Source: Thermoplasmata archaeon
Lineage (GTDB): Archaea; Thermoplasmatota; Thermoplasmata; Sysuiplasmatales; Sysuiplasmataceae
Direction of reading: 5' to 3'
DNA length: 64,000 nt
Assembly (NCBI GenBank): GCA_021806165.1
Contig: JAJZXY010000012.1
Span: 1 to 64,000, forward strand
Shown here: positions 1-64,000 of the stretch, piece after piece
How positions within the stretch are numbered: the first letter of the stretch is position 1
Layout of the letters: every line of letters begins with the position of its first letter
Notes under the pieces: model-generated
Told to the model about the DNA's origin: nothing
Seen by the model: the letters and a program-made list of their open reading frames with translations, nothing else
Database searches by the model: none
Made by a program: the position numbers and the translations under genes

Positions 1-192
1 AGACATCTGTCGGCTGTGAGCGAGTGCATATGACAGGGTGTATGCACTTTCTCACGAAAACGTTTTCGGTCAAAACCAACAGGTGCCTAATCAACAGCGG
101 TCATTTTCAATCGACTGACCAGTTACGGCGAATACGCTACGTTCTCAACCTTGATATAGCATGCAGACCAATGGCTGTACTGAGCGAGGGGA

Positions 193-840
193 ATGGCGTA
201 TTCGGCCGTCGGCATCATAGTCTACCTGTATTCGCTTTTCTCGCCGTACAGGATTGCGGAGTACATATCGGCGAACATACCGCAGGAGCTGACATACGCT
301 CAGATGGCCTTTGTATTCGTCCTGGCTGCGGCCCTGCTGGCAGGGAAGAGGAAGACGCTCAACGCACTGCTGCTTCTCTTCGGCGCATTTGAGGGGTACG
401 TGCTTGCATCATTCATACTCCCGCACATTTCTGCCGGGCCGGAGACGGCGCTTGCAGCCACTCTCATTTCGATGGGCGCGGTCGCATACCTTGTATACAA
501 GGCTGCAAGGTTTGCAATATCGGCATACCTTGCACTCCTGCTCGGAACAGCATACATTGCACTGGTCGGACAGGCGGCAACCGCGCCTCTTGTAACCGTG
601 GCCGCCTTCGCTGCAGCGTTCATTTTCTACAGGTACATAGCGTCGGTGGTAGCGGCTCTGCTAGGCTCAGCTCTGCTCCTGCTCTTCCTCATTGAGCTCG
701 ACATACCTGGCTTTGCGCCATTCCTTATTTCTGCCTCAGCATTCGCGCTCAGCATTCTGGTCAGGTACACCGCGTCGAGAGTGACAGAGGGAAGGGCTAG
801 GGCCGCCAGGCGTGCAAGGCTGAACAGGATGAGGGACTGA
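193..840 (+). CDS. Hypothetical polytopic membrane protein
   Basis: I do not recognise the family. The 215-residue product is made almost entirely of hydrophobic segments (about seven candidate membrane helices between residues 5 and 195) separated by very short loops, and ends in a strongly basic tail (residues 196-215, many Arg). The ATG at 193 follows a GAGGGG ribosome-binding-like run, and a TATA-like element (TTGATATAGC, about 152-161) lies upstream. It converges on nmd3 with only four bases between the stops. The 192 bases before it hold only this promoter-like element. Role unknown; an integral membrane protein is the only safe statement. Confidence 0.6.
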   Translation: MAYSAVGIIVYLYSLFSPYRIAEYISANIPQELTYAQMAFVFVLAAALLAGKRKTLNALLLLFGAFEGYVLASFILPHISAGPETALAATLISMGAVAYLVYKAARFAISAYLALLLGTAYIALVGQAATAPLVTVAAFAAAFIFYRYIASVVAALLGSALLLLFLIELDIPGFAPFLISASAFALSILVRYTASRVTEGRARAARRARLNRMRD

Positions 841-844
841 GCGC

Positions 845-1879
845 TCAGCGCGGCGCCGCAGCGAGCAGCTCGTCGTTGAGCGTCACAACCCTGATTCTCG
901 ACCCCCTGTCCGCTCCCGCCTGGAGGGGCATTTCGCGCACCTCCATCGTCCTCTCATTCCTGACTGCCATTCTCTCCCCGCGCAGCTCAACCACCTCTGC
1001 CCAGTCCTCCAGCTCTCTTCCGCCAACAAGCCTGACAGAGGTGCTGTCGGACGGCCTGACCCTCAGCTCCTCCCCACCTCCAAGAGGTGAGAGGGCAATG
1101 AATTCCCCCGTGCCAGTCACGGAGTGGTAGGAGCCCCTGTACTGGACGTAGTCGCCTGGCTTGAACATTGCAAGCCTGATGAGGAATGTGGTCCTGTAGA
1201 CCTCCTTCCCGTTCCTCCTTCCGTAGAGCTTCCTTGTGGGAAGGACGGATGAGCCGAACCTCTGGGCAATCTTCTTTGCTATTGATGCTCCGATCATGTT
1301 TGAGCTGAGTGCAATATCCACTCCACCCCTCGTCTGCCTTATGCCTGAAACGAAGAAGCCCTTCTCGGACTTCTCATAATCAGCGCACAGCCTGCTGGCA
1401 TATGCGAGGACGCGGTCCATGACCTCCTCCCTGACGCTGCCCGAGGCACGGAGCTGTATTGTGGATTCGAAATACTGGCCGCTGCGCCTGTTGCACGTCG
1501 GGCAAGTGTTGCCCTCAACCCTGACGACAAGCGTGTGCTCCTCCTCCTTCCTGACGCCGTGGGTCGACAGGGTGAGGGAGACGCGGACATTTGATGAATT
1601 CTCGGAAGGATTCAGGCCGTCTGTCTCAAGAGTCATGAGGATGGCCCCTCCTCCAAGGGTGACAGCCTTCCTGATCTCCCCCTTCATGACCCTGTCGGGA
1701 TCCCTGACCTCGGCCCAGCTGCTACCTCGCTTCATCTTTCCGCATGAGGGGCATATCTCGAATGTGAGCGAACCGGGCATCGACGAAAGTGTTTCACCCG
1801 AACTGATGCAGTCGCTGCAGAAGACGGTGCCCGGCACAGCCTCGCGGCCGCACCTGATGCAGAACATGCTGCGCGACAT
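845..1879 (-). CDS. nmd3: NMD3-family ribosome-associated protein
   Basis: Archaeal homologue of eukaryotic NMD3, the adaptor for export and late maturation of the large ribosomal subunit; in archaea a role in large-subunit biogenesis is inferred. The N-terminus carries treble-clef zinc ribbons: CIRCG and CSDC (residues 7-30), CPSCG near 45, and CPTC near 130, followed by the NMD3 core. The ATG at 1879 is preferred over the upstream GTG at 1885 because a TATA box (GCTTAATTACC on the minus strand, 1901-1911) is centred 27 bases upstream, giving a leaderless transcript. That promoter overlaps the end of hpaD. Length, 344 residues, suits archaeal members. Confidence 0.85.
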   Translation of the reverse strand: MSRSMFCIRCGREAVPGTVFCSDCISSGETLSSMPGSLTFEICPSCGKMKRGSSWAEVRDPDRVMKGEIRKAVTLGGGAILMTLETDGLNPSENSSNVRVSLTLSTHGVRKEEEHTLVVRVEGNTCPTCNRRSGQYFESTIQLRASGSVREEVMDRVLAYASRLCADYEKSEKGFFVSGIRQTRGGVDIALSSNMIGASIAKKIAQRFGSSVLPTRKLYGRRNGKEVYRTTFLIRLAMFKPGDYVQYRGSYHSVTGTGEFIALSPLGGGEELRVRPSDSTSVRLVGGRELEDWAEVVELRGERMAVRNERTMEVREMPLQAGADRGSRIRVVTLNDELLAAAPR

Positions 1880-1900
1880 GTCCACATGATTGAGCTCACT

Positions 1901-1911
1901 GGTAATTAAGC
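1901..1911 (-). promoter_or_regulatory. TATA box of nmd3
   Basis: GCTTAATTACC on the minus strand, centred about 27 bases upstream of the ATG at 1879, the spacing expected for an archaeal leaderless transcript. It sits across the stop codon of hpaD, so nmd3 can be transcribed independently of the hpa genes. Confidence 0.5.
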
Positions 1912-2892
1912 ATCATGTGCAGCAGGCCCGGTCCTCACCGCCTTCCCTCCGAATACCGAGTATACAGGTGAGGCATCGCGCCACCAGCTCTCGGGAGCGG
2001 GAGTCCCCCAGAATGTCTGCCTCTGCGGATCCGTCGGCTTCCAGACAACAGGCGGGAGATAGGGGTCCGCAGCCAGGTAGTCGCCTGTGTACAGTTCAAT
2101 CCTGATGCCGTCCGGATCGCGGAGGTAGAGGAAGAATGCGTTGGTGATGCCGTGCCTTCCCGGTCCGCGCTCAATGCTTGCCGAATAGCCGGACGAGGAG
2201 AGTATGTCTGCGGCGTCAAGAATGCTGTCCCTGTCATTCACAACGAAGCCCGCATGGTGGAATCTGGGTCCCCTCCCCTCCATCAGGGCGACGTCGTGGC
2301 TGGAGGGCTTGCGCCTGAGCCATGCGGCCGACACCTTCCCACCGCCACTCCTTCCCTCCACATACTCGCTGACCGCAAATGAAAGACTGCCCTCATACCA
2401 TGAAAGTGCGGCATCCACATCCCTCACGAACAGGTTGAAATGATCCAGGCGCATCACCCTCGCGCCATGCTGGCTGTGGAAGCGCTGCAGCATCCACTCC
2501 CTCCCCTCCGACTCGTTGAACAACTCGACCGGAAAACCTAGCCTGTCCTGGAAGCGTATTGCCCTGCCTATCCCCTCCTCGCCGCCTGCCTCCACATCAA
2601 TGAAGCGCAGCCCCTCTTCATCAAGCAGAGCTGCCGCCCTGTCCATATCCTCCCCGCCCCTGACGCGAAATGCAATGTGGCCTATGCCCGTCCTGGACGA
2701 TTTGGTAAGAGTGAGGCAGTGGTGCATCCTGTCCTCTATTCCCCTGAGGTGTATGCTGCGACCGTCTTCGTGGCTTACTGTGAATCCGAGCACGTCCACA
2801 TAGAAGCGCCTCGACCGCTCAAGGTCGGAGACGAGGAATTCCGCATGCGATGCCCTCACAATGTCAGGCGGGAGCGGCCGCTCACCATTCAT
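1906..2892 (-). CDS. hpaD: 3,4-Dihydroxyphenylacetate 2,3-dioxygenase (extradiol)
   Basis: Vicinal-oxygen-chelate ring-cleaving dioxygenase expected to open homoprotocatechuate to 5-carboxymethyl-2-hydroxymuconate semialdehyde using Fe(II) or Mn(II). It has two glyoxalase-fold modules, residues about 14-135 and 148-270. Metal ligands are visible in the second: His in RLDHFNLF, His in FHHAGF and Glu in IRIELYTGDY. The tail contains WGTPAPESWW, very like the C-terminal segment of Brevibacterium-type HpaD. Its ATG overlaps the end of hpaB by 11 bases, so the two are translationally linked. Length 328 is somewhat short of the bacterial enzymes, mostly at the C-terminus. Confidence 0.87.
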   Translation of the reverse strand: MNGERPLPPDIVRASHAEFLVSDLERSRRFYVDVLGFTVSHEDGRSIHLRGIEDRMHHCLTLTKSSRTGIGHIAFRVRGGEDMDRAAALLDEEGLRFIDVEAGGEEGIGRAIRFQDRLGFPVELFNESEGREWMLQRFHSQHGARVMRLDHFNLFVRDVDAALSWYEGSLSFAVSEYVEGRSGGGKVSAAWLRRKPSSHDVALMEGRGPRFHHAGFVVNDRDSILDAADILSSSGYSASIERGPGRHGITNAFFLYLRDPDGIRIELYTGDYLAADPYLPPVVWKPTDPQRQTFWGTPAPESWWRDASPVYSVFGGKAVRTGPAAHDA

Positions 2893-4327
2893 GCAGCATC
2901 TCCCTTATCCTCTGCTTGTACGGCTCCTTGTCGTACCAGTTGTACAGAGCGCCTGCCATCCTGACAGGGTCGCCGAAGAAGAAGCGCTCGTAGAGCTCCT
3001 GCCTTGACCCGAATGAGCTGCCTGCGACATCCCACGCGAGCCTGAAGAGCCTTATCCTCTCCTCAGCACCTGCATTCCTGGCCACGTAGTAGCGGTCTAT
3101 GTAATCCCTGACATCGGACTGCATGTCCCCCTCGGTGGGAAGGGACATGAGTCCGCTTGCACCGAGCTGCTGCACAGTCTCCCTGATTGACGGGTAGAGC
3201 CTGGGATAGATGTTCCTTGCCACGTTCAGGTACCTGAATTCGGGCGTGAGCACACCCCACCTGTTGAGCCTGGCCTCCGATTCGGATGCGATTACCAGTG
3301 AGCGCATAGTTTCCAGAACCATGATCACCTTCGCGATCTTCTCCTGCACATGCTGGAACTGCTCAATCCCTATGGTTTCTGCAATGGATGAGAGGAGGCC
3401 GAGGAAGAATTCAGTCTTCGAGCTGTCCCTCACCGCCACCTGGTGTGACATGTGCACAACAGCATCAGTGGCCTCGTGGAGAGCGTTTGCCCTCTCCGGA
3501 TCCTCAAGCAGGAATATGCGCTCCTTCGGCACAAGGACGTCGTCGAAAATCACCACCGCATCCTGCTCGTCGAATGAGTGTGACATGGGATGGTCGAAGC
3601 GCGACGGGTGTGAAAGGCTCTCCCTGCAGAGGAATTTGAGCCCCTTCGTCCCGACTGGAAGAGCGAATGCCATCGCATAGGGCATATCCTCCTTGCCGCT
3701 CTTTATGACTGTGGACGGGAAAACTATGATCTCATCAGCCATCGGGAAGGTGGCTAGCATCCTCGCCCCCCTGACGACCACCCCGTCCCTCCTCTTCTCA
3801 ACAATCCTCGCTGCCAAAAACGGGTCATCCTGGGAAGACGCGGGCAGGGAACGGTTTGCCTGCGGGTTGATGAGCGTGTGTGTCATGAGAAGGTCATTGT
3901 CCCTCACGTGTGCGAAAAATGCCTTGATGTTCTCCCCGTATTCCCTCCCCCCCTGGGCAAAGAACTTCCAGGCGGAAGCCATAGCCATGATGTCGCTGTT
4001 GAGATAGTCGGGTGTCCTGCCGAGGAAGCCAGAGGAGTAGTCTGCCCACCGCTTAATCATCCTCCTCCTCCTCTCCAGATCCCCCTTCCTCCTCGGGCGC
4101 AGAAAGCTCATGCCCGTCCTCTCCCCGCTTTCGGGGGAGATGAATGTCATCTCCTCAGCAATGCCCGGGTCTGTCTGCATGTCATAGAGCGCCGCCATGG
4201 ACTTCGCAATGCCGCTGAAGGCGGGGTGGTCTGTTATGCGCTGGCCAACCCTCCTTCCGCCTATCCATATCTCGCGCTTCGTCCTGTCCAGATCCCTCAG
4301 GTACTCGCTGCCGCTCCTTACTGCCAT
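2882..4327 (-). CDS. hpaB: 4-Hydroxyphenylacetate 3-monooxygenase, oxygenase component
   Basis: FADH2-using hydroxylase of the HpaB/PvcC family, expected to convert 4-hydroxyphenylacetate to 3,4-dihydroxyphenylacetate, the substrate of the adjacent hpaD product. Family signatures are the N-terminal SGSEYLRDL and REIWIGGRRV, followed by HPAF and the acyl-CoA-dehydrogenase-like helical core with DRYYVARNAGAEERIRLFRLAWD near the C-terminus. The open frame extends back to 4426, but the ATG at 4327 starts the family homology, gives 481 residues and has a good ribosome-binding site (GGAGGGTGAGG). No flavin reductase partner (hpaC) is seen in the window. It is preceded by a 225-base intergenic region with two dyads. 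Confidence 0.87.
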   Translation of the reverse strand: MAVRSGSEYLRDLDRTKREIWIGGRRVGQRITDHPAFSGIAKSMAALYDMQTDPGIAEEMTFISPESGERTGMSFLRPRRKGDLERRRRMIKRWADYSSGFLGRTPDYLNSDIMAMASAWKFFAQGGREYGENIKAFFAHVRDNDLLMTHTLINPQANRSLPASSQDDPFLAARIVEKRRDGVVVRGARMLATFPMADEIIVFPSTVIKSGKEDMPYAMAFALPVGTKGLKFLCRESLSHPSRFDHPMSHSFDEQDAVVIFDDVLVPKERIFLLEDPERANALHEATDAVVHMSHQVAVRDSSKTEFFLGLLSSIAETIGIEQFQHVQEKIAKVIMVLETMRSLVIASESEARLNRWGVLTPEFRYLNVARNIYPRLYPSIRETVQQLGASGLMSLPTEGDMQSDVRDYIDRYYVARNAGAEERIRLFRLAWDVAGSSFGSRQELYERFFFGDPVRMAGALYNWYDKEPYKQRIREMLHEW

Positions 4328-4444
4328 CTGCCCCTCACCCTCCAAAAGCAGCCGGCACGCGCCAGGGATGAGCTCAACATGTCGAAAGAGCGGACCGACC
4401 TGGACCCGGTGAAATGCACTCTCCAACTGATGTTATGCCTGAAC

Positions 4445-4531
4445 TGCACCGGCAAACCCCCACTTCTAGGCTGACCGGTGCAACTGCTTTTCGTCCAATA
4501 TACTTTGCCAGATTTATTTTGCCACGGCAAA
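4445..4531 (-). promoter_or_regulatory. hpaB upstream region with two dyads and a TATA-like element
   Basis: Between gnaD and hpaB there is a TATA-like AAAGTATATTGG (minus strand, about 4495-4506) flanked by two inverted repeats. TTTGCC-AC-GGCAAA (4518-4531) lies upstream, with a further TTTGCCA copy at 4504-4510. TGCACCGG (4445-4452) pairs perfectly with CCGGTGCA (4475-4482) across 22 bases. Predicted transcription would start near 4475, leaving a leader of about 145 bases. The layout suits control of aromatic degradation by a regulator, but no regulator gene is adjacent. Confidence 0.35.
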
Positions 4532-4552
4532 GAGCCCGACGGCGGAGACTCA

Positions 4553-5728
4553 CTACTTCCAGGTGCCGCCAATCACCCAGACAGGTTCGTCGGGGTTGAA
4601 GTACTCCTGCCCCTCCACCCTGAGCTCACCAAGCAGCTTCTCATTCACATCAACACCGAGGCCGGGCTTCCTGCTGACGCTGTAATGGCCGTCAACCACA
4701 GGGGTGGAGTCGCCTATCAGGTCCCTCTTCCACTGGGGGAAGAAGTCGTAGAATGACTCCTGTATGAGGAAGTTGGGTATGGATGCGTCAAGCTGTATGG
4801 TAACTGCATTCTGTATCGGGCCGAATGCGTTGTGGAATGCCATCTCAATGCCGTATGCCTCCGCGATTGCGGACAGCTTCTTCGCCTCAGTCACTCCGCC
4901 GCAGTTCGTTATGTCAGCCTGGAAGAAGTCAAGCAGGTGCCTTGAGGCAAGAGAGACGAAATGCTGCTTTGAGAGCACGCGTTCGCCCAGAGCCACCCGG
5001 ACGCCGGTCCTCTCCCTGTATTTTATCAGCCCCTCCATGTTCTCCGGATGCACCGGTTCCTCTGCGAAGAGCGGGTTGAAGGGCTCAAGCGCCTTTGCGA
5101 TCTGAATGGCTGAATTGGGATTGAACCTTCCATGGTGCTCTATGAGAAGGTCCACCTTCTCCCCGGCAGCGTCCCTGACAGCCTCCAGTCTTGCCACGGC
5201 CTTCTTTATTCCCTCCGCGTCTATCCAGTCGAAGGCGGAGCCGAATATGTCGAACTTCAGGCCCGTATAACCCTTTGCTACAATCTCCTTGGTCCTCTTT
5301 CCCCACTGTTCGGGAGTCACGCAGCCGCTGTACCATCCGTTGGCGTAGACCCTGACCTTCTCCCTGAAGCCTCCTCCCAGCAGCCTGTGTATGGGCGTCC
5401 CTGTGCTCTTACCTATTATGTCCCAGCAGGCTATATCAAATGCGCTCAGCGCCGTGGTGGATTCGAATGATTCTGAGAGGTAGAAGTCATTCTTGTACCA
5501 CTCCCACCTGTTCCTCTCAACGTCGAACGGATCCCTCCCCCTGTACACCCTGCCGACCTCTTTGAGCGAGGCGACAACCGGCTGGACGCGCAGGGTCGGG
5601 ACGGCCTCGCCGTAACCCACAGTGCCGTCGTCTGTCGTGAGCTTGAGCAGAATGGCCGAGGAAGCCCATGTCTGACCGTGTGCAACTTCCTTGCCGAGCT
5701 GATATACCTCAAAATCAGTAATCTTCAT
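4553..5728 (-). CDS. gnaD: D-gluconate/D-galactonate dehydratase (enolase superfamily)
   Basis: Dehydrates gluconate (and often galactonate) to 2-keto-3-deoxy sugar acids in the archaeal branched Entner-Doudoroff pathway. The 391-residue product closely resembles Sulfolobus and Picrophilus gluconate dehydratase: TWASS and GYGEAVPTLRV near the N-terminus, SAFDIACWDIIGK, YTGLKFDIFG, the metal-binding carboxylates in LIEHHGRFN, FAEEPVHPE and ALGER, the His of AFHNAFG, FPQWKRDLI, and an almost invariant C-terminal EPVWVIGGTWK. A minus-strand TATA (TTTTTATTAA, about 5746-5755) 24 bases upstream supports the ATG at 5728 with a leaderless transcript. It is set among aromatic-degradation genes with its own promoter. 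Confidence 0.9.
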   Translation of the reverse strand: MKITDFEVYQLGKEVAHGQTWASSAILLKLTTDDGTVGYGEAVPTLRVQPVVASLKEVGRVYRGRDPFDVERNRWEWYKNDFYLSESFESTTALSAFDIACWDIIGKSTGTPIHRLLGGGFREKVRVYANGWYSGCVTPEQWGKRTKEIVAKGYTGLKFDIFGSAFDWIDAEGIKKAVARLEAVRDAAGEKVDLLIEHHGRFNPNSAIQIAKALEPFNPLFAEEPVHPENMEGLIKYRERTGVRVALGERVLSKQHFVSLASRHLLDFFQADITNCGGVTEAKKLSAIAEAYGIEMAFHNAFGPIQNAVTIQLDASIPNFLIQESFYDFFPQWKRDLIGDSTPVVDGHYSVSRKPGLGVDVNEKLLGELRVEGQEYFNPDEPVWVIGGTWK

Positions 5729-5745
5729 GAGTGTGCAATGGCGGG

Positions 5746-5755
5746 ATTAATAAAA
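5746..5755 (-). promoter_or_regulatory. TATA box of gnaD
   Basis: AT-rich element reading TTTTTATTAA on the minus strand, centred about 24-25 bases upstream of the gnaD ATG, in the 32-base gap after the hpaG-like gene. It indicates separate transcription from the operon upstream. Confidence 0.5.
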
Positions 5756-5760
5756 ATGGT

Positions 5761-6522
5761 TTACGATTCCGGCACAGTTCCTCCCTCGGCTGTAACCGTG
5801 TTGCTAAGCGTCCCAATCCCCCCGACAGCTATCTCCACAATGTCGCCGGGCACGATCCTGGAAATTCCCCTGGGCGTGCCTGTCAGGATGACGTCGCCGG
5901 GCAGCAGCGTCATGAATCCTGACAGGAACTCGATGACCTCCGGTATTGAATGCACAAACATGGATGTGTTCCCCTCCTGCACCACCCTCCCGTTGACGCG
6001 TGTCTCAATGCTGAGTGAGCTGGCATCTGCTATGTCTGCCGCATCTACCATCCAGGGGCCCAGTGGAAGGAATGTGTCGAAGCACTTTGCCTTGACTGGA
6101 GGCCTGAATGTGTTTGTTATGAAATCCCTGGCGGTGACGTCGTTAGCTATCGTGTAGCCGCCGACATGCTCCATGGCATCCTCCCTCCCCGTGCGCCTGC
6201 ATGCCCTTCCAATCACGACTGCCAGCTCAGCTTCATAGTGGACATGTGTTGCACCGGCGGGGTAGACAATGGGTGTAAGGTGACCTGTCAGCGAACTGGG
6301 AGGCTTGAAGAATGGTATTGGACCCTCCCCGGTCTTCAGGCCCAGCTCGTCTGCATGCTCCCTGTAATTGAGCACAAGTCCCACAATCTTCGACGGCTCC
6401 ACCGGGGGTAGCCATGTTATGTCGTCAGTCCCGTAGGCATTGCCCCCGGCGTCGATTATGCTCCTCCCCTCAACCCTCCCTGCAAGCACCTTCCCGCCGG
6501 AGGTGAACCTCGCATGCCTCAT
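5761..6522 (-). CDS. Fumarylacetoacetase-fold enzyme, HpaG-like decarboxylase/isomerase
   Basis: FAH-superfamily protein resembling HpaG, which decarboxylates and isomerises ring-cleavage products in the homoprotocatechuate meta-pathway. Visible signatures are NYREHADELG, the metal-binding pair YEAELAVVIGR (two Glu), GGYTIANDVTARDF, then FDTFLPLGPWMVDAADI, VNGRVVQEGNTSMFVHSIPEVIEFLS and the closing GDVILTGTPRGIS. The FLPLGPW and VNG..QEG wording is closer to HpaG than to generic acylpyruvases. It overlaps the dapA stop by four bases (ATGA), so it is translated with the thrC-hom-dapA run although its chemistry points to hpaB/hpaD. Confident at family level; substrate inferred. Confidence 0.75.
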   Translation of the reverse strand: MRHARFTSGGKVLAGRVEGRSIIDAGGNAYGTDDITWLPPVEPSKIVGLVLNYREHADELGLKTGEGPIPFFKPPSSLTGHLTPIVYPAGATHVHYEAELAVVIGRACRRTGREDAMEHVGGYTIANDVTARDFITNTFRPPVKAKCFDTFLPLGPWMVDAADIADASSLSIETRVNGRVVQEGNTSMFVHSIPEVIEFLSGFMTLLPGDVILTGTPRGISRIVPGDIVEIAVGGIGTLSNTVTAEGGTVPES

Positions 6523-7427
6523 CTGCCGCCCCTCTTCGGAAGCAGACCATAGTCATGGAGCAGGGAGCGCATCCTTGTGGTGAGGTCATCGGAGAGCGGC
6601 ACAAGCGGCGGCCGCAGTATATTCTGCACCCTTCCAAGCATTGCCATTGCCGCCTTAAGGGGGACAGGGTTGGTGTCCCAGAATATCGATTCGTTGATGC
6701 GGAAGAGTGCATGATGCAGCCTCCTTGCCTCATCCCACCTTCCAGCTGCAGCATGGTTGTAGAGGTCGGCGACCTCGGTCGGGAGCAGGTTGGCTGTGGC
6801 GCTGAAATGACCTGAGCCTCCGACCGCAAGCATAGGCAGGCACAGGGACTCTATGCCTGAGTAGACAAGAAAATCATCGCCGCACTCCTGCAGGAGGCGA
6901 GTGACCTGGTCCATATCCCTGTTCGACTCCTTTATCCCCACAAGGTTGCCGCACACACCGCGCAGCCTGCCTGCCGTCGAAGCTTCCATGTTCGTGGCAG
7001 TCCTCCCCGGTATGTTGTAGATGATGACAGGGAGGGATGTGGAGGATGAAACATCCCTGAAATACCTGTACAGGCCCTCCTGTGACGGCCTGTTGTAGTA
7101 CGGAACTATTACCAGCGCTGCGTCCGCACCCGCCTTCTCCGCGGATGAAGTGAGGCGCAGCGTTTCAGGAAGGTTGTTTGTGCCCGTGCCTGCCACAACC
7201 GGCCTCCTTCCCGCCGTGGCGCCCACCGCCACCTCAAAGAGTCTTTCCCTCTCGCCGTGGGTCAGGGAGCTAGGCTCACCCGTTGTGCCAGCAACCGAAA
7301 TGCCGTGGCTCCCGCCCGCAATCTGGAATTCTATCAGCGACAGAACTGCCGCCTCGTCCACACCTCCGCTTGCGTCAAATGGCGTGACAAGCGGAACAAT
7401 CGATCCCCTGAGCCCTTCCCTGATCAT
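6519..7427 (-). CDS. dapA: DapA-family aldolase (4-hydroxy-tetrahydrodipicolinate synthase type)
   Basis: Class I aldolase of the DHDPS/NAL family. All key DapA residues can be placed: Thr48-Thr49 in GTTGE, Tyr111 in PYYNRPSQEG, Tyr137 and the carboxylate-binding Arg142 in YNIPGRT, and the Schiff-base Lys166 in GIKES. The Arg favours aspartate semialdehyde plus pyruvate, matching the preceding hom and thrC of the aspartate pathway. The ATG at 7427 is chosen because the longer frame would overlap hom and adds no family sequence. Its four-base overlap with the hpaG-like gene leaves open a role as the aldolase ending homoprotocatechuate breakdown, or as a 2-keto-3-deoxygluconate aldolase. Confidence 0.8.
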   Translation of the reverse strand: MIREGLRGSIVPLVTPFDASGGVDEAAVLSLIEFQIAGGSHGISVAGTTGEPSSLTHGERERLFEVAVGATAGRRPVVAGTGTNNLPETLRLTSSAEKAGADAALVIVPYYNRPSQEGLYRYFRDVSSSTSLPVIIYNIPGRTATNMEASTAGRLRGVCGNLVGIKESNRDMDQVTRLLQECGDDFLVYSGIESLCLPMLAVGGSGHFSATANLLPTEVADLYNHAAAGRWDEARRLHHALFRINESIFWDTNPVPLKAAMAMLGRVQNILRPPLVPLSDDLTTRMRSLLHDYGLLPKRGGR

Positions 7428-7449
7428 CGCCCAACCAGCCGTCCTCCCA

Positions 7450-8478
7450 TCAGGAAGTGCGGGCCTGATTATCTCTTTTACCCTCGCGTGCATCGAGAAG
7501 GGATGCAATATCCCTCGCCACGGCCCTTGCAGTTTCCACGGCTCCGGCACCTGTCCCAATGAGTGTGAATTCGTTGCCGTCCTCGAGTGTGTATGTCAGA
7601 GCGTTGTAAGTTCCACCGACGTTCAGGTGGTCAGAACTGCTCACCAGTTCAGGCGATACGCGGAGCACCTCCTCTCCCGGAATGTAGGTGGAAATGAGCT
7701 TCAGGCTCCTTCCACTGCTCTCCGCCTCCCTGAACATTTCGGGGGTGACCGCCTCTATGCCCGTCATGTCCACGTCAGGAAGTGTGTACTCCCTTCCCGC
7801 GAGAGTGTTGGCGAGTATCACAATCTTGGCTGAGCTGTCAAGGCCCCTGATGTCATTAGTGGGATCCGTTTCCGCTATCCCCGCGGCCTTTGCCTCGGTT
7901 ATTGCGCTGTCAGCGGGAAGGCCCTCAGACATGCGCGTCAGAACGAAATTGGTTGTGCCGTTGAGAATGCCCCTCAGTGATGCGATGGATGAATCACGCC
8001 TGCAGAGCATGCCGAAGTCTATGAAAGGCGTGCCTCCTCCGACGGTTGCACTGAACATTATCGAGCTGCCCGCCCTCCTGGCCTCCCCCAAGACGAGCGG
8101 TGCATGAAGGGCAAGAGGCCCCTTGTTGGCAGTTACGACGTCCATCCCCTTCCTGAATGCCGCAAGAACGCAGTCCAGCGAAGGTTTTGCATCCCTGAAA
8201 TTGGTCGTCATGCAGTCAACGAGTACATCTGCGTCGCTCTCAGCTATGACGTCAAGCAGCCTCCCCCCCTCCTTCCAGCCATGGAGGGAGTGTAGTTTGC
8301 CCGAGCGCTTCGATGCTGCAATCTCCAGGGGCTTCATTCCCTGCGTGTGAAGATAGCCACCTGAATCGGCAATGGCTGAAACCTGGATTCCGCTCCCTCC
8401 CCGGGAGTAGCGTACCTCCGGAAGCATTTCGAGCAGAGAAAGGCCGACCTTCCCTGCACCGAGCAGGAGTATTTTCAA
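7450..8478 (-). CDS. hom: Homoserine dehydrogenase
   Basis: Reduces aspartate 4-semialdehyde to homoserine in threonine/methionine biosynthesis. The N-terminal Rossmann fold has LLGAGKVG (residues 6-12), then TANKGPLA with catalytic-region Lys119, GGGTPFIDF, the family signature GILNGTTNFVLTRM, and AAGIAETDPTNDIRGLDSSAK. At 342 residues it lacks the C-terminal ACT domain that gives threonine feedback in many bacteria. It lies seven bases after thrC and 22 bases before dapA, so the three probably form one transcript. No aspartokinase is seen in the window. Confidence 0.92.
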   Translation of the reverse strand: MKILLLGAGKVGLSLLEMLPEVRYSRGGSGIQVSAIADSGGYLHTQGMKPLEIAASKRSGKLHSLHGWKEGGRLLDVIAESDADVLVDCMTTNFRDAKPSLDCVLAAFRKGMDVVTANKGPLALHAPLVLGEARRAGSSIMFSATVGGGTPFIDFGMLCRRDSSIASLRGILNGTTNFVLTRMSEGLPADSAITEAKAAGIAETDPTNDIRGLDSSAKIVILANTLAGREYTLPDVDMTGIEAVTPEMFREAESSGRSLKLISTYIPGEEVLRVSPELVSSSDHLNVGGTYNALTYTLEDGNEFTLIGTGAGAVETARAVARDIASLLDAREGKRDNQARTS

Positions 8479-8485
8479 TTCCCGC

Positions 8486-9691
8486 CTACCCCCCGTTTAG
8501 CAGGATCGATTCGAGGTCGCCGGAATTCCTGATGGATATGCTGCCTGGCTCTTCCGACTGGTCCACATCCTTGAGGCCGTTGCCAGTGGTCACACATACG
8601 ACCGTTTCGTCCCGCCTTATTGCCCCCTGTTCCCTGAGTCGGATGGCCGCTGCAATCGTCGATGCGCTGGCCAGCTCAACGAGCGTACCCTCCCTGCTTG
8701 CCACCGCCTTCCTTGCAGCCATTATCTCCATGTCCGTGACCTTCACCGCAGCCCCGTTGGATTCCCTGACAGCGGCCATAGCCCTCCGCCAGTTTGCAGG
8801 CTTGCCTATCCTGATTGCTGTGGCTATGGTCTCGGGAGCATCCTCGAATGTAACCTCCTCCTGCCCGCTGTTGATGGATGACACCACTGGCGATGCCCCT
8901 TCCGCCTGTACCGCCACTAGCCTCGGGAGGGAGGACACGGCCCCGAGAGCCCTGAATTCGAGAAAACCCTTCCAGTAGGCAGTGATATTGCCCCCGTTGC
9001 CCACGGGTATGATCAGCCAGTCTGGTGAGCTGCTCAGCTGGTCGCAAACCTCGAACGCTCCTGTCTTCTGCCCCTCAATCCTCATGGGGTTGATGGAATT
9101 CATGATGGCCGGCCCCCCCTTCCATGAAAGGTCACGGACCATCTCGAGCGCCATGTCGAAGTTGCCGTCAACTTCAAGGATTGTGCCACCGTACAGGGCG
9201 GTCTGCTTGAGCTTTGCGCCTGCAACCTTTCCCTTGGGCACCACAACGAAAGCCTTCATTCCGGCTTTCGCACAGTATGCTGCCATCGAAGAGGCGGTGT
9301 TGCCGGTCGAAGCGCAGACAACTGATTCACGCCCCGCCGAACGTGCGGCTGTGAGAGCAACGCTCATTCCCCTGTCCTTGAAGGAGCCGGTCGGGTTCCT
9401 GCCCTCGTTCTTGATGAAGAGTTCCTCGATGCCCAGGAGTTCAGACAGCCTGTCCGAGTACTGGAGAGGTGTCCCTCCTTCTGACAGTGAAACGATTCCG
9501 CCGTTGCCGATATCGGGCAGCAGGGACGAGTATCTCCACAGCGTAAACTCCTGTGGAGGGGGCAGGAGGGCGCCCGCCGACGTACTGCGCTCATTTATCC
9601 ATTCGAGCATGTCACCGCAGTGTGGGCAGAGCAGCGTCGAGGATGGATCGCTCACAATTGTTCGACCGCAGCCGATGCATCTTAACTTCAT
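8486..9691 (-). CDS. thrC: Threonine synthase
   Basis: PLP enzyme converting O-phosphohomoserine to threonine. A zinc-ribbon-like N-terminus (CIGCG, residues 5-9, and CPHCG, 22-26) is followed by the fold-type II core: NEGRNPTGSFKDRG with PLP Lys105, STGNTASSMAAY for the substrate phosphate/PLP region, PVGNGGN, and VCVTTGNGLKD near the C-terminus. First gene of the thrC-hom-dapA-hpaG-like run. A TATA-like GGTTTAAGGATATG (minus strand, about 9722-9735) lies about 38 bases upstream of the ATG, implying a leader of roughly 12 bases. Confidence 0.92.
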   Translation of the reverse strand: MKLRCIGCGRTIVSDPSSTLLCPHCGDMLEWINERSTSAGALLPPPQEFTLWRYSSLLPDIGNGGIVSLSEGGTPLQYSDRLSELLGIEELFIKNEGRNPTGSFKDRGMSVALTAARSAGRESVVCASTGNTASSMAAYCAKAGMKAFVVVPKGKVAGAKLKQTALYGGTILEVDGNFDMALEMVRDLSWKGGPAIMNSINPMRIEGQKTGAFEVCDQLSSSPDWLIIPVGNGGNITAYWKGFLEFRALGAVSSLPRLVAVQAEGASPVVSSINSGQEEVTFEDAPETIATAIRIGKPANWRRAMAAVRESNGAAVKVTDMEIMAARKAVASREGTLVELASASTIAAAIRLREQGAIRRDETVVCVTTGNGLKDVDQSEEPGSISIRNSGDLESILLNGG

Positions 9692-9775
9692 TTTCTATGA
9701 CCGCGACAGGACGATATGCGGCATATCCTTAAACCATTCGATGTGCTGGTGCTGGCGACGGACAGTTTTATTCCA

Positions 9776-9785
9776 TGATTAAATA
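9776..9785 (+). promoter_or_regulatory. TATA-like element for the UPF0173-uppS operon
   Basis: GATTAAATAC about 47 bases before the ATG at 9823, predicting a transcript start near 9808 that just includes the strong GGAGGAGAGGTG ribosome-binding site. Confidence 0.4.
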
Positions 9786-9822
9786 CAATGAAAAGTTATA
9801 AGAAGAAGGAGGAGAGGTGTAA

Positions 9823-10512
9823 ATGGCTAAGCTAACATGGTTCGGGCATTCCGCATTCATGATCGAAGGGAAGAACAGAATTGTTGTTGATCCGTTCCTG
9901 ACTGGCAACCCGGTTGCAAAAACAAAGGCAGCCGAAGTAAAGGCGGATTCGGTTATTGTCTCGCACGGACACGGGGACCATGTCGGTGACACGGTCGACA
10001 TAGCGAAGAACAACAAGGCCACGGTTGCCGCAATCTACGAACTTGTTTCGCGATTCGAGGCAAAGGGTGCCAAAACCGAGCCCATGAACATCGGAGGAAG
10101 CGTGAAGCTTGGTGAAAGCACTGTCAAGATGGTTAATGCGCTGCACTCATCCGACATATTCGAGGGGGAGAGCCTTGTTGCCGGCGGAAGCCCGGCAGGA
10201 TTTATTGTTGACAGCGGTGTCACCGTCTACCACGCCGGCGACACTGGCTATTTCGGGGACATGAGGTGGATCGGTGAATTCCACAGGCCGAAGGTTGCTA
10301 TGCTGCCCATAGGGGACAGGTTCACCATGGGTGTGAAGGAGGCTGCATACGCCGCAAGCGTGATTGAGCCTGAGATTGTAATACCGATGCACTACAACAC
10401 CTTCCCGCTGATCGAGCAGAATGCTGAGTCGTTTGCCGAAGAGGTGAGGAAACTGTCCGGGGGAAAGATCAAAGCAAGGGTTATGAAAGTGGGAGAAACT
10501 ATAGAGATCTGA
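9823..10512 (+). CDS. UPF0173-family metal-dependent hydrolase (MBL fold)
   Basis: Small metallo-beta-lactamase-fold hydrolase of the UPF0173/YtkL type; substrate unknown. The metal-binding HGHGDHVGD is near residue 50, further ligands are in LHSSD and YHAGDTGYFGDM, and a final His in PMHYNTFP. Length 229 is typical. An unusually strong ribosome-binding site (GGAGGAGAGGTG, 9808-9819) precedes the ATG, and a TATA-like GATTAAATAC (9776-9785) lies about 27 bases before the predicted transcript start. It is followed eight bases later by uppS, so both are probably co-transcribed. Confidence 0.87.
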   Translation: MAKLTWFGHSAFMIEGKNRIVVDPFLTGNPVAKTKAAEVKADSVIVSHGHGDHVGDTVDIAKNNKATVAAIYELVSRFEAKGAKTEPMNIGGSVKLGESTVKMVNALHSSDIFEGESLVAGGSPAGFIVDSGVTVYHAGDTGYFGDMRWIGEFHRPKVAMLPIGDRFTMGVKEAAYAASVIEPEIVIPMHYNTFPLIEQNAESFAEEVRKLSGGKIKARVMKVGETIEI

Positions 10513-10519
10513 GCATCAG

Positions 10520-11347
10520 ATGGCAAACAACGGTTCAAGGAAGAGCGACAGGAAAGAGGCAGCTAATCCTGTCGGATTCGCCCAGGCCATTGCCAATACG
10601 GCCTACAATGCCTATGAGAAGAGGCTTCTGCAGGAGGTCAAGAAGCTCCCCATTCCGAAGCATGTTGCAGTCATAATGGACGGCAACAGGAGGTATGCGA
10701 GGGAGATGGAGCTGCTTTCAGAGGATGGACACATCAGAGGGAAGGACAAGCTTGAGGAGGTGCTCGACTGGTGCCTCCTCCTCGACATCAAGGTGCTTAC
10801 CGTATACGCATTCTCGACAGAGAACCTGAGGAGGAACAGGGAGGAGGTGGATTCTCTCATGAAGATGTTCGAGGAGAATTTCAGGAAGGTGGGGGATGAT
10901 GAGAGGGTGCACAAACACGGCATCAGAATAAGGGCCATAGGGCAGATAGACACGCTGCCTGAATCTGTCCAGAAGGCGATTGGATATGCCGAGGAGAGGA
11001 CCAGACAGTATACCAGCTACACCTACAACATAGCTGTCGCCTATGGCGGAAGGCAGGAGCTTGTGACCGCCATAAGGAAGATTGCGGATGATGTCAGCAG
11101 CGGCAGCGCAAGGCTGGAGGATATCAATGAGGCACTGGTCTCCCGCTACCTCTACACGGACGGCCTGCCTGACCCTGACCTTGTGCTGAGGACATCCGGG
11201 GAGGAGAGGATTTCCAATTTTCTGCTGTGGCAGGCTGCCTACTCGGAGCTCTACTTCAGCGACGTCTACTGGCCGACATTCAGCTTCGTCGACTTCCTGC
11301 GCGCTATACGCTCATACCAGCTCAGGCAGAGGCGCTACGGTACCTGA
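10520..11347 (+). CDS. uppS: cis-Prenyltransferase (polyprenyl diphosphate synthase)
   Basis: Makes long-chain cis-polyprenyl diphosphate, the precursor of the dolichol-type carrier for surface glycan and N-glycan assembly. Signatures: HVAVIMDGNRRYAR with the catalytic Asp near residue 54, GHIRGKDKLEEVL, VYAFSTENLRRNREEVD, then AYGGRQEL and the C-terminal PDPDLVLRTSGEERISNFLLWQAAYSE. About 45 residues precede the catalytic motif, a longer N-terminus than in bacterial enzymes and common in archaea. It follows the UPF0173 gene by eight bases; its 3' end overlaps the convergent ogg gene by 13 bases. Confidence 0.9.
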   Translation: MANNGSRKSDRKEAANPVGFAQAIANTAYNAYEKRLLQEVKKLPIPKHVAVIMDGNRRYAREMELLSEDGHIRGKDKLEEVLDWCLLLDIKVLTVYAFSTENLRRNREEVDSLMKMFEENFRKVGDDERVHKHGIRIRAIGQIDTLPESVQKAIGYAEERTRQYTSYTYNIAVAYGGRQELVTAIRKIADDVSSGSARLEDINEALVSRYLYTDGLPDPDLVLRTSGEERISNFLLWQAAYSELYFSDVYWPTFSFVDFLRAIRSYQLRQRRYGT

Positions 11348-12261
11348 GCCCCCGAGACAAGCTCCTTCAGCCTTGCGCCGTAGAAGAGGTATTCCTGAGC
11401 ATAGCCTGCATACCTGCCGAAGTGCTCCCTTGACCATTCGCGCACCTGCTTCTCAGTCATCCTCTTCCCGCCGAAGTAGAGTATTTCCACCCCCCTTCTG
11501 ACCCACCTGTCAACCGGGAAAGCCTCAAGCTTGTCCATGGAGAAGAGGAGGACGCAGTCCGCCACCTTGGGCCCTATGCCGAAATAGGTGCAGAGCTCGG
11601 CGAACGCATCCCCGTAATCCATCTTCCTGAATGACATGAGGTCCACCTTCTCGTCCCTGACCTTCCTCGCCGCACTCACGATGTATTTCGCCCTGAACCC
11701 CACCTTCATAGAGCGCAGCTCCTCCTCCTCGGCGTTCGCAAGGGCATCGATGCTCGGGAATGTGTGGAATGTCCTCCCGTCGAAAACAATCTCCTCCCCG
11801 TATCTCGCCGAGAGACGCTCCACATCCCCCCTGATGCGCGGAATGTTGGAGTTGATGGAGCAGAGGTAGGAGACCAGGCACTCCCATGGATCCTGCCTTA
11901 TGAGCCTCAGCCCCCTGTGCCCAGAGAGGGACGATCGTATCAGCCTGTCCCTTGAAAGTTCGGAGAGTATCTCCTCCACGTTGTCATCGAACCTGAAAAT
12001 GTCGCCTACAGCCTGGAGGACTGAAAGGTAGCCTGTGCCAGGATGGAGTGATGCGAACAGCTTCCTTCCCTTCTGCCTCACCTTCAGTATCCTGCTGCCC
12101 ACGACGCAGTAATAGTAGTCGCCATCCCTCGTCCACCTGAATGCCTGGCCGCACTCGGCGCTCTGCTCGAGATTGAACGGCTGCGAAAGAAGCACCGAAA
12201 CTTCGCCCGGGTGTTCACCTGCACTCTCCCTCCTTGCGGCGCTCTTCAGGCTGGTGTTCAT
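11335..12261 (-). CDS. ogg: 8-Oxoguanine DNA glycosylase/AP lyase, OGG1 type
   Basis: Base-excision repair enzyme removing 8-oxoguanine. The N-terminal domain has FNLEQSAECGQAFRW, the OGG1 signature around residues 29-43. The helix-hairpin-helix segment GIGPKVADCVLLFSMDKLEAFPVD carries catalytic Lys232 and Asp251, aligned with human OGG1 Lys249 and Asp268. At 308 residues it is the full two-domain OGG1 form rather than the short archaeal Ogg2 or AGOG. The first about 20 residues are poorly conserved, so the start could be slightly downstream. It overlaps uppS tail to tail. Confidence 0.88.
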   Translation of the reverse strand: MNTSLKSAARRESAGEHPGEVSVLLSQPFNLEQSAECGQAFRWTRDGDYYYCVVGSRILKVRQKGRKLFASLHPGTGYLSVLQAVGDIFRFDDNVEEILSELSRDRLIRSSLSGHRGLRLIRQDPWECLVSYLCSINSNIPRIRGDVERLSARYGEEIVFDGRTFHTFPSIDALANAEEEELRSMKVGFRAKYIVSAARKVRDEKVDLMSFRKMDYGDAFAELCTYFGIGPKVADCVLLFSMDKLEAFPVDRWVRRGVEILYFGGKRMTEKQVREWSREHFGRYAGYAQEYLFYGARLKELVSGAQVP

Positions 12262-12363
12262 CCGCTCCGCCTAAGTGGACGGAATAGTTATCTCTTTTGC
12301 GGGGATTCCCGGAACAGGAAGGACAGACTCGGGGTTCCGTGCACCTTCCCGGTGGTATCAACA

Positions 12364-13521
12364 ATGAGGGGTGTGTGCGTGGTCGGGACAGCAATGTCCA
12401 GGTTCGGGAAGATGAGCGAAAGCGCCAGGGAGTCCATGACGATGACATCGATGAAAGCTATTGAGGACGCTGGACTGAGCCCCGGAGACATAGGCGCCGC
12501 ATTCTATTCAAACGCGTTCGGCGTGGCCGAAAGGCAGCTGCACATCGGCCCCCTTATCAACAGCGCGCTCGGGATCGGGGACAGGCCGTCTATTGCCATA
12601 GAGAGCGCCTGCTCCAGTTCAAGCGCTGCAATCAATGAGGCATACGCGCACATAGCCGCAGGACTTGAGGACATATGCCTTGTAGCAGGAGGGGAGAAGC
12701 TCAGCCACCTGAGCACCATGGAGGCGACAACCTACTTCGCCATGGGTTCCGACTACACCTACGAGGCATCGAACGGAGTCACCTTCCCGGGGCTTTATGC
12801 CTCGATGGCGGTGGCTCACATGAACAGGTACGGCACCACTCAGGAGATGCTTGCGTCGGTGGCCATAAAGAACCATTCAAACGCGTTGCTGAACCCTCTT
12901 GCGCACCTGAGGAAGAAGCTGACGATGGAGGCTTATAAGGAGTCGCCGGTTGTCGCATACCCGTTGCACCTCTACGACTGCTGCCCATTCTCGGACGGCT
13001 CGGCGGCAGTGGTGCTTGCTTCTGAGGAGAAGGCTCGAGAGCTGAAGGACGAGATTGTAAGGATTGAGGCAAGTGAGCGTGCCGGGACCGCCGCGACCCT
13101 GCAGGACAGGCGTGACATGACAGGCATCGAGGGGGCGGCCGTTGCGTCGAAAAGGGCCTTTGCAAGGGCCGGGATGGATGCGGCAGAGGTGGATGTAGCC
13201 GAAGTCCACGACTGCTTCACGATTGCTGAGATAATGGCGATAGAGGACATTGGTTTCTTCAGGAAGGGTGAAGGGGGCAGGGCATCCGTCGAGGGGGAGA
13301 CTGCAATAGGGGGGAGAATACCTGTCAACCCCTCCGGCGGGCTGAAGGGGAAGGGGCATCCTGTCAGCGCCACGGGTGCCGCTCAGTTCCATGAACTCTA
13401 TGAGCAGCTCCTTGGAAAGGCGGGGCGGAGGCAGGTGGATGGTGCTGAGGTTGCTCTTGCACACAACATAGGTGCTACCGGCGGGTCGTGCACCGTCCAC
13501 ATACTCAGGAGGAGGAGATAG
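12364..13521 (+). CDS. SCP-x/archaeal-type thiolase (acyl-CoA acetyltransferase)
   Basis: Thiolase-fold enzyme condensing or cleaving acyl-CoA. The nucleophilic Cys83 is in IESACSSSSAA, the catalytic His in GKGHPVSATGAAQ, and a C-terminal Cys in TGGSCTVHI. The ATG at 12364 fits the family N-terminus RGVCVVGTA; the frame open to 12211 adds no recognisable sequence. Archaeal thiolases of this type need a DUF35 partner and often HMG-CoA synthase to make acetoacetyl-CoA and HMG-CoA. The DUF35 gene follows directly, but dehydrogenases rather than HMG-CoA synthase come next, suggesting acyl-CoA degradation rather than mevalonate synthesis. Confidence 0.87.
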   Translation: MRGVCVVGTAMSRFGKMSESARESMTMTSMKAIEDAGLSPGDIGAAFYSNAFGVAERQLHIGPLINSALGIGDRPSIAIESACSSSSAAINEAYAHIAAGLEDICLVAGGEKLSHLSTMEATTYFAMGSDYTYEASNGVTFPGLYASMAVAHMNRYGTTQEMLASVAIKNHSNALLNPLAHLRKKLTMEAYKESPVVAYPLHLYDCCPFSDGSAAVVLASEEKARELKDEIVRIEASERAGTAATLQDRRDMTGIEGAAVASKRAFARAGMDAAEVDVAEVHDCFTIAEIMAIEDIGFFRKGEGGRASVEGETAIGGRIPVNPSGGLKGKGHPVSATGAAQFHELYEQLLGKAGRRQVDGAEVALAHNIGATGGSCTVHILRRRR

Positions 13522-13523
13522 CT

Positions 13524-13853
13524 GTGGAGGAGGGCATCTTTGCGCTGAGATGCGGAAAGTGCGGTTGGATGACAGCAACATACGCGGTCGCCTGCGCCTC
13601 CTGCGGCACAGGAGGGCTTGAGAGGGTCAGGCTGAAGGGCGATGGAAGGGTACTCTCATTCACCATACTCAACGTTCCGACTGAGGAGTTTGCCCAGGAC
13701 GCGCCTTATGCCTATGCCGTGATTGACATGAACGAGGGATGCAGCACCTCGGGATGGATGCCGTCGGTAAGGAGCGCTGGCGATATTGAGGTAGGCGACA
13801 GCGTCAGATTCAGCGGAAGAAGGGGAAGGGCAAGCATATTCGTGAAAAGCTGA
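13524..13853 (+). CDS. DUF35 OB-fold/zinc-ribbon acyl-CoA-binding protein
   Basis: Small partner of archaeal-type thiolases; in known complexes the DUF35 protein bridges thiolase and HMG-CoA synthase and holds the CoA substrate. A rubredoxin-like zinc ribbon, CGKCGW and CASCG, occupies residues 8-30, followed by an OB fold ([11 protein letters not shown] through VGDSVRFSG). I place the start at the GTG at 13524, directly behind a GGAGGAGGAG ribosome-binding site formed by the last codons of the thiolase; only two bases separate the genes. The upstream ATG at 13488 would force a 34-base overlap. Confidence 0.82.
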
Positions 13854-13921
13854 AGGGCACTCCTGCACTGTGGAAAGTGAAATCTACCCCGTTCAGGTTT
13901 ATTCACTCCCGGGAGAAGGCA

Positions 13922-14893
13922 ATGAAGGGAGAATTCGGGACAATTGGTGTTGTGGGTGCAGGAACCATGGGCTCGGCCATCGCCGAGGTAATGGCATTCA
14001 ACGGCTGCAGCGTGATACTCAGGGACGTTTCTGACGAACTGCTTGAGAAGGGAAGGAGGAACATCGGCAGGATCCTTGAGCACCTGGTCTCCTACCAGGC
14101 AAGGAGGGCCGGTGACGAGATAAGAAGGATTGAAGGGCTGGGAGTGAAGCTTACCGGTGAGCAGAAGGAGAAGGTGAGTGAGAGCCTCAGGCCACAGTAC
14201 ACGGAGAAGGACAGCAGTCAGATAATCTCAAGGATAAGGTTCACCACATCATGGGAGGAGCTGTCGAAAGCAGACATGGTCATCGAGGCAGCATTCGAGA
14301 AGCTGGAGGTCAAGAAGGAGATATTCAGGGAGCTTGACAGGCGGACAGGAGGGGATGCGGTACTGGCGTCCAACACCTCATCCATCTACATCACTGCCAT
14401 CGCATCCGCCACCGGCAGACCATCATCCGTGATAGGGACGCACTTCTTCAATCCCCCGTACACACTCCCGCTTGTGGAGGTGATACCGGGACTGCAGACT
14501 GCCGGCGATCTCCCGGGCAGGGTAATATCATTCCTCAGCGGGCTCAGAAACCACAGGAGGGAGATGGTTCCTGTGCTTGTGAAGGAGTCGCCCGGCTTTG
14601 TGGTCAACAGGATTCTGGTCCCGGCGCAGAATGAGGCGTGCTTCATACTCCAGGAGGGACTGGCGGCAGCCGAGGATATAGACAGGGCGATGAAGGCGGG
14701 AGCGGGGTGGCCAATGGGCCCGCTCGAGCTTGCGGACATGGTGGGGCTGGATGTGGCGTATGATGTGTCCCAGGTCCTGTTCAACGAGTTCGGCGACCCC
14801 AAGTACAGGCCGCCCGCACTTCTGAAGAGGATGGTGCAGGCGGGTATGCTCGGCAGGAAGAGCGGCAGGGGATTCTACGACTATTCGAAGTAG
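13922..14893 (+). CDS. 3-Hydroxyacyl-CoA dehydrogenase
   Basis: NAD-dependent oxidation of 3-hydroxyacyl-CoA to 3-oxoacyl-CoA, the step before the thiolase. The Rossmann motif [17 protein letters not shown] is at residues 7-23; [30 protein letters not shown] with the catalytic His, [12 protein letters not shown] and the C-terminal domain [14 protein letters not shown] follow. The ATG at 13922 begins the family homology and has GGGAGAAGG in front; a TATA-like GGTTTATTCAC is about 22 bases upstream, so the gene may also be transcribed alone. Length 323 exceeds the usual 280-290 because of a charged insertion around residues 55-110. Confidence 0.88.
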
Positions 14894-14904
14894 CGGTGGG
14901 CAGC

Positions 14905-16092
14905 ATGATATCGTTTGCATTCAGCGAGGAGCAGCAGCTGCTGAGGAGGAGCATCAGGGAATTCCTGGAAAAGGAGCTCAGGCCCGTGTCGGCAGAAACA
15001 GACAGGGATGCCAGATTCCCCGCCGAAACAATAGCGAAGATGGGCGGCGCTGGCTATTTGGGAACCATCGTGCCTGAGAAATACGGCGGGGCAGGTTTCG
15101 GGAAGGTGGAATACTGCATACTGATGGAGGAGATAGGCAGGGTGGACGCTTCTGTGGCAACTATCCTCGGAGCTCACTCCTCGCTGGGGAGCAGCGCCCT
15201 CCTCTACTACGGGAATGAGCAGCAGAAGCAGCTCTATCTGAGACAGGCCGCGGCTGGCGAGAAGATCATATCATTCAACCTGTCGGAGCCTGAGGCGGGT
15301 TCGGATGCCAAATCGATAAAGACCACGGCTGTCAGGGATGGCAGCTGTTTCAGGATTAGCGGCTCCAAGATGTGGGCCACGAACGGCAGGGAGGCTGGCA
15401 TATTCATTGTGTTCGCAAGGACCGGGGGGAGGGGAGCGGAAGGGATTACAGCTTTCATAGTTGAGCGCGGGGCTAAGGGACTCACATTTGGAAGGGAGGA
15501 GGACAAGATGGGAATCAGGGGGAGCAGCACGATGCAGCTCTTCTACGATGACGTGGTGGTGGACGGGGGGAATGTGCTTGGCGGGGTGGGCAATGGCTTC
15601 AAGGTCGCAATGACCTCACTCGACGTGGGAAGACTTTCACTTTCAGCAGCATCGCTTGGAATGGCCGGGAGGGCGATAGAGCTGGCAATATCCCACGCCA
15701 GGAGGAGGGTGCAGTTCGGCAGGCCTATCGGGGAGCTGCAGGCCATCCAGTTCAAGCTTGCAGACATGGGAATGAGGAGCAGGGCGCTCCACTACCTTGT
15801 GTACGCCACGGCCTCCAGGGCCGACGGACTCGGACCGAATCCGGCTGAATGGAAGAGGAGCGACAGGGAGGAAATGACGAGGGACTGCGCAATTGCCAAG
15901 TGCTCTGCTTCCGAAACTGCCTCATTCTGCGTCGACGAGAGCCTGCAGATACACGGCGGGATTGGGTTCACAAAGAGCTCGGAGATAGAGAGGCACTACA
16001 GGGATGCGAGGATCTATGAGATATATGAGGGCACCAACGAAATACAGCGCCTTCTCATCGGCAGGGACATGATCGGTAGAGGCTGGCAATGA
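14905..16092 (+). CDS. Acyl-CoA dehydrogenase
   Basis: FAD enzyme forming 2-enoyl-CoA from acyl-CoA. The N-terminal helical domain starts FAFSEEQQLLRRSIREF; FNLSEPEAGSDAKSIKTTA and ISGSKMWATNG mark the flavin-binding middle domain; AISHARRRVQFGRPIGELQAIQFKLADM and the C-terminal YEIYEGTNEIQRLLIGRDM contain the expected catalytic Glu. The ATG at 14905 is preceded by GGTGGG; a GTG at 14896 is possible. Together with the preceding hydroxyacyl-CoA dehydrogenase and thiolase it forms most of a beta-oxidation-like set. No enoyl-CoA hydratase or acyl-CoA ligase is adjacent, and no electron-transfer flavoprotein is in the window. Confidence 0.92.
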   Translation: MISFAFSEEQQLLRRSIREFLEKELRPVSAETDRDARFPAETIAKMGGAGYLGTIVPEKYGGAGFGKVEYCILMEEIGRVDASVATILGAHSSLGSSALLYYGNEQQKQLYLRQAAAGEKIISFNLSEPEAGSDAKSIKTTAVRDGSCFRISGSKMWATNGREAGIFIVFARTGGRGAEGITAFIVERGAKGLTFGREEDKMGIRGSSTMQLFYDDVVVDGGNVLGGVGNGFKVAMTSLDVGRLSLSAASLGMAGRAIELAISHARRRVQFGRPIGELQAIQFKLADMGMRSRALHYLVYATASRADGLGPNPAEWKRSDREEMTRDCAIAKCSASETASFCVDESLQIHGGIGFTKSSEIERHYRDARIYEIYEGTNEIQRLLIGRDMIGRGWQ

Positions 16093-16565
16093 GCGTAGCC
16101 CAAAGGTTAAATCACAAGAACCTCTCCTTAGCGCCTGGATTTACCGCTGGGTTTGAAATGGCCGATGTTATGAAGATACAGGCAATACTCTACCGCTCAG
16201 GCGACTCGATAGAATACCTCCTCCTGAAGAGGCCGGAGGAGAGGGGCGGCTACTGGACCCCCATAACCGGGCATGTGGAGAAGGGGGAGAAGCTGCTGGA
16301 CGCTCTTGTCAGGGAGATTGAGGAGGAGACTGGCATAACCAACACCACATACACCATCGACCTCCGTGTCCCATTCAAATACAGGCAGGGAGATGACGAG
16401 GTGGAGGAGCATGCGTTCGCCGTGCAGGTGGAGGAGAGGGACATCAGACTGTCCAAAGAGCATACTGAATATGAATGGCTTGGCTACGACGAGGCATATT
16501 CCAGGCTCAGGTGGGAGGAGCACAGGACATGCCTTCGTGTCCTCAACGACATGATAAACCTCTGA
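16089..16565 (+). CDS. Nudix hydrolase
   Basis: Hydrolyses a nucleoside diphosphate linked to another group; substrate unknown. The Nudix box is complete: G(H/V/E/K/G)E, seven residues, then REIEEETGI, at about residues 58-82. The start ATG overlaps the acyl-CoA dehydrogenase stop by four bases (ATGA), indicating coupling. The first 23 residues lack family sequence and include the AT-rich stretch AAGGTTAAATC, so initiation at the ATG at 16158 is an alternative. Confidence 0.85.
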   Translation: MSVAQRLNHKNLSLAPGFTAGFEMADVMKIQAILYRSGDSIEYLLLKRPEERGGYWTPITGHVEKGEKLLDALVREIEEETGITNTTYTIDLRVPFKYRQGDDEVEEHAFAVQVEERDIRLSKEHTEYEWLGYDEAYSRLRWEEHRTCLRVLNDMINL

Positions 16566-16644
16566 AATTGCCTATTTTTAAACCATGGACCAGGCGGTCC
16601 GAGGCCAATGCCAGTGTACAGTCGTATTTTGAATGAAACCACAA

Positions 16645-16654
16645 TTTATAAATT
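16645..16654 (+). promoter_or_regulatory. TATA box upstream of the surface-protein region
   Basis: TTTATAAATT in an AT-rich gap after the Nudix gene. It predicts a transcript start near 16672-16680, giving a leader of about 80 bases before the membrane protein gene at 16757 and probably serving the following large surface-protein gene too. Confidence 0.45.
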
Positions 16655-16688
16655 ATCAACATTGATAACAAATGGATGCTGGCGTGCT

Positions 16689-16760
16689 ATGCCGATCAGG
16701 GAGGGTTTGGCCGTGAGAACCTTCCGGTATGTTCGCGGATGGGCGGGAGTGTTTAGATGA
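16689..16760 (+). other. Possible 23-codon upstream ORF
   Basis: An ATG at 16689 opens a frame of 23 codons whose TGA overlaps the ATG of the next gene as ATGA (16757-16760). A strong TATA box (TTTATAAATT, 16645-16654) lies upstream and predicts a transcript start near 16675, just before this small frame. It might be a translated leader or simply chance. Confidence 0.25.
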
Positions 16761-17479
16761 ATACAGGACTCAGGGTCTTCATTGGCGGTGCTGCAGCAAC
16801 GCTTCTGATCTACCTTGTTACCTTACCTGGCCTTCTGAGCTCCATGACATTCGTGACCCTCTTCCTTGCAGGACTTGTGGCCGGCATAATATCAAGCAGG
16901 AGGGCGATGTCGGGTGCTTCTGCCGCATTCTCCACGACTTCTGTGCTCATTGTGCTCACAAGCCTGTTTTCGTGGCTTGGTTCGCTTGGCTTCAACAGGG
17001 TACTGATGTCACCGTTCACATTCATCAATTCATTCTTCTCTGCATCTTCAGGCGTACCGCAGGAGGTTTTCGTATTCGCCATCATGCTCATAGTGAGCGC
17101 GGTGGGGGGCCTTGCGGGGAGCCTGGTGCTGAGGGGAGTCCTATTCATCCTGCATGGAGAAGAGGAGACCAAGAAACAGCCTTCGGAACTTGACAGGCTG
17201 GGAAGAAGGCTGGAAATGCTTGGAAAGGAGAAAGAGAAGTTGGAGGAGGAATTGAGAGTATGTGATATAATCGAACAGGGAGCAAAAACCCGTATTGCAA
17301 GGAATGAGATGACGCAGAATGACTATGATTCCATCATCTACAACAATGACAACTACAGGGCAAAACTGAGAGGAAGGATGGAAAAGGTCAGCTCGGAGAT
17401 GAGTCAGCTGCGCCTGGATATCGAGGCAAGGAAGAAGGCGATGGAAGACGACCCCAGAGAACACCCCTCTGCCAACTGA
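16757..17479 (+). CDS. Membrane protein with C-terminal coiled coil
   Basis: Not a family I recognise. The 240-residue product has four hydrophobic helices (about residues 5-25, 31-50, 54-78 and 97-122), then a highly charged region (about 132-235) rich in Lys, Glu and Leu with heptad spacing, predicted to be a cytoplasmic or surface coiled coil. It lies 28 bases upstream of the 907-residue surface protein on the same strand and may help assemble or anchor it; that link is inferred from position only. Confidence 0.65.
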   Translation: MNTGLRVFIGGAAATLLIYLVTLPGLLSSMTFVTLFLAGLVAGIISSRRAMSGASAAFSTTSVLIVLTSLFSWLGSLGFNRVLMSPFTFINSFFSASSGVPQEVFVFAIMLIVSAVGGLAGSLVLRGVLFILHGEEETKKQPSELDRLGRRLEMLGKEKEKLEEELRVCDIIEQGAKTRIARNEMTQNDYDSIIYNNDNYRAKLRGRMEKVSSEMSQLRLDIEARKKAMEDDPREHPSAN

Positions 17480-17507
17480 ATTCTACCTGAACTCAAAAGG
17501 TGGTATT

Positions 17508-20231
17508 ATGCTAAGATCACTAATAGGCAGCAGAGCAGGGAGGCGCATTATTGCAGTCGTTATAATAGCGCTGCTCGTGATTGCATCGCTTTCAATCTAC
17601 CTGCAGATGTCCCAGCAGAGGAACGTCTCCTCACTGACCAAACATGGCGGCTCCGGATACATTACTGGCATGCCGCAGTCGGTCAACCTGACTGCCACGC
17701 ACTCCTGGGATTACCCGCTGACGCTTGTGGTGACTGAGTCCTACCTCTCGGGCATAGTGCTCAACGTGACACAGAACTCAACATACTCCAATGCTGAAGC
17801 ATATTTCACAACATCAACCTCACACTGGAATTCGCTGGACGGAAACCTTTCACTGCAGTCTAGCGTTCCATACTACACCGCAGGGGAGAGGGATGGCGGA
17901 ATGTCCCTCGTAGTGCAGGGGAATGAGAATGCCACCGGATGGATAGGCATATCCGTGACCTCTGTCGTCGGGAACGTGACGCCTGCATTCTTCAAGGTGG
18001 TGGTGTACGGATACGTGCAGCCTTCAGCTCCATCGCCGTACATCCAGTTCGGAAACCTTCCGGCAACGGTCACGGTTAATTCCAGCAGCAGCGGCCAGTA
18101 CGACATCATCTACCACACCTCGGGCACGACGGGCGCAGTCTCATGGCAGACCAACCAGACATGGATAGCTGTTGCAACGCTGAACGGGACAAACGCGGTG
18201 GCATCCTACTCCGCGCCGGACGTGGCATCCAACAGCACATTCGTGGTGAACATCACAGCCACGGCCGGTGGAGTGACAAACTCCTCCACTCTGACATTCA
18301 TAGTGGTAGTGCAGTCAAGGGCCAGCATCACGCTCGACAACCTGCCGGTGGAGCTGAATGTCAATCCAGGGGAAAGCGGCACGTACATCATCAACTACAC
18401 GGCTGTCAACATAGGCGGCCAGGTGCAGTGGAGTAGTAACCAGAGCTGGGTTGCTGTGACCAATGAGAACGGTTCTGCAGCCTATGCCAACTATACCGTA
18501 CCCCAGGTCAGTTCCAACAGCACACTTGTCGCATTCATCACGGCTGCGGGGAACGGCGCGACGGCGTCCTCGACCATCACGTTCAATGTGACGGTCAACG
18601 CAACGACTCCCCCACCGGCACCCTCCATATCCTTTGACAACCTGCCCGCAACAATCACAGTGCCTTCCGGAAGCGCAGGCACGTACATCATCAACTACAC
18701 GGCTGTCAACATAGGCGGCCAGGTGCAGTGGAGTAGTAACCAGAGCTGGGTTGCTGTGACCAATGAGAACGGTTCTGCAGCCTATGCCAACTATACCGTA
18801 CCCCAGGTCAGTTCCAACAGCACATTCGTGGTGAACATCACAGCCACGGCCGGTGGAGTGACAAACTCCTCCACTCTGACATTCCTGGTGATAGCACCGC
18901 AGACTCCGCACCAGGGAGAGATAGAGCTTCTCAACCTGCCCGCAACGATAAGGGTGGCGTCCGGAAGTTCGGGAACGTTCACGATAGAATATGCAGCCTC
19001 CGGCATCAGCGGGGGGCTGACGTGGAATTCCACTCTTCCATGGGTCGAGGTCACCACTGTGAACAGCAGCACCGCCTACGCAAACTACACCGCACCATCG
19101 GCAACACCTGAGTTCAACACATCCTCCGGCAGCGGAGGGTTCTACACAATCTACACCGCAGGAATTTCAGTGGTGTCCGGGAACGGCGTGACGAACTCGT
19201 CAACTCTTACGTTCAACGTCACCGCACCTTATGTGGAGAACACAACAGCCACGATAACGACGCTCATATGCCTCAACAATTCAGTGCTCAGGGTGCATGT
19301 GGACGGCGGCATACACATAGCAGTCTTCATTCCGGCCAACCAGTCTAACACGTCGCTGCTAATCTACACGGTCATAGTGATGAACAATTCCACACTCGAG
19401 GCATCTGTTGACGGCGGGGTGCACGTGAATGTCTATGCATCAACGCAGACCAACCTGACGATATACGACTACACCCTGATCTACATGAGAAACTCCAGTC
19501 TCAGCGTCAGGATTGACGGAGGCATCCATTTCGACGTCTGCTCGTGCAGCGGTGTCAACCTGACGGTTGTGGACTACACGCACATCAGCAGCAGCAATTC
19601 AACCATCAGGCTGCATCTCGGCCACATGGACACTGATGCATACTCACAGGTGACTCAGGGTTCAGGGCCCGCTGCGGCCGGAACGTACCAGCCATTCTTC
19701 ACAGAAATCTGCCTGAACAACTCAACCATGCACATCAGCATTGACGGCGGCATACACGTCTCATTCACTGCCGGACAGTCTTCGGGAAATGTCACGGCCA
19801 TATACACGGACATAGAGCTGAACAATTCCAGGCTCTGCCTCAGGATTGAAGGCGGCGTCTACATCGACCTTGTGAAATACGGGGTGGACCAGCAGGTCCT
19901 GCACACAGTCTTGCAGCTGAACAACACACAGATGGAAATTGAGATCCAGGGCATAAGGATACCCTCGGGCGGCGAAGGATGCGGGGACGGCGGCCACGGG
20001 GATGCACCGGCAGGTGCAGGCAGCGGACAGGCTGCGGCGGAGAGAGGGATCGCGGGCTCGCCAACGATGATAAAGTTGGCACACGGCAGCGCGCACAGCT
20101 CACTCTCCCCACAGTCTTCTCCGGGGCAGGCGCATGCAGATGGAGCACCCACGGGTAGCCACAACACGCCTTCTGCGCTTAACGGCGGGCCACCTCATGC
20201 CACGGGTCCGCCTGAAGACTCTGCAACATGA
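17508..20231 (+). CDS. Large secreted/surface repeat protein
   Basis: A 907-residue extracellular protein with an N-terminal basic segment and hydrophobic helix (residues about 12-32) acting as signal anchor. Residues about 170-580 hold four to five beta-sandwich-like repeats with the wording NLPATITV, GTYIINYTA, WVAVTNENG, STFVVNITATAGGVTNSSTLTF. Residues about 590-820 hold a second repeat of about 45 residues, each with NNS.L.....DGGIH..V. N-glycosylation sequons (N-x-S/T) are extremely frequent. The tail (about 835-907) is Gly/Ala/Pro/Ser/His-rich and has no membrane helix. Probably an S-layer-associated or adhesive glycoprotein. Exact DNA repeats inside the gene indicate recent duplication. 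Confidence 0.75.
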   Translation: MLRSLIGSRAGRRIIAVVIIALLVIASLSIYLQMSQQRNVSSLTKHGGSGYITGMPQSVNLTATHSWDYPLTLVVTESYLSGIVLNVTQNSTYSNAEAYFTTSTSHWNSLDGNLSLQSSVPYYTAGERDGGMSLVVQGNENATGWIGISVTSVVGNVTPAFFKVVVYGYVQPSAPSPYIQFGNLPATVTVNSSSSGQYDIIYHTSGTTGAVSWQTNQTWIAVATLNGTNAVASYSAPDVASNSTFVVNITATAGGVTNSSTLTFIVVVQSRASITLDNLPVELNVNPGESGTYIINYTAVNIGGQVQWSSNQSWVAVTNENGSAAYANYTVPQVSSNSTLVAFITAAGNGATASSTITFNVTVNATTPPPAPSISFDNLPATITVPSGSAGTYIINYTAVNIGGQVQWSSNQSWVAVTNENGSAAYANYTVPQVSSNSTFVVNITATAGGVTNSSTLTFLVIAPQTPHQGEIELLNLPATIRVASGSSGTFTIEYAASGISGGLTWNSTLPWVEVTTVNSSTAYANYTAPSATPEFNTSSGSGGFYTIYTAGISVVSGNGVTNSSTLTFNVTAPYVENTTATITTLICLNNSVLRVHVDGGIHIAVFIPANQSNTSLLIYTVIVMNNSTLEASVDGGVHVNVYASTQTNLTIYDYTLIYMRNSSLSVRIDGGIHFDVCSCSGVNLTVVDYTHISSSNSTIRLHLGHMDTDAYSQVTQGSGPAAAGTYQPFFTEICLNNSTMHISIDGGIHVSFTAGQSSGNVTAIYTDIELNNSRLCLRIEGGVYIDLVKYGVDQQVLHTVLQLNNTQMEIEIQGIRIPSGGEGCGDGGHGDAPAGAGSGQAAAERGIAGSPTMIKLAHGSAHSSLSPQSSPGQAHADGAPTGSHNTPSALNGGPPHATGPPEDSAT
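18228..18299 (+). repeat. Perfect 72-bp intragenic direct repeat
   Basis: Identical to 18813-18884 (offset 585 bases, a multiple of three). Encodes the end of the first beta-sandwich repeat (STFVVNITATAGG region). Confidence 0.85.
18378..18524 (+). repeat. Perfect 147-bp intragenic direct repeat, copy 1
   Basis: Identical base for base to 18678-18824, exactly 300 bases downstream and in the same reading frame, inside the surface-protein gene. The sequence flanking on both sides diverges. Confidence 0.85.
18678..18824 (+). repeat. Perfect 147-bp intragenic direct repeat, copy 2
   Basis: Second copy of 18378-18524. From 18813 it runs into a further exact repeat (18813-18884) of a different upstream segment (18228-18299), so this domain is a mosaic of two neighbouring ones. 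Confidence 0.85.
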
Positions 20232-20314
20232 AAACTCCCTCAAACCTCTTAAAATATATTTCTTGCATTTTTGTAAATGGAAAGATTGAATACACTCCCT
20301 CCCATTGAGGATGC

Positions 20315-20884
20315 GTGAACCTGAAGGTTGAGCTGCTGGACATACTCGCAGTGGTCGTCCTGGTTAGCATTGTACTGCTCGCCTATGTACTCATTGCACC
20401 AACAGCCATCCAGCAGAATCTCAGCGCCTCCGGGCTTGTCCAGAAGACGGGGGGCACCGCCACATTCTACCTGAACATAAGCGCTCTAGGCGGCTTCAGG
20501 GAGGTCAGCCTAAATGTAGGCAATGTCAATTTCACAGCGCCTGCAGGCTGGAGCTACAATATAAGCAGCCCCGCCTTCACTGTTGAGTCGTCACACAATT
20601 TCTCCAATACAATCACTGTGAGCGTTCCTGCAAGCGCCTCGCCCGGCAGCATGGCAAACCTGACATTCCTGCTCTACTCCAGGGGCAATCCATCCTCATT
20701 TTCCACACTTTACCACCTGTCGGTGACAGCATCCACAAGCTCGTTCGTGCTCGGGAATTCCGAAATAATCACCTCGTCCGTGACAGGCATCAATTTCGTG
20801 CCATGGTTCGCGGTTATAGGCCCCATCGCACTCGTCACGGCGATGATGGGAGTGGGCATACTCGTGATGAGAAACAGGAAGTGA
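20315..20884 (+). CDS. Surface-exposed protein anchored by two membrane helices
   Basis: 189 residues: an N-terminal helix (about 7-28), an extracellular domain (about 35-150) with sequons and the NEW3/NPCBM-associated-like wording ASPGSMANLTFLLYS, and a C-terminal helix (about 160-184) ending in a basic RNRK tail. The start is a GTG at 20315 behind TTGAGGATGC; the ATG four bases earlier is out of frame and stops at once. It follows the 907-residue surface protein by 83 bases on the same strand and could be a membrane anchor or accessory for it. Function unknown. Confidence 0.65.
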   Translation: MNLKVELLDILAVVVLVSIVLLAYVLIAPTAIQQNLSASGLVQKTGGTATFYLNISALGGFREVSLNVGNVNFTAPAGWSYNISSPAFTVESSHNFSNTITVSVPASASPGSMANLTFLLYSRGNPSSFSTLYHLSVTASTSSFVLGNSEIITSSVTGINFVPWFAVIGPIALVTAMMGVGILVMRNRK

Positions 20885-20888
20885 GCGG

Positions 20889-21182
20889 CTAATCCGACTG
20901 CCCTGTTCTCCGGCCGCCGGCCGAGACGAACAGTATGGCCGCGACAATATGCGAGCAGAGCACTCCCTTCCCCGCCTTCAGGCTGCCTAGCCTGCAGGTG
21001 CAGTTGTATGTGTCATCGCTCATCAGCCTCACGTTGTACCTCTGGTGCTCACCCTCAACCAGCAGGTAGATACCCTTCCCTGTCTCTACATCCAGAGCTA
21101 CCCCGCCCTGCCTGTAGATTTCCGCCCCCTTCCTGTAGATGGATGAACTGAACGGCATCGGATGATAATCATCTAACTCCAT
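20889..21182 (-). CDS. Stand-alone SWIM zinc-finger protein
   Basis: 97 residues with a SWIM motif, C-x-C-x(n)-C-x-H, in NCTCRLGSLKAGKGVLCSHIV (two Cys near 61-63, then Cys and His near 76-78). SWIM domains bind DNA or protein and in prokaryotes often accompany SWI2/SNF2 ATPases or recombination proteins; here no partner is adjacent. It lies between the surface protein cluster and the S53 protease, convergent with the former and 16 bases downstream of the latter on the same strand. Confidence 0.75.
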   Translation of the reverse strand: MELDDYHPMPFSSSIYRKGAEIYRQGGVALDVETGKGIYLLVEGEHQRYNVRLMSDDTYNCTCRLGSLKAGKGVLCSHIVAAILFVSAGGRRTGQSD

Positions 21183-21198
21183 TATCTAGAGTTGCACG

Positions 21199-24039
21199 TC
21201 AGAGCTTCCTTCTCCTTGAAATGGAGTAGCTTATGACGGCCGCCACAATAATGGTGACTGCAAGCACCACCAGCGCCGTCTCCCCCTTAAGAAGGTTGAG
21301 GAGACCAAGTGACTGGACTGAAACAGTAACATTCGCAAACGCCACATCGCCGGAGAGGTCGGTGACAGTAAGAAGGACATACTTTGAACCGCCTGTGCTG
21401 AACACGTGGCTGACCGGGTTGCCCGTGGCGGAGGAGCTGTTCTCAAATGTCCAGACGTATGAGTATCCGCCAGCGCCGCCGCTCACATTGGCCCTGAATG
21501 TGACGTTGAATGGCGACACTCCGCTGTTTGACGGCGAGAGAGAAATGTTCACGGCCATCGGGTTGTACACCTTCACGTCAAGAGAGGCTGTGGAGCTCTT
21601 CCCGAGGCTGTCTGTTACAGTCAGGCTGACCTTGTAGCTGCCCGGCTGAGTGAAGTTTGCATGTATTACAGGAACGGTGGATGTGAACTTCCCCGTGGAA
21701 TTGCTGTATGACCACAGGTACGAGTAGCCGGGAGTGCCGCCGGTGCTGGCTGCCTCCAGCTGGAGGAAGAGAGGGAAGCTGCCGCCCGTCCTGTTTGCCT
21801 TGATCACAGCCCTGAGGTGAGGCGCAACGTTGACTGCTGCCGTGTCCTGGCTAGTGTAATATCCCCTTGGCGAGCCGGGCGAGTAGATGAATGCTGTGAC
21901 AAGAGCCGTGAAATTGCCGCCATAGACGTAGGTGTGGGTTACAGATGCGAAGGTTGAGTTGAGGGTGTATGCGTCACCGAATGCCCACAGGTAGTAGGAC
22001 AGTGGTGGCGGCGAGGAGCTGAGAGAAGACTTGAATGAAACTGAGAGGTTTGCATCGCCGGAGGAGGGTGTCGCGGACAGGTTCATAGGGTCGTAGCTCC
22101 CGCCGGAAAGGACAGTGACATTGACGAATGAGGAGGCTGTGGCGGAGACGTTGTCTGTGACCACTGCCATGAAGTGGTAGACGGCCGCGCCGGTGAGGTC
22201 TACGAGGTGGTTGACACCGCTGCCGCTGTAAGTTCCGTTGAGGTACCACTTCACGCTGTAGGGGGCAAAGCCTCCAGTGACATTGGCATAGAGGGATGCG
22301 AGAAGGGGCGAATTGCCCCATTCAGGCGTCGCGGATGCATTAACCGCAAGGGGCGAGGCGGGCACGCTTGCAGCAAGCAGGAGCAGGTTTGTGACATCCG
22401 GGGAGCCAAGGCCGGTCACCAAATCGTAACCTGGACCAGCGGAGTAGTAGCCGTTGTTCCCCTGCGTTATGTCATAGAATGTTTTGCTGTAGTTTGCTGT
22501 TAGTGCAATGGAGTAGAGTATGGGGTTGGCGAATCCCAGAACCCCCTCTCCGGTGCTGGCGCGCAGCTGGTTCTCCAGACCCAGTATGCCGGCCCATATA
22601 GGTGCGCCGAAGCTTGTTCCTCCGGCACCAAGCCAGCTGCCGTTGTAAAAGACGAAATACCCGGCGGCCGGCATTGCGCTGAACGATACGTCCGGGACAC
22701 CCCTTGAGCCGAGTATGAGCGGCCCTGGCAGCTGCTTCTGGTAGGACGGGGTGGAGAAGTAGCCGCTGACACCGCCGCCGCTCTTGTTCCAACCGGTTTC
22801 TGAATAGCGCACGATCTGGCCGTTGCGCTGGGTGAGATTGAGCCACGTCCCGCCTACAGCCGTGATATAGGGTGAGGAGGCGGGGAAGTCCGGGGTAAGC
22901 TGGGATGTGTTGTCATAAGCTCCGAAATCTCCCGAGGCGGCGGTTATGTCCATGCCCTGGGCTGCGGCCTGCTTGAATATGTTGTTGTCCTGAACCATCG
23001 TGGATGTGGGCGTCCCGGAAGAGCCGCTTTCCGGGGTGCCCCAGCTGGTGCTTACAACTGATGAAAGGTTGTTTGAAACAACGTAGCTGAACATGTTGGT
23101 AAATGTGGTGAGCTGCGCATTCGGCCCCTCTATGACGTTGATGGTGGCGTTGGGTATTACGGCTGTCATCCATTCCACATCAAGCGTGCTCTCCAGCCCG
23201 ACCGTGCCCGGCTGCCCGAACGGCTGCAGCGGCCTGACATCCAGGGGCGATATGCCGAATGCCTGGTCGAACTGGAGCAGCGTGGAATTGGAGTAGGAGA
23301 ATGCTGTGACGATGGAAACTGAGACGCCGTTGCCGTAGATGCCCCGGTTGTAGATGCCTGTGAAATTGTAAGCCTCCCTTATAGTGGCTGGATTGTATGG
23401 TGAAGTTGTCCCGGGGGAAGTTGGCGGCACATATGAAGGGGAGCTGGCGTTCGCTGCCTGATAGGCGGGATGGGTGTAAGTGATATAGTCCTGCAGACCC
23501 GCAATACCTGAGACGAGGGGCGCAACTGAATAGGGGAGTGATGCCGCCCCCGATGCGGCGTAGTACTGCCTGCCGCCCATTTCAAAATTATAGAGAGTCA
23601 CTCCGAGGGCTGAGTGCAGCTCTCCTGCGGTGGCCTCGAATGACAGCAGCGAGCCTCCTCCCTGGACGAGAGTCGGTGCGATGCCGTAGGATGACATGTA
23701 GGACACGACGGCCGAAACGGAGGACTGGTAGGGTGCAAACCTGGAGTAGAACTGTGCTGGGGAAAGCCATCTGTGGTAATCGGGGCTGCCCGGCGTGTAA
23801 AGGGATGAGAGGAGAGCATTCAGGCCCGCCTGGTCCCTGAGGGGGACGGATATGGTTATATTCACATCCATGCCGGACGGCGCGGCGCTGTGTGCCACTC
23901 CGTTCAGAACTGAAGATGACGCATCTGTCAGTACGGGCAGCCTTTCCTGAGCGGACTGGGCGGATGCGGCCGGCGTGAACTGCACCGAATAGACTGCGAG
24001 CAGCGCGAATGCAAGAAGGAGAGTGAACAGCTTCTTCAT
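21199..24039 (-). CDS. Secreted sedolisin (S53) acid protease with PKD-like domains and C-terminal anchor
   Basis: Serine-carboxyl protease active at acid pH, of the kumamolisin/sedolisin family. Signal peptide at residues 1-27; pro-domain (Pro-kumamolisin type) to about 190; catalytic domain about 210-560 with Glu283 and Asp287 (ESTLDVEW), oxyanion Asp371 (SGDFGA) and Ser476 (GGTSFGAP), and a calcium loop near DITQGNNGYYSAGPGYD. Then about four PKD/Ig-like domains (570-905) and a membrane helix with RRRKL tail. The ATG at 24039 is chosen because a TATA (GATTTAATC, minus strand, 24061-24069) is 26 bases upstream. Probably digests extracellular protein for this heterotroph. Confidence 0.9.
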   Translation of the reverse strand: MKKLFTLLLAFALLAVYSVQFTPAASAQSAQERLPVLTDASSSVLNGVAHSAAPSGMDVNITISVPLRDQAGLNALLSSLYTPGSPDYHRWLSPAQFYSRFAPYQSSVSAVVSYMSSYGIAPTLVQGGGSLLSFEATAGELHSALGVTLYNFEMGGRQYYAASGAASLPYSVAPLVSGIAGLQDYITYTHPAYQAANASSPSYVPPTSPGTTSPYNPATIREAYNFTGIYNRGIYGNGVSVSIVTAFSYSNSTLLQFDQAFGISPLDVRPLQPFGQPGTVGLESTLDVEWMTAVIPNATINVIEGPNAQLTTFTNMFSYVVSNNLSSVVSTSWGTPESGSSGTPTSTMVQDNNIFKQAAAQGMDITAASGDFGAYDNTSQLTPDFPASSPYITAVGGTWLNLTQRNGQIVRYSETGWNKSGGGVSGYFSTPSYQKQLPGPLILGSRGVPDVSFSAMPAAGYFVFYNGSWLGAGGTSFGAPIWAGILGLENQLRASTGEGVLGFANPILYSIALTANYSKTFYDITQGNNGYYSAGPGYDLVTGLGSPDVTNLLLLAASVPASPLAVNASATPEWGNSPLLASLYANVTGGFAPYSVKWYLNGTYSGSGVNHLVDLTGAAVYHFMAVVTDNVSATASSFVNVTVLSGGSYDPMNLSATPSSGDANLSVSFKSSLSSSPPPLSYYLWAFGDAYTLNSTFASVTHTYVYGGNFTALVTAFIYSPGSPRGYYTSQDTAAVNVAPHLRAVIKANRTGGSFPLFLQLEAASTGGTPGYSYLWSYSNSTGKFTSTVPVIHANFTQPGSYKVSLTVTDSLGKSSTASLDVKVYNPMAVNISLSPSNSGVSPFNVTFRANVSGGAGGYSYVWTFENSSSATGNPVSHVFSTGGSKYVLLTVTDLSGDVAFANVTVSVQSLGLLNLLKGETALVVLAVTIIVAAVISYSISRRRKL

Positions 24040-24060
24040 CTGAATGACGATCATCCCCTT

Positions 24061-24069
24061 GATTAAATC
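24061..24069 (-). promoter_or_regulatory. TATA box of the S53 protease gene
   Basis: GATTTAATC on the minus strand, centred 26 bases from the ATG at 24039; supports this start over the ATG at 24054. A second strong AT element (CTATTTATAC, about 24151-24160) in the same gap faces no obvious gene at the right distance. Confidence 0.45.
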
Positions 24070-24278
24070 TGTTTGTTTCAGGGTATCTGTCCGGGTTATT
24101 CAGCCCCGGTTCGGCACCCGGCCTTTCCTCACAACCCCTGTGCTGTGCGCTATTTATACATATCACAGATGGCGGGGAAGGCCGCGGGACTTCGCTCACA
24201 TCGGCGATAGCATTTAGCCGCGTCAGCTACAGCAAGACTTATTATCCAGCTCCAAAATGGATAGTGCAGGTACGGATC

Positions 24279-24581
24279 ATGACTACCGAGGAAGAGGTCC
24301 TTGAAGTGCTCAGAGAATGCTACGACCCGGAGATACCGATTAACATAGTTGACCTGGGACTGGTCTACAGGGTGGCCATAGACGGCGAGAAGGTTTCAGT
24401 GGAAATGACCCTTACAGCCCCCGGCTGCCCGGTCAGCGGACTGCTCAAGGACGATGTAACGAGCAAGCTGCTATCCCTTGAGGGAGTGAAGGAGGCAAAT
24501 GTGGAGATCGTCTGGGACCCCGTCTGGTCGCCTGAGAAGATGTCGGATGATGCCAAGAGGCAGCTCGGCTGGCTTACCTGA
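24279..24581 (+). CDS. MIP18/DUF59 (SufT/PaaD-like) iron-sulfur assembly protein
   Basis: Small DUF59 protein, a family implicated in iron-sulfur cluster maturation (SufT, MIP18) or in PaaD of the phenylacetyl-CoA epoxidase set. Signatures: CYDPEIPINIVDLGLVYRV near residues 14-32, then MTLTAPGCPVSGLLKDDV with the conserved Cys, and EIVWDPVWSPEKMSDDAKRQLG. The ATG at 24279 gives 100 residues; a GTG at 24264 is possible. A TATA-like CTTATTATCC lies around 24238-24247. No paa genes are nearby, so the SufT role is more likely. Confidence 0.85.
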   Translation: MTTEEEVLEVLRECYDPEIPINIVDLGLVYRVAIDGEKVSVEMTLTAPGCPVSGLLKDDVTSKLLSLEGVKEANVEIVWDPVWSPEKMSDDAKRQLGWLT

Positions 24582-24615
24582 AATGGCTTTCCATCCTGTT
24601 ATTCAGCAGCCGGGC

Positions 24616-25257
24616 TCAGAAGTTGACGCCGTATTTTGACGCCAGCTTGACTACTTCCCTGTCGGGCCAATTGTAATACTCCTTCTGAGTGATTACAACG
24701 ACATCTATTCCGTTTCCAGTGGCTGAATCCCTCTTGAGTGCAGAGCAGAGGGCTCTGACTGCAAGCTCAAACGCATCCTCCCTGGAAAGGTCGCTGCTCT
24801 TGTACCTGTCCTCCATAACGCCATAGACGTACGGGGAGCCGGAACCTACTGAAATGAAGTCGTCCTTCTCAGCGCCGCCTGCCGGGTCCACTGAATAGAC
24901 ATGGGCACCACTGCCGTCCACGCCTGCAATGATCGGGAATGTGTATTCGGGGAAGAACTTGGTCTGGTTCAGTATGTTTGCAAGTAGGGTTGCAACACCC
25001 CCAACGGTGATCTCGTAGCCGTTCTTGTAGTAGAATATGCTGCTTTCGGCCTGAAGCACCTTGACCATATGCTGGCTGTCTCCTACACCCCCGGCAATGG
25101 TCATTGCAATGTGGTCTGTTACCTTGTGAAGCTTTGATATTGTCTTGGAACTTATCATGGTGTCCATCGTGGCTCGCCTGTCAGTGGCGATTATGACTCC
25201 GTCACGCCACCTGAACGCCAGTGTTGTGGTTCCGGTAGACTGCACCATGTTCTGCAT
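24616..25257 (-). CDS. psmB: Proteasome subunit beta
   Basis: Catalytic beta subunit of the archaeal 20S proteasome. A nine-residue propeptide (ending STG) precedes the catalytic Thr of TTTLAF; counting from it, Asp17 in ATDRRAT and Lys33 in ISKLHK occupy the standard positions, and SVGSGSPYVYGVMED with D..DL follows in the usual place. The ATG at 25257 is preferred over that at 25290 because a TATA (GTTAATATAC, minus strand, 25279-25288) lies 27 bases upstream of it. Length 213. No alpha subunit or PAN ATPase is in the window. Confidence 0.93.
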   Translation of the reverse strand: MQNMVQSTGTTTLAFRWRDGVIIATDRRATMDTMISSKTISKLHKVTDHIAMTIAGGVGDSQHMVKVLQAESSIFYYKNGYEITVGGVATLLANILNQTKFFPEYTFPIIAGVDGSGAHVYSVDPAGGAEKDDFISVGSGSPYVYGVMEDRYKSSDLSREDAFELAVRALCSALKRDSATGNGIDVVVITQKEYYNWPDREVVKLASKYGVNF

Positions 25258-25278
25258 GAACTGAGTTAAGTCTATTGG

Positions 25279-25288
25279 GTATATTAAC
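25279..25288 (-). promoter_or_regulatory. TATA box of psmB
   Basis: GTTAATATAC on the minus strand, centred 27 bases from the ATG at 25257, indicating a leaderless transcript and fixing the start of the short propeptide. Confidence 0.55.
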
Positions 25289-25355
25289 ACGTTGCCGCGC
25301 AGTTGAAAATTAGGAAATGAAAGGGTTTGGAAGAAGTATCACACACCGGGCGAAT

Positions 25356-25583
25356 CTACTTCTTCATCACTTTCATGAAGCCGCCGCTCTCGTGGACGGA
25401 AAGACCTCGGACGTAGAGAAGGTTCTCAAAATCTTCCCACGAAGTCTCCTCGAGCCTAGGGTTGTTCCCCTTTGTGAACTCGAGTTTTGTCGTTCCCTTC
25501 ACCTTTGCCGGCCTCAGTCCCTTTGAATAAGCGATGCGCTTCGCTTCTTCAAAAGGTATTTCTCTCATTGCCATTTCATGCAT
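25356..25583 (-). CDS. Small hypothetical protein
   Basis: 75 residues, highly charged, no membrane helix; contains REIPFEEAKRIAYSKGLRPA and ETSWEDFENLLYVRGLSV. I do not recognise the family. Evidence that it is real: a GAGAGGGATGC ribosome-binding-like run before the ATG and a TATA-like GCCATATAGCC (minus strand, about 25618-25628) at the right distance. Start could be any of three in-frame ATGs within the first six codons. It follows no operon partner; psmB lies 66 bases downstream on the same strand with its own promoter. Confidence 0.55.
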   Translation of the reverse strand: MHEMAMREIPFEEAKRIAYSKGLRPAKVKGTTKLEFTKGNNPRLEETSWEDFENLLYVRGLSVHESGGFMKVMKK

Positions 25584-25779
25584 CCCTCTCTTCTGTTTCC
25601 CCGCCGAAGCGGTTGTTGGCTATATGGCCAAGCGGGTATATCATACTTTCCGTCTGACGAATGTCGTACCCTTGTACGCCAAGAACGTTGTTTTTACTGG
25701 CAAATGTGATATCCCACGACCGTAATACTGACACCGACTGCCCGTGCGGAGTGCGTGCGGGAGGGCTGGTGCAGAAGGA

Positions 25780-26502
25780 ATGTCAGGGGTAAGCTGGCAA
25801 AGCGGTGGAGTGAAGCTGAACATACCATTTTCAAGGGCAGGCGTGTCCACTGTCATGTTGCTTGAGTGCGCTGGCAGGATGAATTTTGTTGAGTGCGGGG
25901 ACGGTGCATCAAGCTACCTCTACAGCCTGCTCGGAAGGAGCGGCGCCTATGAGAAGCTGGACTCTGTGATTGTGACACACGAGCACATGGACCACAGCGG
26001 CGGGCTCAATGCGCTCCTCTGGCTTCTCGAGGTTGCAGGAAGGAAGGGGGGAATTGACATACTGACACCGGGAGGAGGCGAAGGCGGGCTGATGCGATCA
26101 GCCGAGCCTCTGATTTCCACCCTGTCATATGAAGTGCGCTTCGTTGACAGCTCGGCCGGAAGCACGCACAGGATAGGCGGCATCACGGTGAGCGGCTTCC
26201 AGACCATGCACAGGAGCAGCTTCCCGTCCAACAGGTGCGGTGATCCTGTCAGGTCGGCAGGTTATGAAATAACTGCCGAAGGGCTCAGGCTGGTCTTCAC
26301 AGGAGATACCGGCCCCTCCGAAGTGCTGGAACAGAGGTGCACCGGCGCTGATCTTGCACTCATAGAATCCACCTGGGAGGCGCCTGTGGAATGCGATGGC
26401 CTCCACCTGACTGTCGCTGAGGCAATGAGATATGGCGCACTGGCAAAGGAGTTCATAATGATACATCCCCTGAGGGGGCGAAGTGGCGAGGTTCTGAGCT
26501 GA
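25780..26502 (+). CDS. MBL-fold hydrolase, RNase Z/ElaC-like
   Basis: Metallo-beta-lactamase-fold protein with the ligand motif THEHMDHSGGL (about residues 67-77), VFTGDTG for the bridging Asp, and a terminal MIHPLRG His. The arrangement resembles RNase Z-like phosphodiesterases, but the RNase Z exosite arm is not evident and it is short (240 residues), so the substrate is unknown. The ATG at 25780 follows AGAAGGA; the frame extends back to a GTG at 25744. It converges on the histidine kinase gene with one base between the stops. Confidence 0.8.
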   Translation: MSGVSWQSGGVKLNIPFSRAGVSTVMLLECAGRMNFVECGDGASSYLYSLLGRSGAYEKLDSVIVTHEHMDHSGGLNALLWLLEVAGRKGGIDILTPGGGEGGLMRSAEPLISTLSYEVRFVDSSAGSTHRIGGITVSGFQTMHRSSFPSNRCGDPVRSAGYEITAEGLRLVFTGDTGPSEVLEQRCTGADLALIESTWEAPVECDGLHLTVAEAMRYGALAKEFIMIHPLRGRSGEVLS

Positions 26503-26503
26503 A

Positions 26504-29500
26504 TCAGTGTATGTAGTTTGTCGCCTCTGTGAGCCAGGCCTCGGTGGAGACGCCGTGTGAAACAGGCAGCAGCACATGGAATTTCGAGCCTTTGCCCAGT
26601 TCGCTGTCTGCCCATATCCGCCCTCCGTGCCTCTCCACAATGAGCTTCGAGATCGGCAGTCCGAGCCTGAAACCTGTCCTGCTGTGCAGGATGGATGAAT
26701 CGACGACGTGAAAGCGGTCGAATATGAAAGGCAGGTCCTCGGCTGGTATGCCCTTTCCTGTATCCTCGACCACAATAAGGGTGCCCTCCCTGTCGTTCCT
26801 CAGCCTTACGTCAATCCTCCCCCCTTCCGGAGTGAACTTGAGCGCATTGCCTATCAGGTTGTTTACGACCCTCTTGATCAGCGGGGCGTTTGCATTCACC
26901 TGTGTCACCTCACCCTCGATCTCCATGCCGAGCCTGATTGATTTTGCATTTGCGGCCGGCGACAGCTGTGCACATATCTCCTCAATTACAGGCTGAAGCG
27001 ATATGGGCACCATCTCAGTCTCAAGGAGCATGGCCTCCATCCTTGTGAATTCAAGCATGTTGTTTATGATCTCCGTTAGCTCGGAGATGCTGGCCAGCAG
27101 GTTCTCAACGTTGTGCATCTCCTGGTCTGTGAATTGCCCGACCTTGCCCATCTTCATCAGCTCGATGTAGACCCGGATTGAAGTGAGCGGCGTCCTTAGT
27201 TCATGAGCGGCAATACTTGAAAAGTTGGATCTGAGAGTATCGAGCCTCTTCAGCTTCGACAGTGCGTTGAATGTAGCCTCTATGTTGCGCGAATTCTCTA
27301 TTGCAGTTGCAGCAAGAGCGGATACGGATTCCATGTAGCTTACCTCGCCCTTCCTGACAGCCGCGCTGTCTGAGGCCCTCATACAGACAAGGATGCCAAG
27401 CAGCTTGCCTGCAAAGGATATCGGTGTGCCCAGTATTCTGCAGACTGCCTTCCCTTCGACCGCGGAGGCGACTGCCTCAAGCTCCTCAGGTGCCAGAAAA
27501 GCCAGGGCTCTGCCGCAGGCTTCCTCGCCGCTGATGTTCAGGTTGCTCCCCGTCTCCATCACCATTGATGAAAGGCCCCTCCTGTGCTCATCTCCCAGGG
27601 GGGCTGCCGGCACAGCGCCACCTGGCAGGCTGAGCTTCTTGCGCGAATGGCTGGACATTGATGCTATGCTGCATGCCCCGCGCTCGTCAAGCAACTCAAT
27701 GAAGCAGACATCGCTGCCCATGAAGCGCCCCGCCTCGGTGACTATGCTCTCGAGAATTGTGTGAATGTCGAAGGTGGAACTCAGATCCTTTGCTATCCTG
27801 AGCTCACTGCGCATCGCACTCATTGACCAGTCGATATCGACGCGCTTGCTCCTGCTCTCCAGCATCAGCCTCGCAGCCTCGAGAGACGCAGAGATTATCT
27901 GCATCTCGGTCCCCTTCGGCGTCCTGTTCTCCCTGCTCAGCAGGAGCATCGCTGCCCTGAGCGCCCCTTCATCCTCACCCGCGATCATAATCGTGGCTGA
28001 TCTGATCCCTGCTTCATGCAGGGCGGGGTATACGCTCCCCTTTATCTCCCTGATGCTCTTCCTCTTCCTCCCTCCGGTCCATGACTCATCATCGTCCGGT
28101 GTGGCTGCCATCCTGAGCACTTCCTCCCTTACCCTCTCCTCGTCATACTGTTTCCGTGCCCATTTACCAAGCATTGAAAATACGTCATTGCCGGGAGCTG
28201 TGGAGAAGAGGAATACAAAATCATCCTCCATCATGCCGCCGGTGAGGGCGCACATGTTGTTTGCTATCTGCTCCGCCTCGACTGACCATCTGCCGTCACG
28301 GGATCTGAGTGACTGTCCTATTGTACGGAGGAACTGTGAGCTGAACCTTGAACTGCCCAGAAGGTCTGTGAAGGAGCGGGAGTCCTCCAGCAGTGCGGAC
28401 AGCACTTCACACACCTTGATTATGACATCATCCCTGAACTTCTTCCCCGCATTGCCCTCCCTGAAACAAATTGCAGTGAGCGTCACCGGCTTCCTTCCGC
28501 CCGTCCCCACGATGACTGCGTGCTCCATCTCAGGATCGCCCGCAAGCCTCTCCCACAGCCTGTTCCCGTGTCTGCCTATCCTCATCAAGAATGTCGTGCT
28601 GCCGTCCCCCGGGGGCCTGAGTATGTTGACAGTCTCGGTGTTCAACGGACCCGATGCCCTTCCCGATTTCGGTTCAACGTTGCTGATTGGAATGTAGGCT
28701 CTTTCCACTTCATCGTAGCCATATACGAAGACATCATCTCCGCCGGTGACCGATGAGAGCATGTCCGCAAATGCATTCGCCACATCGGCAGGCCTGAATG
28801 GCAGCTTCAGCTGCGCAAGCATGTCCATCAGCCGGAGAAAGGCGAGTGATGCCTCCCGCTCGCTCTCCTGCAGGAGTCTTGTGCGATGCACAGACTCGAC
28901 GGCTGAAACAAACGGGCGAAGGGATCCCACGACGGATGATGTGGGAACACCCTGAGACAGGAAAACGACAAGGAATGAGTCCCTGCCCGATGATATGGTT
29001 ATACAGCGTGATGAGTTTCCCAGAGAATCTCCGAACAGTGCAATGCAGTCGTTCCACGCCTCCCGGTCCGTCTCGCGGTCAAGTTCATGGATACCGTCCA
29101 CAGAGGCGGCTGCCGGAAAATCAATCTTCAAGCCTTTTTCATGGTGCGGGGTGCTCCCGTCCCTGAACTTACTCGTTGTGCATGCATACCCCTCCTCCGA
29201 CCGGACGAACTGCGCCACGCCCTCAATTCCAGGAAGCGTGGTGAGAATTATGTCCCAGATTCCATCTGCACCGCCTTCCGCAGCAGTGGTCGGCTGCTGG
29301 TCTGAAAGGTATGAGGAAAGGAGGTGTATCGAGTTTTCCGCATCCTCCATTCCGCGTATGCTCGTGAAATATTCGAATCTGCTCCCTGCATTGGCCGCCA
29401 GAATCTCCAGGGCGTAGAGCTGCTCGTCGGTGAAGGCTGCCGGAGTGTCCGGTATGCATTCCACTGCATGAGCCGGAACTCCGTTTACGCGTATGACCAT

Positions 29501-30559
29501 CAGTCCGCGCCGTGAAAGACCACCCGTGCCGTCCTCCTCCACAAGGAATGCATCTGGCGCTGTCATGGACTGGCAAAGGAGTGCGTCATCCTCCACATCA
29601 AGCACGGTCCCTGGTGCCATGTCGTCATTGTAGCTGCACGCAAGGGTCATTGACTGCTGCCCCGGGGAGGCGGACCACCACCTGCAGCCAGTTCTCACAC
29701 CAAGAATTGTGCCAACTGAAGACATGAGGGAGTACCGCAGCGTCTCCTCATCGAGTGATTTGGAAAGAAGGCCGATGACTGCGTGAAGCGCTGGAAGCGT
29801 CTGGCGTGATGCGCCGGGAAGGCTATCGTAGTGCGCAGGTGAGGGAAGGGAATGCATCATGGATTCTATGCGCTCACGGAGGAGTGAGAAATGACTGCTG
29901 CCCAGGAGGGATGATGTGACCTTCACCTCATTCTTCCCGCTGCCATCTCCGCCGAAAAGCTGCAGTGTCCTGCCCTCTGCACCGCTCCCTTCCAGGTATG
30001 GGCAGCACAGTCCGGATGCGATTAGCCGGCGGGCGCCGGCAGCTGCCATCTTCAGCCTGCTGCCATCACCCTCTCCCTGAGCTTCAGCCTTTGCATGTTC
30101 GATAGCATCATCTACCCTAAGTTCGAGGACTGTGCCGGAGGCCGCGGTAAGCTCGTCAAGAAGTGCGGCCGAGAAGGGAAAATCAGGGGGGGAGGCGGAC
30201 GAAGAGCGAATATGAATTGAAACGCCGGAAGGGTGGGTGAATGAACAGCATACCACCTCATCCGCCATGCCCGCCTCATCCCTGCCTGAATTAGCGCCTT
30301 GTTCGCTGCCACTCCCGCCTGCACCTAGCCTGTATTGCGTGAATGCAGATGCCACGCCGGCGACGCTGAATTCAGCCGAATGCGTTCCCTCCAGTCCCTT
30401 CAGGTTCGCAGACAGCTCCGATGCCATCCTGCTGAAGTGTGAGTCAAGCCTGGCCAGTGCTGCTCTGGCCGTTTGCTGCTCTTCAGGCGCGGTCGAAACC
30501 ATCTGCTCAATCCTGCCTGCAATGCAACGGGTTCTCGGCTGCCCGAGCCCTGCCGGCAT
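26504..30559 (-). CDS. Large soluble multi-GAF sensor histidine kinase
   Basis: 1351 residues, no membrane helix. The C-terminal kinase module is clear: HisKA with AAHELRTPLTSIR (phosphoacceptor His about 1119), N box VVNNLIGNALKFTPEGG (about 1232-1248), G1 EDTGKGIP (about 1265-1272), F box FIFDRF and a variant G2, GFRLGLPISK (about 1296). Upstream, roughly 900 residues contain several GAF-like sensory segments; the best is about 925-1090 (SSTFDIHTILESIVTEAGRFMGSDVCFIELL, in pieces, to SALAATAIENSR). Start uncertain; an ATG 57 bases downstream is possible. It is divergent from three KaiC-like genes, and a lone receiver gene lies 4 kb away. Confidence 0.87.
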   Translation of the reverse strand: MPAGLGQPRTRCIAGRIEQMVSTAPEEQQTARAALARLDSHFSRMASELSANLKGLEGTHSAEFSVAGVASAFTQYRLGAGGSGSEQGANSGRDEAGMADEVVCCSFTHPSGVSIHIRSSSASPPDFPFSAALLDELTAASGTVLELRVDDAIEHAKAEAQGEGDGSRLKMAAAGARRLIASGLCCPYLEGSGAEGRTLQLFGGDGSGKNEVKVTSSLLGSSHFSLLRERIESMMHSLPSPAHYDSLPGASRQTLPALHAVIGLLSKSLDEETLRYSLMSSVGTILGVRTGCRWWSASPGQQSMTLACSYNDDMAPGTVLDVEDDALLCQSMTAPDAFLVEEDGTGGLSRRGLMVIRVNGVPAHAVECIPDTPAAFTDEQLYALEILAANAGSRFEYFTSIRGMEDAENSIHLLSSYLSDQQPTTAAEGGADGIWDIILTTLPGIEGVAQFVRSEEGYACTTSKFRDGSTPHHEKGLKIDFPAAASVDGIHELDRETDREAWNDCIALFGDSLGNSSRCITISSGRDSFLVVFLSQGVPTSSVVGSLRPFVSAVESVHRTRLLQESEREASLAFLRLMDMLAQLKLPFRPADVANAFADMLSSVTGGDDVFVYGYDEVERAYIPISNVEPKSGRASGPLNTETVNILRPPGDGSTTFLMRIGRHGNRLWERLAGDPEMEHAVIVGTGGRKPVTLTAICFREGNAGKKFRDDVIIKVCEVLSALLEDSRSFTDLLGSSRFSSQFLRTIGQSLRSRDGRWSVEAEQIANNMCALTGGMMEDDFVFLFSTAPGNDVFSMLGKWARKQYDEERVREEVLRMAATPDDDESWTGGRKRKSIREIKGSVYPALHEAGIRSATIMIAGEDEGALRAAMLLLSRENRTPKGTEMQIISASLEAARLMLESRSKRVDIDWSMSAMRSELRIAKDLSSTFDIHTILESIVTEAGRFMGSDVCFIELLDERGACSIASMSSHSRKKLSLPGGAVPAAPLGDEHRRGLSSMVMETGSNLNISGEEACGRALAFLAPEELEAVASAVEGKAVCRILGTPISFAGKLLGILVCMRASDSAAVRKGEVSYMESVSALAATAIENSRNIEATFNALSKLKRLDTLRSNFSSIAAHELRTPLTSIRVYIELMKMGKVGQFTDQEMHNVENLLASISELTEIINNMLEFTRMEAMLLETEMVPISLQPVIEEICAQLSPAANAKSIRLGMEIEGEVTQVNANAPLIKRVVNNLIGNALKFTPEGGRIDVRLRNDREGTLIVVEDTGKGIPAEDLPFIFDRFHVVDSSILHSRTGFRLGLPISKLIVERHGGRIWADSELGKGSKFHVLLPVSHGVSTEAWLTEATNYIH

Positions 30560-30762
30560 GGCAATAGACAGTCGACGGTCTCCAGGACAGCATAATCACA
30601 ACCCTGCTTTATTGGGAGCTGACCTTCAGCTCTTAAGGGTTGGCACCCGATTTTCACTTGAGATAGTCTTGCTCAGGCAGCCTTCAGCTTAACTGGAGAG
30701 GTTATTTGCAAAAAAAAACTTCATCTCGACAATCTTAAATATCAATCCAAGCGGTGGACTGA

Positions 30763-30770
30763 TTTATATA
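30763..30770 (+). promoter_or_regulatory. TATA box of the KaiC-like operon
   Basis: TTTATATA centred about 23 bases before the ATG at 30789, consistent with a leaderless or nearly leaderless transcript. A second AT-rich element (CTTAAATATC, about 30733-30742) and a run of nine or more A (about 30708-30717) lie just upstream. Confidence 0.5.
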
Positions 30771-30788
30771 TCAGGGGCATGCGAGAGA

Positions 30789-31535
30789 ATGACTGAACTG
30801 TGCCTTGAAACAGCCATACCGCTGCAGTCCTCCGTGCTTATGGTGGGACCACCCGGAGCCGGCAAGTCTGAACTTGCAATAAGCCTGGCAAGAAAGTGGG
30901 TAATGAATGGTGAGAGGACGCTATTCGTATCTATATCTGCATCGGGGGAGGAGGTCCTCGCCAGGATAGCCGTAGGTGGCGGGAAGGAGCGGAGCAAAAC
31001 TGGATTCAGGGTGATAGACTGCTACGTTCCACAGTCGAGTTCGTCTGAAGACAGCAGGATCGTCAACACAAACGGGATTGCCCACCTGGAAAGTATTTCA
31101 CTTGCAATATCAACGGTGGTGGACTCGATGGGGACGCCAGTGAGGATAATTGTAGACGGGATGTCCTCACTCTTCCTTTACAATGCACCGCAGACAATGT
31201 CCAAGTTTGTGCAGGTGCTCTCGACCAAGTCGAAGCTCGAATACGGCTCAATAATGTTCGTGGTCGTGGATGGGATGCATGAATCACTGACGATGAATAC
31301 AATGATGTCGCTAGTCGACGGCGTCATAGACGTAAGGATGGATGAGAGGCTGGACCGCTTCGTGAGGTTCAGGTATCTCAAGGGCAGGAAGGTTGACAGC
31401 AGGTGGTACCGCTACTCCCTCATGAGCGAGGCTGGAAGCGGGGATGTCTCGCTCATGCTGTCGGAGGATGGCAAAGCGGCGGGGCATGCGCATGTCGGTC
31501 ATGGCGCAAAGCAGGGTCAGGGTGAGTTGGCTTGA
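30789..31535 (+). CDS. KaiC/RadA-superfamily ATPase, first of three
   Basis: RecA-fold ATPase, 248 residues, single domain. Canonical Walker A GPPGAGKS (residues 20-27), Walker B IIVDG (Asp123), and the KaiC-type end of the core DGVIDVR...VRFRYLKGRKV around 178-200. The tail is His/Gly-rich. Archaeal single-domain KaiC relatives are thought to act in signal transduction with receiver and kinase proteins. It starts a run of three such genes, overlapping the second by four bases. Confidence 0.83.
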   Translation: MTELCLETAIPLQSSVLMVGPPGAGKSELAISLARKWVMNGERTLFVSISASGEEVLARIAVGGGKERSKTGFRVIDCYVPQSSSSEDSRIVNTNGIAHLESISLAISTVVDSMGTPVRIIVDGMSSLFLYNAPQTMSKFVQVLSTKSKLEYGSIMFVVVDGMHESLTMNTMMSLVDGVIDVRMDERLDRFVRFRYLKGRKVDSRWYRYSLMSEAGSGDVSLMLSEDGKAAGHAHVGHGAKQGQGELA

Positions 31536-32248
31536 TGAACAAGGAGGAACCGAAGAGGGTCAGGACCCATGTTGATGGTTTTGACCAGGTGATTGGCGGA
31601 GGGATACCGGAGGGCAGCGTCGTCCTGATATCTGGGAATCCAGGAACAATGAAATCGTCGCTGGCGTTCAATATACTGCAGAAGAATGCGGAAGCGACAG
31701 GCATGCAGTCTGCGTACGTCTCGCTCGAGCAGAGCAGGGAAAGCCTGCTGAGGCAGATGAAGTCCATGAATATGGATGCTGGCGATACCGGCAACATAAG
31801 GATAATTGACCTGGGAAGCATAAGGGAGGAGCTTGAGGTTGCGACCATGGATGACACAGTAACCTCCGTCCTCAAGGAATACCTCTCGGAGGATCTCCGG
31901 GGTGGCGAGTATGAGCTGCTTGTGCTGGATTCCCTGGACGTGCTTGAGCTCTCGTCGGGTGTGAGCTCCAAGAGAAGCCACGTCTTCTTCCTGTTCGAAT
32001 GGCTGCGCGAGATGGGCCTCACTTCGCTCATAATATCCGAGTCAAACCCGGAAGAGGTGCTTGAGAAGGGGTACGAGGAGGGTTACCTTGCAGACGGCAT
32101 AATTAACCTCACTCTGAATTCGGACGAGAGCGATACAGTTCGCAGGAAAATCAGGTGTGTGAAGATGCGAAACACACCCCACGAAACATCATATTTCTCA
32201 CTCCAGTTTTCTTCCGGCCGCTTCATGGTGACCCAATCAATAGGTTGA
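31532..32248 (+). CDS. KaiC-like ATPase with variant Walker A, second of three
   Basis: 238 residues. Begins with the KaiC entry motif GFDQVIGGGIPEGSVVLISG, then Walker A GNPGTMKSS (from residue 35) where Met replaces the usual Gly before Lys, catalytic-type Glu66 in YVSLEQS, Walker B LLVLDSLDVL (Asp133) and the C-terminal LADGIINLTL...RRKIRCVKMR typical of KaiC. Starts inside the last codons of the first ATPase (ATGA overlap), so the two are co-translated. Likely an ATP-binding signalling subunit; whether it hydrolyses ATP is not certain. Confidence 0.85.
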   Translation: MMNKEEPKRVRTHVDGFDQVIGGGIPEGSVVLISGNPGTMKSSLAFNILQKNAEATGMQSAYVSLEQSRESLLRQMKSMNMDAGDTGNIRIIDLGSIREELEVATMDDTVTSVLKEYLSEDLRGGEYELLVLDSLDVLELSSGVSSKRSHVFFLFEWLREMGLTSLIISESNPEEVLEKGYEEGYLADGIINLTLNSDESDTVRRKIRCVKMRNTPHETSYFSLQFSSGRFMVTQSIG

Positions 32249-32253
32249 ACACA

Positions 32254-33468
32254 ATGGCAAATATCCAGTTCTGTCCCGTATGCGGTTACGCGCTCAAGAA
32301 GGTGGATACGCAGTGCGGCAGGTGCGGTGAAAGCGTTGGGGATGAAATGGAGAAGGTACAGCCTCCAAGGCAACGGCAGCCTGCCTCGCGCTTCCTGAGC
32401 GGTTACAGCATCGAGTCGATAGGCGCCGGCGGTGACACAGCCGTTGACGCTGAAGGCGGCATGCCCATAACAGAGAGCTACGGCATCAGGGAGGTCGGCC
32501 AGAAGGAGGGAAGAGCCAGCGCCCAGGCGGAGAGGATGGAGAGCCTTCAGAGGGAGCTGAAGGACCTCAACGAGAGGATTGCGAGGATGGATGAGCAGAA
32601 GCTGAACGAGGCTGCTGCGGCCAGGCCAGCGGTCCAGCCATCGCCCCGCAGGTTCAAGTCAGATGTTGTAAAGCACTTCAGGAGGAGGAGTGACGACCAG
32701 TTCAGGAATCTTGTTGGGATGCATGTGGCGGCCCTTCGTGAAGGCGTCAGGAAGGCGGGGAGCGAGGGGAAGCATGCTGGCGCCTCCTACCATCCGTTCA
32801 TCGACGCGAAAATTGTGAATCCTGGTGTGTACGAGGGTTCTGTCGTCCTGTTTGCCGGCCCCTCAGGCTCCATGAAGTCGACCATGGCCGCGGCAGCCGT
32901 GGCGGACATGGCAAGGAGGAGGGGCGTGAATGCACTCTACATCATTCTCGACGAAGGCAGCACGAGATTCCAGAGGAGGCTGGAGCATCTGGGCATCCAG
33001 AATGGCGACGGGAGGCCTATCAGGATAGTTGACAGCACCGAGATAAGGGATAAGTGCGCAAACATGGAGGGGAACTGGCGGCAGGTGATGATGCAGTATA
33101 TCAGGGCGGAGTTCAGGAGACTGCCGTTCGAATTCATGGTCGTGGACAATCTCAATGCTGTCAGTTCAATGGTTTCAGGCTCCAATGAGCGGGCTGCCAC
33201 GTTCGAATTCTTCGAGTTGATGAGGGCACTGGGCATAACTGCGATAGCCGTCAGGGAGGGTGACTACAGCCGCGTGGTCCGGGCAAAGAGCGCTGATGCA
33301 TACCTGGCGGACGGAGTGATTCAGTTCCACAGAAGGAAGGGTGCGGACGGCAGCCTTGCACCCATGTTCAGGGTGCTAAAGATGAGGGGTGCCGACATAG
33401 ACAGCAGGTACTATTCCCTTCAGGTCTCCTCGGGGAGCCTCAGATTCGTTCCTGCGGTAGCAACCTGA
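32254..33468 (+). CDS. Zinc-ribbon KaiC-like ATPase, third of three
   Basis: 404 residues. N-terminal zinc ribbon with Cys7, Cys10, Cys21 and Cys24; a linker with a short coiled coil (about 92-125); then a KaiC/RecA core with Walker A GPSGSMKST (from 202, again Met before Lys), LDEGSTRFQRRL in the catalytic-Glu position, Walker B FMVVDNL (Asp298) and the terminal LADGVIQFHRR...FRVLKMRG. The ATG at 32254, five bases after the second ATPase, starts the zinc ribbon; the frame back to 32155 is overlap. Its last 49 bases overlap the convergent galT gene. Confidence 0.85.
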   Translation: MANIQFCPVCGYALKKVDTQCGRCGESVGDEMEKVQPPRQRQPASRFLSGYSIESIGAGGDTAVDAEGGMPITESYGIREVGQKEGRASAQAERMESLQRELKDLNERIARMDEQKLNEAAAARPAVQPSPRRFKSDVVKHFRRRSDDQFRNLVGMHVAALREGVRKAGSEGKHAGASYHPFIDAKIVNPGVYEGSVVLFAGPSGSMKSTMAAAAVADMARRRGVNALYIILDEGSTRFQRRLEHLGIQNGDGRPIRIVDSTEIRDKCANMEGNWRQVMMQYIRAEFRRLPFEFMVVDNLNAVSSMVSGSNERAATFEFFELMRALGITAIAVREGDYSRVVRAKSADAYLADGVIQFHRRKGADGSLAPMFRVLKMRGADIDSRYYSLQVSSGSLRFVPAVAT

Positions 33469-34493
33469 CCCTCCATTGTAGACTGCGCATGTCGGGCCGG
33501 TTCTCCGGCAAGCTGCAGGGCGGCGCTTTCGGGGGAGAGGGTGTTTATGTAGAAACCCGTGCCCCCCTCAAAACCTGCCACCTTGCTGACGCGCGGTGTT
33601 ATCTCGAGGTGCCAGTGGTAGAACGAGTAGTCACGGCCGTTGATGGGGGCCGTGTGGATGTAGAAGTTGTACGGAGGGTCATCAAGGAGTGCGTAGAGTG
33701 CATAGAGGCTACGCTTGAGAATTGCGGCCAGATCTGATGTCTCCACCACCGTCAGGTCTGTGAACCGGGACATGTGCCTGCGAGGCAGTATCATCATCTC
33801 ATACGGGTATTTCGAGGCGTACGGGGCAATGCAGACGAAAGACTCGTTCTGGAATACCACCCTTCTCCCGTCCTTGAGCTCCTCCGAGAGAATGCTGTCG
33901 AAGATGCACTCCCCGCCCATGTCTGTAAAATAGTTGTCCGCCCCCCGCAGCTCGGATGCCACATGCACCGGGATCATGGGCGTGGCGATGAGCTGGCTGT
34001 GCGGATGTTCAAGCGATGCTCCAGCCTCGGCACCGTGGTTCTCGAAGGCTATGATGTACTTGAAGCGCCTGTCCCTTGAAAGGTCCTCATACCTGTACCT
34101 GTACATTTCGAGGACCTCCTTCACCTGGTCGACGGGCAGGAGGGCAATCGGGCGGTCGTGCGCAGGCGACTGTATTATGACCTCGTGGCAGCCAACGCCG
34201 CTCATGCTGCTGTATATCGAGGTACTGTGCTTCTCGACGCTCCCCTCGATGCGCAGTGCCGGAAACTTGTTTGGAACTGTTCGCACCCACCAGCCGGGTG
34301 AGTCGCGCACCGTCCCAGGACTCCTGTAGGCAAATATCTCTGGAGGCGTCTGCCTCTCATTTCCGCCGCAGAAGGCGCAGGTCGAGTTCTGTAGCTTCAG
34401 GTGCGTCCGTATGAAATCCTTGGGTCTTCTTGCACGCTCCTCCGATATGACGACCCATGTGTCGGTGATGTAGTCCTTCCTGATCTCAGACAA
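33420..34493 (-). CDS. galT: Galactose-1-phosphate uridylyltransferase
   Basis: HIT-superfamily transferase moving UMP between UDP-glucose and galactose 1-phosphate (archaeal relatives may act on other sugar phosphates). N-terminal DYITDTWVVIS, zinc-type CAFCGG, TVPNKFPAL, GCHEVIIQSPAHD, the catalytic LEHPHSQLIATP (nucleophilic His in HPH), FVCIAPYASKYPYEMMILPRRH and FYHWHLEITPR follow the family order. The start is a TTG at 34493 with GGGAGTG upstream; no in-frame ATG serves. A TATA-like GGTTTATATGCC (minus strand, 34541-34552) predicts a leader of about 26 bases. It lies inside the signalling cluster without an evident link. Confidence 0.88.
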   Translation of the reverse strand: MSEIRKDYITDTWVVISEERARRPKDFIRTHLKLQNSTCAFCGGNERQTPPEIFAYRSPGTVRDSPGWWVRTVPNKFPALRIEGSVEKHSTSIYSSMSGVGCHEVIIQSPAHDRPIALLPVDQVKEVLEMYRYRYEDLSRDRRFKYIIAFENHGAEAGASLEHPHSQLIATPMIPVHVASELRGADNYFTDMGGECIFDSILSEELKDGRRVVFQNESFVCIAPYASKYPYEMMILPRRHMSRFTDLTVVETSDLAAILKRSLYALYALLDDPPYNFYIHTAPINGRDYSFYHWHLEITPRVSKVAGFEGGTGFYINTLSPESAALQLAGEPARHAQSTMEGQVATAGTNLRLPEET

Positions 34494-34628
34494 TTGCAGC
34501 CTTCACTCCCTCGGTTACGCTTTCAGCCGTCTGAACCTTCCAGGCATATAAACCGCTTCTCTTCCGAACGTCCACTCTTGCCACCGGTATAAATCAGCCT
34601 CTTTATTAATTTATAAGGAGGGTGGCAT

Positions 34629-34673
34629 ATGGCCGCTGGACAGGCAATGTCAGTGCTATCCCGCAATCCATAA
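34629..34673 (+). other. Possible 14-codon ORF with strong ribosome-binding site
   Basis: ATG at 34629 preceded by AAGGAGGGTGG and by a TATA-like TTTATTAATTTATAA around 34597-34611; it stops after 14 codons. The gap between galT and the receiver gene is the longest gene-free stretch in the window (about 280 bases) and holds this plus two further AT-rich promoter-like elements. Confidence 0.2.
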
Positions 34674-34730
34674 TAAACGGAAAATGGATTCGTGTAGTAT
34701 GTATTAATAGAAGGGGCAGACTAGAACTCC

Positions 34731-34740
34731 TTTTATAAAG
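34731..34740 (+). promoter_or_regulatory. TATA box of the CheY-like gene
   Basis: TTTTATAAAG, centred about 37 bases before the TTG start at 34773, predicting a transcript start near 34761 that includes the GGAG ribosome-binding site. Confidence 0.5.
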
Positions 34741-34772
34741 CTTCTGGTTTCAGAAAGACAGGAGATGCGGAA

Positions 34773-35129
34773 TTGAATGTTCTGGTTGTAGACGACTCTT
34801 CGCTGACCAGGGCCGCCATGGTGGCTGCCCTCCAGGCATACAGCCACCAGGTCGTGGGGGAAGGCAAGGATGGCAACGAAGCTGTCGACATGTACAGGGA
34901 GAAGAGGCCCGACGTTGTGCTCCTTGACCTCGCCATGCCCAACAAGGACGGACTCGAGGCAATAAAGGAGATTCTGGAATATGACCCGCAGGCTAACATA
35001 GTGGCTGTCAGCGCCCTTTATGACAGGACGATGCAGAAGAGGGCTGTTGAGCTGGGTGCAAAGGCATACATTGTCAAGCCGTTCGAACTCACAGAGCTAG
35101 TTGCCGTCATGGCCAAATTCGAAAAATGA
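34773..35129 (+). CDS. Stand-alone CheY-like response regulator
   Basis: Single receiver domain, 118 residues. Asp7-Asp8 in LVVDDSS, phosphoacceptor Asp52 in LLDLAMP, Ser80 in VAVSALYD and Lys102 in IVKPFEL complete the active site. The start must be TTG at 34773 (GGAG eight bases upstream); nearby ATGs are out of frame. It is the only receiver in the window and the nearest candidate phosphoacceptor for the large histidine kinase ending 4 kb away. It is 14 bases upstream of endonuclease IV on the same strand, so they may share a transcript. Confidence 0.88.
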   Translation: MNVLVVDDSSLTRAAMVAALQAYSHQVVGEGKDGNEAVDMYREKRPDVVLLDLAMPNKDGLEAIKEILEYDPQANIVAVSALYDRTMQKRAVELGAKAYIVKPFELTELVAVMAKFEK

Positions 35130-35143
35130 ACAGGTGATGCCGG

Positions 35144-35980
35144 ATGCTTCTGGGTGCACATGTCGGGACAGCCGGAGGGTACGTGAATGCTGTGACCTCT
35201 GGTGAGGAGCTTAATGCGGACGTGATACAGATTTTCACTCGGAACCAGATGCAGTGGAAGCCGAAGCCGCTGGACAGACGGGCCGCCCTTGACTTCAGGG
35301 AGGCATTCAAATCCAGCAGGCTCAAGGCTGCAGTGGCGCACGGTTCCTACCTCATAAATCTTGCCACTCCGGAGAAGAAGCTGCGCGCGATGTCTGTCAA
35401 GGCTGTTTTGGACGAGGTCGGGCGGTGTGATGCCCTCGGTATTGGGGCATACATATTCCACCCCGGCAGTCATGTTGGCTCGGGTGAAGAGAAGGGAGAG
35501 GCAAGGGAGGCTGAGAGCCTCACAGAGATACTCTCCGCTACAGAGAATATGGATGTCAAGCTGGCTCTGGAGGGAATGGCGGGCCAGGGCAATGTGATAT
35601 GCCATGACTTCCAGGCGATAAGGAGGGTGCTTGATGCAGTGGATTCTGAAAGACTCGGTGTATGCATCGACACATGCCACATGTTCGCCGCCGGCTATGA
35701 CATGCGGGATGAGGATTCGCTCGCCGAAACGATGCACCACTTCAAGAAGGAGATAGGGATGAAGAAGCTGCTCGCGGTGCACCTCAATGACTCCAAGGGG
35801 GAACTTGGATGCAGGCGCGACAGGCACGAGAACATAGGGAAGGGGAAGATAGGCATCGATGGATTCAGGGCGCTGATGCACTACCCCGGCCTGGGAAGGA
35901 TACCGATGGCGCTTGAGACACCGGGTATCGGTGAATACAGGCGGGAAATAGAATTGCTGAGGAAACTCGCATCCTCATGA
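35144..35980 (+). CDS. nfo: Endonuclease IV (AP endonuclease)
   Basis: Cuts DNA at abasic sites in base-excision repair; a TIM-barrel with three zinc ions. Signatures: LLGAHVGTAGGYVNAV at the start, FTRNQMQWKPKPL, HGSYLINLATP, YIFHPGSHVGSGEEKG, ALEGMAGQGNVI, GVCIDTCHMFAAGYD, VHLNDSKGELGCRRDRHENIGKG, and the closing ALETPG. Length 278 is usual. It complements the OGG1-type glycosylase of this window. Its 3' end overlaps glgA by six bases, tail to tail. Confidence 0.93.
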   Translation: MLLGAHVGTAGGYVNAVTSGEELNADVIQIFTRNQMQWKPKPLDRRAALDFREAFKSSRLKAAVAHGSYLINLATPEKKLRAMSVKAVLDEVGRCDALGIGAYIFHPGSHVGSGEEKGEAREAESLTEILSATENMDVKLALEGMAGQGNVICHDFQAIRRVLDAVDSERLGVCIDTCHMFAAGYDMRDEDSLAETMHHFKKEIGMKKLLAVHLNDSKGELGCRRDRHENIGKGKIGIDGFRALMHYPGLGRIPMALETPGIGEYRREIELLRKLASS

Positions 35981-37333
35981 CAGCAGCGACCCGTACAGCT
36001 CTGCATAGCGCCTGCCTGAAGCTCCCCAGGACCAGTCCTCCGACATGCATTTTGTGACGAGGCTCCGCCACTTCGTCTGGTCGGAGTATAGTGCTATTGC
36101 CCTGTTGAGCGCATCAGCAAGCTCCGCCGGTCCCTCACCGTCGAACAGGAAACCGTTTCCTTCCCCTGCTTCCCCGTATTCCGTCACGGTGTCGGCAAGA
36201 CCGCCGGTCCTCCTGACAACCGGGACGGTGCCGTAGCGCATGCTTATCATCTGCCCCAGCCCGCATGGTTCAAAGCGCGAGGGCATGACGAATATGTCAG
36301 AGCCGGCATATATCCTGTGAGAAAGCTTCTCGTCGTAGCGGAGTATGGCCCTGCACGACATGTTGTGAAGTGCGGTCCTTTCGATCCTCTTCATCAGCTG
36401 CTCGTCCCCCGTTCCGAGGACAATCAGCTGGTAACCGCCCTTTATGAGCGGCAGGGCGTCAAGAAGAATGTCCATCCCCTTCTGCCTCCACAGCCTGCCG
36501 ATGAATGATATCACTGGGCGCCTTACCTGCGGGAGCGAGAATTCCCTCTGCAGAGCACTCTTGCACTCACCCTTGCCCTGCAATGCCGCATCTGAAAAAT
36601 GCGCCCTCGTCTCGGCATCTGTCGACGGATCCCATATCCCGTAGTCGATGCCGTTGAGTATGCCTGAAAGCTTCCCGCTGTGCTTCCTGATGACACCCTC
36701 CATCCCAAAGCCGAATTCAGGTGTCTGTATCTCCTTCGCGTAAGTGGGGCTGACAGTCACAACTGAGTCTGCAAATACGATGCCTGACTTCAGTGAACTC
36801 GCCTGGCCGTAGAATTCCACGCCCTCCATGTGGAAATTGCCCCTGTCAATTCCAATCTCATCCAGTATAACAGGGTCGGAGGACCCCTGGAATTCAAGGT
36901 TGTGAATGGCGAAGATGGTCTTAGCCCGGCACCCCTTTCCCTTCAGAAGCAGTGGAATGTATCCTGACTGCCAGTCGTTGCAGTGCACAACATCATATCC
37001 GCCTCCCGACAACGCTTCGGCCGCGGCGGCGGCAAAGTAGCCGAAACGCCTGAAATCATCCTCGTATCCGTAAGCCTTCCCCCTGCCGAACAGCTCCCTG
37101 TTCCACAGCTTCACCGCAGTCCAGCCTGCGATCGTCTCCCTTGCGGCTGTGAAAACCATGCCGTTGACAGCCACCTCCCCGCCTTCACCATCCACCGGGG
37201 AGTATGACGGGGTGTAGACATCCACCTGGTGCCCCATTTCCGAAAGTGCCTTCGGGAGTGAATACGAATAGTCGGCAAGCCCCCCTGTCTTGGAGAGGGG
37301 CCAGACCTCAGATGTGACAAACGCAATCTTCAT
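35975..37333 (-). CDS. glgA: Glycogen/starch synthase, GT5
   Basis: Extends alpha-1,4-glucan chains from ADP- or UDP-glucose. N-terminal IAFVTSEVWPLSKTGGLADY carries the nucleotide-sugar-binding Lys15 of KTGGL; HCNDWQSGYIPLLL and FAIHNLEFQG follow; the second Rossmann domain has FIGRLWRQKGMDILLDALP and the nucleotide-binding RFEPCGLGQMISMRYGTVPVVRRTGGLADTV. The frame is open to 37555, but the ATG at 37333 begins the family sequence, giving 452 residues. The neighbouring plus-strand operon (38048-41242) encodes nucleotidyltransferase and glycan-enzyme-like proteins, suggesting a glycogen-related region. Confidence 0.91.
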   Translation of the reverse strand: MKIAFVTSEVWPLSKTGGLADYSYSLPKALSEMGHQVDVYTPSYSPVDGEGGEVAVNGMVFTAARETIAGWTAVKLWNRELFGRGKAYGYEDDFRRFGYFAAAAAEALSGGGYDVVHCNDWQSGYIPLLLKGKGCRAKTIFAIHNLEFQGSSDPVILDEIGIDRGNFHMEGVEFYGQASSLKSGIVFADSVVTVSPTYAKEIQTPEFGFGMEGVIRKHSGKLSGILNGIDYGIWDPSTDAETRAHFSDAALQGKGECKSALQREFSLPQVRRPVISFIGRLWRQKGMDILLDALPLIKGGYQLIVLGTGDEQLMKRIERTALHNMSCRAILRYDEKLSHRIYAGSDIFVMPSRFEPCGLGQMISMRYGTVPVVRRTGGLADTVTEYGEAGEGNGFLFDGEGPAELADALNRAIALYSDQTKWRSLVTKCMSEDWSWGASGRRYAELYGSLLS

Positions 37334-37432
37334 CCCTATACCTGCATGCATGATGTAGCAGGTGTCATTTAGACACTGCTGCTGTCTTCCATGCCGGGCA
37401 TGACTTAATAGATTTGCGGGCGATTCACCAAC

Positions 37433-37843
37433 ATGCCAAAGTTCAGGCACGGATTCAGGGTGAACTGGGTCGACACTGACGCCCTGGCGGTCGTCCACTT
37501 TTCGAACTATTTCAGGTATTTCGAGAAGGCGGAGCAGGAATTCTACGAGCGCCATGGAAAGAAGGAAGCCGAGGTGATGAAGGAGATGAATCTGGCATTT
37601 CCAAGGGTCGATGCGAAATGCACATATGAGTCACCCCTGCATTTCGGTGACGAGGCCGAGACGGAACTTTCGCTGTCACGCATCTCCGACAGATCTGTTT
37701 CCATAGACTTTGAGATAAGGAATGTGACAGAGGGGAAGAGGGCTGCGCACGGGAGCATGACTCTTGTCTGCGTCGACACAAGAAGCTGGAAGGCTGTCAG
37801 CATTCCTGCAGAGATAAGGGAGATGTTCAGCAGCATGGGCTGA
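37433..37843 (+). CDS. Hotdog-fold acyl-CoA thioesterase, YbgC/4HBT-like
   Basis: 136 residues. The 4HBT signature WVDTDALAVVHFSNYFRYFEKAEQEF contains the catalytic Asp; the rest follows the hotdog pattern with FEIRNVTEGKRAAHGSMTLVCVD. Hydrolyses an unidentified acyl-CoA. A TATA-like CTTAATAGAT (about 37405-37414) lies 24 bases before the ATG, consistent with a leaderless transcript. Divergent from glgA. Confidence 0.85.
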   Translation: MPKFRHGFRVNWVDTDALAVVHFSNYFRYFEKAEQEFYERHGKKEAEVMKEMNLAFPRVDAKCTYESPLHFGDEAETELSLSRISDRSVSIDFEIRNVTEGKRAAHGSMTLVCVDTRSWKAVSIPAEIREMFSSMG

Positions 37844-38047
37844 CACCGGAACAGCGACCTTTGACGGCGTCAGTTTATGAGGACGGCAGCCCTGGAGGGG
37901 GTATTGCAATCTAAATTGCCCGTATTTGTCCCATGGATCTATCAGGAAGGCTGAAATAACCAAGCATGAATTAACTACACTCCGGAGGCGTTTCCCGCGG
38001 AGGCGCTTCATATGTTGTGACAAGGAGCGGTTTGTGGAGGTGATAGT

Positions 38048-39130
38048 ATGAGGGCTATAATGATGGCTGCCGGGAAGGGGACGAGGCTGCTGCCTCTGAC
38101 AGCAACCAGGCCCAAGCCCATGATGCCCTTGCTCAACCAGCCCATAATGGACAGCATGCTTTCCCTTGTCAAGAGTGCGGGCATAGATGACGTCACCATC
38201 CTTGTCGACTACCTTTCCGAACAGATTGTGAGCCATGTCGGCGACGGGAGCAAGTTCGGGTTGAAGGTGGATTACACGGCGGACAACATAAGGAGGGGGA
38301 CTGCGGGCGCTGTGCGCAACGCCGCGGAAGGTGAGAAGGAGCCATTTCTTGTTGTTTCGGCGGATGTGCTCACCACCATTGATCTCAGGAAGATGATAGA
38401 TGCGCATTCCAATTCCAACGCACATGTTACCATGATGCTCGCCTCCGTTTCTGACACATCCCAGTATGGTGTGGCCATGCTTGATGAGAGGGGAAGGATA
38501 ACACGTTTTCACGAAAAGCCGCGGAGGGAGGACGCGTTCAGCAACCTTGTCAATGCAGGCATCTATGTCTGCAGCCCCGACATACTGCCAGGCATTCCGG
38601 ATGACACAGAGTTCGACTTCTCCAGGCAGCTCTTTCCACTGATGCTGAAGAGTGGACAGCAGATTGGCGGCTACAGGTTTTCAGGCTACTGGAACGATGT
38701 GGGAATGCCCAGCACCTACCTTGCGGCGACTCAGGACATGGTTGACGGGAAGCTCGAGGAGGATGCGCTCGCGAGAAAGAACTACTCCGACGAGCCTGCC
38801 TACGGCCGCCTGATAACTGGGAGGAACTGCCACATAGACGCATCCGCATCGATCGACGGCTGGGCCGTCATGGGAGACAATGTGAGGATCGGCAAGGACG
38901 TGAAGCTTTCAAGATCCATAATATATTCAAATACTCAGATAGGTGATTCCTCCCTGATATCCGAGGCAATAGTGGGCGAGGGCGTGTCCATAGACGGCGC
39001 CGTGACGCTGGACCAGGGCGTTGTGATCGGCGACGGCACGAGGATAGGAAGCGACAGCAGGATCGGGCATAATATCAAGATATGGCACCATTCCCGCCTC
39101 GGCTCCGGAACAAAGATGCTGCATACGTGA
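38048..39130 (+). CDS. Sugar-1-phosphate nucleotidyltransferase with left-handed beta-helix
   Basis: Activates a sugar 1-phosphate to an NDP-sugar. N-terminal nucleotidyltransferase domain with MAAGKGTRLLPLTATRPKPMMPLLNQPIMD (shown here in its two halves: GKGTRLLPLT and RPKPMMPL), VVSADVLTTID for the metal-binding Asp, FHEKPRRED, and YWNDVGMPSTYL. From about residue 260, hexapeptide repeats form a beta-helix. GlmU, glucose-1-phosphate thymidylyl- and mannose-1-phosphate guanylyltransferases share this plan, so the sugar is not determined. A near-perfect GGAGGTGAT ribosome-binding site precedes the ATG. First gene of a tight three-gene operon beside glgA. Confidence 0.87.
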   Translation: MRAIMMAAGKGTRLLPLTATRPKPMMPLLNQPIMDSMLSLVKSAGIDDVTILVDYLSEQIVSHVGDGSKFGLKVDYTADNIRRGTAGAVRNAAEGEKEPFLVVSADVLTTIDLRKMIDAHSNSNAHVTMMLASVSDTSQYGVAMLDERGRITRFHEKPRREDAFSNLVNAGIYVCSPDILPGIPDDTEFDFSRQLFPLMLKSGQQIGGYRFSGYWNDVGMPSTYLAATQDMVDGKLEEDALARKNYSDEPAYGRLITGRNCHIDASASIDGWAVMGDNVRIGKDVKLSRSIIYSNTQIGDSSLISEAIVGEGVSIDGAVTLDQGVVIGDGTRIGSDSRIGHNIKIWHHSRLGSGTKMLHT

Positions 39131-39134
39131 TACA

Positions 39135-39887
39135 ATGAGACTCTACGCATGGGAGAGATACGAGCCGCTTGAGGCAACGAAGGCGGGACTGGCGATTTCA
39201 AAGCACTTCGGTGAAGGAAGCACGATCGTTACTGGAAGGGACGGCCACCAGGTCTCGAGGTTTGTGAGGCGGTGCATTGTGAACGGACTGGTAAACAACG
39301 GATCGCAGGTCCTGGACTTCAGGCTCGTGCCGAGCCAGGCAATAAGGTACGGGACTGTCAGGCAGAAGCTCGACGGAGCTGTCTATATATCATATTTCAA
39401 GAATGAAGTCCAGATACATGTCTACGGCAAAGATGGGAAGAATCTGAGCGCCGAGGAACATGTCAGGATCCGCGTGATATCCGAGGGGATAAAGGATGCA
39501 AGCGCCGCGGTTGCGGACATGGGTTCCATGATCCAGTATACCAACGGAATAGAGGATTATGTGGATTACCTGCATTCAAGGACAGGCAGCGGTGGAGGGG
39601 GCAAATGGCTTGTGGACACACAGGGTGACCCCGTCTCCCTCGTCGTCGATGCACTTTTCGAGAAGCTGGGAATTGAGCACAAGACGTTCAACCCCATGAT
39701 CACATCGGAAGGCGGACTCAAGCCGCGGGAGGCTTTCATTGAGGAGATGACTGCCGGAGGGTACGACCACGGCGCGGTTGTCGAAAGGGATGAACTCCTG
39801 GGTTGCACATACTATCCCTCCAGGGGGGAAGCTGTGCGCTACCATTCATTTGAGGAGATGCTGCTGGGACGGGCCCGCACGCCTTAG
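39135..39887 (+). CDS. Phosphomannomutase-like protein lacking the catalytic serine loop
   Basis: 250 residues matching domains I, II and the beginning of III of the PMM/PGM family: IVTGRDGHQVSRFVRR, then NGSQVLDFRLVPSQAIRYGT, and in domain II KWLVDTQGDPVSLVVDALFEKLGI. The phosphoserine loop (normally TASHNP) reads YISYFKNEVQIHVYGKDG, and the metal-binding DGDR region reads ERDELLG, so mutase activity is not expected. Domain IV is absent. It starts four bases after the nucleotidyltransferase. In some bacteria a degenerate PMM module is fused to such a transferase; here it is separate and probably acts as a subunit or sugar sensor. Confidence 0.7.
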   Translation: MRLYAWERYEPLEATKAGLAISKHFGEGSTIVTGRDGHQVSRFVRRCIVNGLVNNGSQVLDFRLVPSQAIRYGTVRQKLDGAVYISYFKNEVQIHVYGKDGKNLSAEEHVRIRVISEGIKDASAAVADMGSMIQYTNGIEDYVDYLHSRTGSGGGGKWLVDTQGDPVSLVVDALFEKLGIEHKTFNPMITSEGGLKPREAFIEEMTAGGYDHGAVVERDELLGCTYYPSRGEAVRYHSFEEMLLGRARTP

Positions 39888-39892
39888 GACGG

Positions 39893-41242
39893 ATGATGCG
39901 GATGCCTGAAGGAAGGGCATTCTCCATGCTCATACATGCGGACATGCCGCCGACCGGCGATGACTGCATGCCGGCAGACATGATGAAAGCTGCATCGGCG
40001 ATGGTCCTTGATGCACTCATGCCTCTGCTGCTGATGATGGACAGGGTTGCCGCCAGGCGCGGTGATGTCAGGATAGGCCTTTCCATCTCCCCGGTCCTTG
40101 CCGACATTCTCTCATCCGACACATTTGCGCGCTTCTTCAACAGCTATTCAGAGAGCAGGGCCAGGATGATTTCTGACGACCTGCTGGCATTTGCAAGACA
40201 GGGGAGGGGGGAGCATGTGGCTGCTGCAAACCACTGGCTTGACAGGCTCGAGGAAACAATGGCCAGGTACAGGTCGGTAGGAGGCGGCATGCTGGATGAA
40301 TTCTCAGCTTACAGGGGGGTGGAGCTGGCAGCCTCAACCGCAACGGGGGCATCCCTGGCGCTCGCAGATGCAGCCTGCTGCAGGCTGCAGACGGAGACAG
40401 GACTGGCTGCATTCAGAAGGTCAGCTGGAAGAAGGGCGGCAGGTCTTGCTGCCCGTGGCCTTGCAGCGGTGGAGGTGGCAGGAGGCACCGCAGGCGTGCT
40501 GGGAGCTGAAGGTGTGGAATGGGTTGCTGACCTTGACGGCGCCGAAGCAGCGAGGGCCGGGAACGTCCTGTTCCTGCCGGCAGCCAGGCTGGAACCGGAG
40601 CGCTTTGTTGGTCATGGACGGAGCTACCTGGGCATGGGGGCTGTAAGTGTGCCCGGCGGGATGAGATACACGACCCCCGGCGGTGCAGCCTATTCAAGAA
40701 GGAGGGCGGAAGAGGAGGCAGCGGCCGAGGCGGAGGCGTTTGCAGCTTCACTCCCTGAAGGCATGCATCTGTTCTGCATCGATGCAGGAAGCATGTTCAG
40801 CGTCTGGCACGAAGCGGATATCTGGCTGGAGGCGCTTCTCACAGGAGGGAGCGGTGATTTCGCGGCCACGCCGGGGCAGCTTGCACCAGCATGCACGGAA
40901 GCCGCAGAGCTTGCGGCCGATTCGGGAGGAGCAGTGTTGAGTGGGGCGGGAGGTGTGGCCATTCCCGCTGCTCTTGCTGCCGAAATCGGCGGGGGGCTCG
41001 CACCGGGGATGTCAGCTGCTTCGGCCCAGGCGTCGAGGGAGGCGATACTCATCCACACAATGGCGTGGTGGAACCATGCGGGCCTGGCGCGGGTGAATAG
41101 GGAGGCCGTGGAGAGGCACACGGCCAGGATGGAGCAGCTCACCGCAGGCGAAGCGGATGTGGATGATTCGAAGATAGCTGTCTGGAGGGAGGAGACGCCT
41201 TACATGGACTGGCTAGACCGCAGGGATGACTCTCAGGGCTGA
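39893..41242 (+). CDS. Divergent GH57 branching-enzyme-like protein, probable pseudoenzyme
   Basis: 449 residues. GH57 alpha-glucan branching-enzyme wording is visible: LMPLLLMMDRVAARRG then IGLSISPVLADILSS near 40-75, GLAAFRRSAGRR near 170-181, and CIDAGSMFSVWHEADIWLEALL near 295-316, which aligns with the family's D-x-E-L-F-G-H-W-W-F-E segment and keeps the acid/base Asp (Asp297). The nucleophile segment (family: GIWLPECGY) reads GLAARGLAAVE, with Gly189 where Glu is expected. Ala-rich, shorter than true enzymes (about 530). Follows the PMM-like gene by five bases. Likely a glycan-binding or regulatory relative. Confidence 0.6.
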   Translation: MMRMPEGRAFSMLIHADMPPTGDDCMPADMMKAASAMVLDALMPLLLMMDRVAARRGDVRIGLSISPVLADILSSDTFARFFNSYSESRARMISDDLLAFARQGRGEHVAAANHWLDRLEETMARYRSVGGGMLDEFSAYRGVELAASTATGASLALADAACCRLQTETGLAAFRRSAGRRAAGLAARGLAAVEVAGGTAGVLGAEGVEWVADLDGAEAARAGNVLFLPAARLEPERFVGHGRSYLGMGAVSVPGGMRYTTPGGAAYSRRRAEEEAAAEAEAFAASLPEGMHLFCIDAGSMFSVWHEADIWLEALLTGGSGDFAATPGQLAPACTEAAELAADSGGAVLSGAGGVAIPAALAAEIGGGLAPGMSAASAQASREAILIHTMAWWNHAGLARVNREAVERHTARMEQLTAGEADVDDSKIAVWREETPYMDWLDRRDDSQG

Positions 41243-41670
41243 CTCCCGCCCGCATTTTGCGCGGCGTTTGCGGTGCCGTACTTCCTTCTCACGTACCTTA
41301 TGACTGCAATTGAGCTGGCGCCGCCGCTGATTCCGCCGATCAGGAGGGCTGAAACCATCAGGGTTCCAAAGGTTGCATAGCCGCCGAGAAGAGTTACGCT
41401 GAACGGTATTTCGCTGACGGACCTGATGTGGAGGTGGAAGAAGATGACCACGGTCGAGGTGGAGATGAGGGAGGGCAGGCCGCAAAGCCAGAAATCAGCC
41501 CTGCCGCGCCTGGACATGGAACCGAATATAAGGCCGGAGAATACGAGGAAGAACAGGTTGCCGGCATAGAGGATAATGACATCTATGATAAGAGAGCCGA
41601 ATATCACTGACCACAGCTGAAGTTTCAGCTGCTCGCTCGCAATGGCAAATCTCAACTGTCTTCTTTCCAT
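41233..41670 (-). CDS. Hypothetical membrane protein
   Basis: 145 residues with three to four hydrophobic helices (about 18-50, 60-80, 92-118) and a basic, Ala/Gln-rich tail. Family not recognised. The ATG at 41670 is preferred to the frame's opening at 41736 because a TATA-like ATTAATTTTTTAG (minus strand, about 41697-41709) lies about 32 bases upstream. Its 3' end overlaps the GH57-like gene by ten bases. Confidence 0.6.
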   Translation of the reverse strand: MERRQLRFAIASEQLKLQLWSVIFGSLIIDVIILYAGNLFFLVFSGLIFGSMSRRGRADFWLCGLPSLISTSTVVIFFHLHIRSVSEIPFSVTLLGGYATFGTLMVSALLIGGISGGASSIAVIRYVRRKYGTANAAQNAGGSQP

Positions 41671-41758
41671 GTGGCGTGGCACAATCGCTGAATTGGCTAA
41701 AAAATTAATCTCCTCCGGCAGAGCGGCGGAGTGCAAAGGGTTAATCTACACGATGCGG

Positions 41759-41777
41759 CTGATCCTGGCAGGATCAG
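41759..41777 (+). promoter_or_regulatory. Perfect 19-bp palindrome at a promoter
   Basis: CTGATCCTG-G-CAGGATCAG, nine paired bases around one central base, directly before the ATG at 41779 and about 25 bases after a TATA-like GGTTAATCTA (41740-41749). The predicted transcript start falls inside it, the position expected for a repressor operator. It lies in the divergent gap between two hypothetical genes. Confidence 0.4.
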
Positions 41778-41778
41778 G

Positions 41779-41952
41779 ATGCAGGAAAAGAAGGGTATAA
41801 CGCCGGGCGGCAGCGACGTGAGCAGGTGCTCGGAAAACCATGGCAGGATCGTGAAGAGCGACGAATACACCATCACATTCGCCGACGGAGTGGTCGTCAG
41901 GAAGGGAAGCATGGAAATTGTGCACGATCCCCGCAGGCCTGCAGGTGAATAG
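41779..41952 (+). CDS. Small hypothetical protein
   Basis: 57 residues from the ATG at 41779 (a GTG at 41731 opens the frame). Charged, soluble; the second half reads like a short beta-rich domain (YTITFADGVVVRKGSMEIVHD). Family not recognised. A TATA-like element and a perfect palindrome precede it. Moderate confidence that it is a gene. Confidence 0.4.
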   Translation: MQEKKGITPGGSDVSRCSENHGRIVKSDEYTITFADGVVVRKGSMEIVHDPRRPAGE

Positions 41953-42005
41953 GCCGTTCACTCGCAAAGTGAAAGGAATTAAGGAAGGCTGACCATCCTC
42001 CCCAC

Positions 42006-42530
42006 ATGTCAGTTTATGGCTTCGAGGGCAGGAGGCCCTTCATAGGCGAAGGGGCCTACATCTTCCCGACTGCGACTGTCATCGGGAAGGTCACGATAGG
42101 AGAGAATGTATGGGTAGGCCCTGGTGCCGTGGTAAGGGGGGACTACGGCGAGGTCGAGGTAGGCGGATTTACCGCGGTGGAGGAGAACTGCATCATACAT
42201 GCCAGGCCCGGGGAGAAGAGCACCGTCGGGGAGCATGTAACCCTCGGCCACGGATGCATTGTGCATACGGGAACGGTTGAGGACTGGGCGGTAGTCGGAA
42301 TGGGCGCCGTGATTTCCGACTTTGCAAGAGTCGGCAGGTGGGCCGCGGTCGGAGAGGGTGCCGTCGTCAAGAACAGGGGTGACATCCCCGATGAGTCCAT
42401 AGCAGTCGGCGTTCCCGCAAAGGTTGTCGGCAAGATCACAGAGGAGTACAGGAAGGTCTGGACGGAATACAAGCGGAACTACAATTCATTCTGCGAAAGG
42501 TACAGGAACAATCTCAGGGAGGAGTCCTGA
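42006..42530 (+). CDS. Gamma-carbonic-anhydrase-like hexapeptide protein (YrdA/PaaY type)
   Basis: Left-handed beta-helix protein of 174 residues with repeated hexapeptides (IGENVWVGPGAVVRGDYGEVEVGG in pieces) and the three metal His of the gamma-CA fold: one in CIIHARPG and two in HVTLGHGCIVH. Members include gamma-carbonic anhydrases, the carnitine protein CaiE and the thioesterase PaaY; the exact activity cannot be told from sequence. The C-terminal helix EEYRKVWTEYKRNY is typical. Followed six bases later by an SDR gene on the same strand. Confidence 0.85.
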   Translation: MSVYGFEGRRPFIGEGAYIFPTATVIGKVTIGENVWVGPGAVVRGDYGEVEVGGFTAVEENCIIHARPGEKSTVGEHVTLGHGCIVHTGTVEDWAVVGMGAVISDFARVGRWAAVGEGAVVKNRGDIPDESIAVGVPAKVVGKITEEYRKVWTEYKRNYNSFCERYRNNLREES

Positions 42531-42535
42531 GGGGG

Positions 42536-43294
42536 GTGCACAGCGTGGGAGCATACATCGATTTCAGCGGGCGCAATGTGCTCGTTACGGGAGCGAGCAG
42601 GGGAATAGGCAGGGATGTGGCGAAGGAGCTGCTGGGCATGGGTGCCAATGTCATAGCACACAGCAGGAGCGGACCGGGTGCGCTGAGGGATGCGACAGGG
42701 AAGGTGGGAGGCTCGCTGAAATACGTTGCCGCCGACCTTTCCACCAGGGAGGGTGTTGAGCGTGTGGCATCCTTCGTGGAGGGATGCTGCACGGAGCTGC
42801 ACGGGCTCGTCAACAATGCAGGCATCTACTCCGGCCTTGCACTAGGGGAAGAAACATTCGACAACTGGGACCTTACAGTGAACACGAACCTCAGGGCACC
42901 GTTCTTCCTTGCACGTCTTCTGAGGGAGAGGCTTCGGGCAGGGAAGGGAAGTGTTGTGAACATATCCTCCATCATGGGTTTGAGCGCGAGTGCAGGCGCA
43001 TACCCGTATCAGGCAAGCAAGTCGGCGCTGATTCACATCACCAGGGCGCTTTCGCTTGAGCTTGCTCCGGATGTCAGGGTCAACTGCGTGGCGCCCGGAT
43101 TCATAATGACAGACATGAACAAGGAGGGGTGGAATGACGCATCATTCAGGAAGGAGGTTGAGGAGCGCACACCCCTTGGCAGGTGGGGAAGGCCGGAGGA
43201 CATATCTTCTGCCGTTTCCTTCCTCCTCTCCGAACGTGCGTCCTTCATAACAGGTGAGACCATCCTCGTGGACGGCGGAAAGTCTCTCTTCTAA
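42536..43294 (+). CDS. Short-chain dehydrogenase/reductase, FabG-like
   Basis: NAD(P)H-dependent oxidoreductase with the classical SDR elements: VLVTGASRGIGRDVA for the cofactor, LVNNAGIYSG, the catalytic Ser in VVNISSIMG, Tyr and Lys in YQASKSAL, and VNCVAPGFIMTDM. The C-terminal ITGETILVDGGKSLF is FabG-like. Substrate unknown. The start is a GTG at 42536 or the GTG at 42545, both behind a G-rich run. Probably co-transcribed with the preceding hexapeptide protein. Confidence 0.88.
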   Translation: MHSVGAYIDFSGRNVLVTGASRGIGRDVAKELLGMGANVIAHSRSGPGALRDATGKVGGSLKYVAADLSTREGVERVASFVEGCCTELHGLVNNAGIYSGLALGEETFDNWDLTVNTNLRAPFFLARLLRERLRAGKGSVVNISSIMGLSASAGAYPYQASKSALIHITRALSLELAPDVRVNCVAPGFIMTDMNKEGWNDASFRKEVEERTPLGRWGRPEDISSAVSFLLSERASFITGETILVDGGKSLF

Positions 43295-43324
43295 GGGCGA
43301 ATGACATTGCCCGGGGTGTGAATT

Positions 43325-44842
43325 GTGGCGAAGGCGTGGAGGTGCCCGGTCTGCGGCGAGGGTGCCGAGAGGGCTGGGGAGCACCTGAGGGGGGTGCACG
43401 GCGAGCGGGCCTGGGAGGAGTCCGTCGTGGCCGCAAAGGATGCGGGGACTGGCGACGCTGAGATCGGGAGGCTTTTCGGCATCTCTTTCGGAAGGCTCAC
43501 AACACTCCTCATGGACAGGAGGAAGTCGGGTTCATTCGGCGGCAGGCGTCCACGTCCGATACGAAGGCTGCAGCCTGATGAAGAGCTGCAGGCCGGAGGA
43601 ACCGTGTGGTCGTTCAGGGGAAGGGGAAGCTGGGCGGTCCATGACGGCTCGTACCGCGGCAACTGGTCCCCCTACATACCGAGGAATATCATGCATCACT
43701 ACTCGAGCAAGGGTGATATGGTCCTCGACACCTTCGTCGGCGGTGGGACGACCGCGGTCGAAGCGCTGCTCCTCGGGAGGAATTTCATGGGCTTCGACGT
43801 GAACGGCAGCGCGGTGTCCATTACGCTGGAATCCATCGCCAGGCTGAAGAGGCATGCTGCCTCCATCGGAAGGGATTTGAGCGCTTCGACATCAGTGGGG
43901 AAGGGGGATGCAAGGAAGCTCAGGGAGGTCGGCGACAGTTCAGTGGATCTGATTTGCACACACCCCCCTTATGCGGGCATTGTGAAATACTCCGAAGGCG
44001 CGGAGGGGGACCTCTCTGCTCTGGAGGCGGCAGATTACCTGGACGCAATGCAGGAGGTTGCGATGGAGCACGGAAGGGTGCTCAGGCCCAGAGGCAGGTG
44101 CGTCCTGCTTCTCGGTGACAGGAGGAAGGAGAAGAGGGTGGTTCCGCTCGGATTCATGACAATGGAGCGGTATGCCTCCAGCGGCTTTGACATTGACAGG
44201 CTGATCATGAAAAGGCAGTTCAACACCAGGACGACAGGACTCTGGTACAGGAAGGCAATGCAGGGCAGCTTCCTGCTGCTTGGCCATGAGTACCTCCCTG
44301 TATTCAGGCGGGGGAGGGCACTGGAAAGGATGCTCAGGATGAAGGTGGAGGCTGAACATTTCGACTTCATGGTTGAAAGGTGCATGGATGTGGAGCCGGG
44401 TGCCGGGAGGGATGCATCCACAGTATGGGCCGCCGACGAAGCGGCGATTGCATCGGACATCGCCAGAATCTCCTCATCGGACTGCCTGCGCCGGCTGTCT
44501 GAAGGCAAGCCAGGAGGCCGCGTGAAGGGCGGTGCCCCCATACTGATTGACAGCACCTGTTGGAATGCCCTCGGCCCACAGGCCGTCAGGGGAAGGGTGG
44601 CATACGCCTCCGGACTGATTACTGACTCGGCTGACAGCGCCCAGGTGCTTGCGGTGAGGGTCAGGGATATTGGTACAGGCAGGAGGTTTGTTCCCATGGG
44701 AATGCTCCTCTGGTCTGACATGAGGCATTCCCCAGGATGGAGAATGAGGGAGATTGTCATCATAGATGAAAGTGCGCTTCCGGGCGCCGGAGCAGGGGAC
44801 GGAATCACGCACAGCTACATTCTTCTCTATGAGAAGGTGTGA
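43325..44842 (+). CDS. Orphan DNA methyltransferase with N-terminal zinc finger and HTH
   Basis: 505 residues. An N-terminal C2H2-type finger (Cys7, Cys10, His20, His25) is followed by a helix-turn-helix-like segment (about 35-65, GDAEIGRLFGISFGRLTTLL). The methyltransferase core has SAM motif I VLDTFVGGGTTAVEALLLG (about 133-151) and catalytic motif IV CTHPPYAG (HPPY 213-216), as in N4-cytosine/N6-adenine amino-methyltransferases with S/N/D-PPY; His in the first position is unusual. The 200-residue C-terminal half is unassigned. No restriction endonuclease is adjacent. RNA cannot be excluded as substrate. GTG start. Confidence 0.75.
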   Translation: MAKAWRCPVCGEGAERAGEHLRGVHGERAWEESVVAAKDAGTGDAEIGRLFGISFGRLTTLLMDRRKSGSFGGRRPRPIRRLQPDEELQAGGTVWSFRGRGSWAVHDGSYRGNWSPYIPRNIMHHYSSKGDMVLDTFVGGGTTAVEALLLGRNFMGFDVNGSAVSITLESIARLKRHAASIGRDLSASTSVGKGDARKLREVGDSSVDLICTHPPYAGIVKYSEGAEGDLSALEAADYLDAMQEVAMEHGRVLRPRGRCVLLLGDRRKEKRVVPLGFMTMERYASSGFDIDRLIMKRQFNTRTTGLWYRKAMQGSFLLLGHEYLPVFRRGRALERMLRMKVEAEHFDFMVERCMDVEPGAGRDASTVWAADEAAIASDIARISSSDCLRRLSEGKPGGRVKGGAPILIDSTCWNALGPQAVRGRVAYASGLITDSADSAQVLAVRVRDIGTGRRFVPMGMLLWSDMRHSPGWRMREIVIIDESALPGAGAGDGITHSYILLYEKV

Positions 44843-44847
44843 AAGTG

Positions 44848-45519
44848 CTATCGCTCCTCTCCCGCGCCGGCAGCAGCTGTTCCGCGGACCAGACTCCTCT
44901 TGCGCAGCGCACCTCTGAGCCAGAATGCGAACAGCACCACCACGATGGCACCGGCAACATAGGTGAAATACTCGAAGTAGGGGAGGATTGCATTCCAGTT
45001 CTTCCTGAGCGTCATGCCCATGTAAATCAGCACAATGTTCCAGAAGGTTGTGCCCAGAGCAGTGTACATGGCAAAGCGGCCCATGTTCATTTCGGCTATG
45101 CCTGCCGGTATCGATATGAATGTCCTGAATATCGGTATGAGCCTCGTGGTGAAAACAGAGCGCCCGCCGTACTTCCTGAAAAACGAATCGGCGCGCTGTA
45201 TCGAACGTTCATCGACGAGCACGTACTTCCCGTATCTGAGCAGAAGGCGCAGGCCGCCGTACTTGCCTATCAGATAGGCAATCACTGCGCCAGTGACATT
45301 TCCAGCGGTGCCGACGGCGAGCAGGACAAGTATTGCCGGGATGCCAATAACTGCACCGAGCCCGCCGGTTGCAACCAGGTATCCGCCGAACAGCATTACA
45401 ACCTCGGAGGGGATGGGAAGCAGCATCCCTTCAAGCATCATGAGAATGAAAATTCCAGGATAACCTATAGCGGCGATCACTGCTACAGTGATACTGATTA
45501 CATACGCAGTTAAAGACAA
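44848..45519 (-). CDS. DedA/SNARE-associated (VTT) membrane protein
   Basis: DedA-family membrane protein, a group linked to lipid scrambling and membrane homeostasis. Signatures: FILMMLEGMLLPIPSEVVMLFGGYL with the re-entrant Glu/Pro motif, GNVTGAVIAYLIGKYGG, and FTTRLIPIFRTFISIPAGIAEMNMGRF. The frame opens at 45699, but that would overlap the divergent gene by its promoter; a TTG at 45519 just before the first helix gives the normal length (about 223 residues), so I prefer it. The tail is Arg-rich. Start uncertain. Confidence 0.8.
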   Translation of the reverse strand: MSLTAYVISITVAVIAAIGYPGIFILMMLEGMLLPIPSEVVMLFGGYLVATGGLGAVIGIPAILVLLAVGTAGNVTGAVIAYLIGKYGGLRLLLRYGKYVLVDERSIQRADSFFRKYGGRSVFTTRLIPIFRTFISIPAGIAEMNMGRFAMYTALGTTFWNIVLIYMGMTLRKNWNAILPYFEYFTYVAGAIVVVLFAFWLRGALRKRSLVRGTAAAGAGEER

Positions 45520-45692
45520 TTCAGTCCAACTTGATGGCCAAATAGCCTGAGCTGCATATTTCAAGCTTTGGGGGTGGCTATTCAGCGGCGGAACCGCACC
45601 ATTCGAGCAGTAGCGCTCCTGTTCCAGAAACCGTACACTGAATGCTGGACCGAAAGGATTATCAGAAATCACAGGCTCGGCGTCAGGCTGAA

Positions 45693-46178
45693 ATGCCAAG
45701 GATAAGGATGAGAGGCAGGGTCGACAGCCTCTTCAAGGTGAAGAATGACATTCTTGTCTCGCTGCTGGTGACAATCTTCCTTGTTGACAGAAGCCTGAAC
45801 TCTGCTGCCCTCTACCATCCCTCCAGCACCTTTGTCACCTTTTTCGGGGGCTCGCAGCTGCTCGTGGTCTACGCCACGATCATAGGACTGCTGCTTGCAG
45901 CCTTCTCCATCATGGTTGCAATGCTGCCCAATTTCGAGGTGGCCAGCCTGAAGCAGCCCATATTCGGTCAGGTGAACAGACTCTTCCTGTTCACAATACT
46001 CAACGGCATTCTTCTGATGATCATATCCTTTGTGAACACGGTGGGGACGGTGGAGAGCTGGTGGTTCTTCGTCGACCTCGAGGTGTTCTTCTTCATAACG
46101 CTTCTGACGGGCCTCGTATTCTGCGTGCTTGCGCTCTCCGATGTTTTCACACTGGTGAGAAAGAGGGGTCAGCGGTAG
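45693..46178 (+). CDS. Hypothetical membrane protein
   Basis: 161 residues: a basic N-terminus and four hydrophobic helices (about 20-36, 50-76, 88-112, 118-150), ending in a charged RKRGQR. Family not recognised. The ATG at 45693 is chosen with a TATA-like GATTATC about 33 bases upstream; the frame opens at 45642. Divergent from dedA. Confidence 0.6.
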   Translation: MPRIRMRGRVDSLFKVKNDILVSLLVTIFLVDRSLNSAALYHPSSTFVTFFGGSQLLVVYATIIGLLLAAFSIMVAMLPNFEVASLKQPIFGQVNRLFLFTILNGILLMIISFVNTVGTVESWWFFVDLEVFFFITLLTGLVFCVLALSDVFTLVRKRGQR

Positions 46179-46215
46179 AATCATATTGATATCGCACCAC
46201 CGCCTTCAGTCACCC

Positions 46216-47409
46216 ATGGAAGATGGAAGCATAGAGGCGAGGAATGAGTTTGAAGTGCTGAAGAAGAGAGTCTACCTGAACTGGGCCTCCATCTCCCCTG
46301 CACCCGCGTCTGCTGCTGCGGCGGTTGCGAAGATGGCAGGGGATGCATCTTCCTCGTTCGGCAGCGATGCGCTGCATGACAAATGGACGCTACTTTCATC
46401 AGGTTTCAGGGATGAGGCGGCGAAGCTCCTTAACACGCAGGTGGAGCATATTGCGACTTGCGGCAGCAGCACAACGCGGGGCCTGCAGATCGCAATGGAC
46501 TCCATAAACCCGGCGAAGGGCGACAACATAGTAACCACAGACCTTGAATTCCCCGAACTGGGGGCAGAGCTCAGGAAATGGAGGGAGAGGGGGGTTGAGG
46601 TGCGCACCGTGAAATCAACCGGAGGGAGGTTTTCCCCGGAGGATGTCGGAGCGATGCTTGACGGACGGACGCGGGCGGTGCTTTTCAGCTCTGTCTGCTG
46701 GGTAAACGGCTTCAGGGCGGATGCAGCGGAGATTTCTGCAGTGGCAAGGGAGAGGGGTGCATATGTGGTTATAGACGCTGTGCAGCACCTGGGAGCAATG
46801 CCCTTTGACGCATCGGCCATAAAGCCTGACTTTGCAGCGGCCGGGGGGCAGAAATGGCTGACAAGCCCATTCGGCTCTGGCATTCTCTATGTGAGCGGAA
46901 AGGCTGCGGAGGAGCTGGAGCCGCCGCACTATTCACTGACAGCAAGCGAAGAGCCCGGCGAAGGCTGGGCCAGATATTTCACGAGGGAGGACAGATATCC
47001 GCTGGAGCTCCTGGACCCGGTAAAGGGCGCGGCAAGGATGGAGGACGGCGGATGGCGGAACCATGCCGGTCTTGTCTGCCTCAGGGAATCGCTCGCCCTC
47101 CTGAACAGGACGGGAGCGGCGGGAGCGGCGGCGAGGATCAGGAGGCTGTCAAAGCTGCTGGTCGGGGAGCTTGAGGGAATAGGCGCTGAAGTAATATCGC
47201 CGCAGGAGGAGGAGCATGCGTCATCCATCACAACATTCAGGACTGGAAGAGCGGATGAGCACTGGGAGGCCGTGCAGAGACTCGCAGGCATGGGGATAGA
47301 CGTATCATGCAGGGGAGGCAGCGGAATGGGAGGAATACGTGTGGCAGTGCATCACATGAACAATGAGAATGACATAGACAGGCTGGTCGGGGCGCTCAGA
47401 GGGCGTTAA
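46216..47409 (+). CDS. Class V aminotransferase / cysteine-desulfurase-like PLP enzyme
   Basis: 397 residues, fold-type I. VYLNWASISPAPASAA at the start, CGSSTTRGLQIAMDSI for PLP phosphate binding, VVIDAVQHLGAMPFD with the PLP-binding Asp and the stacking-region His, AAGGQKWLTSPFGSGILYV with the Schiff-base Lys, and FRTGRADEHWEAVQRLAGMGIDVSCRGG near the end. This pattern fits the SufS/CsdB/isopenicillin-epimerase-like branch; no sulfur-transfer partner is adjacent, so the substrate is open. The ATG at 46216 has a TATA-like CATATTGAT about 30 bases upstream. Confidence 0.85.
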   Translation: MEDGSIEARNEFEVLKKRVYLNWASISPAPASAAAAVAKMAGDASSSFGSDALHDKWTLLSSGFRDEAAKLLNTQVEHIATCGSSTTRGLQIAMDSINPAKGDNIVTTDLEFPELGAELRKWRERGVEVRTVKSTGGRFSPEDVGAMLDGRTRAVLFSSVCWVNGFRADAAEISAVARERGAYVVIDAVQHLGAMPFDASAIKPDFAAAGGQKWLTSPFGSGILYVSGKAAEELEPPHYSLTASEEPGEGWARYFTREDRYPLELLDPVKGAARMEDGGWRNHAGLVCLRESLALLNRTGAAGAAARIRRLSKLLVGELEGIGAEVISPQEEEHASSITTFRTGRADEHWEAVQRLAGMGIDVSCRGGSGMGGIRVAVHHMNNENDIDRLVGALRGR

Positions 47410-47416
47410 CAACCCG

Positions 47417-48019
47417 CTATGTATTGTTCTTCAGGTATTCCATCACAATCTTGCGAAGAGCCCTTCGCATGACGTCCGAGAGGGAGGACGGTGAGACCTC
47501 CAGACCCTCGGCGAGCTCAGTCAGTGAGGCACCCCTGTCCTGTTCGAAATAACCATGGTTGAATGCATAGAGGATGACCTCCTTCTCCCTGTCTGTCACC
47601 TCCATGCTCTCGCTTGTTGTGACATCTATTACCCTGGGCTTGAGGCCCATATCTGTCATCTCCCTGACCAGCCTGTCCGCCGTCTTTTTGGACTGCGCCA
47701 TCAGCCTGAAGATGACCTTCTCCTTACCAGCGCTCCTGCTTCCTATGATTGGCATGTTTATAGAGGCAAAATACTTGCAGGCGGAGCAGCTCTCCGTCTC
47801 CACCCATGCAGTCTCCTTTGATATCTGCCTCACGCTCCTGGAGATCCTCCTGAACTCGGTGATGAACTCCTGAAGCTTGTCCGAATCCACCTTGTGCAGG
47901 CTCGTCTCACTCCCTATCACGAGCCTTCCCACATCGGCGCCCGCAAGCTTGGAGTAGACAAGATTGGTAACGAGACAGTCTGAACGTTCAACTTCCACCG
48001 TGAGTTCTACTGTTTCCAT
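47417..48019 (-). CDS. HTH_10 (bacterio-opsin-activator-like) transcriptional regulator
   Basis: 200 residues. The C-terminal HTH_10 domain, VTDREKEVILYAFNHGYFEQDRGASLTELAEGL (in pieces) and SSLSDVMRRALRKIV, is typical of archaeal Bat-like regulators. The N-terminal domain contains CSACKYF (two Cys near 78-81), a possible metal or redox site. The ATG at 48019 is chosen because a TATA-like GCTTTATTAAC (minus strand, 48049-48059) sits 35 bases upstream. It is divergent from the DoxX-like gene, whose leader has a prominent inverted repeat and which may be its target. Confidence 0.85.
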   Translation of the reverse strand: METVELTVEVERSDCLVTNLVYSKLAGADVGRLVIGSETSLHKVDSDKLQEFITEFRRISRSVRQISKETAWVETESCSACKYFASINMPIIGSRSAGKEKVIFRLMAQSKKTADRLVREMTDMGLKPRVIDVTTSESMEVTDREKEVILYAFNHGYFEQDRGASLTELAEGLEVSPSSLSDVMRRALRKIVMEYLKNNT

Positions 48020-48048
48020 CAACCATCCTGCGTCCATAAAGGTGGTGG

Positions 48049-48059
48049 GTTAATAAAGC
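48049..48059 (-). promoter_or_regulatory. TATA box of the HTH_10 regulator
   Basis: GCTTTATTAAC on the minus strand, predicting a transcript start near 48027 and a leader of about eight bases before the ATG at 48019. Confidence 0.45.
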
Positions 48060-48077
48060 ATATTCGACAAGGGAGTT

Positions 48078-48133
48078 GTTATTTAATCTGTTAACCTCAT
48101 ATTTCGGGCAGGCTGTTATTATCCCGCCTGCCC
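48078..48133 (+). promoter_or_regulatory. Promoter and inverted repeat upstream of the DoxX-like gene
   Basis: GTTATTTAATC (48078-48088) is a TATA-like element predicting a transcript start near 48110. Exactly there lies an inverted repeat, GGGCAGGC (48106-48113) and GCCTGCCC (48126-48133), eight perfect pairs around a 12-base AT-rich centre. It is either an operator at the start site or a hairpin at the 5' end of a leader of about 115 bases. Confidence 0.4.
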
Positions 48134-48226
48134 CAATCCCCTATTGCGCAGGACTCCTTAGCCTGTCGGGCCACAAGCCGATGTTCGCCCGGCCTGGAGA
48201 TGCAGTGTAAGAAGAGGAAGTTCAAA

Positions 48227-49333
48227 ATGGATAAGAATGTTGATCCTGTTGTGGTGAAGAAACCAATGAAGGGCGAACATGTGGAAACAATTCCCGTCTG
48301 GAGCAGGGGCATCAGGCTGTCCAGGGCAGCCGCAGTGATATTCGGCATCCTCTGGGGAATTGACGGCTATTTCAAGTTCCAGAATTCGCTCTACACACAG
48401 ATACCGGACATAGTCCAGCAGGCAGGTGTGGGACAGCCCGCATGGCTCGGCGGCTGGTTCTCGTTCTGGCATGGAATTGTTTCATACAGCCCCATGCTGG
48501 TGACGTACGGCACGGGCATTCTTGAGCTTTCAATCGCCATTGCGCTTATTGCAGGCTTTGCCAGGAAGATTGCATACATAGGCGGGATAATCCTCGGTCT
48601 TTTCATCTGGTCCGTCCCCGAGGGATTCGGAGGGCCATACGGCCCGGGGTCTGTGACTGTCGGCGGAGGCAACATATATGCAATTGGCCTGCTTTTCATG
48701 ATAGTCCTGAGCGCCACATACGGAAGGGACAGGTATACCATTGACTTCATGATCGAGGAGAGATTCCCCGGCTGGAGGAGGGTGGCGGAAGTACCGAGGA
48801 TTTCAGGGCAGCAGCTTGCAGGCTGGTTTGCAAGGAATTCCATGAAGCTCAGCAGGGGAGCCGCGATTGTGTTCGGCCTTGTCTACCTCACCGAGGCATT
48901 CCTTGCATTCTACTACAACCTCCCCGGAAACATCGTAGGGGTGGTGCAGGACCAGGCGTCCGGTGCGCCCGCTTTCCTCTCAGGCTGGTTCTCGTTCTGG
49001 ACAGGGCAGGTCACTGCGGCGCCGCTCTTCTATGCATACCTGTGCGGCATCCTGGAGGGCGCACTTGCCATTTCCCTCATACTGGGCCTTGGCAGGAAGA
49101 TTGCATACATGGGCGGAGCTGTTTTTGCAATACTTGCCTGGGGTGTAGGCGAGGGTTTCGGCGGCCTCCCTGTCCCGGGATACACAGACCCGGGTACGGG
49201 AATAATACAGGCAATTGTGTTCATCATACTCCTCGGACTCAACGCGACTCACGGGACAGATCCGCTCACACTCGACTCCAGGATAGAGAGCAGGTTCCCT
49301 GCATGGAGAAGGATATCGGAGATGTCATACTGA
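48227..49333 (+). CDS. Tandem-duplicated DoxX-like membrane protein
   Basis: 368 residues made of two similar halves (about 22-190 and 205-362). Each has the order SRGAAIVFG-type helix, WFSFW, GILE, R-K-I-A-Y-x-G-G, W-x-V/G-x-EGFGG and ATYG/ATHG, with four helices. The fold resembles DoxX/DoxD proteins, some of which take part in thiosulfate or quinone redox chemistry; the activity here is unknown. The ATG at 48227 follows AGAGGAAG. The gene is divergent from an HTH_10 regulator and overlaps the HemC-like gene by nine bases, tail to tail. Confidence 0.75.
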   Translation: MDKNVDPVVVKKPMKGEHVETIPVWSRGIRLSRAAAVIFGILWGIDGYFKFQNSLYTQIPDIVQQAGVGQPAWLGGWFSFWHGIVSYSPMLVTYGTGILELSIAIALIAGFARKIAYIGGIILGLFIWSVPEGFGGPYGPGSVTVGGGNIYAIGLLFMIVLSATYGRDRYTIDFMIEERFPGWRRVAEVPRISGQQLAGWFARNSMKLSRGAAIVFGLVYLTEAFLAFYYNLPGNIVGVVQDQASGAPAFLSGWFSFWTGQVTAAPLFYAYLCGILEGALAISLILGLGRKIAYMGGAVFAILAWGVGEGFGGLPVPGYTDPGTGIIQAIVFIILLGLNATHGTDPLTLDSRIESRFPAWRRISEMSY

Positions 49334-50182
49334 CCCTCCCCTCTCTGCAAACGATGCAGCTGCGTCACTGGGGATGAAATCCCTTCCCCGGTCCAGAACA
49401 CTCCTCAGCTCGCCGGTCCCGTCAGGGGAGAGCGCCTGCAGATACACCCTGTACCCTGTGCCGAATGCACTTACTGAAGCGCCGTGCAGCATGCCGCGCA
49501 GCGAGTGGATTCGGGAAAGAGCCAATCCAAGCGAAAGCTCCTTCTCAACCTCTGCTGCCGTCTCCGGATCGTTGAGCACCGAAGCAAGCCTTTCCCCGAA
49601 TTCAATATCGCCGGACAGTATGCATGCGGCAGCCTGGCCCGGACAGGGCACGAAATGTGGGAGGGGCATGAGATGAGCTGCATTTCCTGGAGAGGGGACG
49701 TAATGTGAAAGTTCCATCTCGTGGCAGGGGACGAGTGCGCCTGCAATCAGCCCTCCATCGACCCTTGAGAGGAGACGTCCGGCAGGCAGATCGCTCATCC
49801 TTGCGTCTATATCCCTTCTCGCCCTGAGCAGCTGGGCCCTCAGGAGGCGGGAGCTGCAGACGACGCTGCTGTGTGATGGAATCCTTGTGTAGCCCGACCT
49901 TGATACCATGCATGCGTTTCTTCTCCCCCTCCTGAGGACGGCGATGACTGAAATGCCTTCGGGGAGTGCGGGGGGCAATTCATCTGCCCAGCAGAGTGCC
50001 ATTGACCGCCCTCCATGCCCGAGAGCCTCAAGGAGCCTGCCCCATCTTGACAGCCTGCGGCCGCCGGGGATGTATGAGACCCTGAGCACGATGCCTGCGT
50101 TCATCCTGAAGGCTGACGCAGCCTGTTCCGCAACAGAAGCTGAAGCGGCGTCTCTGAATGCGATCAGTTCCGGTGGCTTCAT
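49325..50182 (-). CDS. Degenerate hydroxymethylbilane-synthase (HemC)-like protein
   Basis: 285 residues following HemC from end to end: LPEGISVIAVLRRGRRNACMVSR (residues 73-95) for the family's LPEG...AVLxRxDPRDAxxSR; CSSRLLRAQLLRARRDID (109-126) for GTSSLRRxAQLxxxRPDL; AGRLLSRVDGGLIAGALVP for DTRLxKLxxGxxDAxxLA; FVPCPGQAA for the P-x-x-G-Q-G motif; LASVLNDPETAAEVEKE (199-215). Key residues are changed: the dipyrromethane-cofactor Cys is absent (SLRGMLHGA for GGCxxPxGA), the tandem Arg pair is shifted, and HSxKD reads CWADE. Probably not a tetrapyrrole synthase. TATA-like GTTTTTAATTC lies near 50220-50230. Confidence 0.65.
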   Translation of the reverse strand: MKPPELIAFRDAASASVAEQAASAFRMNAGIVLRVSYIPGGRRLSRWGRLLEALGHGGRSMALCWADELPPALPEGISVIAVLRRGRRNACMVSRSGYTRIPSHSSVVCSSRLLRAQLLRARRDIDARMSDLPAGRLLSRVDGGLIAGALVPCHEMELSHYVPSPGNAAHLMPLPHFVPCPGQAAACILSGDIEFGERLASVLNDPETAAEVEKELSLGLALSRIHSLRGMLHGASVSAFGTGYRVYLQALSPDGTGELRSVLDRGRDFIPSDAAASFAERGGSV

Positions 50183-50284
50183 CTCACTGCCCCATAAGGA
50201 GGAGGATGCACCGGCTGAATTAAAAACTGACCCGGGGCTGCCGAGTCCTCACCCTCCGGCGAGCCCCCTGAAAAATCCTGCAAC

Positions 50285-50851
50285 TCAGTCGAAGGTGGAG
50301 GAGAGAAGGGTGTGCCTTACCTTCCCTCCCCTTGCGGACATCCGCCGCAGCCTCTCCACCCTGAAGTAGGCTGGCGGATGAGGATCGAGCCTCAGCCAGT
50401 CGAAGACCCTGACGCCTGAAGAGTATTTCCGGTAGTAGAGCTGGGTGAAGCTGATGTTTTCAAGGGCTGATGCGAGCATTTCAGGCCTTCCTTTATTGTT
50501 CGCCGACTCAGTGTCAGCGCGTGCTTCCAGGAACTTGCCCACAAGGAACACTATGCCGAACGCGAGCAGGAGGTAGAAGCCGCCTGTATACATGAATGAT
50601 GTAAGGGCGGACAGTATCAGCGGGTCGCGCCACTTGACATGTCCTATCTCATGCGCTATCACTGATTCGAGTTCGTCGTCTGAAAGTGCCTCAAGCGTCC
50701 CTGCGGTGACTGTTATGGTAGACCTCGACGGCGATATTCCCATCGCGGAAGCATTGTCTGCAGGCGTGTTGTCAACCACTATGTGCGGGACTGGCATGCC
50801 GAATTTCGAGACTGCCCTTTCGACGGACGCATATTGGTGCCTGGTGGTCAC
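50285..50851 (-). CDS. M48 (HtpX-like) metalloprotease, catalytic half
   Basis: 188 residues with the M48 core: PHIVVDNTPADNASAMG, TITVTAGTLEALSDDELESV, zinc motif HEIGH (His67, Glu68, His71), a hydrophobic hairpin, and EARADTESAN with the third zinc ligand Glu. The usual N-terminal membrane segment is missing; the gene upstream on the same strand (50922-51632) ends with just such a segment but in another frame. The GTG start at 50851 has a strong GGGGAGGT ribosome-binding site four bases away, so the half may be made separately. Likely membrane-protein quality control. Confidence 0.78.
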   Translation of the reverse strand: MTTRHQYASVERAVSKFGMPVPHIVVDNTPADNASAMGISPSRSTITVTAGTLEALSDDELESVIAHEIGHVKWRDPLILSALTSFMYTGGFYLLLAFGIVFLVGKFLEARADTESANNKGRPEMLASALENISFTQLYYRKYSSGVRVFDWLRLDPHPPAYFRVERLRRMSARGGKVRHTLLSSTFD

Positions 50852-50921
50852 CCTTACCTCCCCTTCCCCTACAGAGAGTCCCTTTGACTCGAGGACCCCT
50901 CACAGCCCCCTCCGTGTCGCC

Positions 50922-51632
50922 TCATCCCGATTCCATTGCCTCCCTTACCCCTTCCCGCACCTCAGCGGCATACCTTCCCCTCCTAATCCTCCTGTAATTC
51001 TGGGGCGAGAGCCGGGCGGAGACCGTGATGACATCCGGCTCATCCCTGGAGGGGCGGACGGAGCCCATCAGGAAGGCTATCCTGCCGGAGAAGAAGAGTG
51101 CGAGGCACTGGACAGCTATCAGCGCGTAGTCGCCAAGGAGCATGACAAACATGAAACTGAAAACCAGGAAGAGGAGGAAGAGGTTCATTGTGCTGCCCCT
51201 CATTATACGCCTCAGGAAGTTGTGCCTCGACGCGCCTGCTGAGCGCGTGCCAATCTTCCCGCCGCAACCGCCTCCGGGGAATTTGAAAAGGCGCTGGAAT
51301 GTCCTGAGTGCGAATTCAAGGCTGTCTGCCGGCCTTCCGGGCCAGTCGCCTGCTGCCTGCGCCTCCTCTTCCGGAACCTTCGCCATTATTTCCAGTATAT
51401 CCTGTCCGGAGGTGGTGCCCACGGAGGTAACCCTGGAGGTCAGCATATTCACCTCGAAGGCGAAGTGGCAGACGCCTTCCACAACGGCTATTGAGATTTC
51501 GCCTGAAGCAAGCCTCAGGTATGAGGTGGAATAGTGCTGTTTCAGGAAATCGACAAACCTGCCGAAGTGGCCGGGTGACAGCCATTCCAACGGCAGCGCG
51601 TGCCTGGGCTCAACACGGTTGACCTCCATCAT
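50922..51632 (-). CDS. Membrane protein, probable N-terminal half of a split M48 peptidase
   Basis: 236 residues: a soluble N-terminal domain (about 1-120, unrecognised), then two adjacent hydrophobic helices (about 148-190, NLFLLFLVFSFMFVML and ALIAVQCLALFFSGRIAFLMG) and a basic segment DVITVSARLSPQNYRRIRR that resembles the region preceding the catalytic domain of archaeal M48 proteases. It stops 70 bases before the catalytic half begins. Stops in both relevant frames between them mean no single frameshift joins the two. Either a genuinely split protease or a decayed or misassembled one. Confidence 0.55.
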   Translation of the reverse strand: MMEVNRVEPRHALPLEWLSPGHFGRFVDFLKQHYSTSYLRLASGEISIAVVEGVCHFAFEVNMLTSRVTSVGTTSGQDILEIMAKVPEEEAQAAGDWPGRPADSLEFALRTFQRLFKFPGGGCGGKIGTRSAGASRHNFLRRIMRGSTMNLFLLFLVFSFMFVMLLGDYALIAVQCLALFFSGRIAFLMGSVRPSRDEPDVITVSARLSPQNYRRIRRGRYAAEVREGVREAMESG

Positions 51633-51767
51633 ATACGACCACAGGCCCGGAGCACTGCCGACCGTGATGCAGTGCAGGATGCTGAAGGGCCGGTAATAAC
51701 ATCGGCCGCATCACTACCTAAGTCCAGTCTATGATGAACACTGCCCTGGTGGAATAAGTGCAGAAAA

Positions 51768-51841
51768 TGGGCCCAGTCGGATTTGAACCGACGACCATCT
51801 GGTTATGAGCCAGACGCTCCGCCAGACTAAGCTATGGGCCC
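51768..51841 (-). tRNA. tRNA with anticodon CAU (elongator Met or Ile2)
   Basis: 74 nt on the minus strand. Acceptor GGGCCCA pairs with TGGGCCC, discriminator A, no encoded CCA. D arm GCTT...GAGC, anticodon stem TCTGG/CCAGA with loop CTCATAA (anticodon CAT), T arm GTCGG-TTCAAAT-CCGAC. No intron. The anticodon stem lacks the three G-C pairs of an initiator. The GGGCCC acceptor resembles archaeal Ile tRNAs more than Met, so a C34-modified Ile2 tRNA reading AUA is possible. A T4 run follows, and a promoter lies 32 bases upstream. Confidence 0.92.
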
Positions 51842-51866
51842 TCGCCTGTGTGCATTGGGAATACAT

Positions 51867-51880
51867 CTAAATAAGTTTTC
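51867..51880 (-). promoter_or_regulatory. TATA box of the tRNA gene
   Basis: GAAAACTTATTTAG on the minus strand, centred about 32 bases before the first tRNA base, predicting a short 5' leader for RNase P removal. Confidence 0.45.
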
Positions 51881-51944
51881 TTTAGGGCGTGAGTCGGCAT
51901 CGCAGCGCCGGCGGCATGCACTCTGCGGCGGAGTCCAAAAGTGT

Positions 51945-53477
51945 TCAGGCATGTATTCTGGAGGAGAGACTCCTCGCCCTGTCGAATTCACGCCTGAAAA
52001 TATTCATGAAACGGAGCGACTCGTCAAACTTGCCCTCGTTGTATGCATTGCTTGCCTCCTTGAGCGTTGCAATGAATTCGGTGACCTTCATGCCGCCGAT
52101 CTTTGCATCTATTATCTCAGACCGAGCCCTGTTCATCTCAGACAGCAGCTTTCCCGGGATTGAACGCATAAGCGACTCCCTTGACTGCCTTGCCAGCACC
52201 AGCGCCGAGCTCCAGTCCCCCACCGCCAGATGCTTCCTTGCCTCTGTGAAAATCATCCTGGCGCTGTTGTAGTCTATGCCTATCTCGTCGGCGTACTTTA
52301 GGAGCTCCTCCAGCCTGTCGATGAGTTCCTTCGCCTCGCCGAACTGCGACGCCTTGGGCGACAGGTCTGACTGGAACTGGGAAACCGACTCGAGAGCATC
52401 CTCAAAGGAGCCCTCGCGGACAAGTTCGGAGATGGATGAAAGCCTGGACTCGAAGTCCTGCTTCCTTTCACCGGAAAAGTTGTCTATCTCAATCTGCTTC
52501 CTCATTATCTCCATCTTGTCCTTGAAGAAGCTCTGGATGTTTGACTCTATTGACTTGTATGCAAACCTGATCTGCTTGAGCGCCTCGCTGCCGTCACCCG
52601 ACTTGGCATACTCCACCGACGTATCGAGGTATTTCTTGCCGTCGCTGATGTCGATGCTGGCGTCTCCCGCAAATTTGAGAAGCGTCCTGAGCTGCTCAAT
52701 GAGAGGCTTCATCTCGTCAGTTTCGCTCCATGCAGCAGGATTCTGCTGCACCTGGGCCTGCTGAGTCGCAGGGGCGGGTGCGGCTGCGCGGAAGACCATC
52801 TCCTCGCGGGGAGCTTGCTTCGGCGCCTCCTCGACCTGCTTTTCGTACTTCCTTCTGCCAAACCTGAACCTGAACCTCCCGTGCTTCTCGGGAGCAGGAT
52901 CTGCTGCGGCTGATGCGCCGGCAGGCCGGGCCTGGGCTGTGATATGTTCCTCCGGGGCAGCGGGCATCCCCCGCTCCATTTCGGGCCCGGGCTGCTCCTC
53001 CTCTGAAGCCTCCTCCTCTGCCGTGGGCTCCATCCCCCTGAGCGTCTCCTCGAATTCACTTATGAGCGTCTCTGGATTGCCTGTGGTTATGCCCTGTGCA
53101 ATGTCATCAAATGTTTCCGCTTCCTGCATCTCCACCGGAGGGACTGACTCGATGCCCTCGGGCACCTCCGCCTGTGCGGAAGCTTCCTCGTCGCTGAGGA
53201 ATTCCGCTCCGCAGCTGGGGCACTTGTTTGCGGTTGCCTCAACCTCTGCGTTGCATGCTGGGCACTGGAAAATCACCTGCTCCTCCTGGGCAAACGTTAC
53301 GCCGCATTTGGGGCATCTGGAATCGTATTCGCCAAGCTCGTTGCCGCATTCAGGGCAAACATACTGAGCCTTTGCATTCTCGGCCAGGAGTTTGAGGTCT
53401 GCTCCGCAAACCTCGCATGAACCGCTCCCCGGCTCTATCCTGGATTCGCATACAGGACATACACCCTCGTTGATCAT
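51945..53477 (-). CDS. Multi-zinc-ribbon protein with long coiled coil
   Basis: 510 residues. The first about 110 hold three CxxC-CxxC zinc ribbons: CPVC/CEVCG, CPECG/CPKCG and CPAC/CPSCG. Residues about 115-290 are acidic, Pro/Glu/Ala-rich and low complexity; 295-510 are Lys/Glu/Ser-rich helices with heptad character (AGDASIDISDGKKYLDTSV, FSGERKQDFESRLSSISELV). No membrane helix or enzymatic motif. I do not recognise a named family; an adaptor role is plausible. The ATG at 53477 has GGAGTT before it and a TATA (AAAGTATATACG, minus strand, about 53513-53524) at the right distance. Confidence 0.75.
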   Translation of the reverse strand: MINEGVCPVCESRIEPGSGSCEVCGADLKLLAENAKAQYVCPECGNELGEYDSRCPKCGVTFAQEEQVIFQCPACNAEVEATANKCPSCGAEFLSDEEASAQAEVPEGIESVPPVEMQEAETFDDIAQGITTGNPETLISEFEETLRGMEPTAEEEASEEEQPGPEMERGMPAAPEEHITAQARPAGASAAADPAPEKHGRFRFRFGRRKYEKQVEEAPKQAPREEMVFRAAAPAPATQQAQVQQNPAAWSETDEMKPLIEQLRTLLKFAGDASIDISDGKKYLDTSVEYAKSGDGSEALKQIRFAYKSIESNIQSFFKDKMEIMRKQIEIDNFSGERKQDFESRLSSISELVREGSFEDALESVSQFQSDLSPKASQFGEAKELIDRLEELLKYADEIGIDYNSARMIFTEARKHLAVGDWSSALVLARQSRESLMRSIPGKLLSEMNRARSEIIDAKIGGMKVTEFIATLKEASNAYNEGKFDESLRFMNIFRREFDRARSLSSRIHA

Positions 53478-53512
53478 TTGTGAACTCCTGCTGCTTTCAT
53501 TCAGGAGTACTG

Positions 53513-53524
53513 CGTATATACTTT
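53513..53524 (-). promoter_or_regulatory. TATA box of the zinc-ribbon coiled-coil gene
   Basis: AAAGTATATACG on the minus strand, about 41 bases before the ATG at 53477, predicting a leader of about 15 bases that just includes the ribosome-binding site. Confidence 0.5.
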
Positions 53525-53632
53525 TTGAACTGATTTTCTGTAATCGCAACTTACGCTGGAATGGCGGTCAGTGATTTGTTCCTGCTGTGGCGGGTGCGGG
53601 GTGCAGGGAGGGGGACTGGCTTAGACCGCGAT

Positions 53633-56600
53633 TCACCTGCCAGGATGTGTCCTCTCGTAAAAACCGACAACGTCCCACTCCTCCTCGGCAGCAACTGGCT
53701 TCTTTCTGACGATTATGCCCATCTCCGCGGCCAGGTCCTGCAGCATCTCCTTCGCCTCTTCATTCCCCTCGAACCGGTCGACCTTGATCTCGTAATCCCT
53801 GATCTTTCCCTTGAATGCGCCTACTATCTCGCTGCCCCTGAAAATGAGGTTGGATGCGCCGATGTCCAGGCTGCTCTTCACCAGATCATGGAAGTAGGGG
53901 ACCAGCCTGTCCTCCTGCGTTACAATGAAATTCCTGGAGAAGGCAGCCCTCCTCAGCCTGTTCACATCCTCCGCCGAAATCCAGTAGAGTGTGTCGCTCC
54001 CCTTCTCGAGATACCCCTTGCGCAGCAGCCCCTTCTCCTCCAGCCTGCAGAGCATCTCCCTCAGCTGCCGCATGCTGAGTTCGGGGCGCATCATGCGTGA
54101 TAGCTGCTCTGCGGTGAAAGTGCCGAACTGCCTGAAAAGCTGCATTACAACGGTCTCAATCGCAGCCTCCCTTGACATGCCGTTTTCCCTGACGGCAACA
54201 TAGCACCTGTTTCCGTCAAGCGCTATGCACGACTTGCGCATCAGCGATCTCAGCGCGGACTGAGTGCTCCCCCTCGAGAAGCTGGAATAGTGGAAGATCT
54301 GCTTCTTGCTCGCAGGCTCGAACGACTCTATTATCTCGAGCAGGTGCGACTCCACCTTCGACAGCTTCCTCGTCCTTGCCGCCCTGAATATGGAGGCCCA
54401 TCTCTTGTCCGTATGGGCGGCGTGGTCCGGTATGACCTGGGCAAGCAGCAGCTTTCCATCCTTGTGGTCATGTTCCAGAGAAATGAAATGCCTGACCCTG
54501 AGCATAGCCTCATAGTTGCCCCTGAGGAACATCATCTCGTCAACTGCCTCCGCAGAGTTTGCGAACTGGTTTTCGATATGCTGCTTCTGGAGAGTCAGCG
54601 ACATTATCCTCTTCCTGTCGAATGAGCCGGCAACCACATCACCGTGCACCAGCATGCCGTTTACCATGCTGAATCCTGCCGATTCGCAGACTCGCAGCAT
54701 GTCACCGGAAATGTCTCCTGCGGGCACGCTGTTGATCTCCCTGATGCGGAGTATGTCAAGGTCGAACTGTCTGAACAGGGTCCTGAGACCTGCGACTGCA
54801 TCCAGTGCCCCCTGTGCATCAGTCTCCTCGTTCAGGTTGAGCTGCCTTACCTCGACGCACGATGCCATCACCCATATCTCTGCCATCCCTGCAACCCTTG
54901 CGTTCTGGATTATCGGGTAATACCACCCGTCACCGTAGCGCGATGCAAGCTCCGCCCACATGTACTGCACGAACGGGTCAAGCATGGACACGACGTGCGT
55001 TGATGCGAGAGCCTCGCCGAAGGCATCTATGCGCTCCAGCTCCTCAGGCATGACATACATCGCGTTGGATGCATCGCCGACAACTATCCTCACCGCTCCG
55101 ACAGACTCGGCAACCTGCTCGAGGTTCATATCCCAGAAGCCTGTCATGGAAAGCAAATCCCCCACCCTTATCGGCCCCGTGCCGCGTATCAGCTTCTCCA
55201 CAACCCGTGTCCTGGCGTCCTCCACATCGTCGGGGCTGTCGAGGAATTCGTATACGTTCCTGGCACTCCACTCCTCATTCTCCTGGAAAGTTCTGTGCAG
55301 CCAGAGAGCCCTGTCAAGCCTCTCTATTATCTCCCTCCCCTTCTCCCTGGGGAGACCGAGTGCAGAGATTATCTGCGAGGATGTCCCTCCGCCCATCTCC
55401 TTCACCCTTTCGAGGGCCGATTTCTCCTCATCCGTAAGCGACCTGTCGCGGAACGCGCTGACGAAGAGTGGGACATCCTTCTCCATCACATATCTCACCC
55501 TTCCCCTCATGAACCTTCCAAGTCGCAGCGTTCCCTTCTTGCGAAGAGACTCCCACTCGCTCCTGCTGAAGCCCTCCACCCTGTTGAAAACGTCAAGAAG
55601 CATGCCGGAGACAGCGAACCTGTCAAAGTACTCCTCTATGGAGCCAAGGCGCTCCATGCTTTTGTGGTGCTGATAGCGCTGTATCGTGGCGAAGTCATAC
55701 ACCTTCACCCCCACATTCTTGAGCCGCAGGTAGTCCCTGGTGAGCATATACTGTTCAACTTCCTCGGCCAGGAAGTAGCCCTTGGAAACTATTCCCTCGG
55801 AGACAAGCTGCTCCGCCTTGGAAACAACTGAATCACTCCTGAACCGGTAGGAGAGCTCCTCAGCTGTCAGCGGACCGAAATAAGCCAGCTCCCTTGTGAC
55901 AACCCTCTCCAGAGCTGCTTCGGCATCCCCCTCCGCAGGACTGCCCCTCACCCAAATCCATCCCCCGTCCCGGCGCATTCTCACCCTTCTTGCAAGAAAG
56001 AGGCTTTCGAGTCTGTGCATAATCTCGTTCGCCTCCTCCACCTTCATATGGAGCGATTCTGCAATCTTCCTGCTGCTGATCTCCTGTTCTGAAAGTATTG
56101 CAAGAGCTGCCTGCTCATCATCCATGAGCTCCCTCCTCTTGCCGATGAGAGAGAATGCTCCGAGCTCTTCTGGTGGTATGAAATATATGTCGTCCAGCCA
56201 GATGGTCGCCAGCTTACCTTCCTCAAGCAGTTCCAGCGCCCAGCTGCGCACCTCCTCATGCGGTTTGGATGTGAACTTCCTGACGCTGTTGCCACGCTCC
56301 TTGAGCATGATGAGCGGCCCCACGGCTGCAACAAGCTGCGGCACCTGTTCCTTCTCCTCGATTGAGGGCCTCTTTCCCGCGAAGTAGTGCTCCACCACAT
56401 CTGCCTCGAACTCGTACCTCTTGACATCCCCGCCGAGGACGTGGGAGAGGACCTTCCTGTGGAGCTCGCGCAGCATTGAACTCTTGTCCTCCATCAGTAT
56501 CACGTCGGATATCCCGGAGAGGAGAATGCTGTGCGAGAATGAGGAAGGAGTGTCTGTATAGCCGTAGGTGCTCACCTCCCTACTTCCCTTCTCTATGTCG

Positions 56601-59014
56601 CTCAGTACGGCAGCTGCGTGCTCTGTGTCCATTACCTCATTCATTATCTCGCTGTATGTCTCCCTGATAACAGGGAAGTCCTCTATGCTTCCCAGCTGTT
56701 CCAGCAGTGCGCTTGAGCGCAGCTGCTGCCGGCTGACTGAAAGTTCCTTGCCGCGGTAGTTCCTCAGTATCATGAAGCTTCGACCCGCGACATGCCTGAA
56801 ACGCTGCTTGAACAGCTCCGAATTCTGGAGGCTCTTCATCAGCATTTCCCGGATGTTGGATGATGTGACGAGGCCCGCGATATCCTTCAGCGGAATCTCC
56901 TTGGGGACGCTGATGAGGAAGTTGTCGTCAGAGATTGAAACGCTCGTGTTGCACTTGTATTTCTGTGATATAGCGTGGGCATATGAGCGTGACAGTGCAT
57001 CATTCGTCCTCCTGCCGAATGGGTAGTGGAATATTATCATCCTCGTCCCCTTGTCGCTCTGGTATGTTCCCTCAATCAGCAGGTGCCTGTTCGTCGGCAG
57101 GACCGGAATCATGCTCTTCTGCTCCTTGAGGTAATTGACGATGCTCCTTGCGGACCAGCTGTCTATATTGTAGTTGCCGACGAGGTAGTCTATAACCTCC
57201 ATTTCCGGCCTTGCAAGCATCTCCTCCATATGCGCCCTGAAGGCGCCTATATCCTCGGAGAGGTCGAAACTCCTCGGCAGCATCTCGCCGGTCCAGGAGG
57301 GAACAGTCGGGCGCCTCCCCTTTGCATCCCTGACGAGAACAGTCGTTCCTCGGGCCCTGATGAATTCATAGCTCCGCCCTCCGAGCACAAATATGTCCTT
57401 GGTGGAAAGGCGTTCCACGAACTTGTCGGAGAGGGTACCGACAGGAAGCCCCCGTTCGCTGACAACCTCGTAGCTAGACTCATCGGCAATCGTCCCTATG
57501 TTGAGGAAATAAATCAGCCTGGAGCTCTTCTTCTTTCCGAAGGTGTGTTCTGACTCGTCATACCAGACCTTGGAATAGACATTCTCGAAATCACCCTTGC
57601 TCCCGAGATACCTGAGGACCGAGAGGAAATCCCTCTTTGTCAGCGTGTGGTAGCAGTATGAGCGCCTTACAACGTCGAAAGCCTCGTCCACCTTCCACTT
57701 CTTTTCAAGGGACATGCCCACGAGCGACTGCGCAAGCACATCGAGGCTGTTGTGCGGTATGTCCACCCTGTCTATTTTGTTGAGCAGCGCCGATCTGGTC
57801 AGCACTGCGCACTCCACAAGATCGTCCCGGTCGAAGACGAGAAGCCTCCCCTTCGCCATTGCACCAAGAGAGTGGCCGCTTCTGCCTATCCTCTGCAGCC
57901 CCTTGGCAACAGACTTCGGGGACCCAATCTGGCAGACGAGGTCGATGGAGCCTATATCAATACCAAGCTCCAGCGAAGTGGAGCTGATGACACACTTGAG
58001 CTCCCCCCTCTTCAACTGGTCTTCCACGTCCTTCCTTGTCAGCTTGCTGAGGCTGCCGTGGTGTGCCTCCACGCCAGGCAGCCCGCGCTCCTTGAGCTTG
58101 TAAGCCACGCTTTCCGTTGCACTTCGCGTGTTTGTGAACACAAGCGTTGTCGTGTGCCCCTCTATGAGATTCACAAGTTCGTCGTACATCTTGGCATTTG
58201 CAATGTCTGACTGGACTGCGTTGAGATCCCTCACCGGGCAAATGACACCAAGATCAAGTGACTTGGGGCTCTTCACCTCCACAATGGAAACAGGCCTCGG
58301 CCGGGCGTCGTTGCCGTATCCGCCAAGGAATGCCGCCATCTCCTCAATGGGGGCCATGGTGGCAGAGAGCCCAATCCTGGAGAAGCTTTCACCGCAGTGT
58401 TCAGCCAGCCGCTCTATCGTCACGCTCAGGAACTCGCCGCGCTTTGAGTCGCATATTTCATGCAGTTCATCCAGTATCAGCCACCTTATGCCTGAGAATC
58501 TTGTCCTGAAGACTGGTGAGGACATTGTCAGTGCAAGTGACTCTGGTGTGGTGATGAATATGTGCGGTGGCCTCTTCACCATGCGCTGCCTCTCGTATGA
58601 AGAGGTGTCGCCCGACCTTACTGCTACGCGAATGCCCGGACCCGCCTGACCCTTTGATTCGGCAAGGCCGGTGAGTTCGTCGAGCGGGGTGTTGAGATTC
58701 TTGTTTATATCGTTGGCAAGAGCTCGCAGTGGCGATACATAGACCGCATAAATCCTGTCCTCAAGCCTGCCCTCTTCCCTGAGGTTCATCAGTTCATTGA
58801 TTATGGAGAGGAAGGCAGTCATCGTCTTTCCGGAACCAGTCGGGGATGACACTATGACGTTCCTTCCCTCGTGGATTGGCATCACCGCGAACGACTGTGG
58901 TTCAGTAAGACCGGAGAATTTCGATGTGAACCATTCCCTTATCAGGGGATTCATGACGGACATGACTTCATTCAGGGAGTACTGTTCTGTTATCCGATCA
59001 TATGGACGTGCCAT
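53633..59014 (-). CDS. lhr: Giant Lhr-type superfamily 2 helicase
   Basis: 1793 residues. The N-terminal core (about 1-850) is Lhr: PQSFAVMPIHEGRNVIV, Walker A SSPTGSGKT (56-64), SPLRALANDI, TTPESLAL, Walker B LDELHEI (DELH 182-185), GLSATMAP, TTLVFTNTRS, STSLELGIDIGSIDLVCQIGSPKSVAKGLQRIGRSGH, then winged-helix and Lhr-specific domains. The remaining about 900 residues consist of repeated winged-helix-like segments and a terminal domain (about 1300-1793) resembling the AlkZ/HTH_42-like extension of bacterial long Lhr. Likely unwinds DNA or RNA-DNA hybrids in repair. No companion nuclease gene is adjacent. TATA-like GAGTTATTAGGG lies about 35 bases upstream. Confidence 0.9.
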   Translation of the reverse strand: MARPYDRITEQYSLNEVMSVMNPLIREWFTSKFSGLTEPQSFAVMPIHEGRNVIVSSPTGSGKTMTAFLSIINELMNLREEGRLEDRIYAVYVSPLRALANDINKNLNTPLDELTGLAESKGQAGPGIRVAVRSGDTSSYERQRMVKRPPHIFITTPESLALTMSSPVFRTRFSGIRWLILDELHEICDSKRGEFLSVTIERLAEHCGESFSRIGLSATMAPIEEMAAFLGGYGNDARPRPVSIVEVKSPKSLDLGVICPVRDLNAVQSDIANAKMYDELVNLIEGHTTTLVFTNTRSATESVAYKLKERGLPGVEAHHGSLSKLTRKDVEDQLKRGELKCVISSTSLELGIDIGSIDLVCQIGSPKSVAKGLQRIGRSGHSLGAMAKGRLLVFDRDDLVECAVLTRSALLNKIDRVDIPHNSLDVLAQSLVGMSLEKKWKVDEAFDVVRRSYCYHTLTKRDFLSVLRYLGSKGDFENVYSKVWYDESEHTFGKKKSSRLIYFLNIGTIADESSYEVVSERGLPVGTLSDKFVERLSTKDIFVLGGRSYEFIRARGTTVLVRDAKGRRPTVPSWTGEMLPRSFDLSEDIGAFRAHMEEMLARPEMEVIDYLVGNYNIDSWSARSIVNYLKEQKSMIPVLPTNRHLLIEGTYQSDKGTRMIIFHYPFGRRTNDALSRSYAHAISQKYKCNTSVSISDDNFLISVPKEIPLKDIAGLVTSSNIREMLMKSLQNSELFKQRFRHVAGRSFMILRNYRGKELSVSRQQLRSSALLEQLGSIEDFPVIRETYSEIMNEVMDTEHAAAVLSDIEKGSREVSTYGYTDTPSSFSHSILLSGISDVILMEDKSSMLRELHRKVLSHVLGGDVKRYEFEADVVEHYFAGKRPSIEEKEQVPQLVAAVGPLIMLKERGNSVRKFTSKPHEEVRSWALELLEEGKLATIWLDDIYFIPPEELGAFSLIGKRRELMDDEQAALAILSEQEISSRKIAESLHMKVEEANEIMHRLESLFLARRVRMRRDGGWIWVRGSPAEGDAEAALERVVTRELAYFGPLTAEELSYRFRSDSVVSKAEQLVSEGIVSKGYFLAEEVEQYMLTRDYLRLKNVGVKVYDFATIQRYQHHKSMERLGSIEEYFDRFAVSGMLLDVFNRVEGFSRSEWESLRKKGTLRLGRFMRGRVRYVMEKDVPLFVSAFRDRSLTDEEKSALERVKEMGGGTSSQIISALGLPREKGREIIERLDRALWLHRTFQENEEWSARNVYEFLDSPDDVEDARTRVVEKLIRGTGPIRVGDLLSMTGFWDMNLEQVAESVGAVRIVVGDASNAMYVMPEELERIDAFGEALASTHVVSMLDPFVQYMWAELASRYGDGWYYPIIQNARVAGMAEIWVMASCVEVRQLNLNEETDAQGALDAVAGLRTLFRQFDLDILRIREINSVPAGDISGDMLRVCESAGFSMVNGMLVHGDVVAGSFDRKRIMSLTLQKQHIENQFANSAEAVDEMMFLRGNYEAMLRVRHFISLEHDHKDGKLLLAQVIPDHAAHTDKRWASIFRAARTRKLSKVESHLLEIIESFEPASKKQIFHYSSFSRGSTQSALRSLMRKSCIALDGNRCYVAVRENGMSREAAIETVVMQLFRQFGTFTAEQLSRMMRPELSMRQLREMLCRLEEKGLLRKGYLEKGSDTLYWISAEDVNRLRRAAFSRNFIVTQEDRLVPYFHDLVKSSLDIGASNLIFRGSEIVGAFKGKIRDYEIKVDRFEGNEEAKEMLQDLAAEMGIIVRKKPVAAEEEWDVVGFYERTHPGR

Positions 59015-59169
59015 TGGTAAAATCGTGATTAATACGCGCTTGCCCTAATAACTCTTTCTCCAAAGTGCAGCGGAATTCGGTGATGCTGGCGAATTGCCAG
59101 GATTACACTAATGCACTTATCGAGAAGAGATTAATATCATGGCGCGATGATTCCAGGGAGGCGCATCAT

Positions 59170-59940
59170 TTGTCAGAATTGAAGGTGGGCATTGCCCAGT
59201 TCCACTCCCCGGATCTCAGCGGCTCCCTTCCCCGCATTACGTCGCTGCTCGACAAGGGTGCAGACGTTGTCCTACTCCCAGAAAAGTGGATGAATGGCGG
59301 TGACACGAATGAGGTTGATGGTGAAAGCGACTACCTCGGGAGGCTTTCAGCGCTTGCCTCCGAATACGGTTCGGTGATTCTGTCCGGGGGAATGATGGAA
59401 AGGGACGGAGGGAATCTCCATATTTCATGCTACGCCTTCGGCAGGGACGGCGGTATGGTTGCACACTGCAGGAAGCTCCATCCGTTCGGAATTGAGAGGA
59501 GGAGCATAACGCCAGGGAGGGCTATCAGCCACTTCGACATAGACGGCATAAGGATTGGAGTGGCAATCTGCTACGACCTGGATTTCCCCGAAACAGTCAG
59601 GAGATTTGCAATGGCGGGGTGCGACATGATTGCGGTCCCGGCAAAGATCAGGTGGGAGGGCATAGACCCCTGGTTGATTTACCTGCAGGCAAGGGCGCTT
59701 GAGAACAGGATGCCCGTGGCATTCGCGAACGCAGTCAGCCCTCCGCACTTCATGGGCAGAAGCGGGGTGGTCGACCTCACCCGGTCTGCGGACGGCATGA
59801 TGATGTTTCCGCGCACCCGACTCCTCGGGGAGGGGGAGGAGGAGGGCATATTCACAATCGACCCCGCAGCATACAGGGAGGACAGGGTTTCGAGGCTTTC
59901 TGAGAGAAATCCACATACTGATGCACTGTCGGGCGAGTGA
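59170..59940 (+). CDS. Carbon-nitrogen hydrolase (nitrilase superfamily)
   Basis: Amidase-type enzyme with the full Glu-Lys-Cys triad: VVLLPEKW (Glu), HCRKLHPFG (Lys) and VAICYDLDFPETVRR (Cys). Substrate unknown; the LQARALENRMPVAFANAV segment is standard. The frame is open to 59065, but family homology starts at LKVGIAQF, so I place the start at the TTG at 59170, behind GGGAGG and with a TATA-like GATTAATATC (about 59129-59138) upstream; this gives 256 residues. It overlaps the open frame, not the chosen start, of the DUF1028 gene. Confidence 0.85.
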   Translation: MSELKVGIAQFHSPDLSGSLPRITSLLDKGADVVLLPEKWMNGGDTNEVDGESDYLGRLSALASEYGSVILSGGMMERDGGNLHISCYAFGRDGGMVAHCRKLHPFGIERRSITPGRAISHFDIDGIRIGVAICYDLDFPETVRRFAMAGCDMIAVPAKIRWEGIDPWLIYLQARALENRMPVAFANAVSPPHFMGRSGVVDLTRSADGMMMFPRTRLLGEGEEEGIFTIDPAAYREDRVSRLSERNPHTDALSGE

Positions 59941-59960
59941 GCCCGGGTTGGACAGATACC

Positions 59961-59970
59961 CATAAATCGG
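59961..59970 (+). promoter_or_regulatory. TATA box of the DUF1028 gene
   Basis: CATAAATCGG, centred 26 bases before the ATG at 59991; supports a leaderless transcript and the downstream start. Confidence 0.4.
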
Positions 59971-59990
59971 TCAGTGCGGTTCATGCGCAC

Positions 59991-60884
59991 ATGGTGAAGT
60001 CACCCCGCGCGGTCGTGGCCACGTTTTCAATCGTCGCAATAGATCCTGAGACGAAGGACCTTGGTATAGCCGTGCAGTCGAAGTTTCTCTCCGTTGGCTC
60101 AGTTGTCCCATGGGCTTCGGCCGGAGTGGGCGCGGTTGCTACGCAATCATATGCAAATTCGTCATTCGGTCCCAGGGGGCTGGATATGATGAAGAAGGGG
60201 CTGAGCGCGGAAGAAACGATGAAAAAGCTCATTTCGGCTGACAGAGGAAGGGACAACAGACAGGTGGGAATCGTGGATGGGAAGGGACGGTCGGCAACCT
60301 ACACCGGGAGCAAGTGCATGGAGTGGGCGGGCGGCGTCGTCGGCGACGGTTTCGCAGCCCAGGGAAACATTCTTGTCGACGGAAGAACCGTTGAATCCAT
60401 GGCAAGCACCTTTGAGAATTCGAAAGAGGATTTCCCCGAGAGATTGCTTGCTGCACTGCAGGCCGGACAGGATGCAGGCGGGGACAGGAGAGGGATGCAG
60501 TCCGCTGCACTCCTCGTGGTGAGAAAGAAGGGGGGATATGGCGGATTCAACGACAGGTACATCGATCTCAGGGTGGATGACCATGAGAGTCCGATTGCGG
60601 AGCTGCGCAGGATATTCAGGATATACGACCTTGTCATCCTCTCAAGGGAGAGGAAGGAGGATCTGCTCAGGATCGACAACGGCATATGCAGGCAGCTCCA
60701 GTCAAGGCTGAAGAAGCTTGGATACTACAGCGGTCCAGTCAACGGGTCATGGGGGAAGGGGATATCATCCTCTTTGGAGGAATACCTCTCGGTGAACAAC
60801 TTCGAAAACAAGAAAGCTCCCAAAGGACATATATGGAAATCGGTTCTTGATTACATCGGAAATGACAGCAAGAGGAAAAGCTGA
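59991..60884 (+). CDS. DUF1028 protein with C-terminal peptidoglycan-binding-like domain
   Basis: DUF1028 proteins have an Ntn-hydrolase-like fold of unknown activity. Signatures: TFSIVAIDPETKDLGIAVQSKFLSVGSVVPWA (in pieces), GVGAVATQSYAN, GPRGLDMMKKG, RQVGIVDGKGRSATYTG, FAAQGNILV and GGDRRGMQSAALLVV. The last about 70 residues resemble a PGBD-like helical domain (RLKKLGYYSGPVNGSWG), a known architecture of the family. No signal peptide. The ATG at 59991 fits the family start, giving 297 residues; the frame opens at 59937. Confidence 0.82.
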   Translation: MVKSPRAVVATFSIVAIDPETKDLGIAVQSKFLSVGSVVPWASAGVGAVATQSYANSSFGPRGLDMMKKGLSAEETMKKLISADRGRDNRQVGIVDGKGRSATYTGSKCMEWAGGVVGDGFAAQGNILVDGRTVESMASTFENSKEDFPERLLAALQAGQDAGGDRRGMQSAALLVVRKKGGYGGFNDRYIDLRVDDHESPIAELRRIFRIYDLVILSRERKEDLLRIDNGICRQLQSRLKKLGYYSGPVNGSWGKGISSSLEEYLSVNNFENKKAPKGHIWKSVLDYIGNDSKRKS

Positions 60885-60885
60885 A

Positions 60886-61593
60886 GTGAGCGGCGGGAGG
60901 CAGGAAGGGCTGCCTGACCGTCTAGCTTCAATAGAGGTCATAGCATCGGACTACGACAGGACGCTTACTGCTCTCGACCTGAGCCTTAGGCCGGCAACGG
61001 TGCAGGCTGTCGACAGGGCATCAGGCGCGGGAATACGCATAGTCATTGTTTCAGGAAGGAAACTGCATTTCATGGCCAGGATATCAGGCATGTTTGAGCA
61101 TGTAGATGCGCTCGTTGCTGAGAATGGTGCAGTGATATCGTACAACGGACTGGTCAGAAAGCTGTCTGAGGAAAATGGGAAGAGGATTGCCGATGAACTT
61201 GAAGACAGGCGCGTGCCAATAATCAGGGGGGATGTTATTTCATATGTTGAGAAGGGGAATCTGGAAAGGGCAAGGGTGGCGCTTGAGGGGATGGGAAATT
61301 ATGCCAGACTGGTTAGGAACGTTGATTCAGGTATGGTACTGCCCGCTGGTGTCGACAAGGACACCGGGCTGCGCGTCGCCCTGGAGCTGATGGGCAAGCG
61401 AATGGACAGGACGGCTGTGGTGGGGGATGGGGAGAATGACCTCTCCCTCTTCCGTCTGGAGGCGCTGAAGGTCGCCCTCGGAAATTCGGTCCTGCAGATC
61501 AGGGAGAGGGCAGACGTGGTCTATGAAAAGCCAGGAGGAGAGGGTGTCGTTGAGATGATTGAGGCCATACTCTCATCAAGGGAAAGGGAATGA
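60886..61593 (+). CDS. HAD-superfamily phosphatase, archaeal phosphoglycolate phosphatase-like
   Basis: HAD type IIB (Cof-like) phosphatase. Motif I IASDYDRTLT with nucleophilic Asp, motif II VIVSGRK, Lys in GVDKDTGL, and motif III/IV VVGDGENDLSLF. The organisation matches the Thermoplasma phosphoglycolate phosphatase TA0175 family, but sugar phosphates are possible substrates. The start is taken as the GTG at 60886, one base after the preceding stop and behind AGAGG; an ATG at 60862 would overlap. Length 235. Converges on the GT4 gene. Confidence 0.85.
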   Translation: MSGGRQEGLPDRLASIEVIASDYDRTLTALDLSLRPATVQAVDRASGAGIRIVIVSGRKLHFMARISGMFEHVDALVAENGAVISYNGLVRKLSEENGKRIADELEDRRVPIIRGDVISYVEKGNLERARVALEGMGNYARLVRNVDSGMVLPAGVDKDTGLRVALELMGKRMDRTAVVGDGENDLSLFRLEALKVALGNSVLQIRERADVVYEKPGGEGVVEMIEAILSSRERE

Positions 61594-61597
61594 TGTC

Positions 61598-62950
61598 TCA
61601 GTACATCGATATGACCTTTTCAAATATCTCCATCTCCCTCTTCAGTGCCACATCGGTTTCGCACTGCTTGGCAGTCTCGAAACCGAGCCTTCCCATGTCA
61701 TCCTCCCTTCCACCCCTGAGCATTTCGGCCATCCTTGAAGCAAGCTCCAGATCATTGTCCCTGTCGAATGTGTAGCCGTTCAGCCCTTCCACGACAAGCT
61801 CGGCCGAGCCACAGCCGTTGCTGACTATCACGGGACGCTTCATGGCCCAGCACTCAGCTGTGACAAGGCCGAACCCTTCGGCTCTTGAGGGCAGAATATG
61901 TGCCTCGCAGAGGCTGTATGCGGCTTCAACCACGCTGTCGTCGGCGTGGCCAGCCAGTATGACTTTGTCCTGCAGCCCGAACTGCTCTATCAGCTGAAAA
62001 AGGTGCTTCCTCCAGTTTGCGGCCTTTGATGAACCGAGACCGCTCTTCGAGCTTCCCGAAAAACTCCCGTTGCCTATGAGTACCAGCTTGACGTCCGGGA
62101 ACTCGTCCCTTATGTGCGCCATTGCCTTGATTGCAATATCCTGCGATTTCATCGGATCCATCCGTGCAACTGTGAGGAAGAACCTCTCCCCCTCCTTCAG
62201 CCCGGTCTGGGAGTAAAGCCTGTTGATGTCCCTCTTGCCCGGCGGCTTCCACTTCCCGACGTCAATGTGCGGGTATACCTGGTATGCCTCCCCCCTGTAC
62301 CCGGCCCGGAAGAGCGCCTCAAGGTCGGCCTTGTTGCTGACTATGATTGCATCGTAGGCCTCCATATTCCTAACAATGAACTTCCTGACGCGCGCCGAGA
62401 TCGTATCAAAGTTGGCAGGTATGTGCCACCTGAAAACTGCCGGGGCGAACGGTCCGACAAAATTGCCCACCTGCAGCTGCTGGAAGTCGTGAATGTAGTA
62501 TAAGTCATAATCACCAAGCGTTTTCAGCATCACGTCGGCAGTCTTCCATCCATACTGGCTGAAAGCTAGATACTCCCTTGGCACGAATGACAGATGCTCA
62601 AGACCGTGTATCTCATTCCACAGTCTGTCCTTGAATTTGACATACCCTTCGGCGTCGTGCCTGTCAAGGTCGATGTTAATGAAATCGATGCCATCACCGC
62701 GGAGGGCAGTCGGAGCACCGGGTGACAGGGATATCCAGAGCGCCTTCTCTGCAATGCCTAGTGCCTTCATCCTCTTCAGCGATGGATATACCATGGCAGT
62801 TACACCGCCGGGTGAAAAGACGAAGTCGACGCCCTCCTCAAGCATCTTGAGGTCCACCACATCGTCAAGCGTTCCGTATTTCTCTACCAAATCGGCCGAG
62901 GTTGCCAGGAACCTGATCAGCGGGGTCTGTGTGTTTACGCATATGTTCAT
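61598..62950 (-). CDS. GT4 glycosyltransferase, TreT-like
   Basis: 450 residues with a GT-B fold. The N-terminal half has YDLYYIHDFQQLQVGNFVG and FRWHIPAN; the C-terminal half has FFLTVARMDPMKSQDIAIKAMAHIRDEFP (in pieces), LVLIGNGSF, VILAGHADD, and the E-x7-E motif SRAEGFGLVTAECWAMKRPVIVS. The His in HDFQ and the RWHI segment resemble trehalose glycosyltransferring synthase (TreT), making trehalose from NDP-glucose and glucose, but other GT4 activities fit. A short insertion (SGSSKSGLGSSKAANWRKH) is unusual. Both neighbours face other ways, so it is probably monocistronic. Confidence 0.82.
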   Translation of the reverse strand: MNICVNTQTPLIRFLATSADLVEKYGTLDDVVDLKMLEEGVDFVFSPGGVTAMVYPSLKRMKALGIAEKALWISLSPGAPTALRGDGIDFINIDLDRHDAEGYVKFKDRLWNEIHGLEHLSFVPREYLAFSQYGWKTADVMLKTLGDYDLYYIHDFQQLQVGNFVGPFAPAVFRWHIPANFDTISARVRKFIVRNMEAYDAIIVSNKADLEALFRAGYRGEAYQVYPHIDVGKWKPPGKRDINRLYSQTGLKEGERFFLTVARMDPMKSQDIAIKAMAHIRDEFPDVKLVLIGNGSFSGSSKSGLGSSKAANWRKHLFQLIEQFGLQDKVILAGHADDSVVEAAYSLCEAHILPSRAEGFGLVTAECWAMKRPVIVSNGCGSAELVVEGLNGYTFDRDNDLELASRMAEMLRGGREDDMGRLGFETAKQCETDVALKREMEIFEKVISMY

Positions 62951-63053
62951 TCTAATACCCCCGTCCCTTTTGTTGTAACGAATGAGTTGCTTGTTGATAC
63001 CTTTTGTTGTCGCGGGCAGCCAGTAATCATTCCAAGAGCGCAGGATAGATTTA

Positions 63054-63638
63054 ATGTCAATGACTCATTCAAGTGTCGTGGAAAAGGGCAGCGCGCTTCG
63101 CAGGTCAATCCACGTCCTCACCGGGCTCGGATCGGTCTACTATTTCATACCTGAGAAGCTGCTCCCGTGGCTTGACAGGGAAACTGCGCTGGTCCTCGTA
63201 CTTCTTTTTGTCCTCGCATTTGAGTCTGTGCGCATACAGCTGAGCCTCAAGATCATTGGCATGAGGCCCTATGAATACACCAGACTGTCTGGTTTTGCTT
63301 GGGCATTCCTGGGCATCGGGACGGTCGTCCTTTTCTTCCCGTTCTACATAGCTGTGCCAGCTCTTGCATCGATGGCGCTTATGGACCCCCTTGCAGGCGA
63401 GCTGAGGGCGCGGGGCTTGAGCAAGCTGTCTGACATAATACTGCCTCTTTCGTTCACCATATATCTAGTATCATTCATTCTGTTCCATCTGACCCTCGTA
63501 ACCGCCGCACCGCTGGCACTTGCGGGTTCGCTGATAGCATGGTTATCAGAGAGGCTGAAATTCAAGTCCATCGATGACGATTACCTGATGTCTGTCCTTC
63601 CTGCGGTTGGAATCATCGCGCTCAGGACACTGATCTGA
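63054..63638 (+). CDS. Dolichol-kinase/phosphatidate-cytidylyltransferase-like membrane protein
   Basis: 194 residues, six to seven membrane helices. RRSIHVLTGL at the start and the C-terminal LSERLKFKSIDDDYLMSVLPA resemble the SEC59/VTE5/DGK1 lipid-kinase family, whose members phosphorylate dolichol, phytol or diacylglycerol using CTP. The family's central Gly/Asp-rich loop is weak here (ALMDPLAGELRARG), so activity is uncertain. A TATA-like CAGTAATCATT (about 63021-63031) is about 27 bases before the ATG. Confidence 0.65.
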   Translation: MSMTHSSVVEKGSALRRSIHVLTGLGSVYYFIPEKLLPWLDRETALVLVLLFVLAFESVRIQLSLKIIGMRPYEYTRLSGFAWAFLGIGTVVLFFPFYIAVPALASMALMDPLAGELRARGLSKLSDIILPLSFTIYLVSFILFHLTLVTAAPLALAGSLIAWLSERLKFKSIDDDYLMSVLPAVGIIALRTLI

Positions 63639-63680
63639 AGAGGCTCGCTGGTTTTCTACGGGGGCATGGCACAGTACCGC

Positions 63681-63690
63681 TTTATATTTC
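63681..63690 (+). promoter_or_regulatory. TATA box of the ArsR-like regulator
   Basis: TTTATATTTC, centred 26 bases before the ATG at 63711; supports a leaderless transcript and that start over the in-frame ATG at 63693. Confidence 0.5.
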
Positions 63691-63710
63691 AGATGCAGAT
63701 AGAGGTCTTC

Positions 63711-64000
63711 ATGAACCGAATGAAGGTCATCAACGAGCCGTCAGATCTCGTTCCGATGCTGAGAGCAGTCGACACCGAGTCCAAGAGACAGGTGCTCAAG
63801 GAGGTAACGCTGGAATGGAGGACGGCCAGGGATATCGAGGAAAAGTACGGGAAGGAGGGAAAGGAGGCGCTGAAATTCCTCGAGAAGATGAAGCTTGTGG
63901 AAACCAGATGGCAGTCATCCAGCAAATCACCTCAGCCAGAGAAGGCTTACCATACATATTATTCATCATTCCACATCAGCGTCACCTGGCCCGTTTATGA
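63711..64000 (+). CDS. ArsR-like winged-helix regulator (partial, cut by window end)
   Basis: The frame runs from the ATG at 63711 to the end of the window without a stop (96 codons). It encodes a winged-helix-like segment: EPSDLVPMLRAVDTESKRQVL, EVTLEWRTARDIEEKYGKEG and ALKFLEKMKLVETRWQ, then YHTYYSSFHISVTWPVY. This wording matches a conserved euryarchaeal family annotated as ArsR-type regulators. No metal-binding Cys box is seen in the visible part. The C-terminus is missing. Confidence 0.75.
   Translation, partial: MNRMKVINEPSDLVPMLRAVDTESKRQVLKEVTLEWRTARDIEEKYGKEGKEALKFLEKMKLVETRWQSSSKSPQPEKAYHTYYSSFHISVTWPVY

Follow-up and report, generated by a model that had tools for sequence, protein, structure and literature searches.

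The window analysed here, a 64,000-nucleotide stretch of Thermoplasmata archaeon DNA, contains a gene for a homolog of hydroxymethylbilane synthase (HMBS, HemC) that has lost the cysteine carrying the dipyrromethane cofactor, and its product is very likely a maintained pseudoenzyme devoid of HMBS activity (Table 1). HemC is normally one gene and one enzyme, held tightly by its covalent cofactor and arginine-lined cleft. The explanation that we favor on balance is an HMBS-fold pseudoenzyme, here called pseudo-HemC, which arose by duplication on the stem of its genus, was kept by selection, and has a repurposed cleft. In this genus an old enzyme scaffold was probably put to a different use; if so, a second copy without the cofactor and cleft chemistry, yet under selection, would show that the HMBS scaffold has uses beyond tetrapyrroles.

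Table 1. Positions of the pseudo-hemC gene, its diagnostic codons and its neighbors in the window.
Feature	Position	Strand	Basis or remark
Pseudo-HemC, HMBS fold, without cofactor cysteine	49325..50182	-	Intact 285-aa ORF
TATA-like TTTTTAATT, 36 bases 5' of the pseudo-HemC ATG	50218..50226	-	Consensus match only
C64 codon, E. coli H80 position; Cys in 4/4 orthologs	49991..49993	-	Alignment
CWADE replacing HSxKD; catalytic Asp84 to Glu	49979..49993	-	Alignment
C109 codon, E. coli T127 position, GTSSxRR loop; Cys in 4/4 orthologs	49856..49858	-	Alignment
FVPCPGQ, retained structural segment (HMBS FVPAxGQG)	49634..49654	-	Alignment
R229 codon, E. coli C242 position (dipyrromethane-cofactor cysteine)	49496..49498	-	Alignment; SLRGMLHGA at 49478-49504
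DoxX-like double-repeat membrane protein, convergent	48200..49333	+	3' end overlaps pseudo-HemC end by 9 bases; neighbor in 4/4 genomes
M48/HtpX-like protease gene, upstream, broken	50285..51632	-	Frame change near 50920; 13-aa deletion in membrane segment

Homology to HemC and loss of the active site

The window protein has a single Pfam match, to PF01379 (Porphobil_deam), scoring 21.6 bits where the cut-off is 22.1; in a genome-wide PF01379 search it reached 22.2 bits, and it scores 14.2 bits against a cut-off of 164 for the NCBIfam equivalog TIGR00212. Taken alone, its Pfam score would be read as borderline, which is the one point in favor of a protein unrelated to HemC, or similar to it by chance. 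Against this, three sister proteins exceed the PF01379 cut-off (37-49 bits), and a profile built from the four orthologs matches HMBS crystal structures among PDB sequences at E 3e-15. The AlphaFold (AF2) model of the window protein (mean pLDDT 89.2, pTM 0.88) is predicted to have the three-domain HMBS fold. Its top 32 Foldseek matches are all HMBS structures (best E 1.7e-20, TM 0.79; none of the 32 weaker than E 9e-16), and the next matches, with E-values of 1e-6 to 1e-8, are YhfZ, periplasmic binding proteins and LysR effector domains. The model of the G001 ortholog gave the same outcome more strongly (Foldseek E 4e-22, TM up to 0.87), although neither model is independent of the homology inference because canonical HemCs are present in the alignment behind both. 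Chance resemblance is ruled out by these family-profile and fold searches, leaving it with a vanishingly small probability, and the HemC homology proposed in the first-pass annotation, for which structure prediction had been suggested as a check, is upheld.

The reading frame runs unbroken from ATG to stop over 285 codons, as previously described, and codon usage is best in the annotated frame of the six, with a weaker fit than for the neighboring genes. A promoter-like element had also been reported: the TATA-like sequence is indeed present 5' of the ATG, but no evident conservation was found 5' of the pseudo-hemC genes of the three sisters compared.

Residue columns, numbered as in E. coli, were placed by alignment with canonical HemCs. 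Of the 32 canonical rows, 31 have Cys in the C242 column; the window protein has Arg there, and the sisters have Ser, Pro or Ala. The D84 column within HSxKD holds Glu in the window protein and Gln in G001 and G003, with Asp retained in the G002 copy only. R11, S13, Q19, K83, R131, R149, N151, R155 and R176 are substituted in all four copies. The six substrate-binding arginines (R11, R131, R132, R149, R155 and R176) are all lost in the window protein, with R132 the only one retained in the sisters. Its residues at both R131 and R132 are Leu, with an Arg one residue further on, LRGN is absent, and the conserved (N/D)H..(T)R segment corresponds to LNDPETA. The alignments therefore agree with the initial reading of the sequence, which had described SLRGMLHGA without the cofactor cysteine, CWADE in place of HSxKD, a displaced substrate Arg pair and LNDPETA as a HemC segment. 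A separate case was noted in a Pseudogracilibacillus MAG, whose HemC (L061:2967-3752) reads FAEGEQAPIGG at the cofactor-cysteine site and IRGP for LRGN, with HSLKD kept.

Strongly conserved columns were divided into 22 that contact the pyrrole chain or carry the cofactor, with contacts taken from Table 1 of PMC3945110, and 23 others. The clade has lost 19 of the former and 12 of the latter (Fisher p 0.023), a column being counted as kept when retained in at least three copies (3/22 contact; 11/23 other). The bias is present in G001 (p 0.002) and G003 (p 0.005); for the window copy alone it is not significant (3/22 contact versus 7/23 other columns kept, p 0.28), because this copy has lost many structural columns too. 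Published work describes how C242 acts covalently and what D84, R149 and R155 do (PMC8561815, PMC3945110), and since these residues are absent here, HMBS chemistry is not expected: on the known mechanism, pseudo-HemC would make no hydroxymethylbilane, being unable to assemble dipyrromethane or polymerise porphobilinogen. Binding of a tetrapyrrole, an idea raised at first reading, is weakened as well, and appears unlikely in the manner of HemC, because almost every copy has other residues in place of the Arg, Ser and Lys that hold the acetate and propionate groups.

Origin, locus and recurrence of the second copy

A canonical paralog, as expected for a HemC-derived pseudoenzyme, was found by the genome search proposed at the outset: hemC (L001) lies on contig C27 of the same genome, with all motifs, between hemB and hemD, and the window gene is therefore a second copy. 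A canonical hemC together with a low-scoring second copy is present in all four genomes of the genus examined (G000-G003), the three sisters among them being public MAGs (Thermoplasmata archaeon YP4.bin116, YF1.bin95 and DBS2-5.bin48), and all four genomes examined from the sister genus contain canonical hemC only. A scan of genome contigs did not find clade members beyond the three sisters. In trees, the four pseudo-HemC copies form one clade (100/100), sister to the HemCs of their own genus (97/87), and a second, unrooted tree agrees in placing the clade beside the genus HemCs; hemC duplication on the genus stem is thus the most likely origin. Within the genus, pseudo-hemC has been passed on vertically. 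The window copy has the longest branch of the four (2.0, with 1.06 for the G002 copy).

The search for close homologs in related Thermoplasmata, also proposed earlier, showed that the three sisters carry pseudo-hemC in synteny. In all four genomes the gene order comprises a class-V aminotransferase, an HTH_10 regulator and the DoxX-like gene convergent on pseudo-hemC, and beyond pseudo-hemC, where present, the M48/HtpX-like protease gene and a zinc-ribbon protein. The HtpX-like gene is intact in G001 and G002 and absent at the site in G003; with the gene broken in the window, the locus evidently loses genes, and pseudo-hemC is kept nonetheless. The idea that HtpX is a functional partner in an operon with pseudo-hemC was therefore dropped, and no conserved partner gene that would point to a function was found at the locus in the four genomes. 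As to the neighbors themselves, the DoxX-like protein has paralogs in most genomes of the family and only sub-threshold Pfam matches (DoxX, DoxX_3), the window HtpX-like protease has an extra N-terminal region, and in G001 the zinc-ribbon gene and HtpX are separated by a DUF6159 membrane protein (L053:766-1602) that is not seen at the window locus.

When 400 genomes of the class were surveyed, other weak second PF01379 matches came to light. In family f6, four genomes of genus g49 (G288, G215, G357 and G243) contain Cys-less HemC copies of about 260-267 aa (GAGPFSP, GHGRSSP) with altered HSxKD and LRGN regions. In G288, G215 and G357 the Cys-less copy directly adjoins a second, divergent HemD homolog (L106:6751-8250, L107:5983-7504, L108), with canonical hemC and hemD located elsewhere. 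In G243 (99% complete; L109:6516-7313) and in G237 (another genus, 91% complete; L110:6411-7283) the Cys-less copy is the sole PF01379 match, and neither canonical HemC nor HemD was detected. Placing the f6/g49 copies and the window clade together made the tree 40 log units worse (AU p 0.012, in a test limited by long branches), and on this basis a single origin of the Cys-less HemC copies across the class was rejected; the cysteine was therefore lost at least twice. Tentatively, binding or sensor proteins without catalytic activity may have evolved from HemC more than once in Thermoplasmata, with at least two independent Cys-less lineages, one accompanied by a second HemD and in some genomes outliving the real HemC, giving the HMBS scaffold a second, hitherto unrecognised cellular function outside tetrapyrrole synthesis. 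For annotation, a low-scoring archaeal PF01379 match need not be an enzyme, and haem synthesis may be attributed to genomes that lack it, which makes the tetrapyrrole pathway status of G243 and G237, with a Cys-less HemC and no HemD detected, of interest.

Selection and possible roles

The first-pass annotation had described a maintained pseudoenzyme rather than a decaying gene, and had called for a test of purifying selection. Between G001 and G003, dN/dS is 0.16-0.22 for pseudo-hemC (three methods), compared with 0.15-0.16 for hemC, and a branch codon model gives omega 0.18 for their tips (2dlnL 59 versus omega = 1), demonstrating purifying selection in these close sisters. On the window branch omega = 1 was also rejected (2dlnL 13.2, about p 3e-4), the estimate of 0.12 itself being unreliable because synonymous sites are saturated, and purifying selection on the window copy is indicated. 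The window protein matches 52 of the 94 columns where the G001 and G002 copies agree, which together with the omega tests argues against neutral drift over most of its branch. It is nevertheless the most eroded copy; its branch is long, its codon score is lower and its GC2 is raised, which hints at partial relaxation, and constraint may have been lost recently in the window species. A relaxed duplicate drifting in this species and free of stops by chance, with the gene in use in the sisters, would account for the longest branch, the retention of 7 of 23 other conserved columns compared with 12-14 in the sisters, the weaker codon bias and the upstream HtpX gene already broken; it is rather improbable in view of the intact 285-codon frame, the result on the window branch, the columns shared with the sisters and the confidently predicted fold. 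Maintenance is thus well founded for the sister pair, with the canonical hemC elsewhere and synteny in 4/4 genomes, and stands with these reservations for the window copy.

Two cysteines in the cleft, C64 and C109, occupy positions that contact pyrroles in HMBS (H80 and T127); canonical rows have His or Asn in the first column and Thr or Ser in the second, and both are Cys in all four copies, a conservation sampled over about three independent lineages. They may possibly be functionally important, and could supply a thiol, metal or redox site. This same replacement of His/Asn and Thr/Ser would suit a new enzyme, in which the HMBS scaffold catalyses another thiol- or metal-dependent reaction, but the small number of lineages, the lack of an identified conserved acid/base set and a locus without a metabolic gene partner make such an enzyme distinctly unlikely. 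A regulatory partner of the real haem pathway, binding HemC, HemB, HemD or an intermediate and tuning flux, would be consistent with the invariable co-occurrence of pseudo-HemC with canonical hemC in the window genus, and with the independent Cys-less copies adjoining a second HemD in another family. It too is fairly unlikely, since pseudo-hemC lies away from the haem genes in the window genus, the carboxylate-binding arginines are lost, and G243 and G237 keep the Cys-less copy without detectable canonical HemC or HemD.

A new role for pseudo-HemC is plausible, and a ligand-binding or regulatory role for a two-domain protein is a serious possibility. According to the preferred explanation, hemC gave rise to a duplicate on the genus stem, after which one copy would have stayed in the hemB-hemC-hemD cluster and, judging by its intact motifs, still makes hydroxymethylbilane, and the other would have come to adjoin the genes for the DoxX-like membrane protein and the membrane protease. 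The alignments show that the second copy has lost the lysine-bearing loop and the cofactor cysteine, together with most of the Arg, Ser and Lys residues that bind carboxylates; it appears from the model and conservation to have kept the three-domain fold and core residues, under the selection seen in two sisters and indicated for the window. With less confidence, the product could clamp another ligand or partner between two domains without catalysing a reaction, perhaps by way of its two cleft cysteines.

Comparison with known systems

No report of a HemC-derived pseudoenzyme was found in the open-access literature searched. With HMBS, or porphobilinogen deaminase (HemC, PF01379 and PF03900, TIGR00212; E. 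coli 1PDA), pseudo-HemC has in common homologous sequence, the predicted three-domain fold, FVPxxGQ and several core residues; unlike HMBS, it lacks the cofactor Cys, HSxKD, LRGN, R11, R131, R149, R155 and R176, is encoded outside the hem cluster and scores far below the TIGR00212 cut-off. The type II periplasmic-binding-protein and LysR effector-domain folds, which come next after HMBS among the structural matches (E about 1e-6 to 1e-8), share a two-lobed small-ligand cleft with it, but pseudo-HemC has the HMBS third domain and its sequence kin are HMBS, with no signal peptide or DNA-binding domain identified. In its duplication from an active enzyme, loss of catalytic residues, retained fold and maintenance by selection, pseudo-HemC resembles other enzyme-derived pseudoenzymes.
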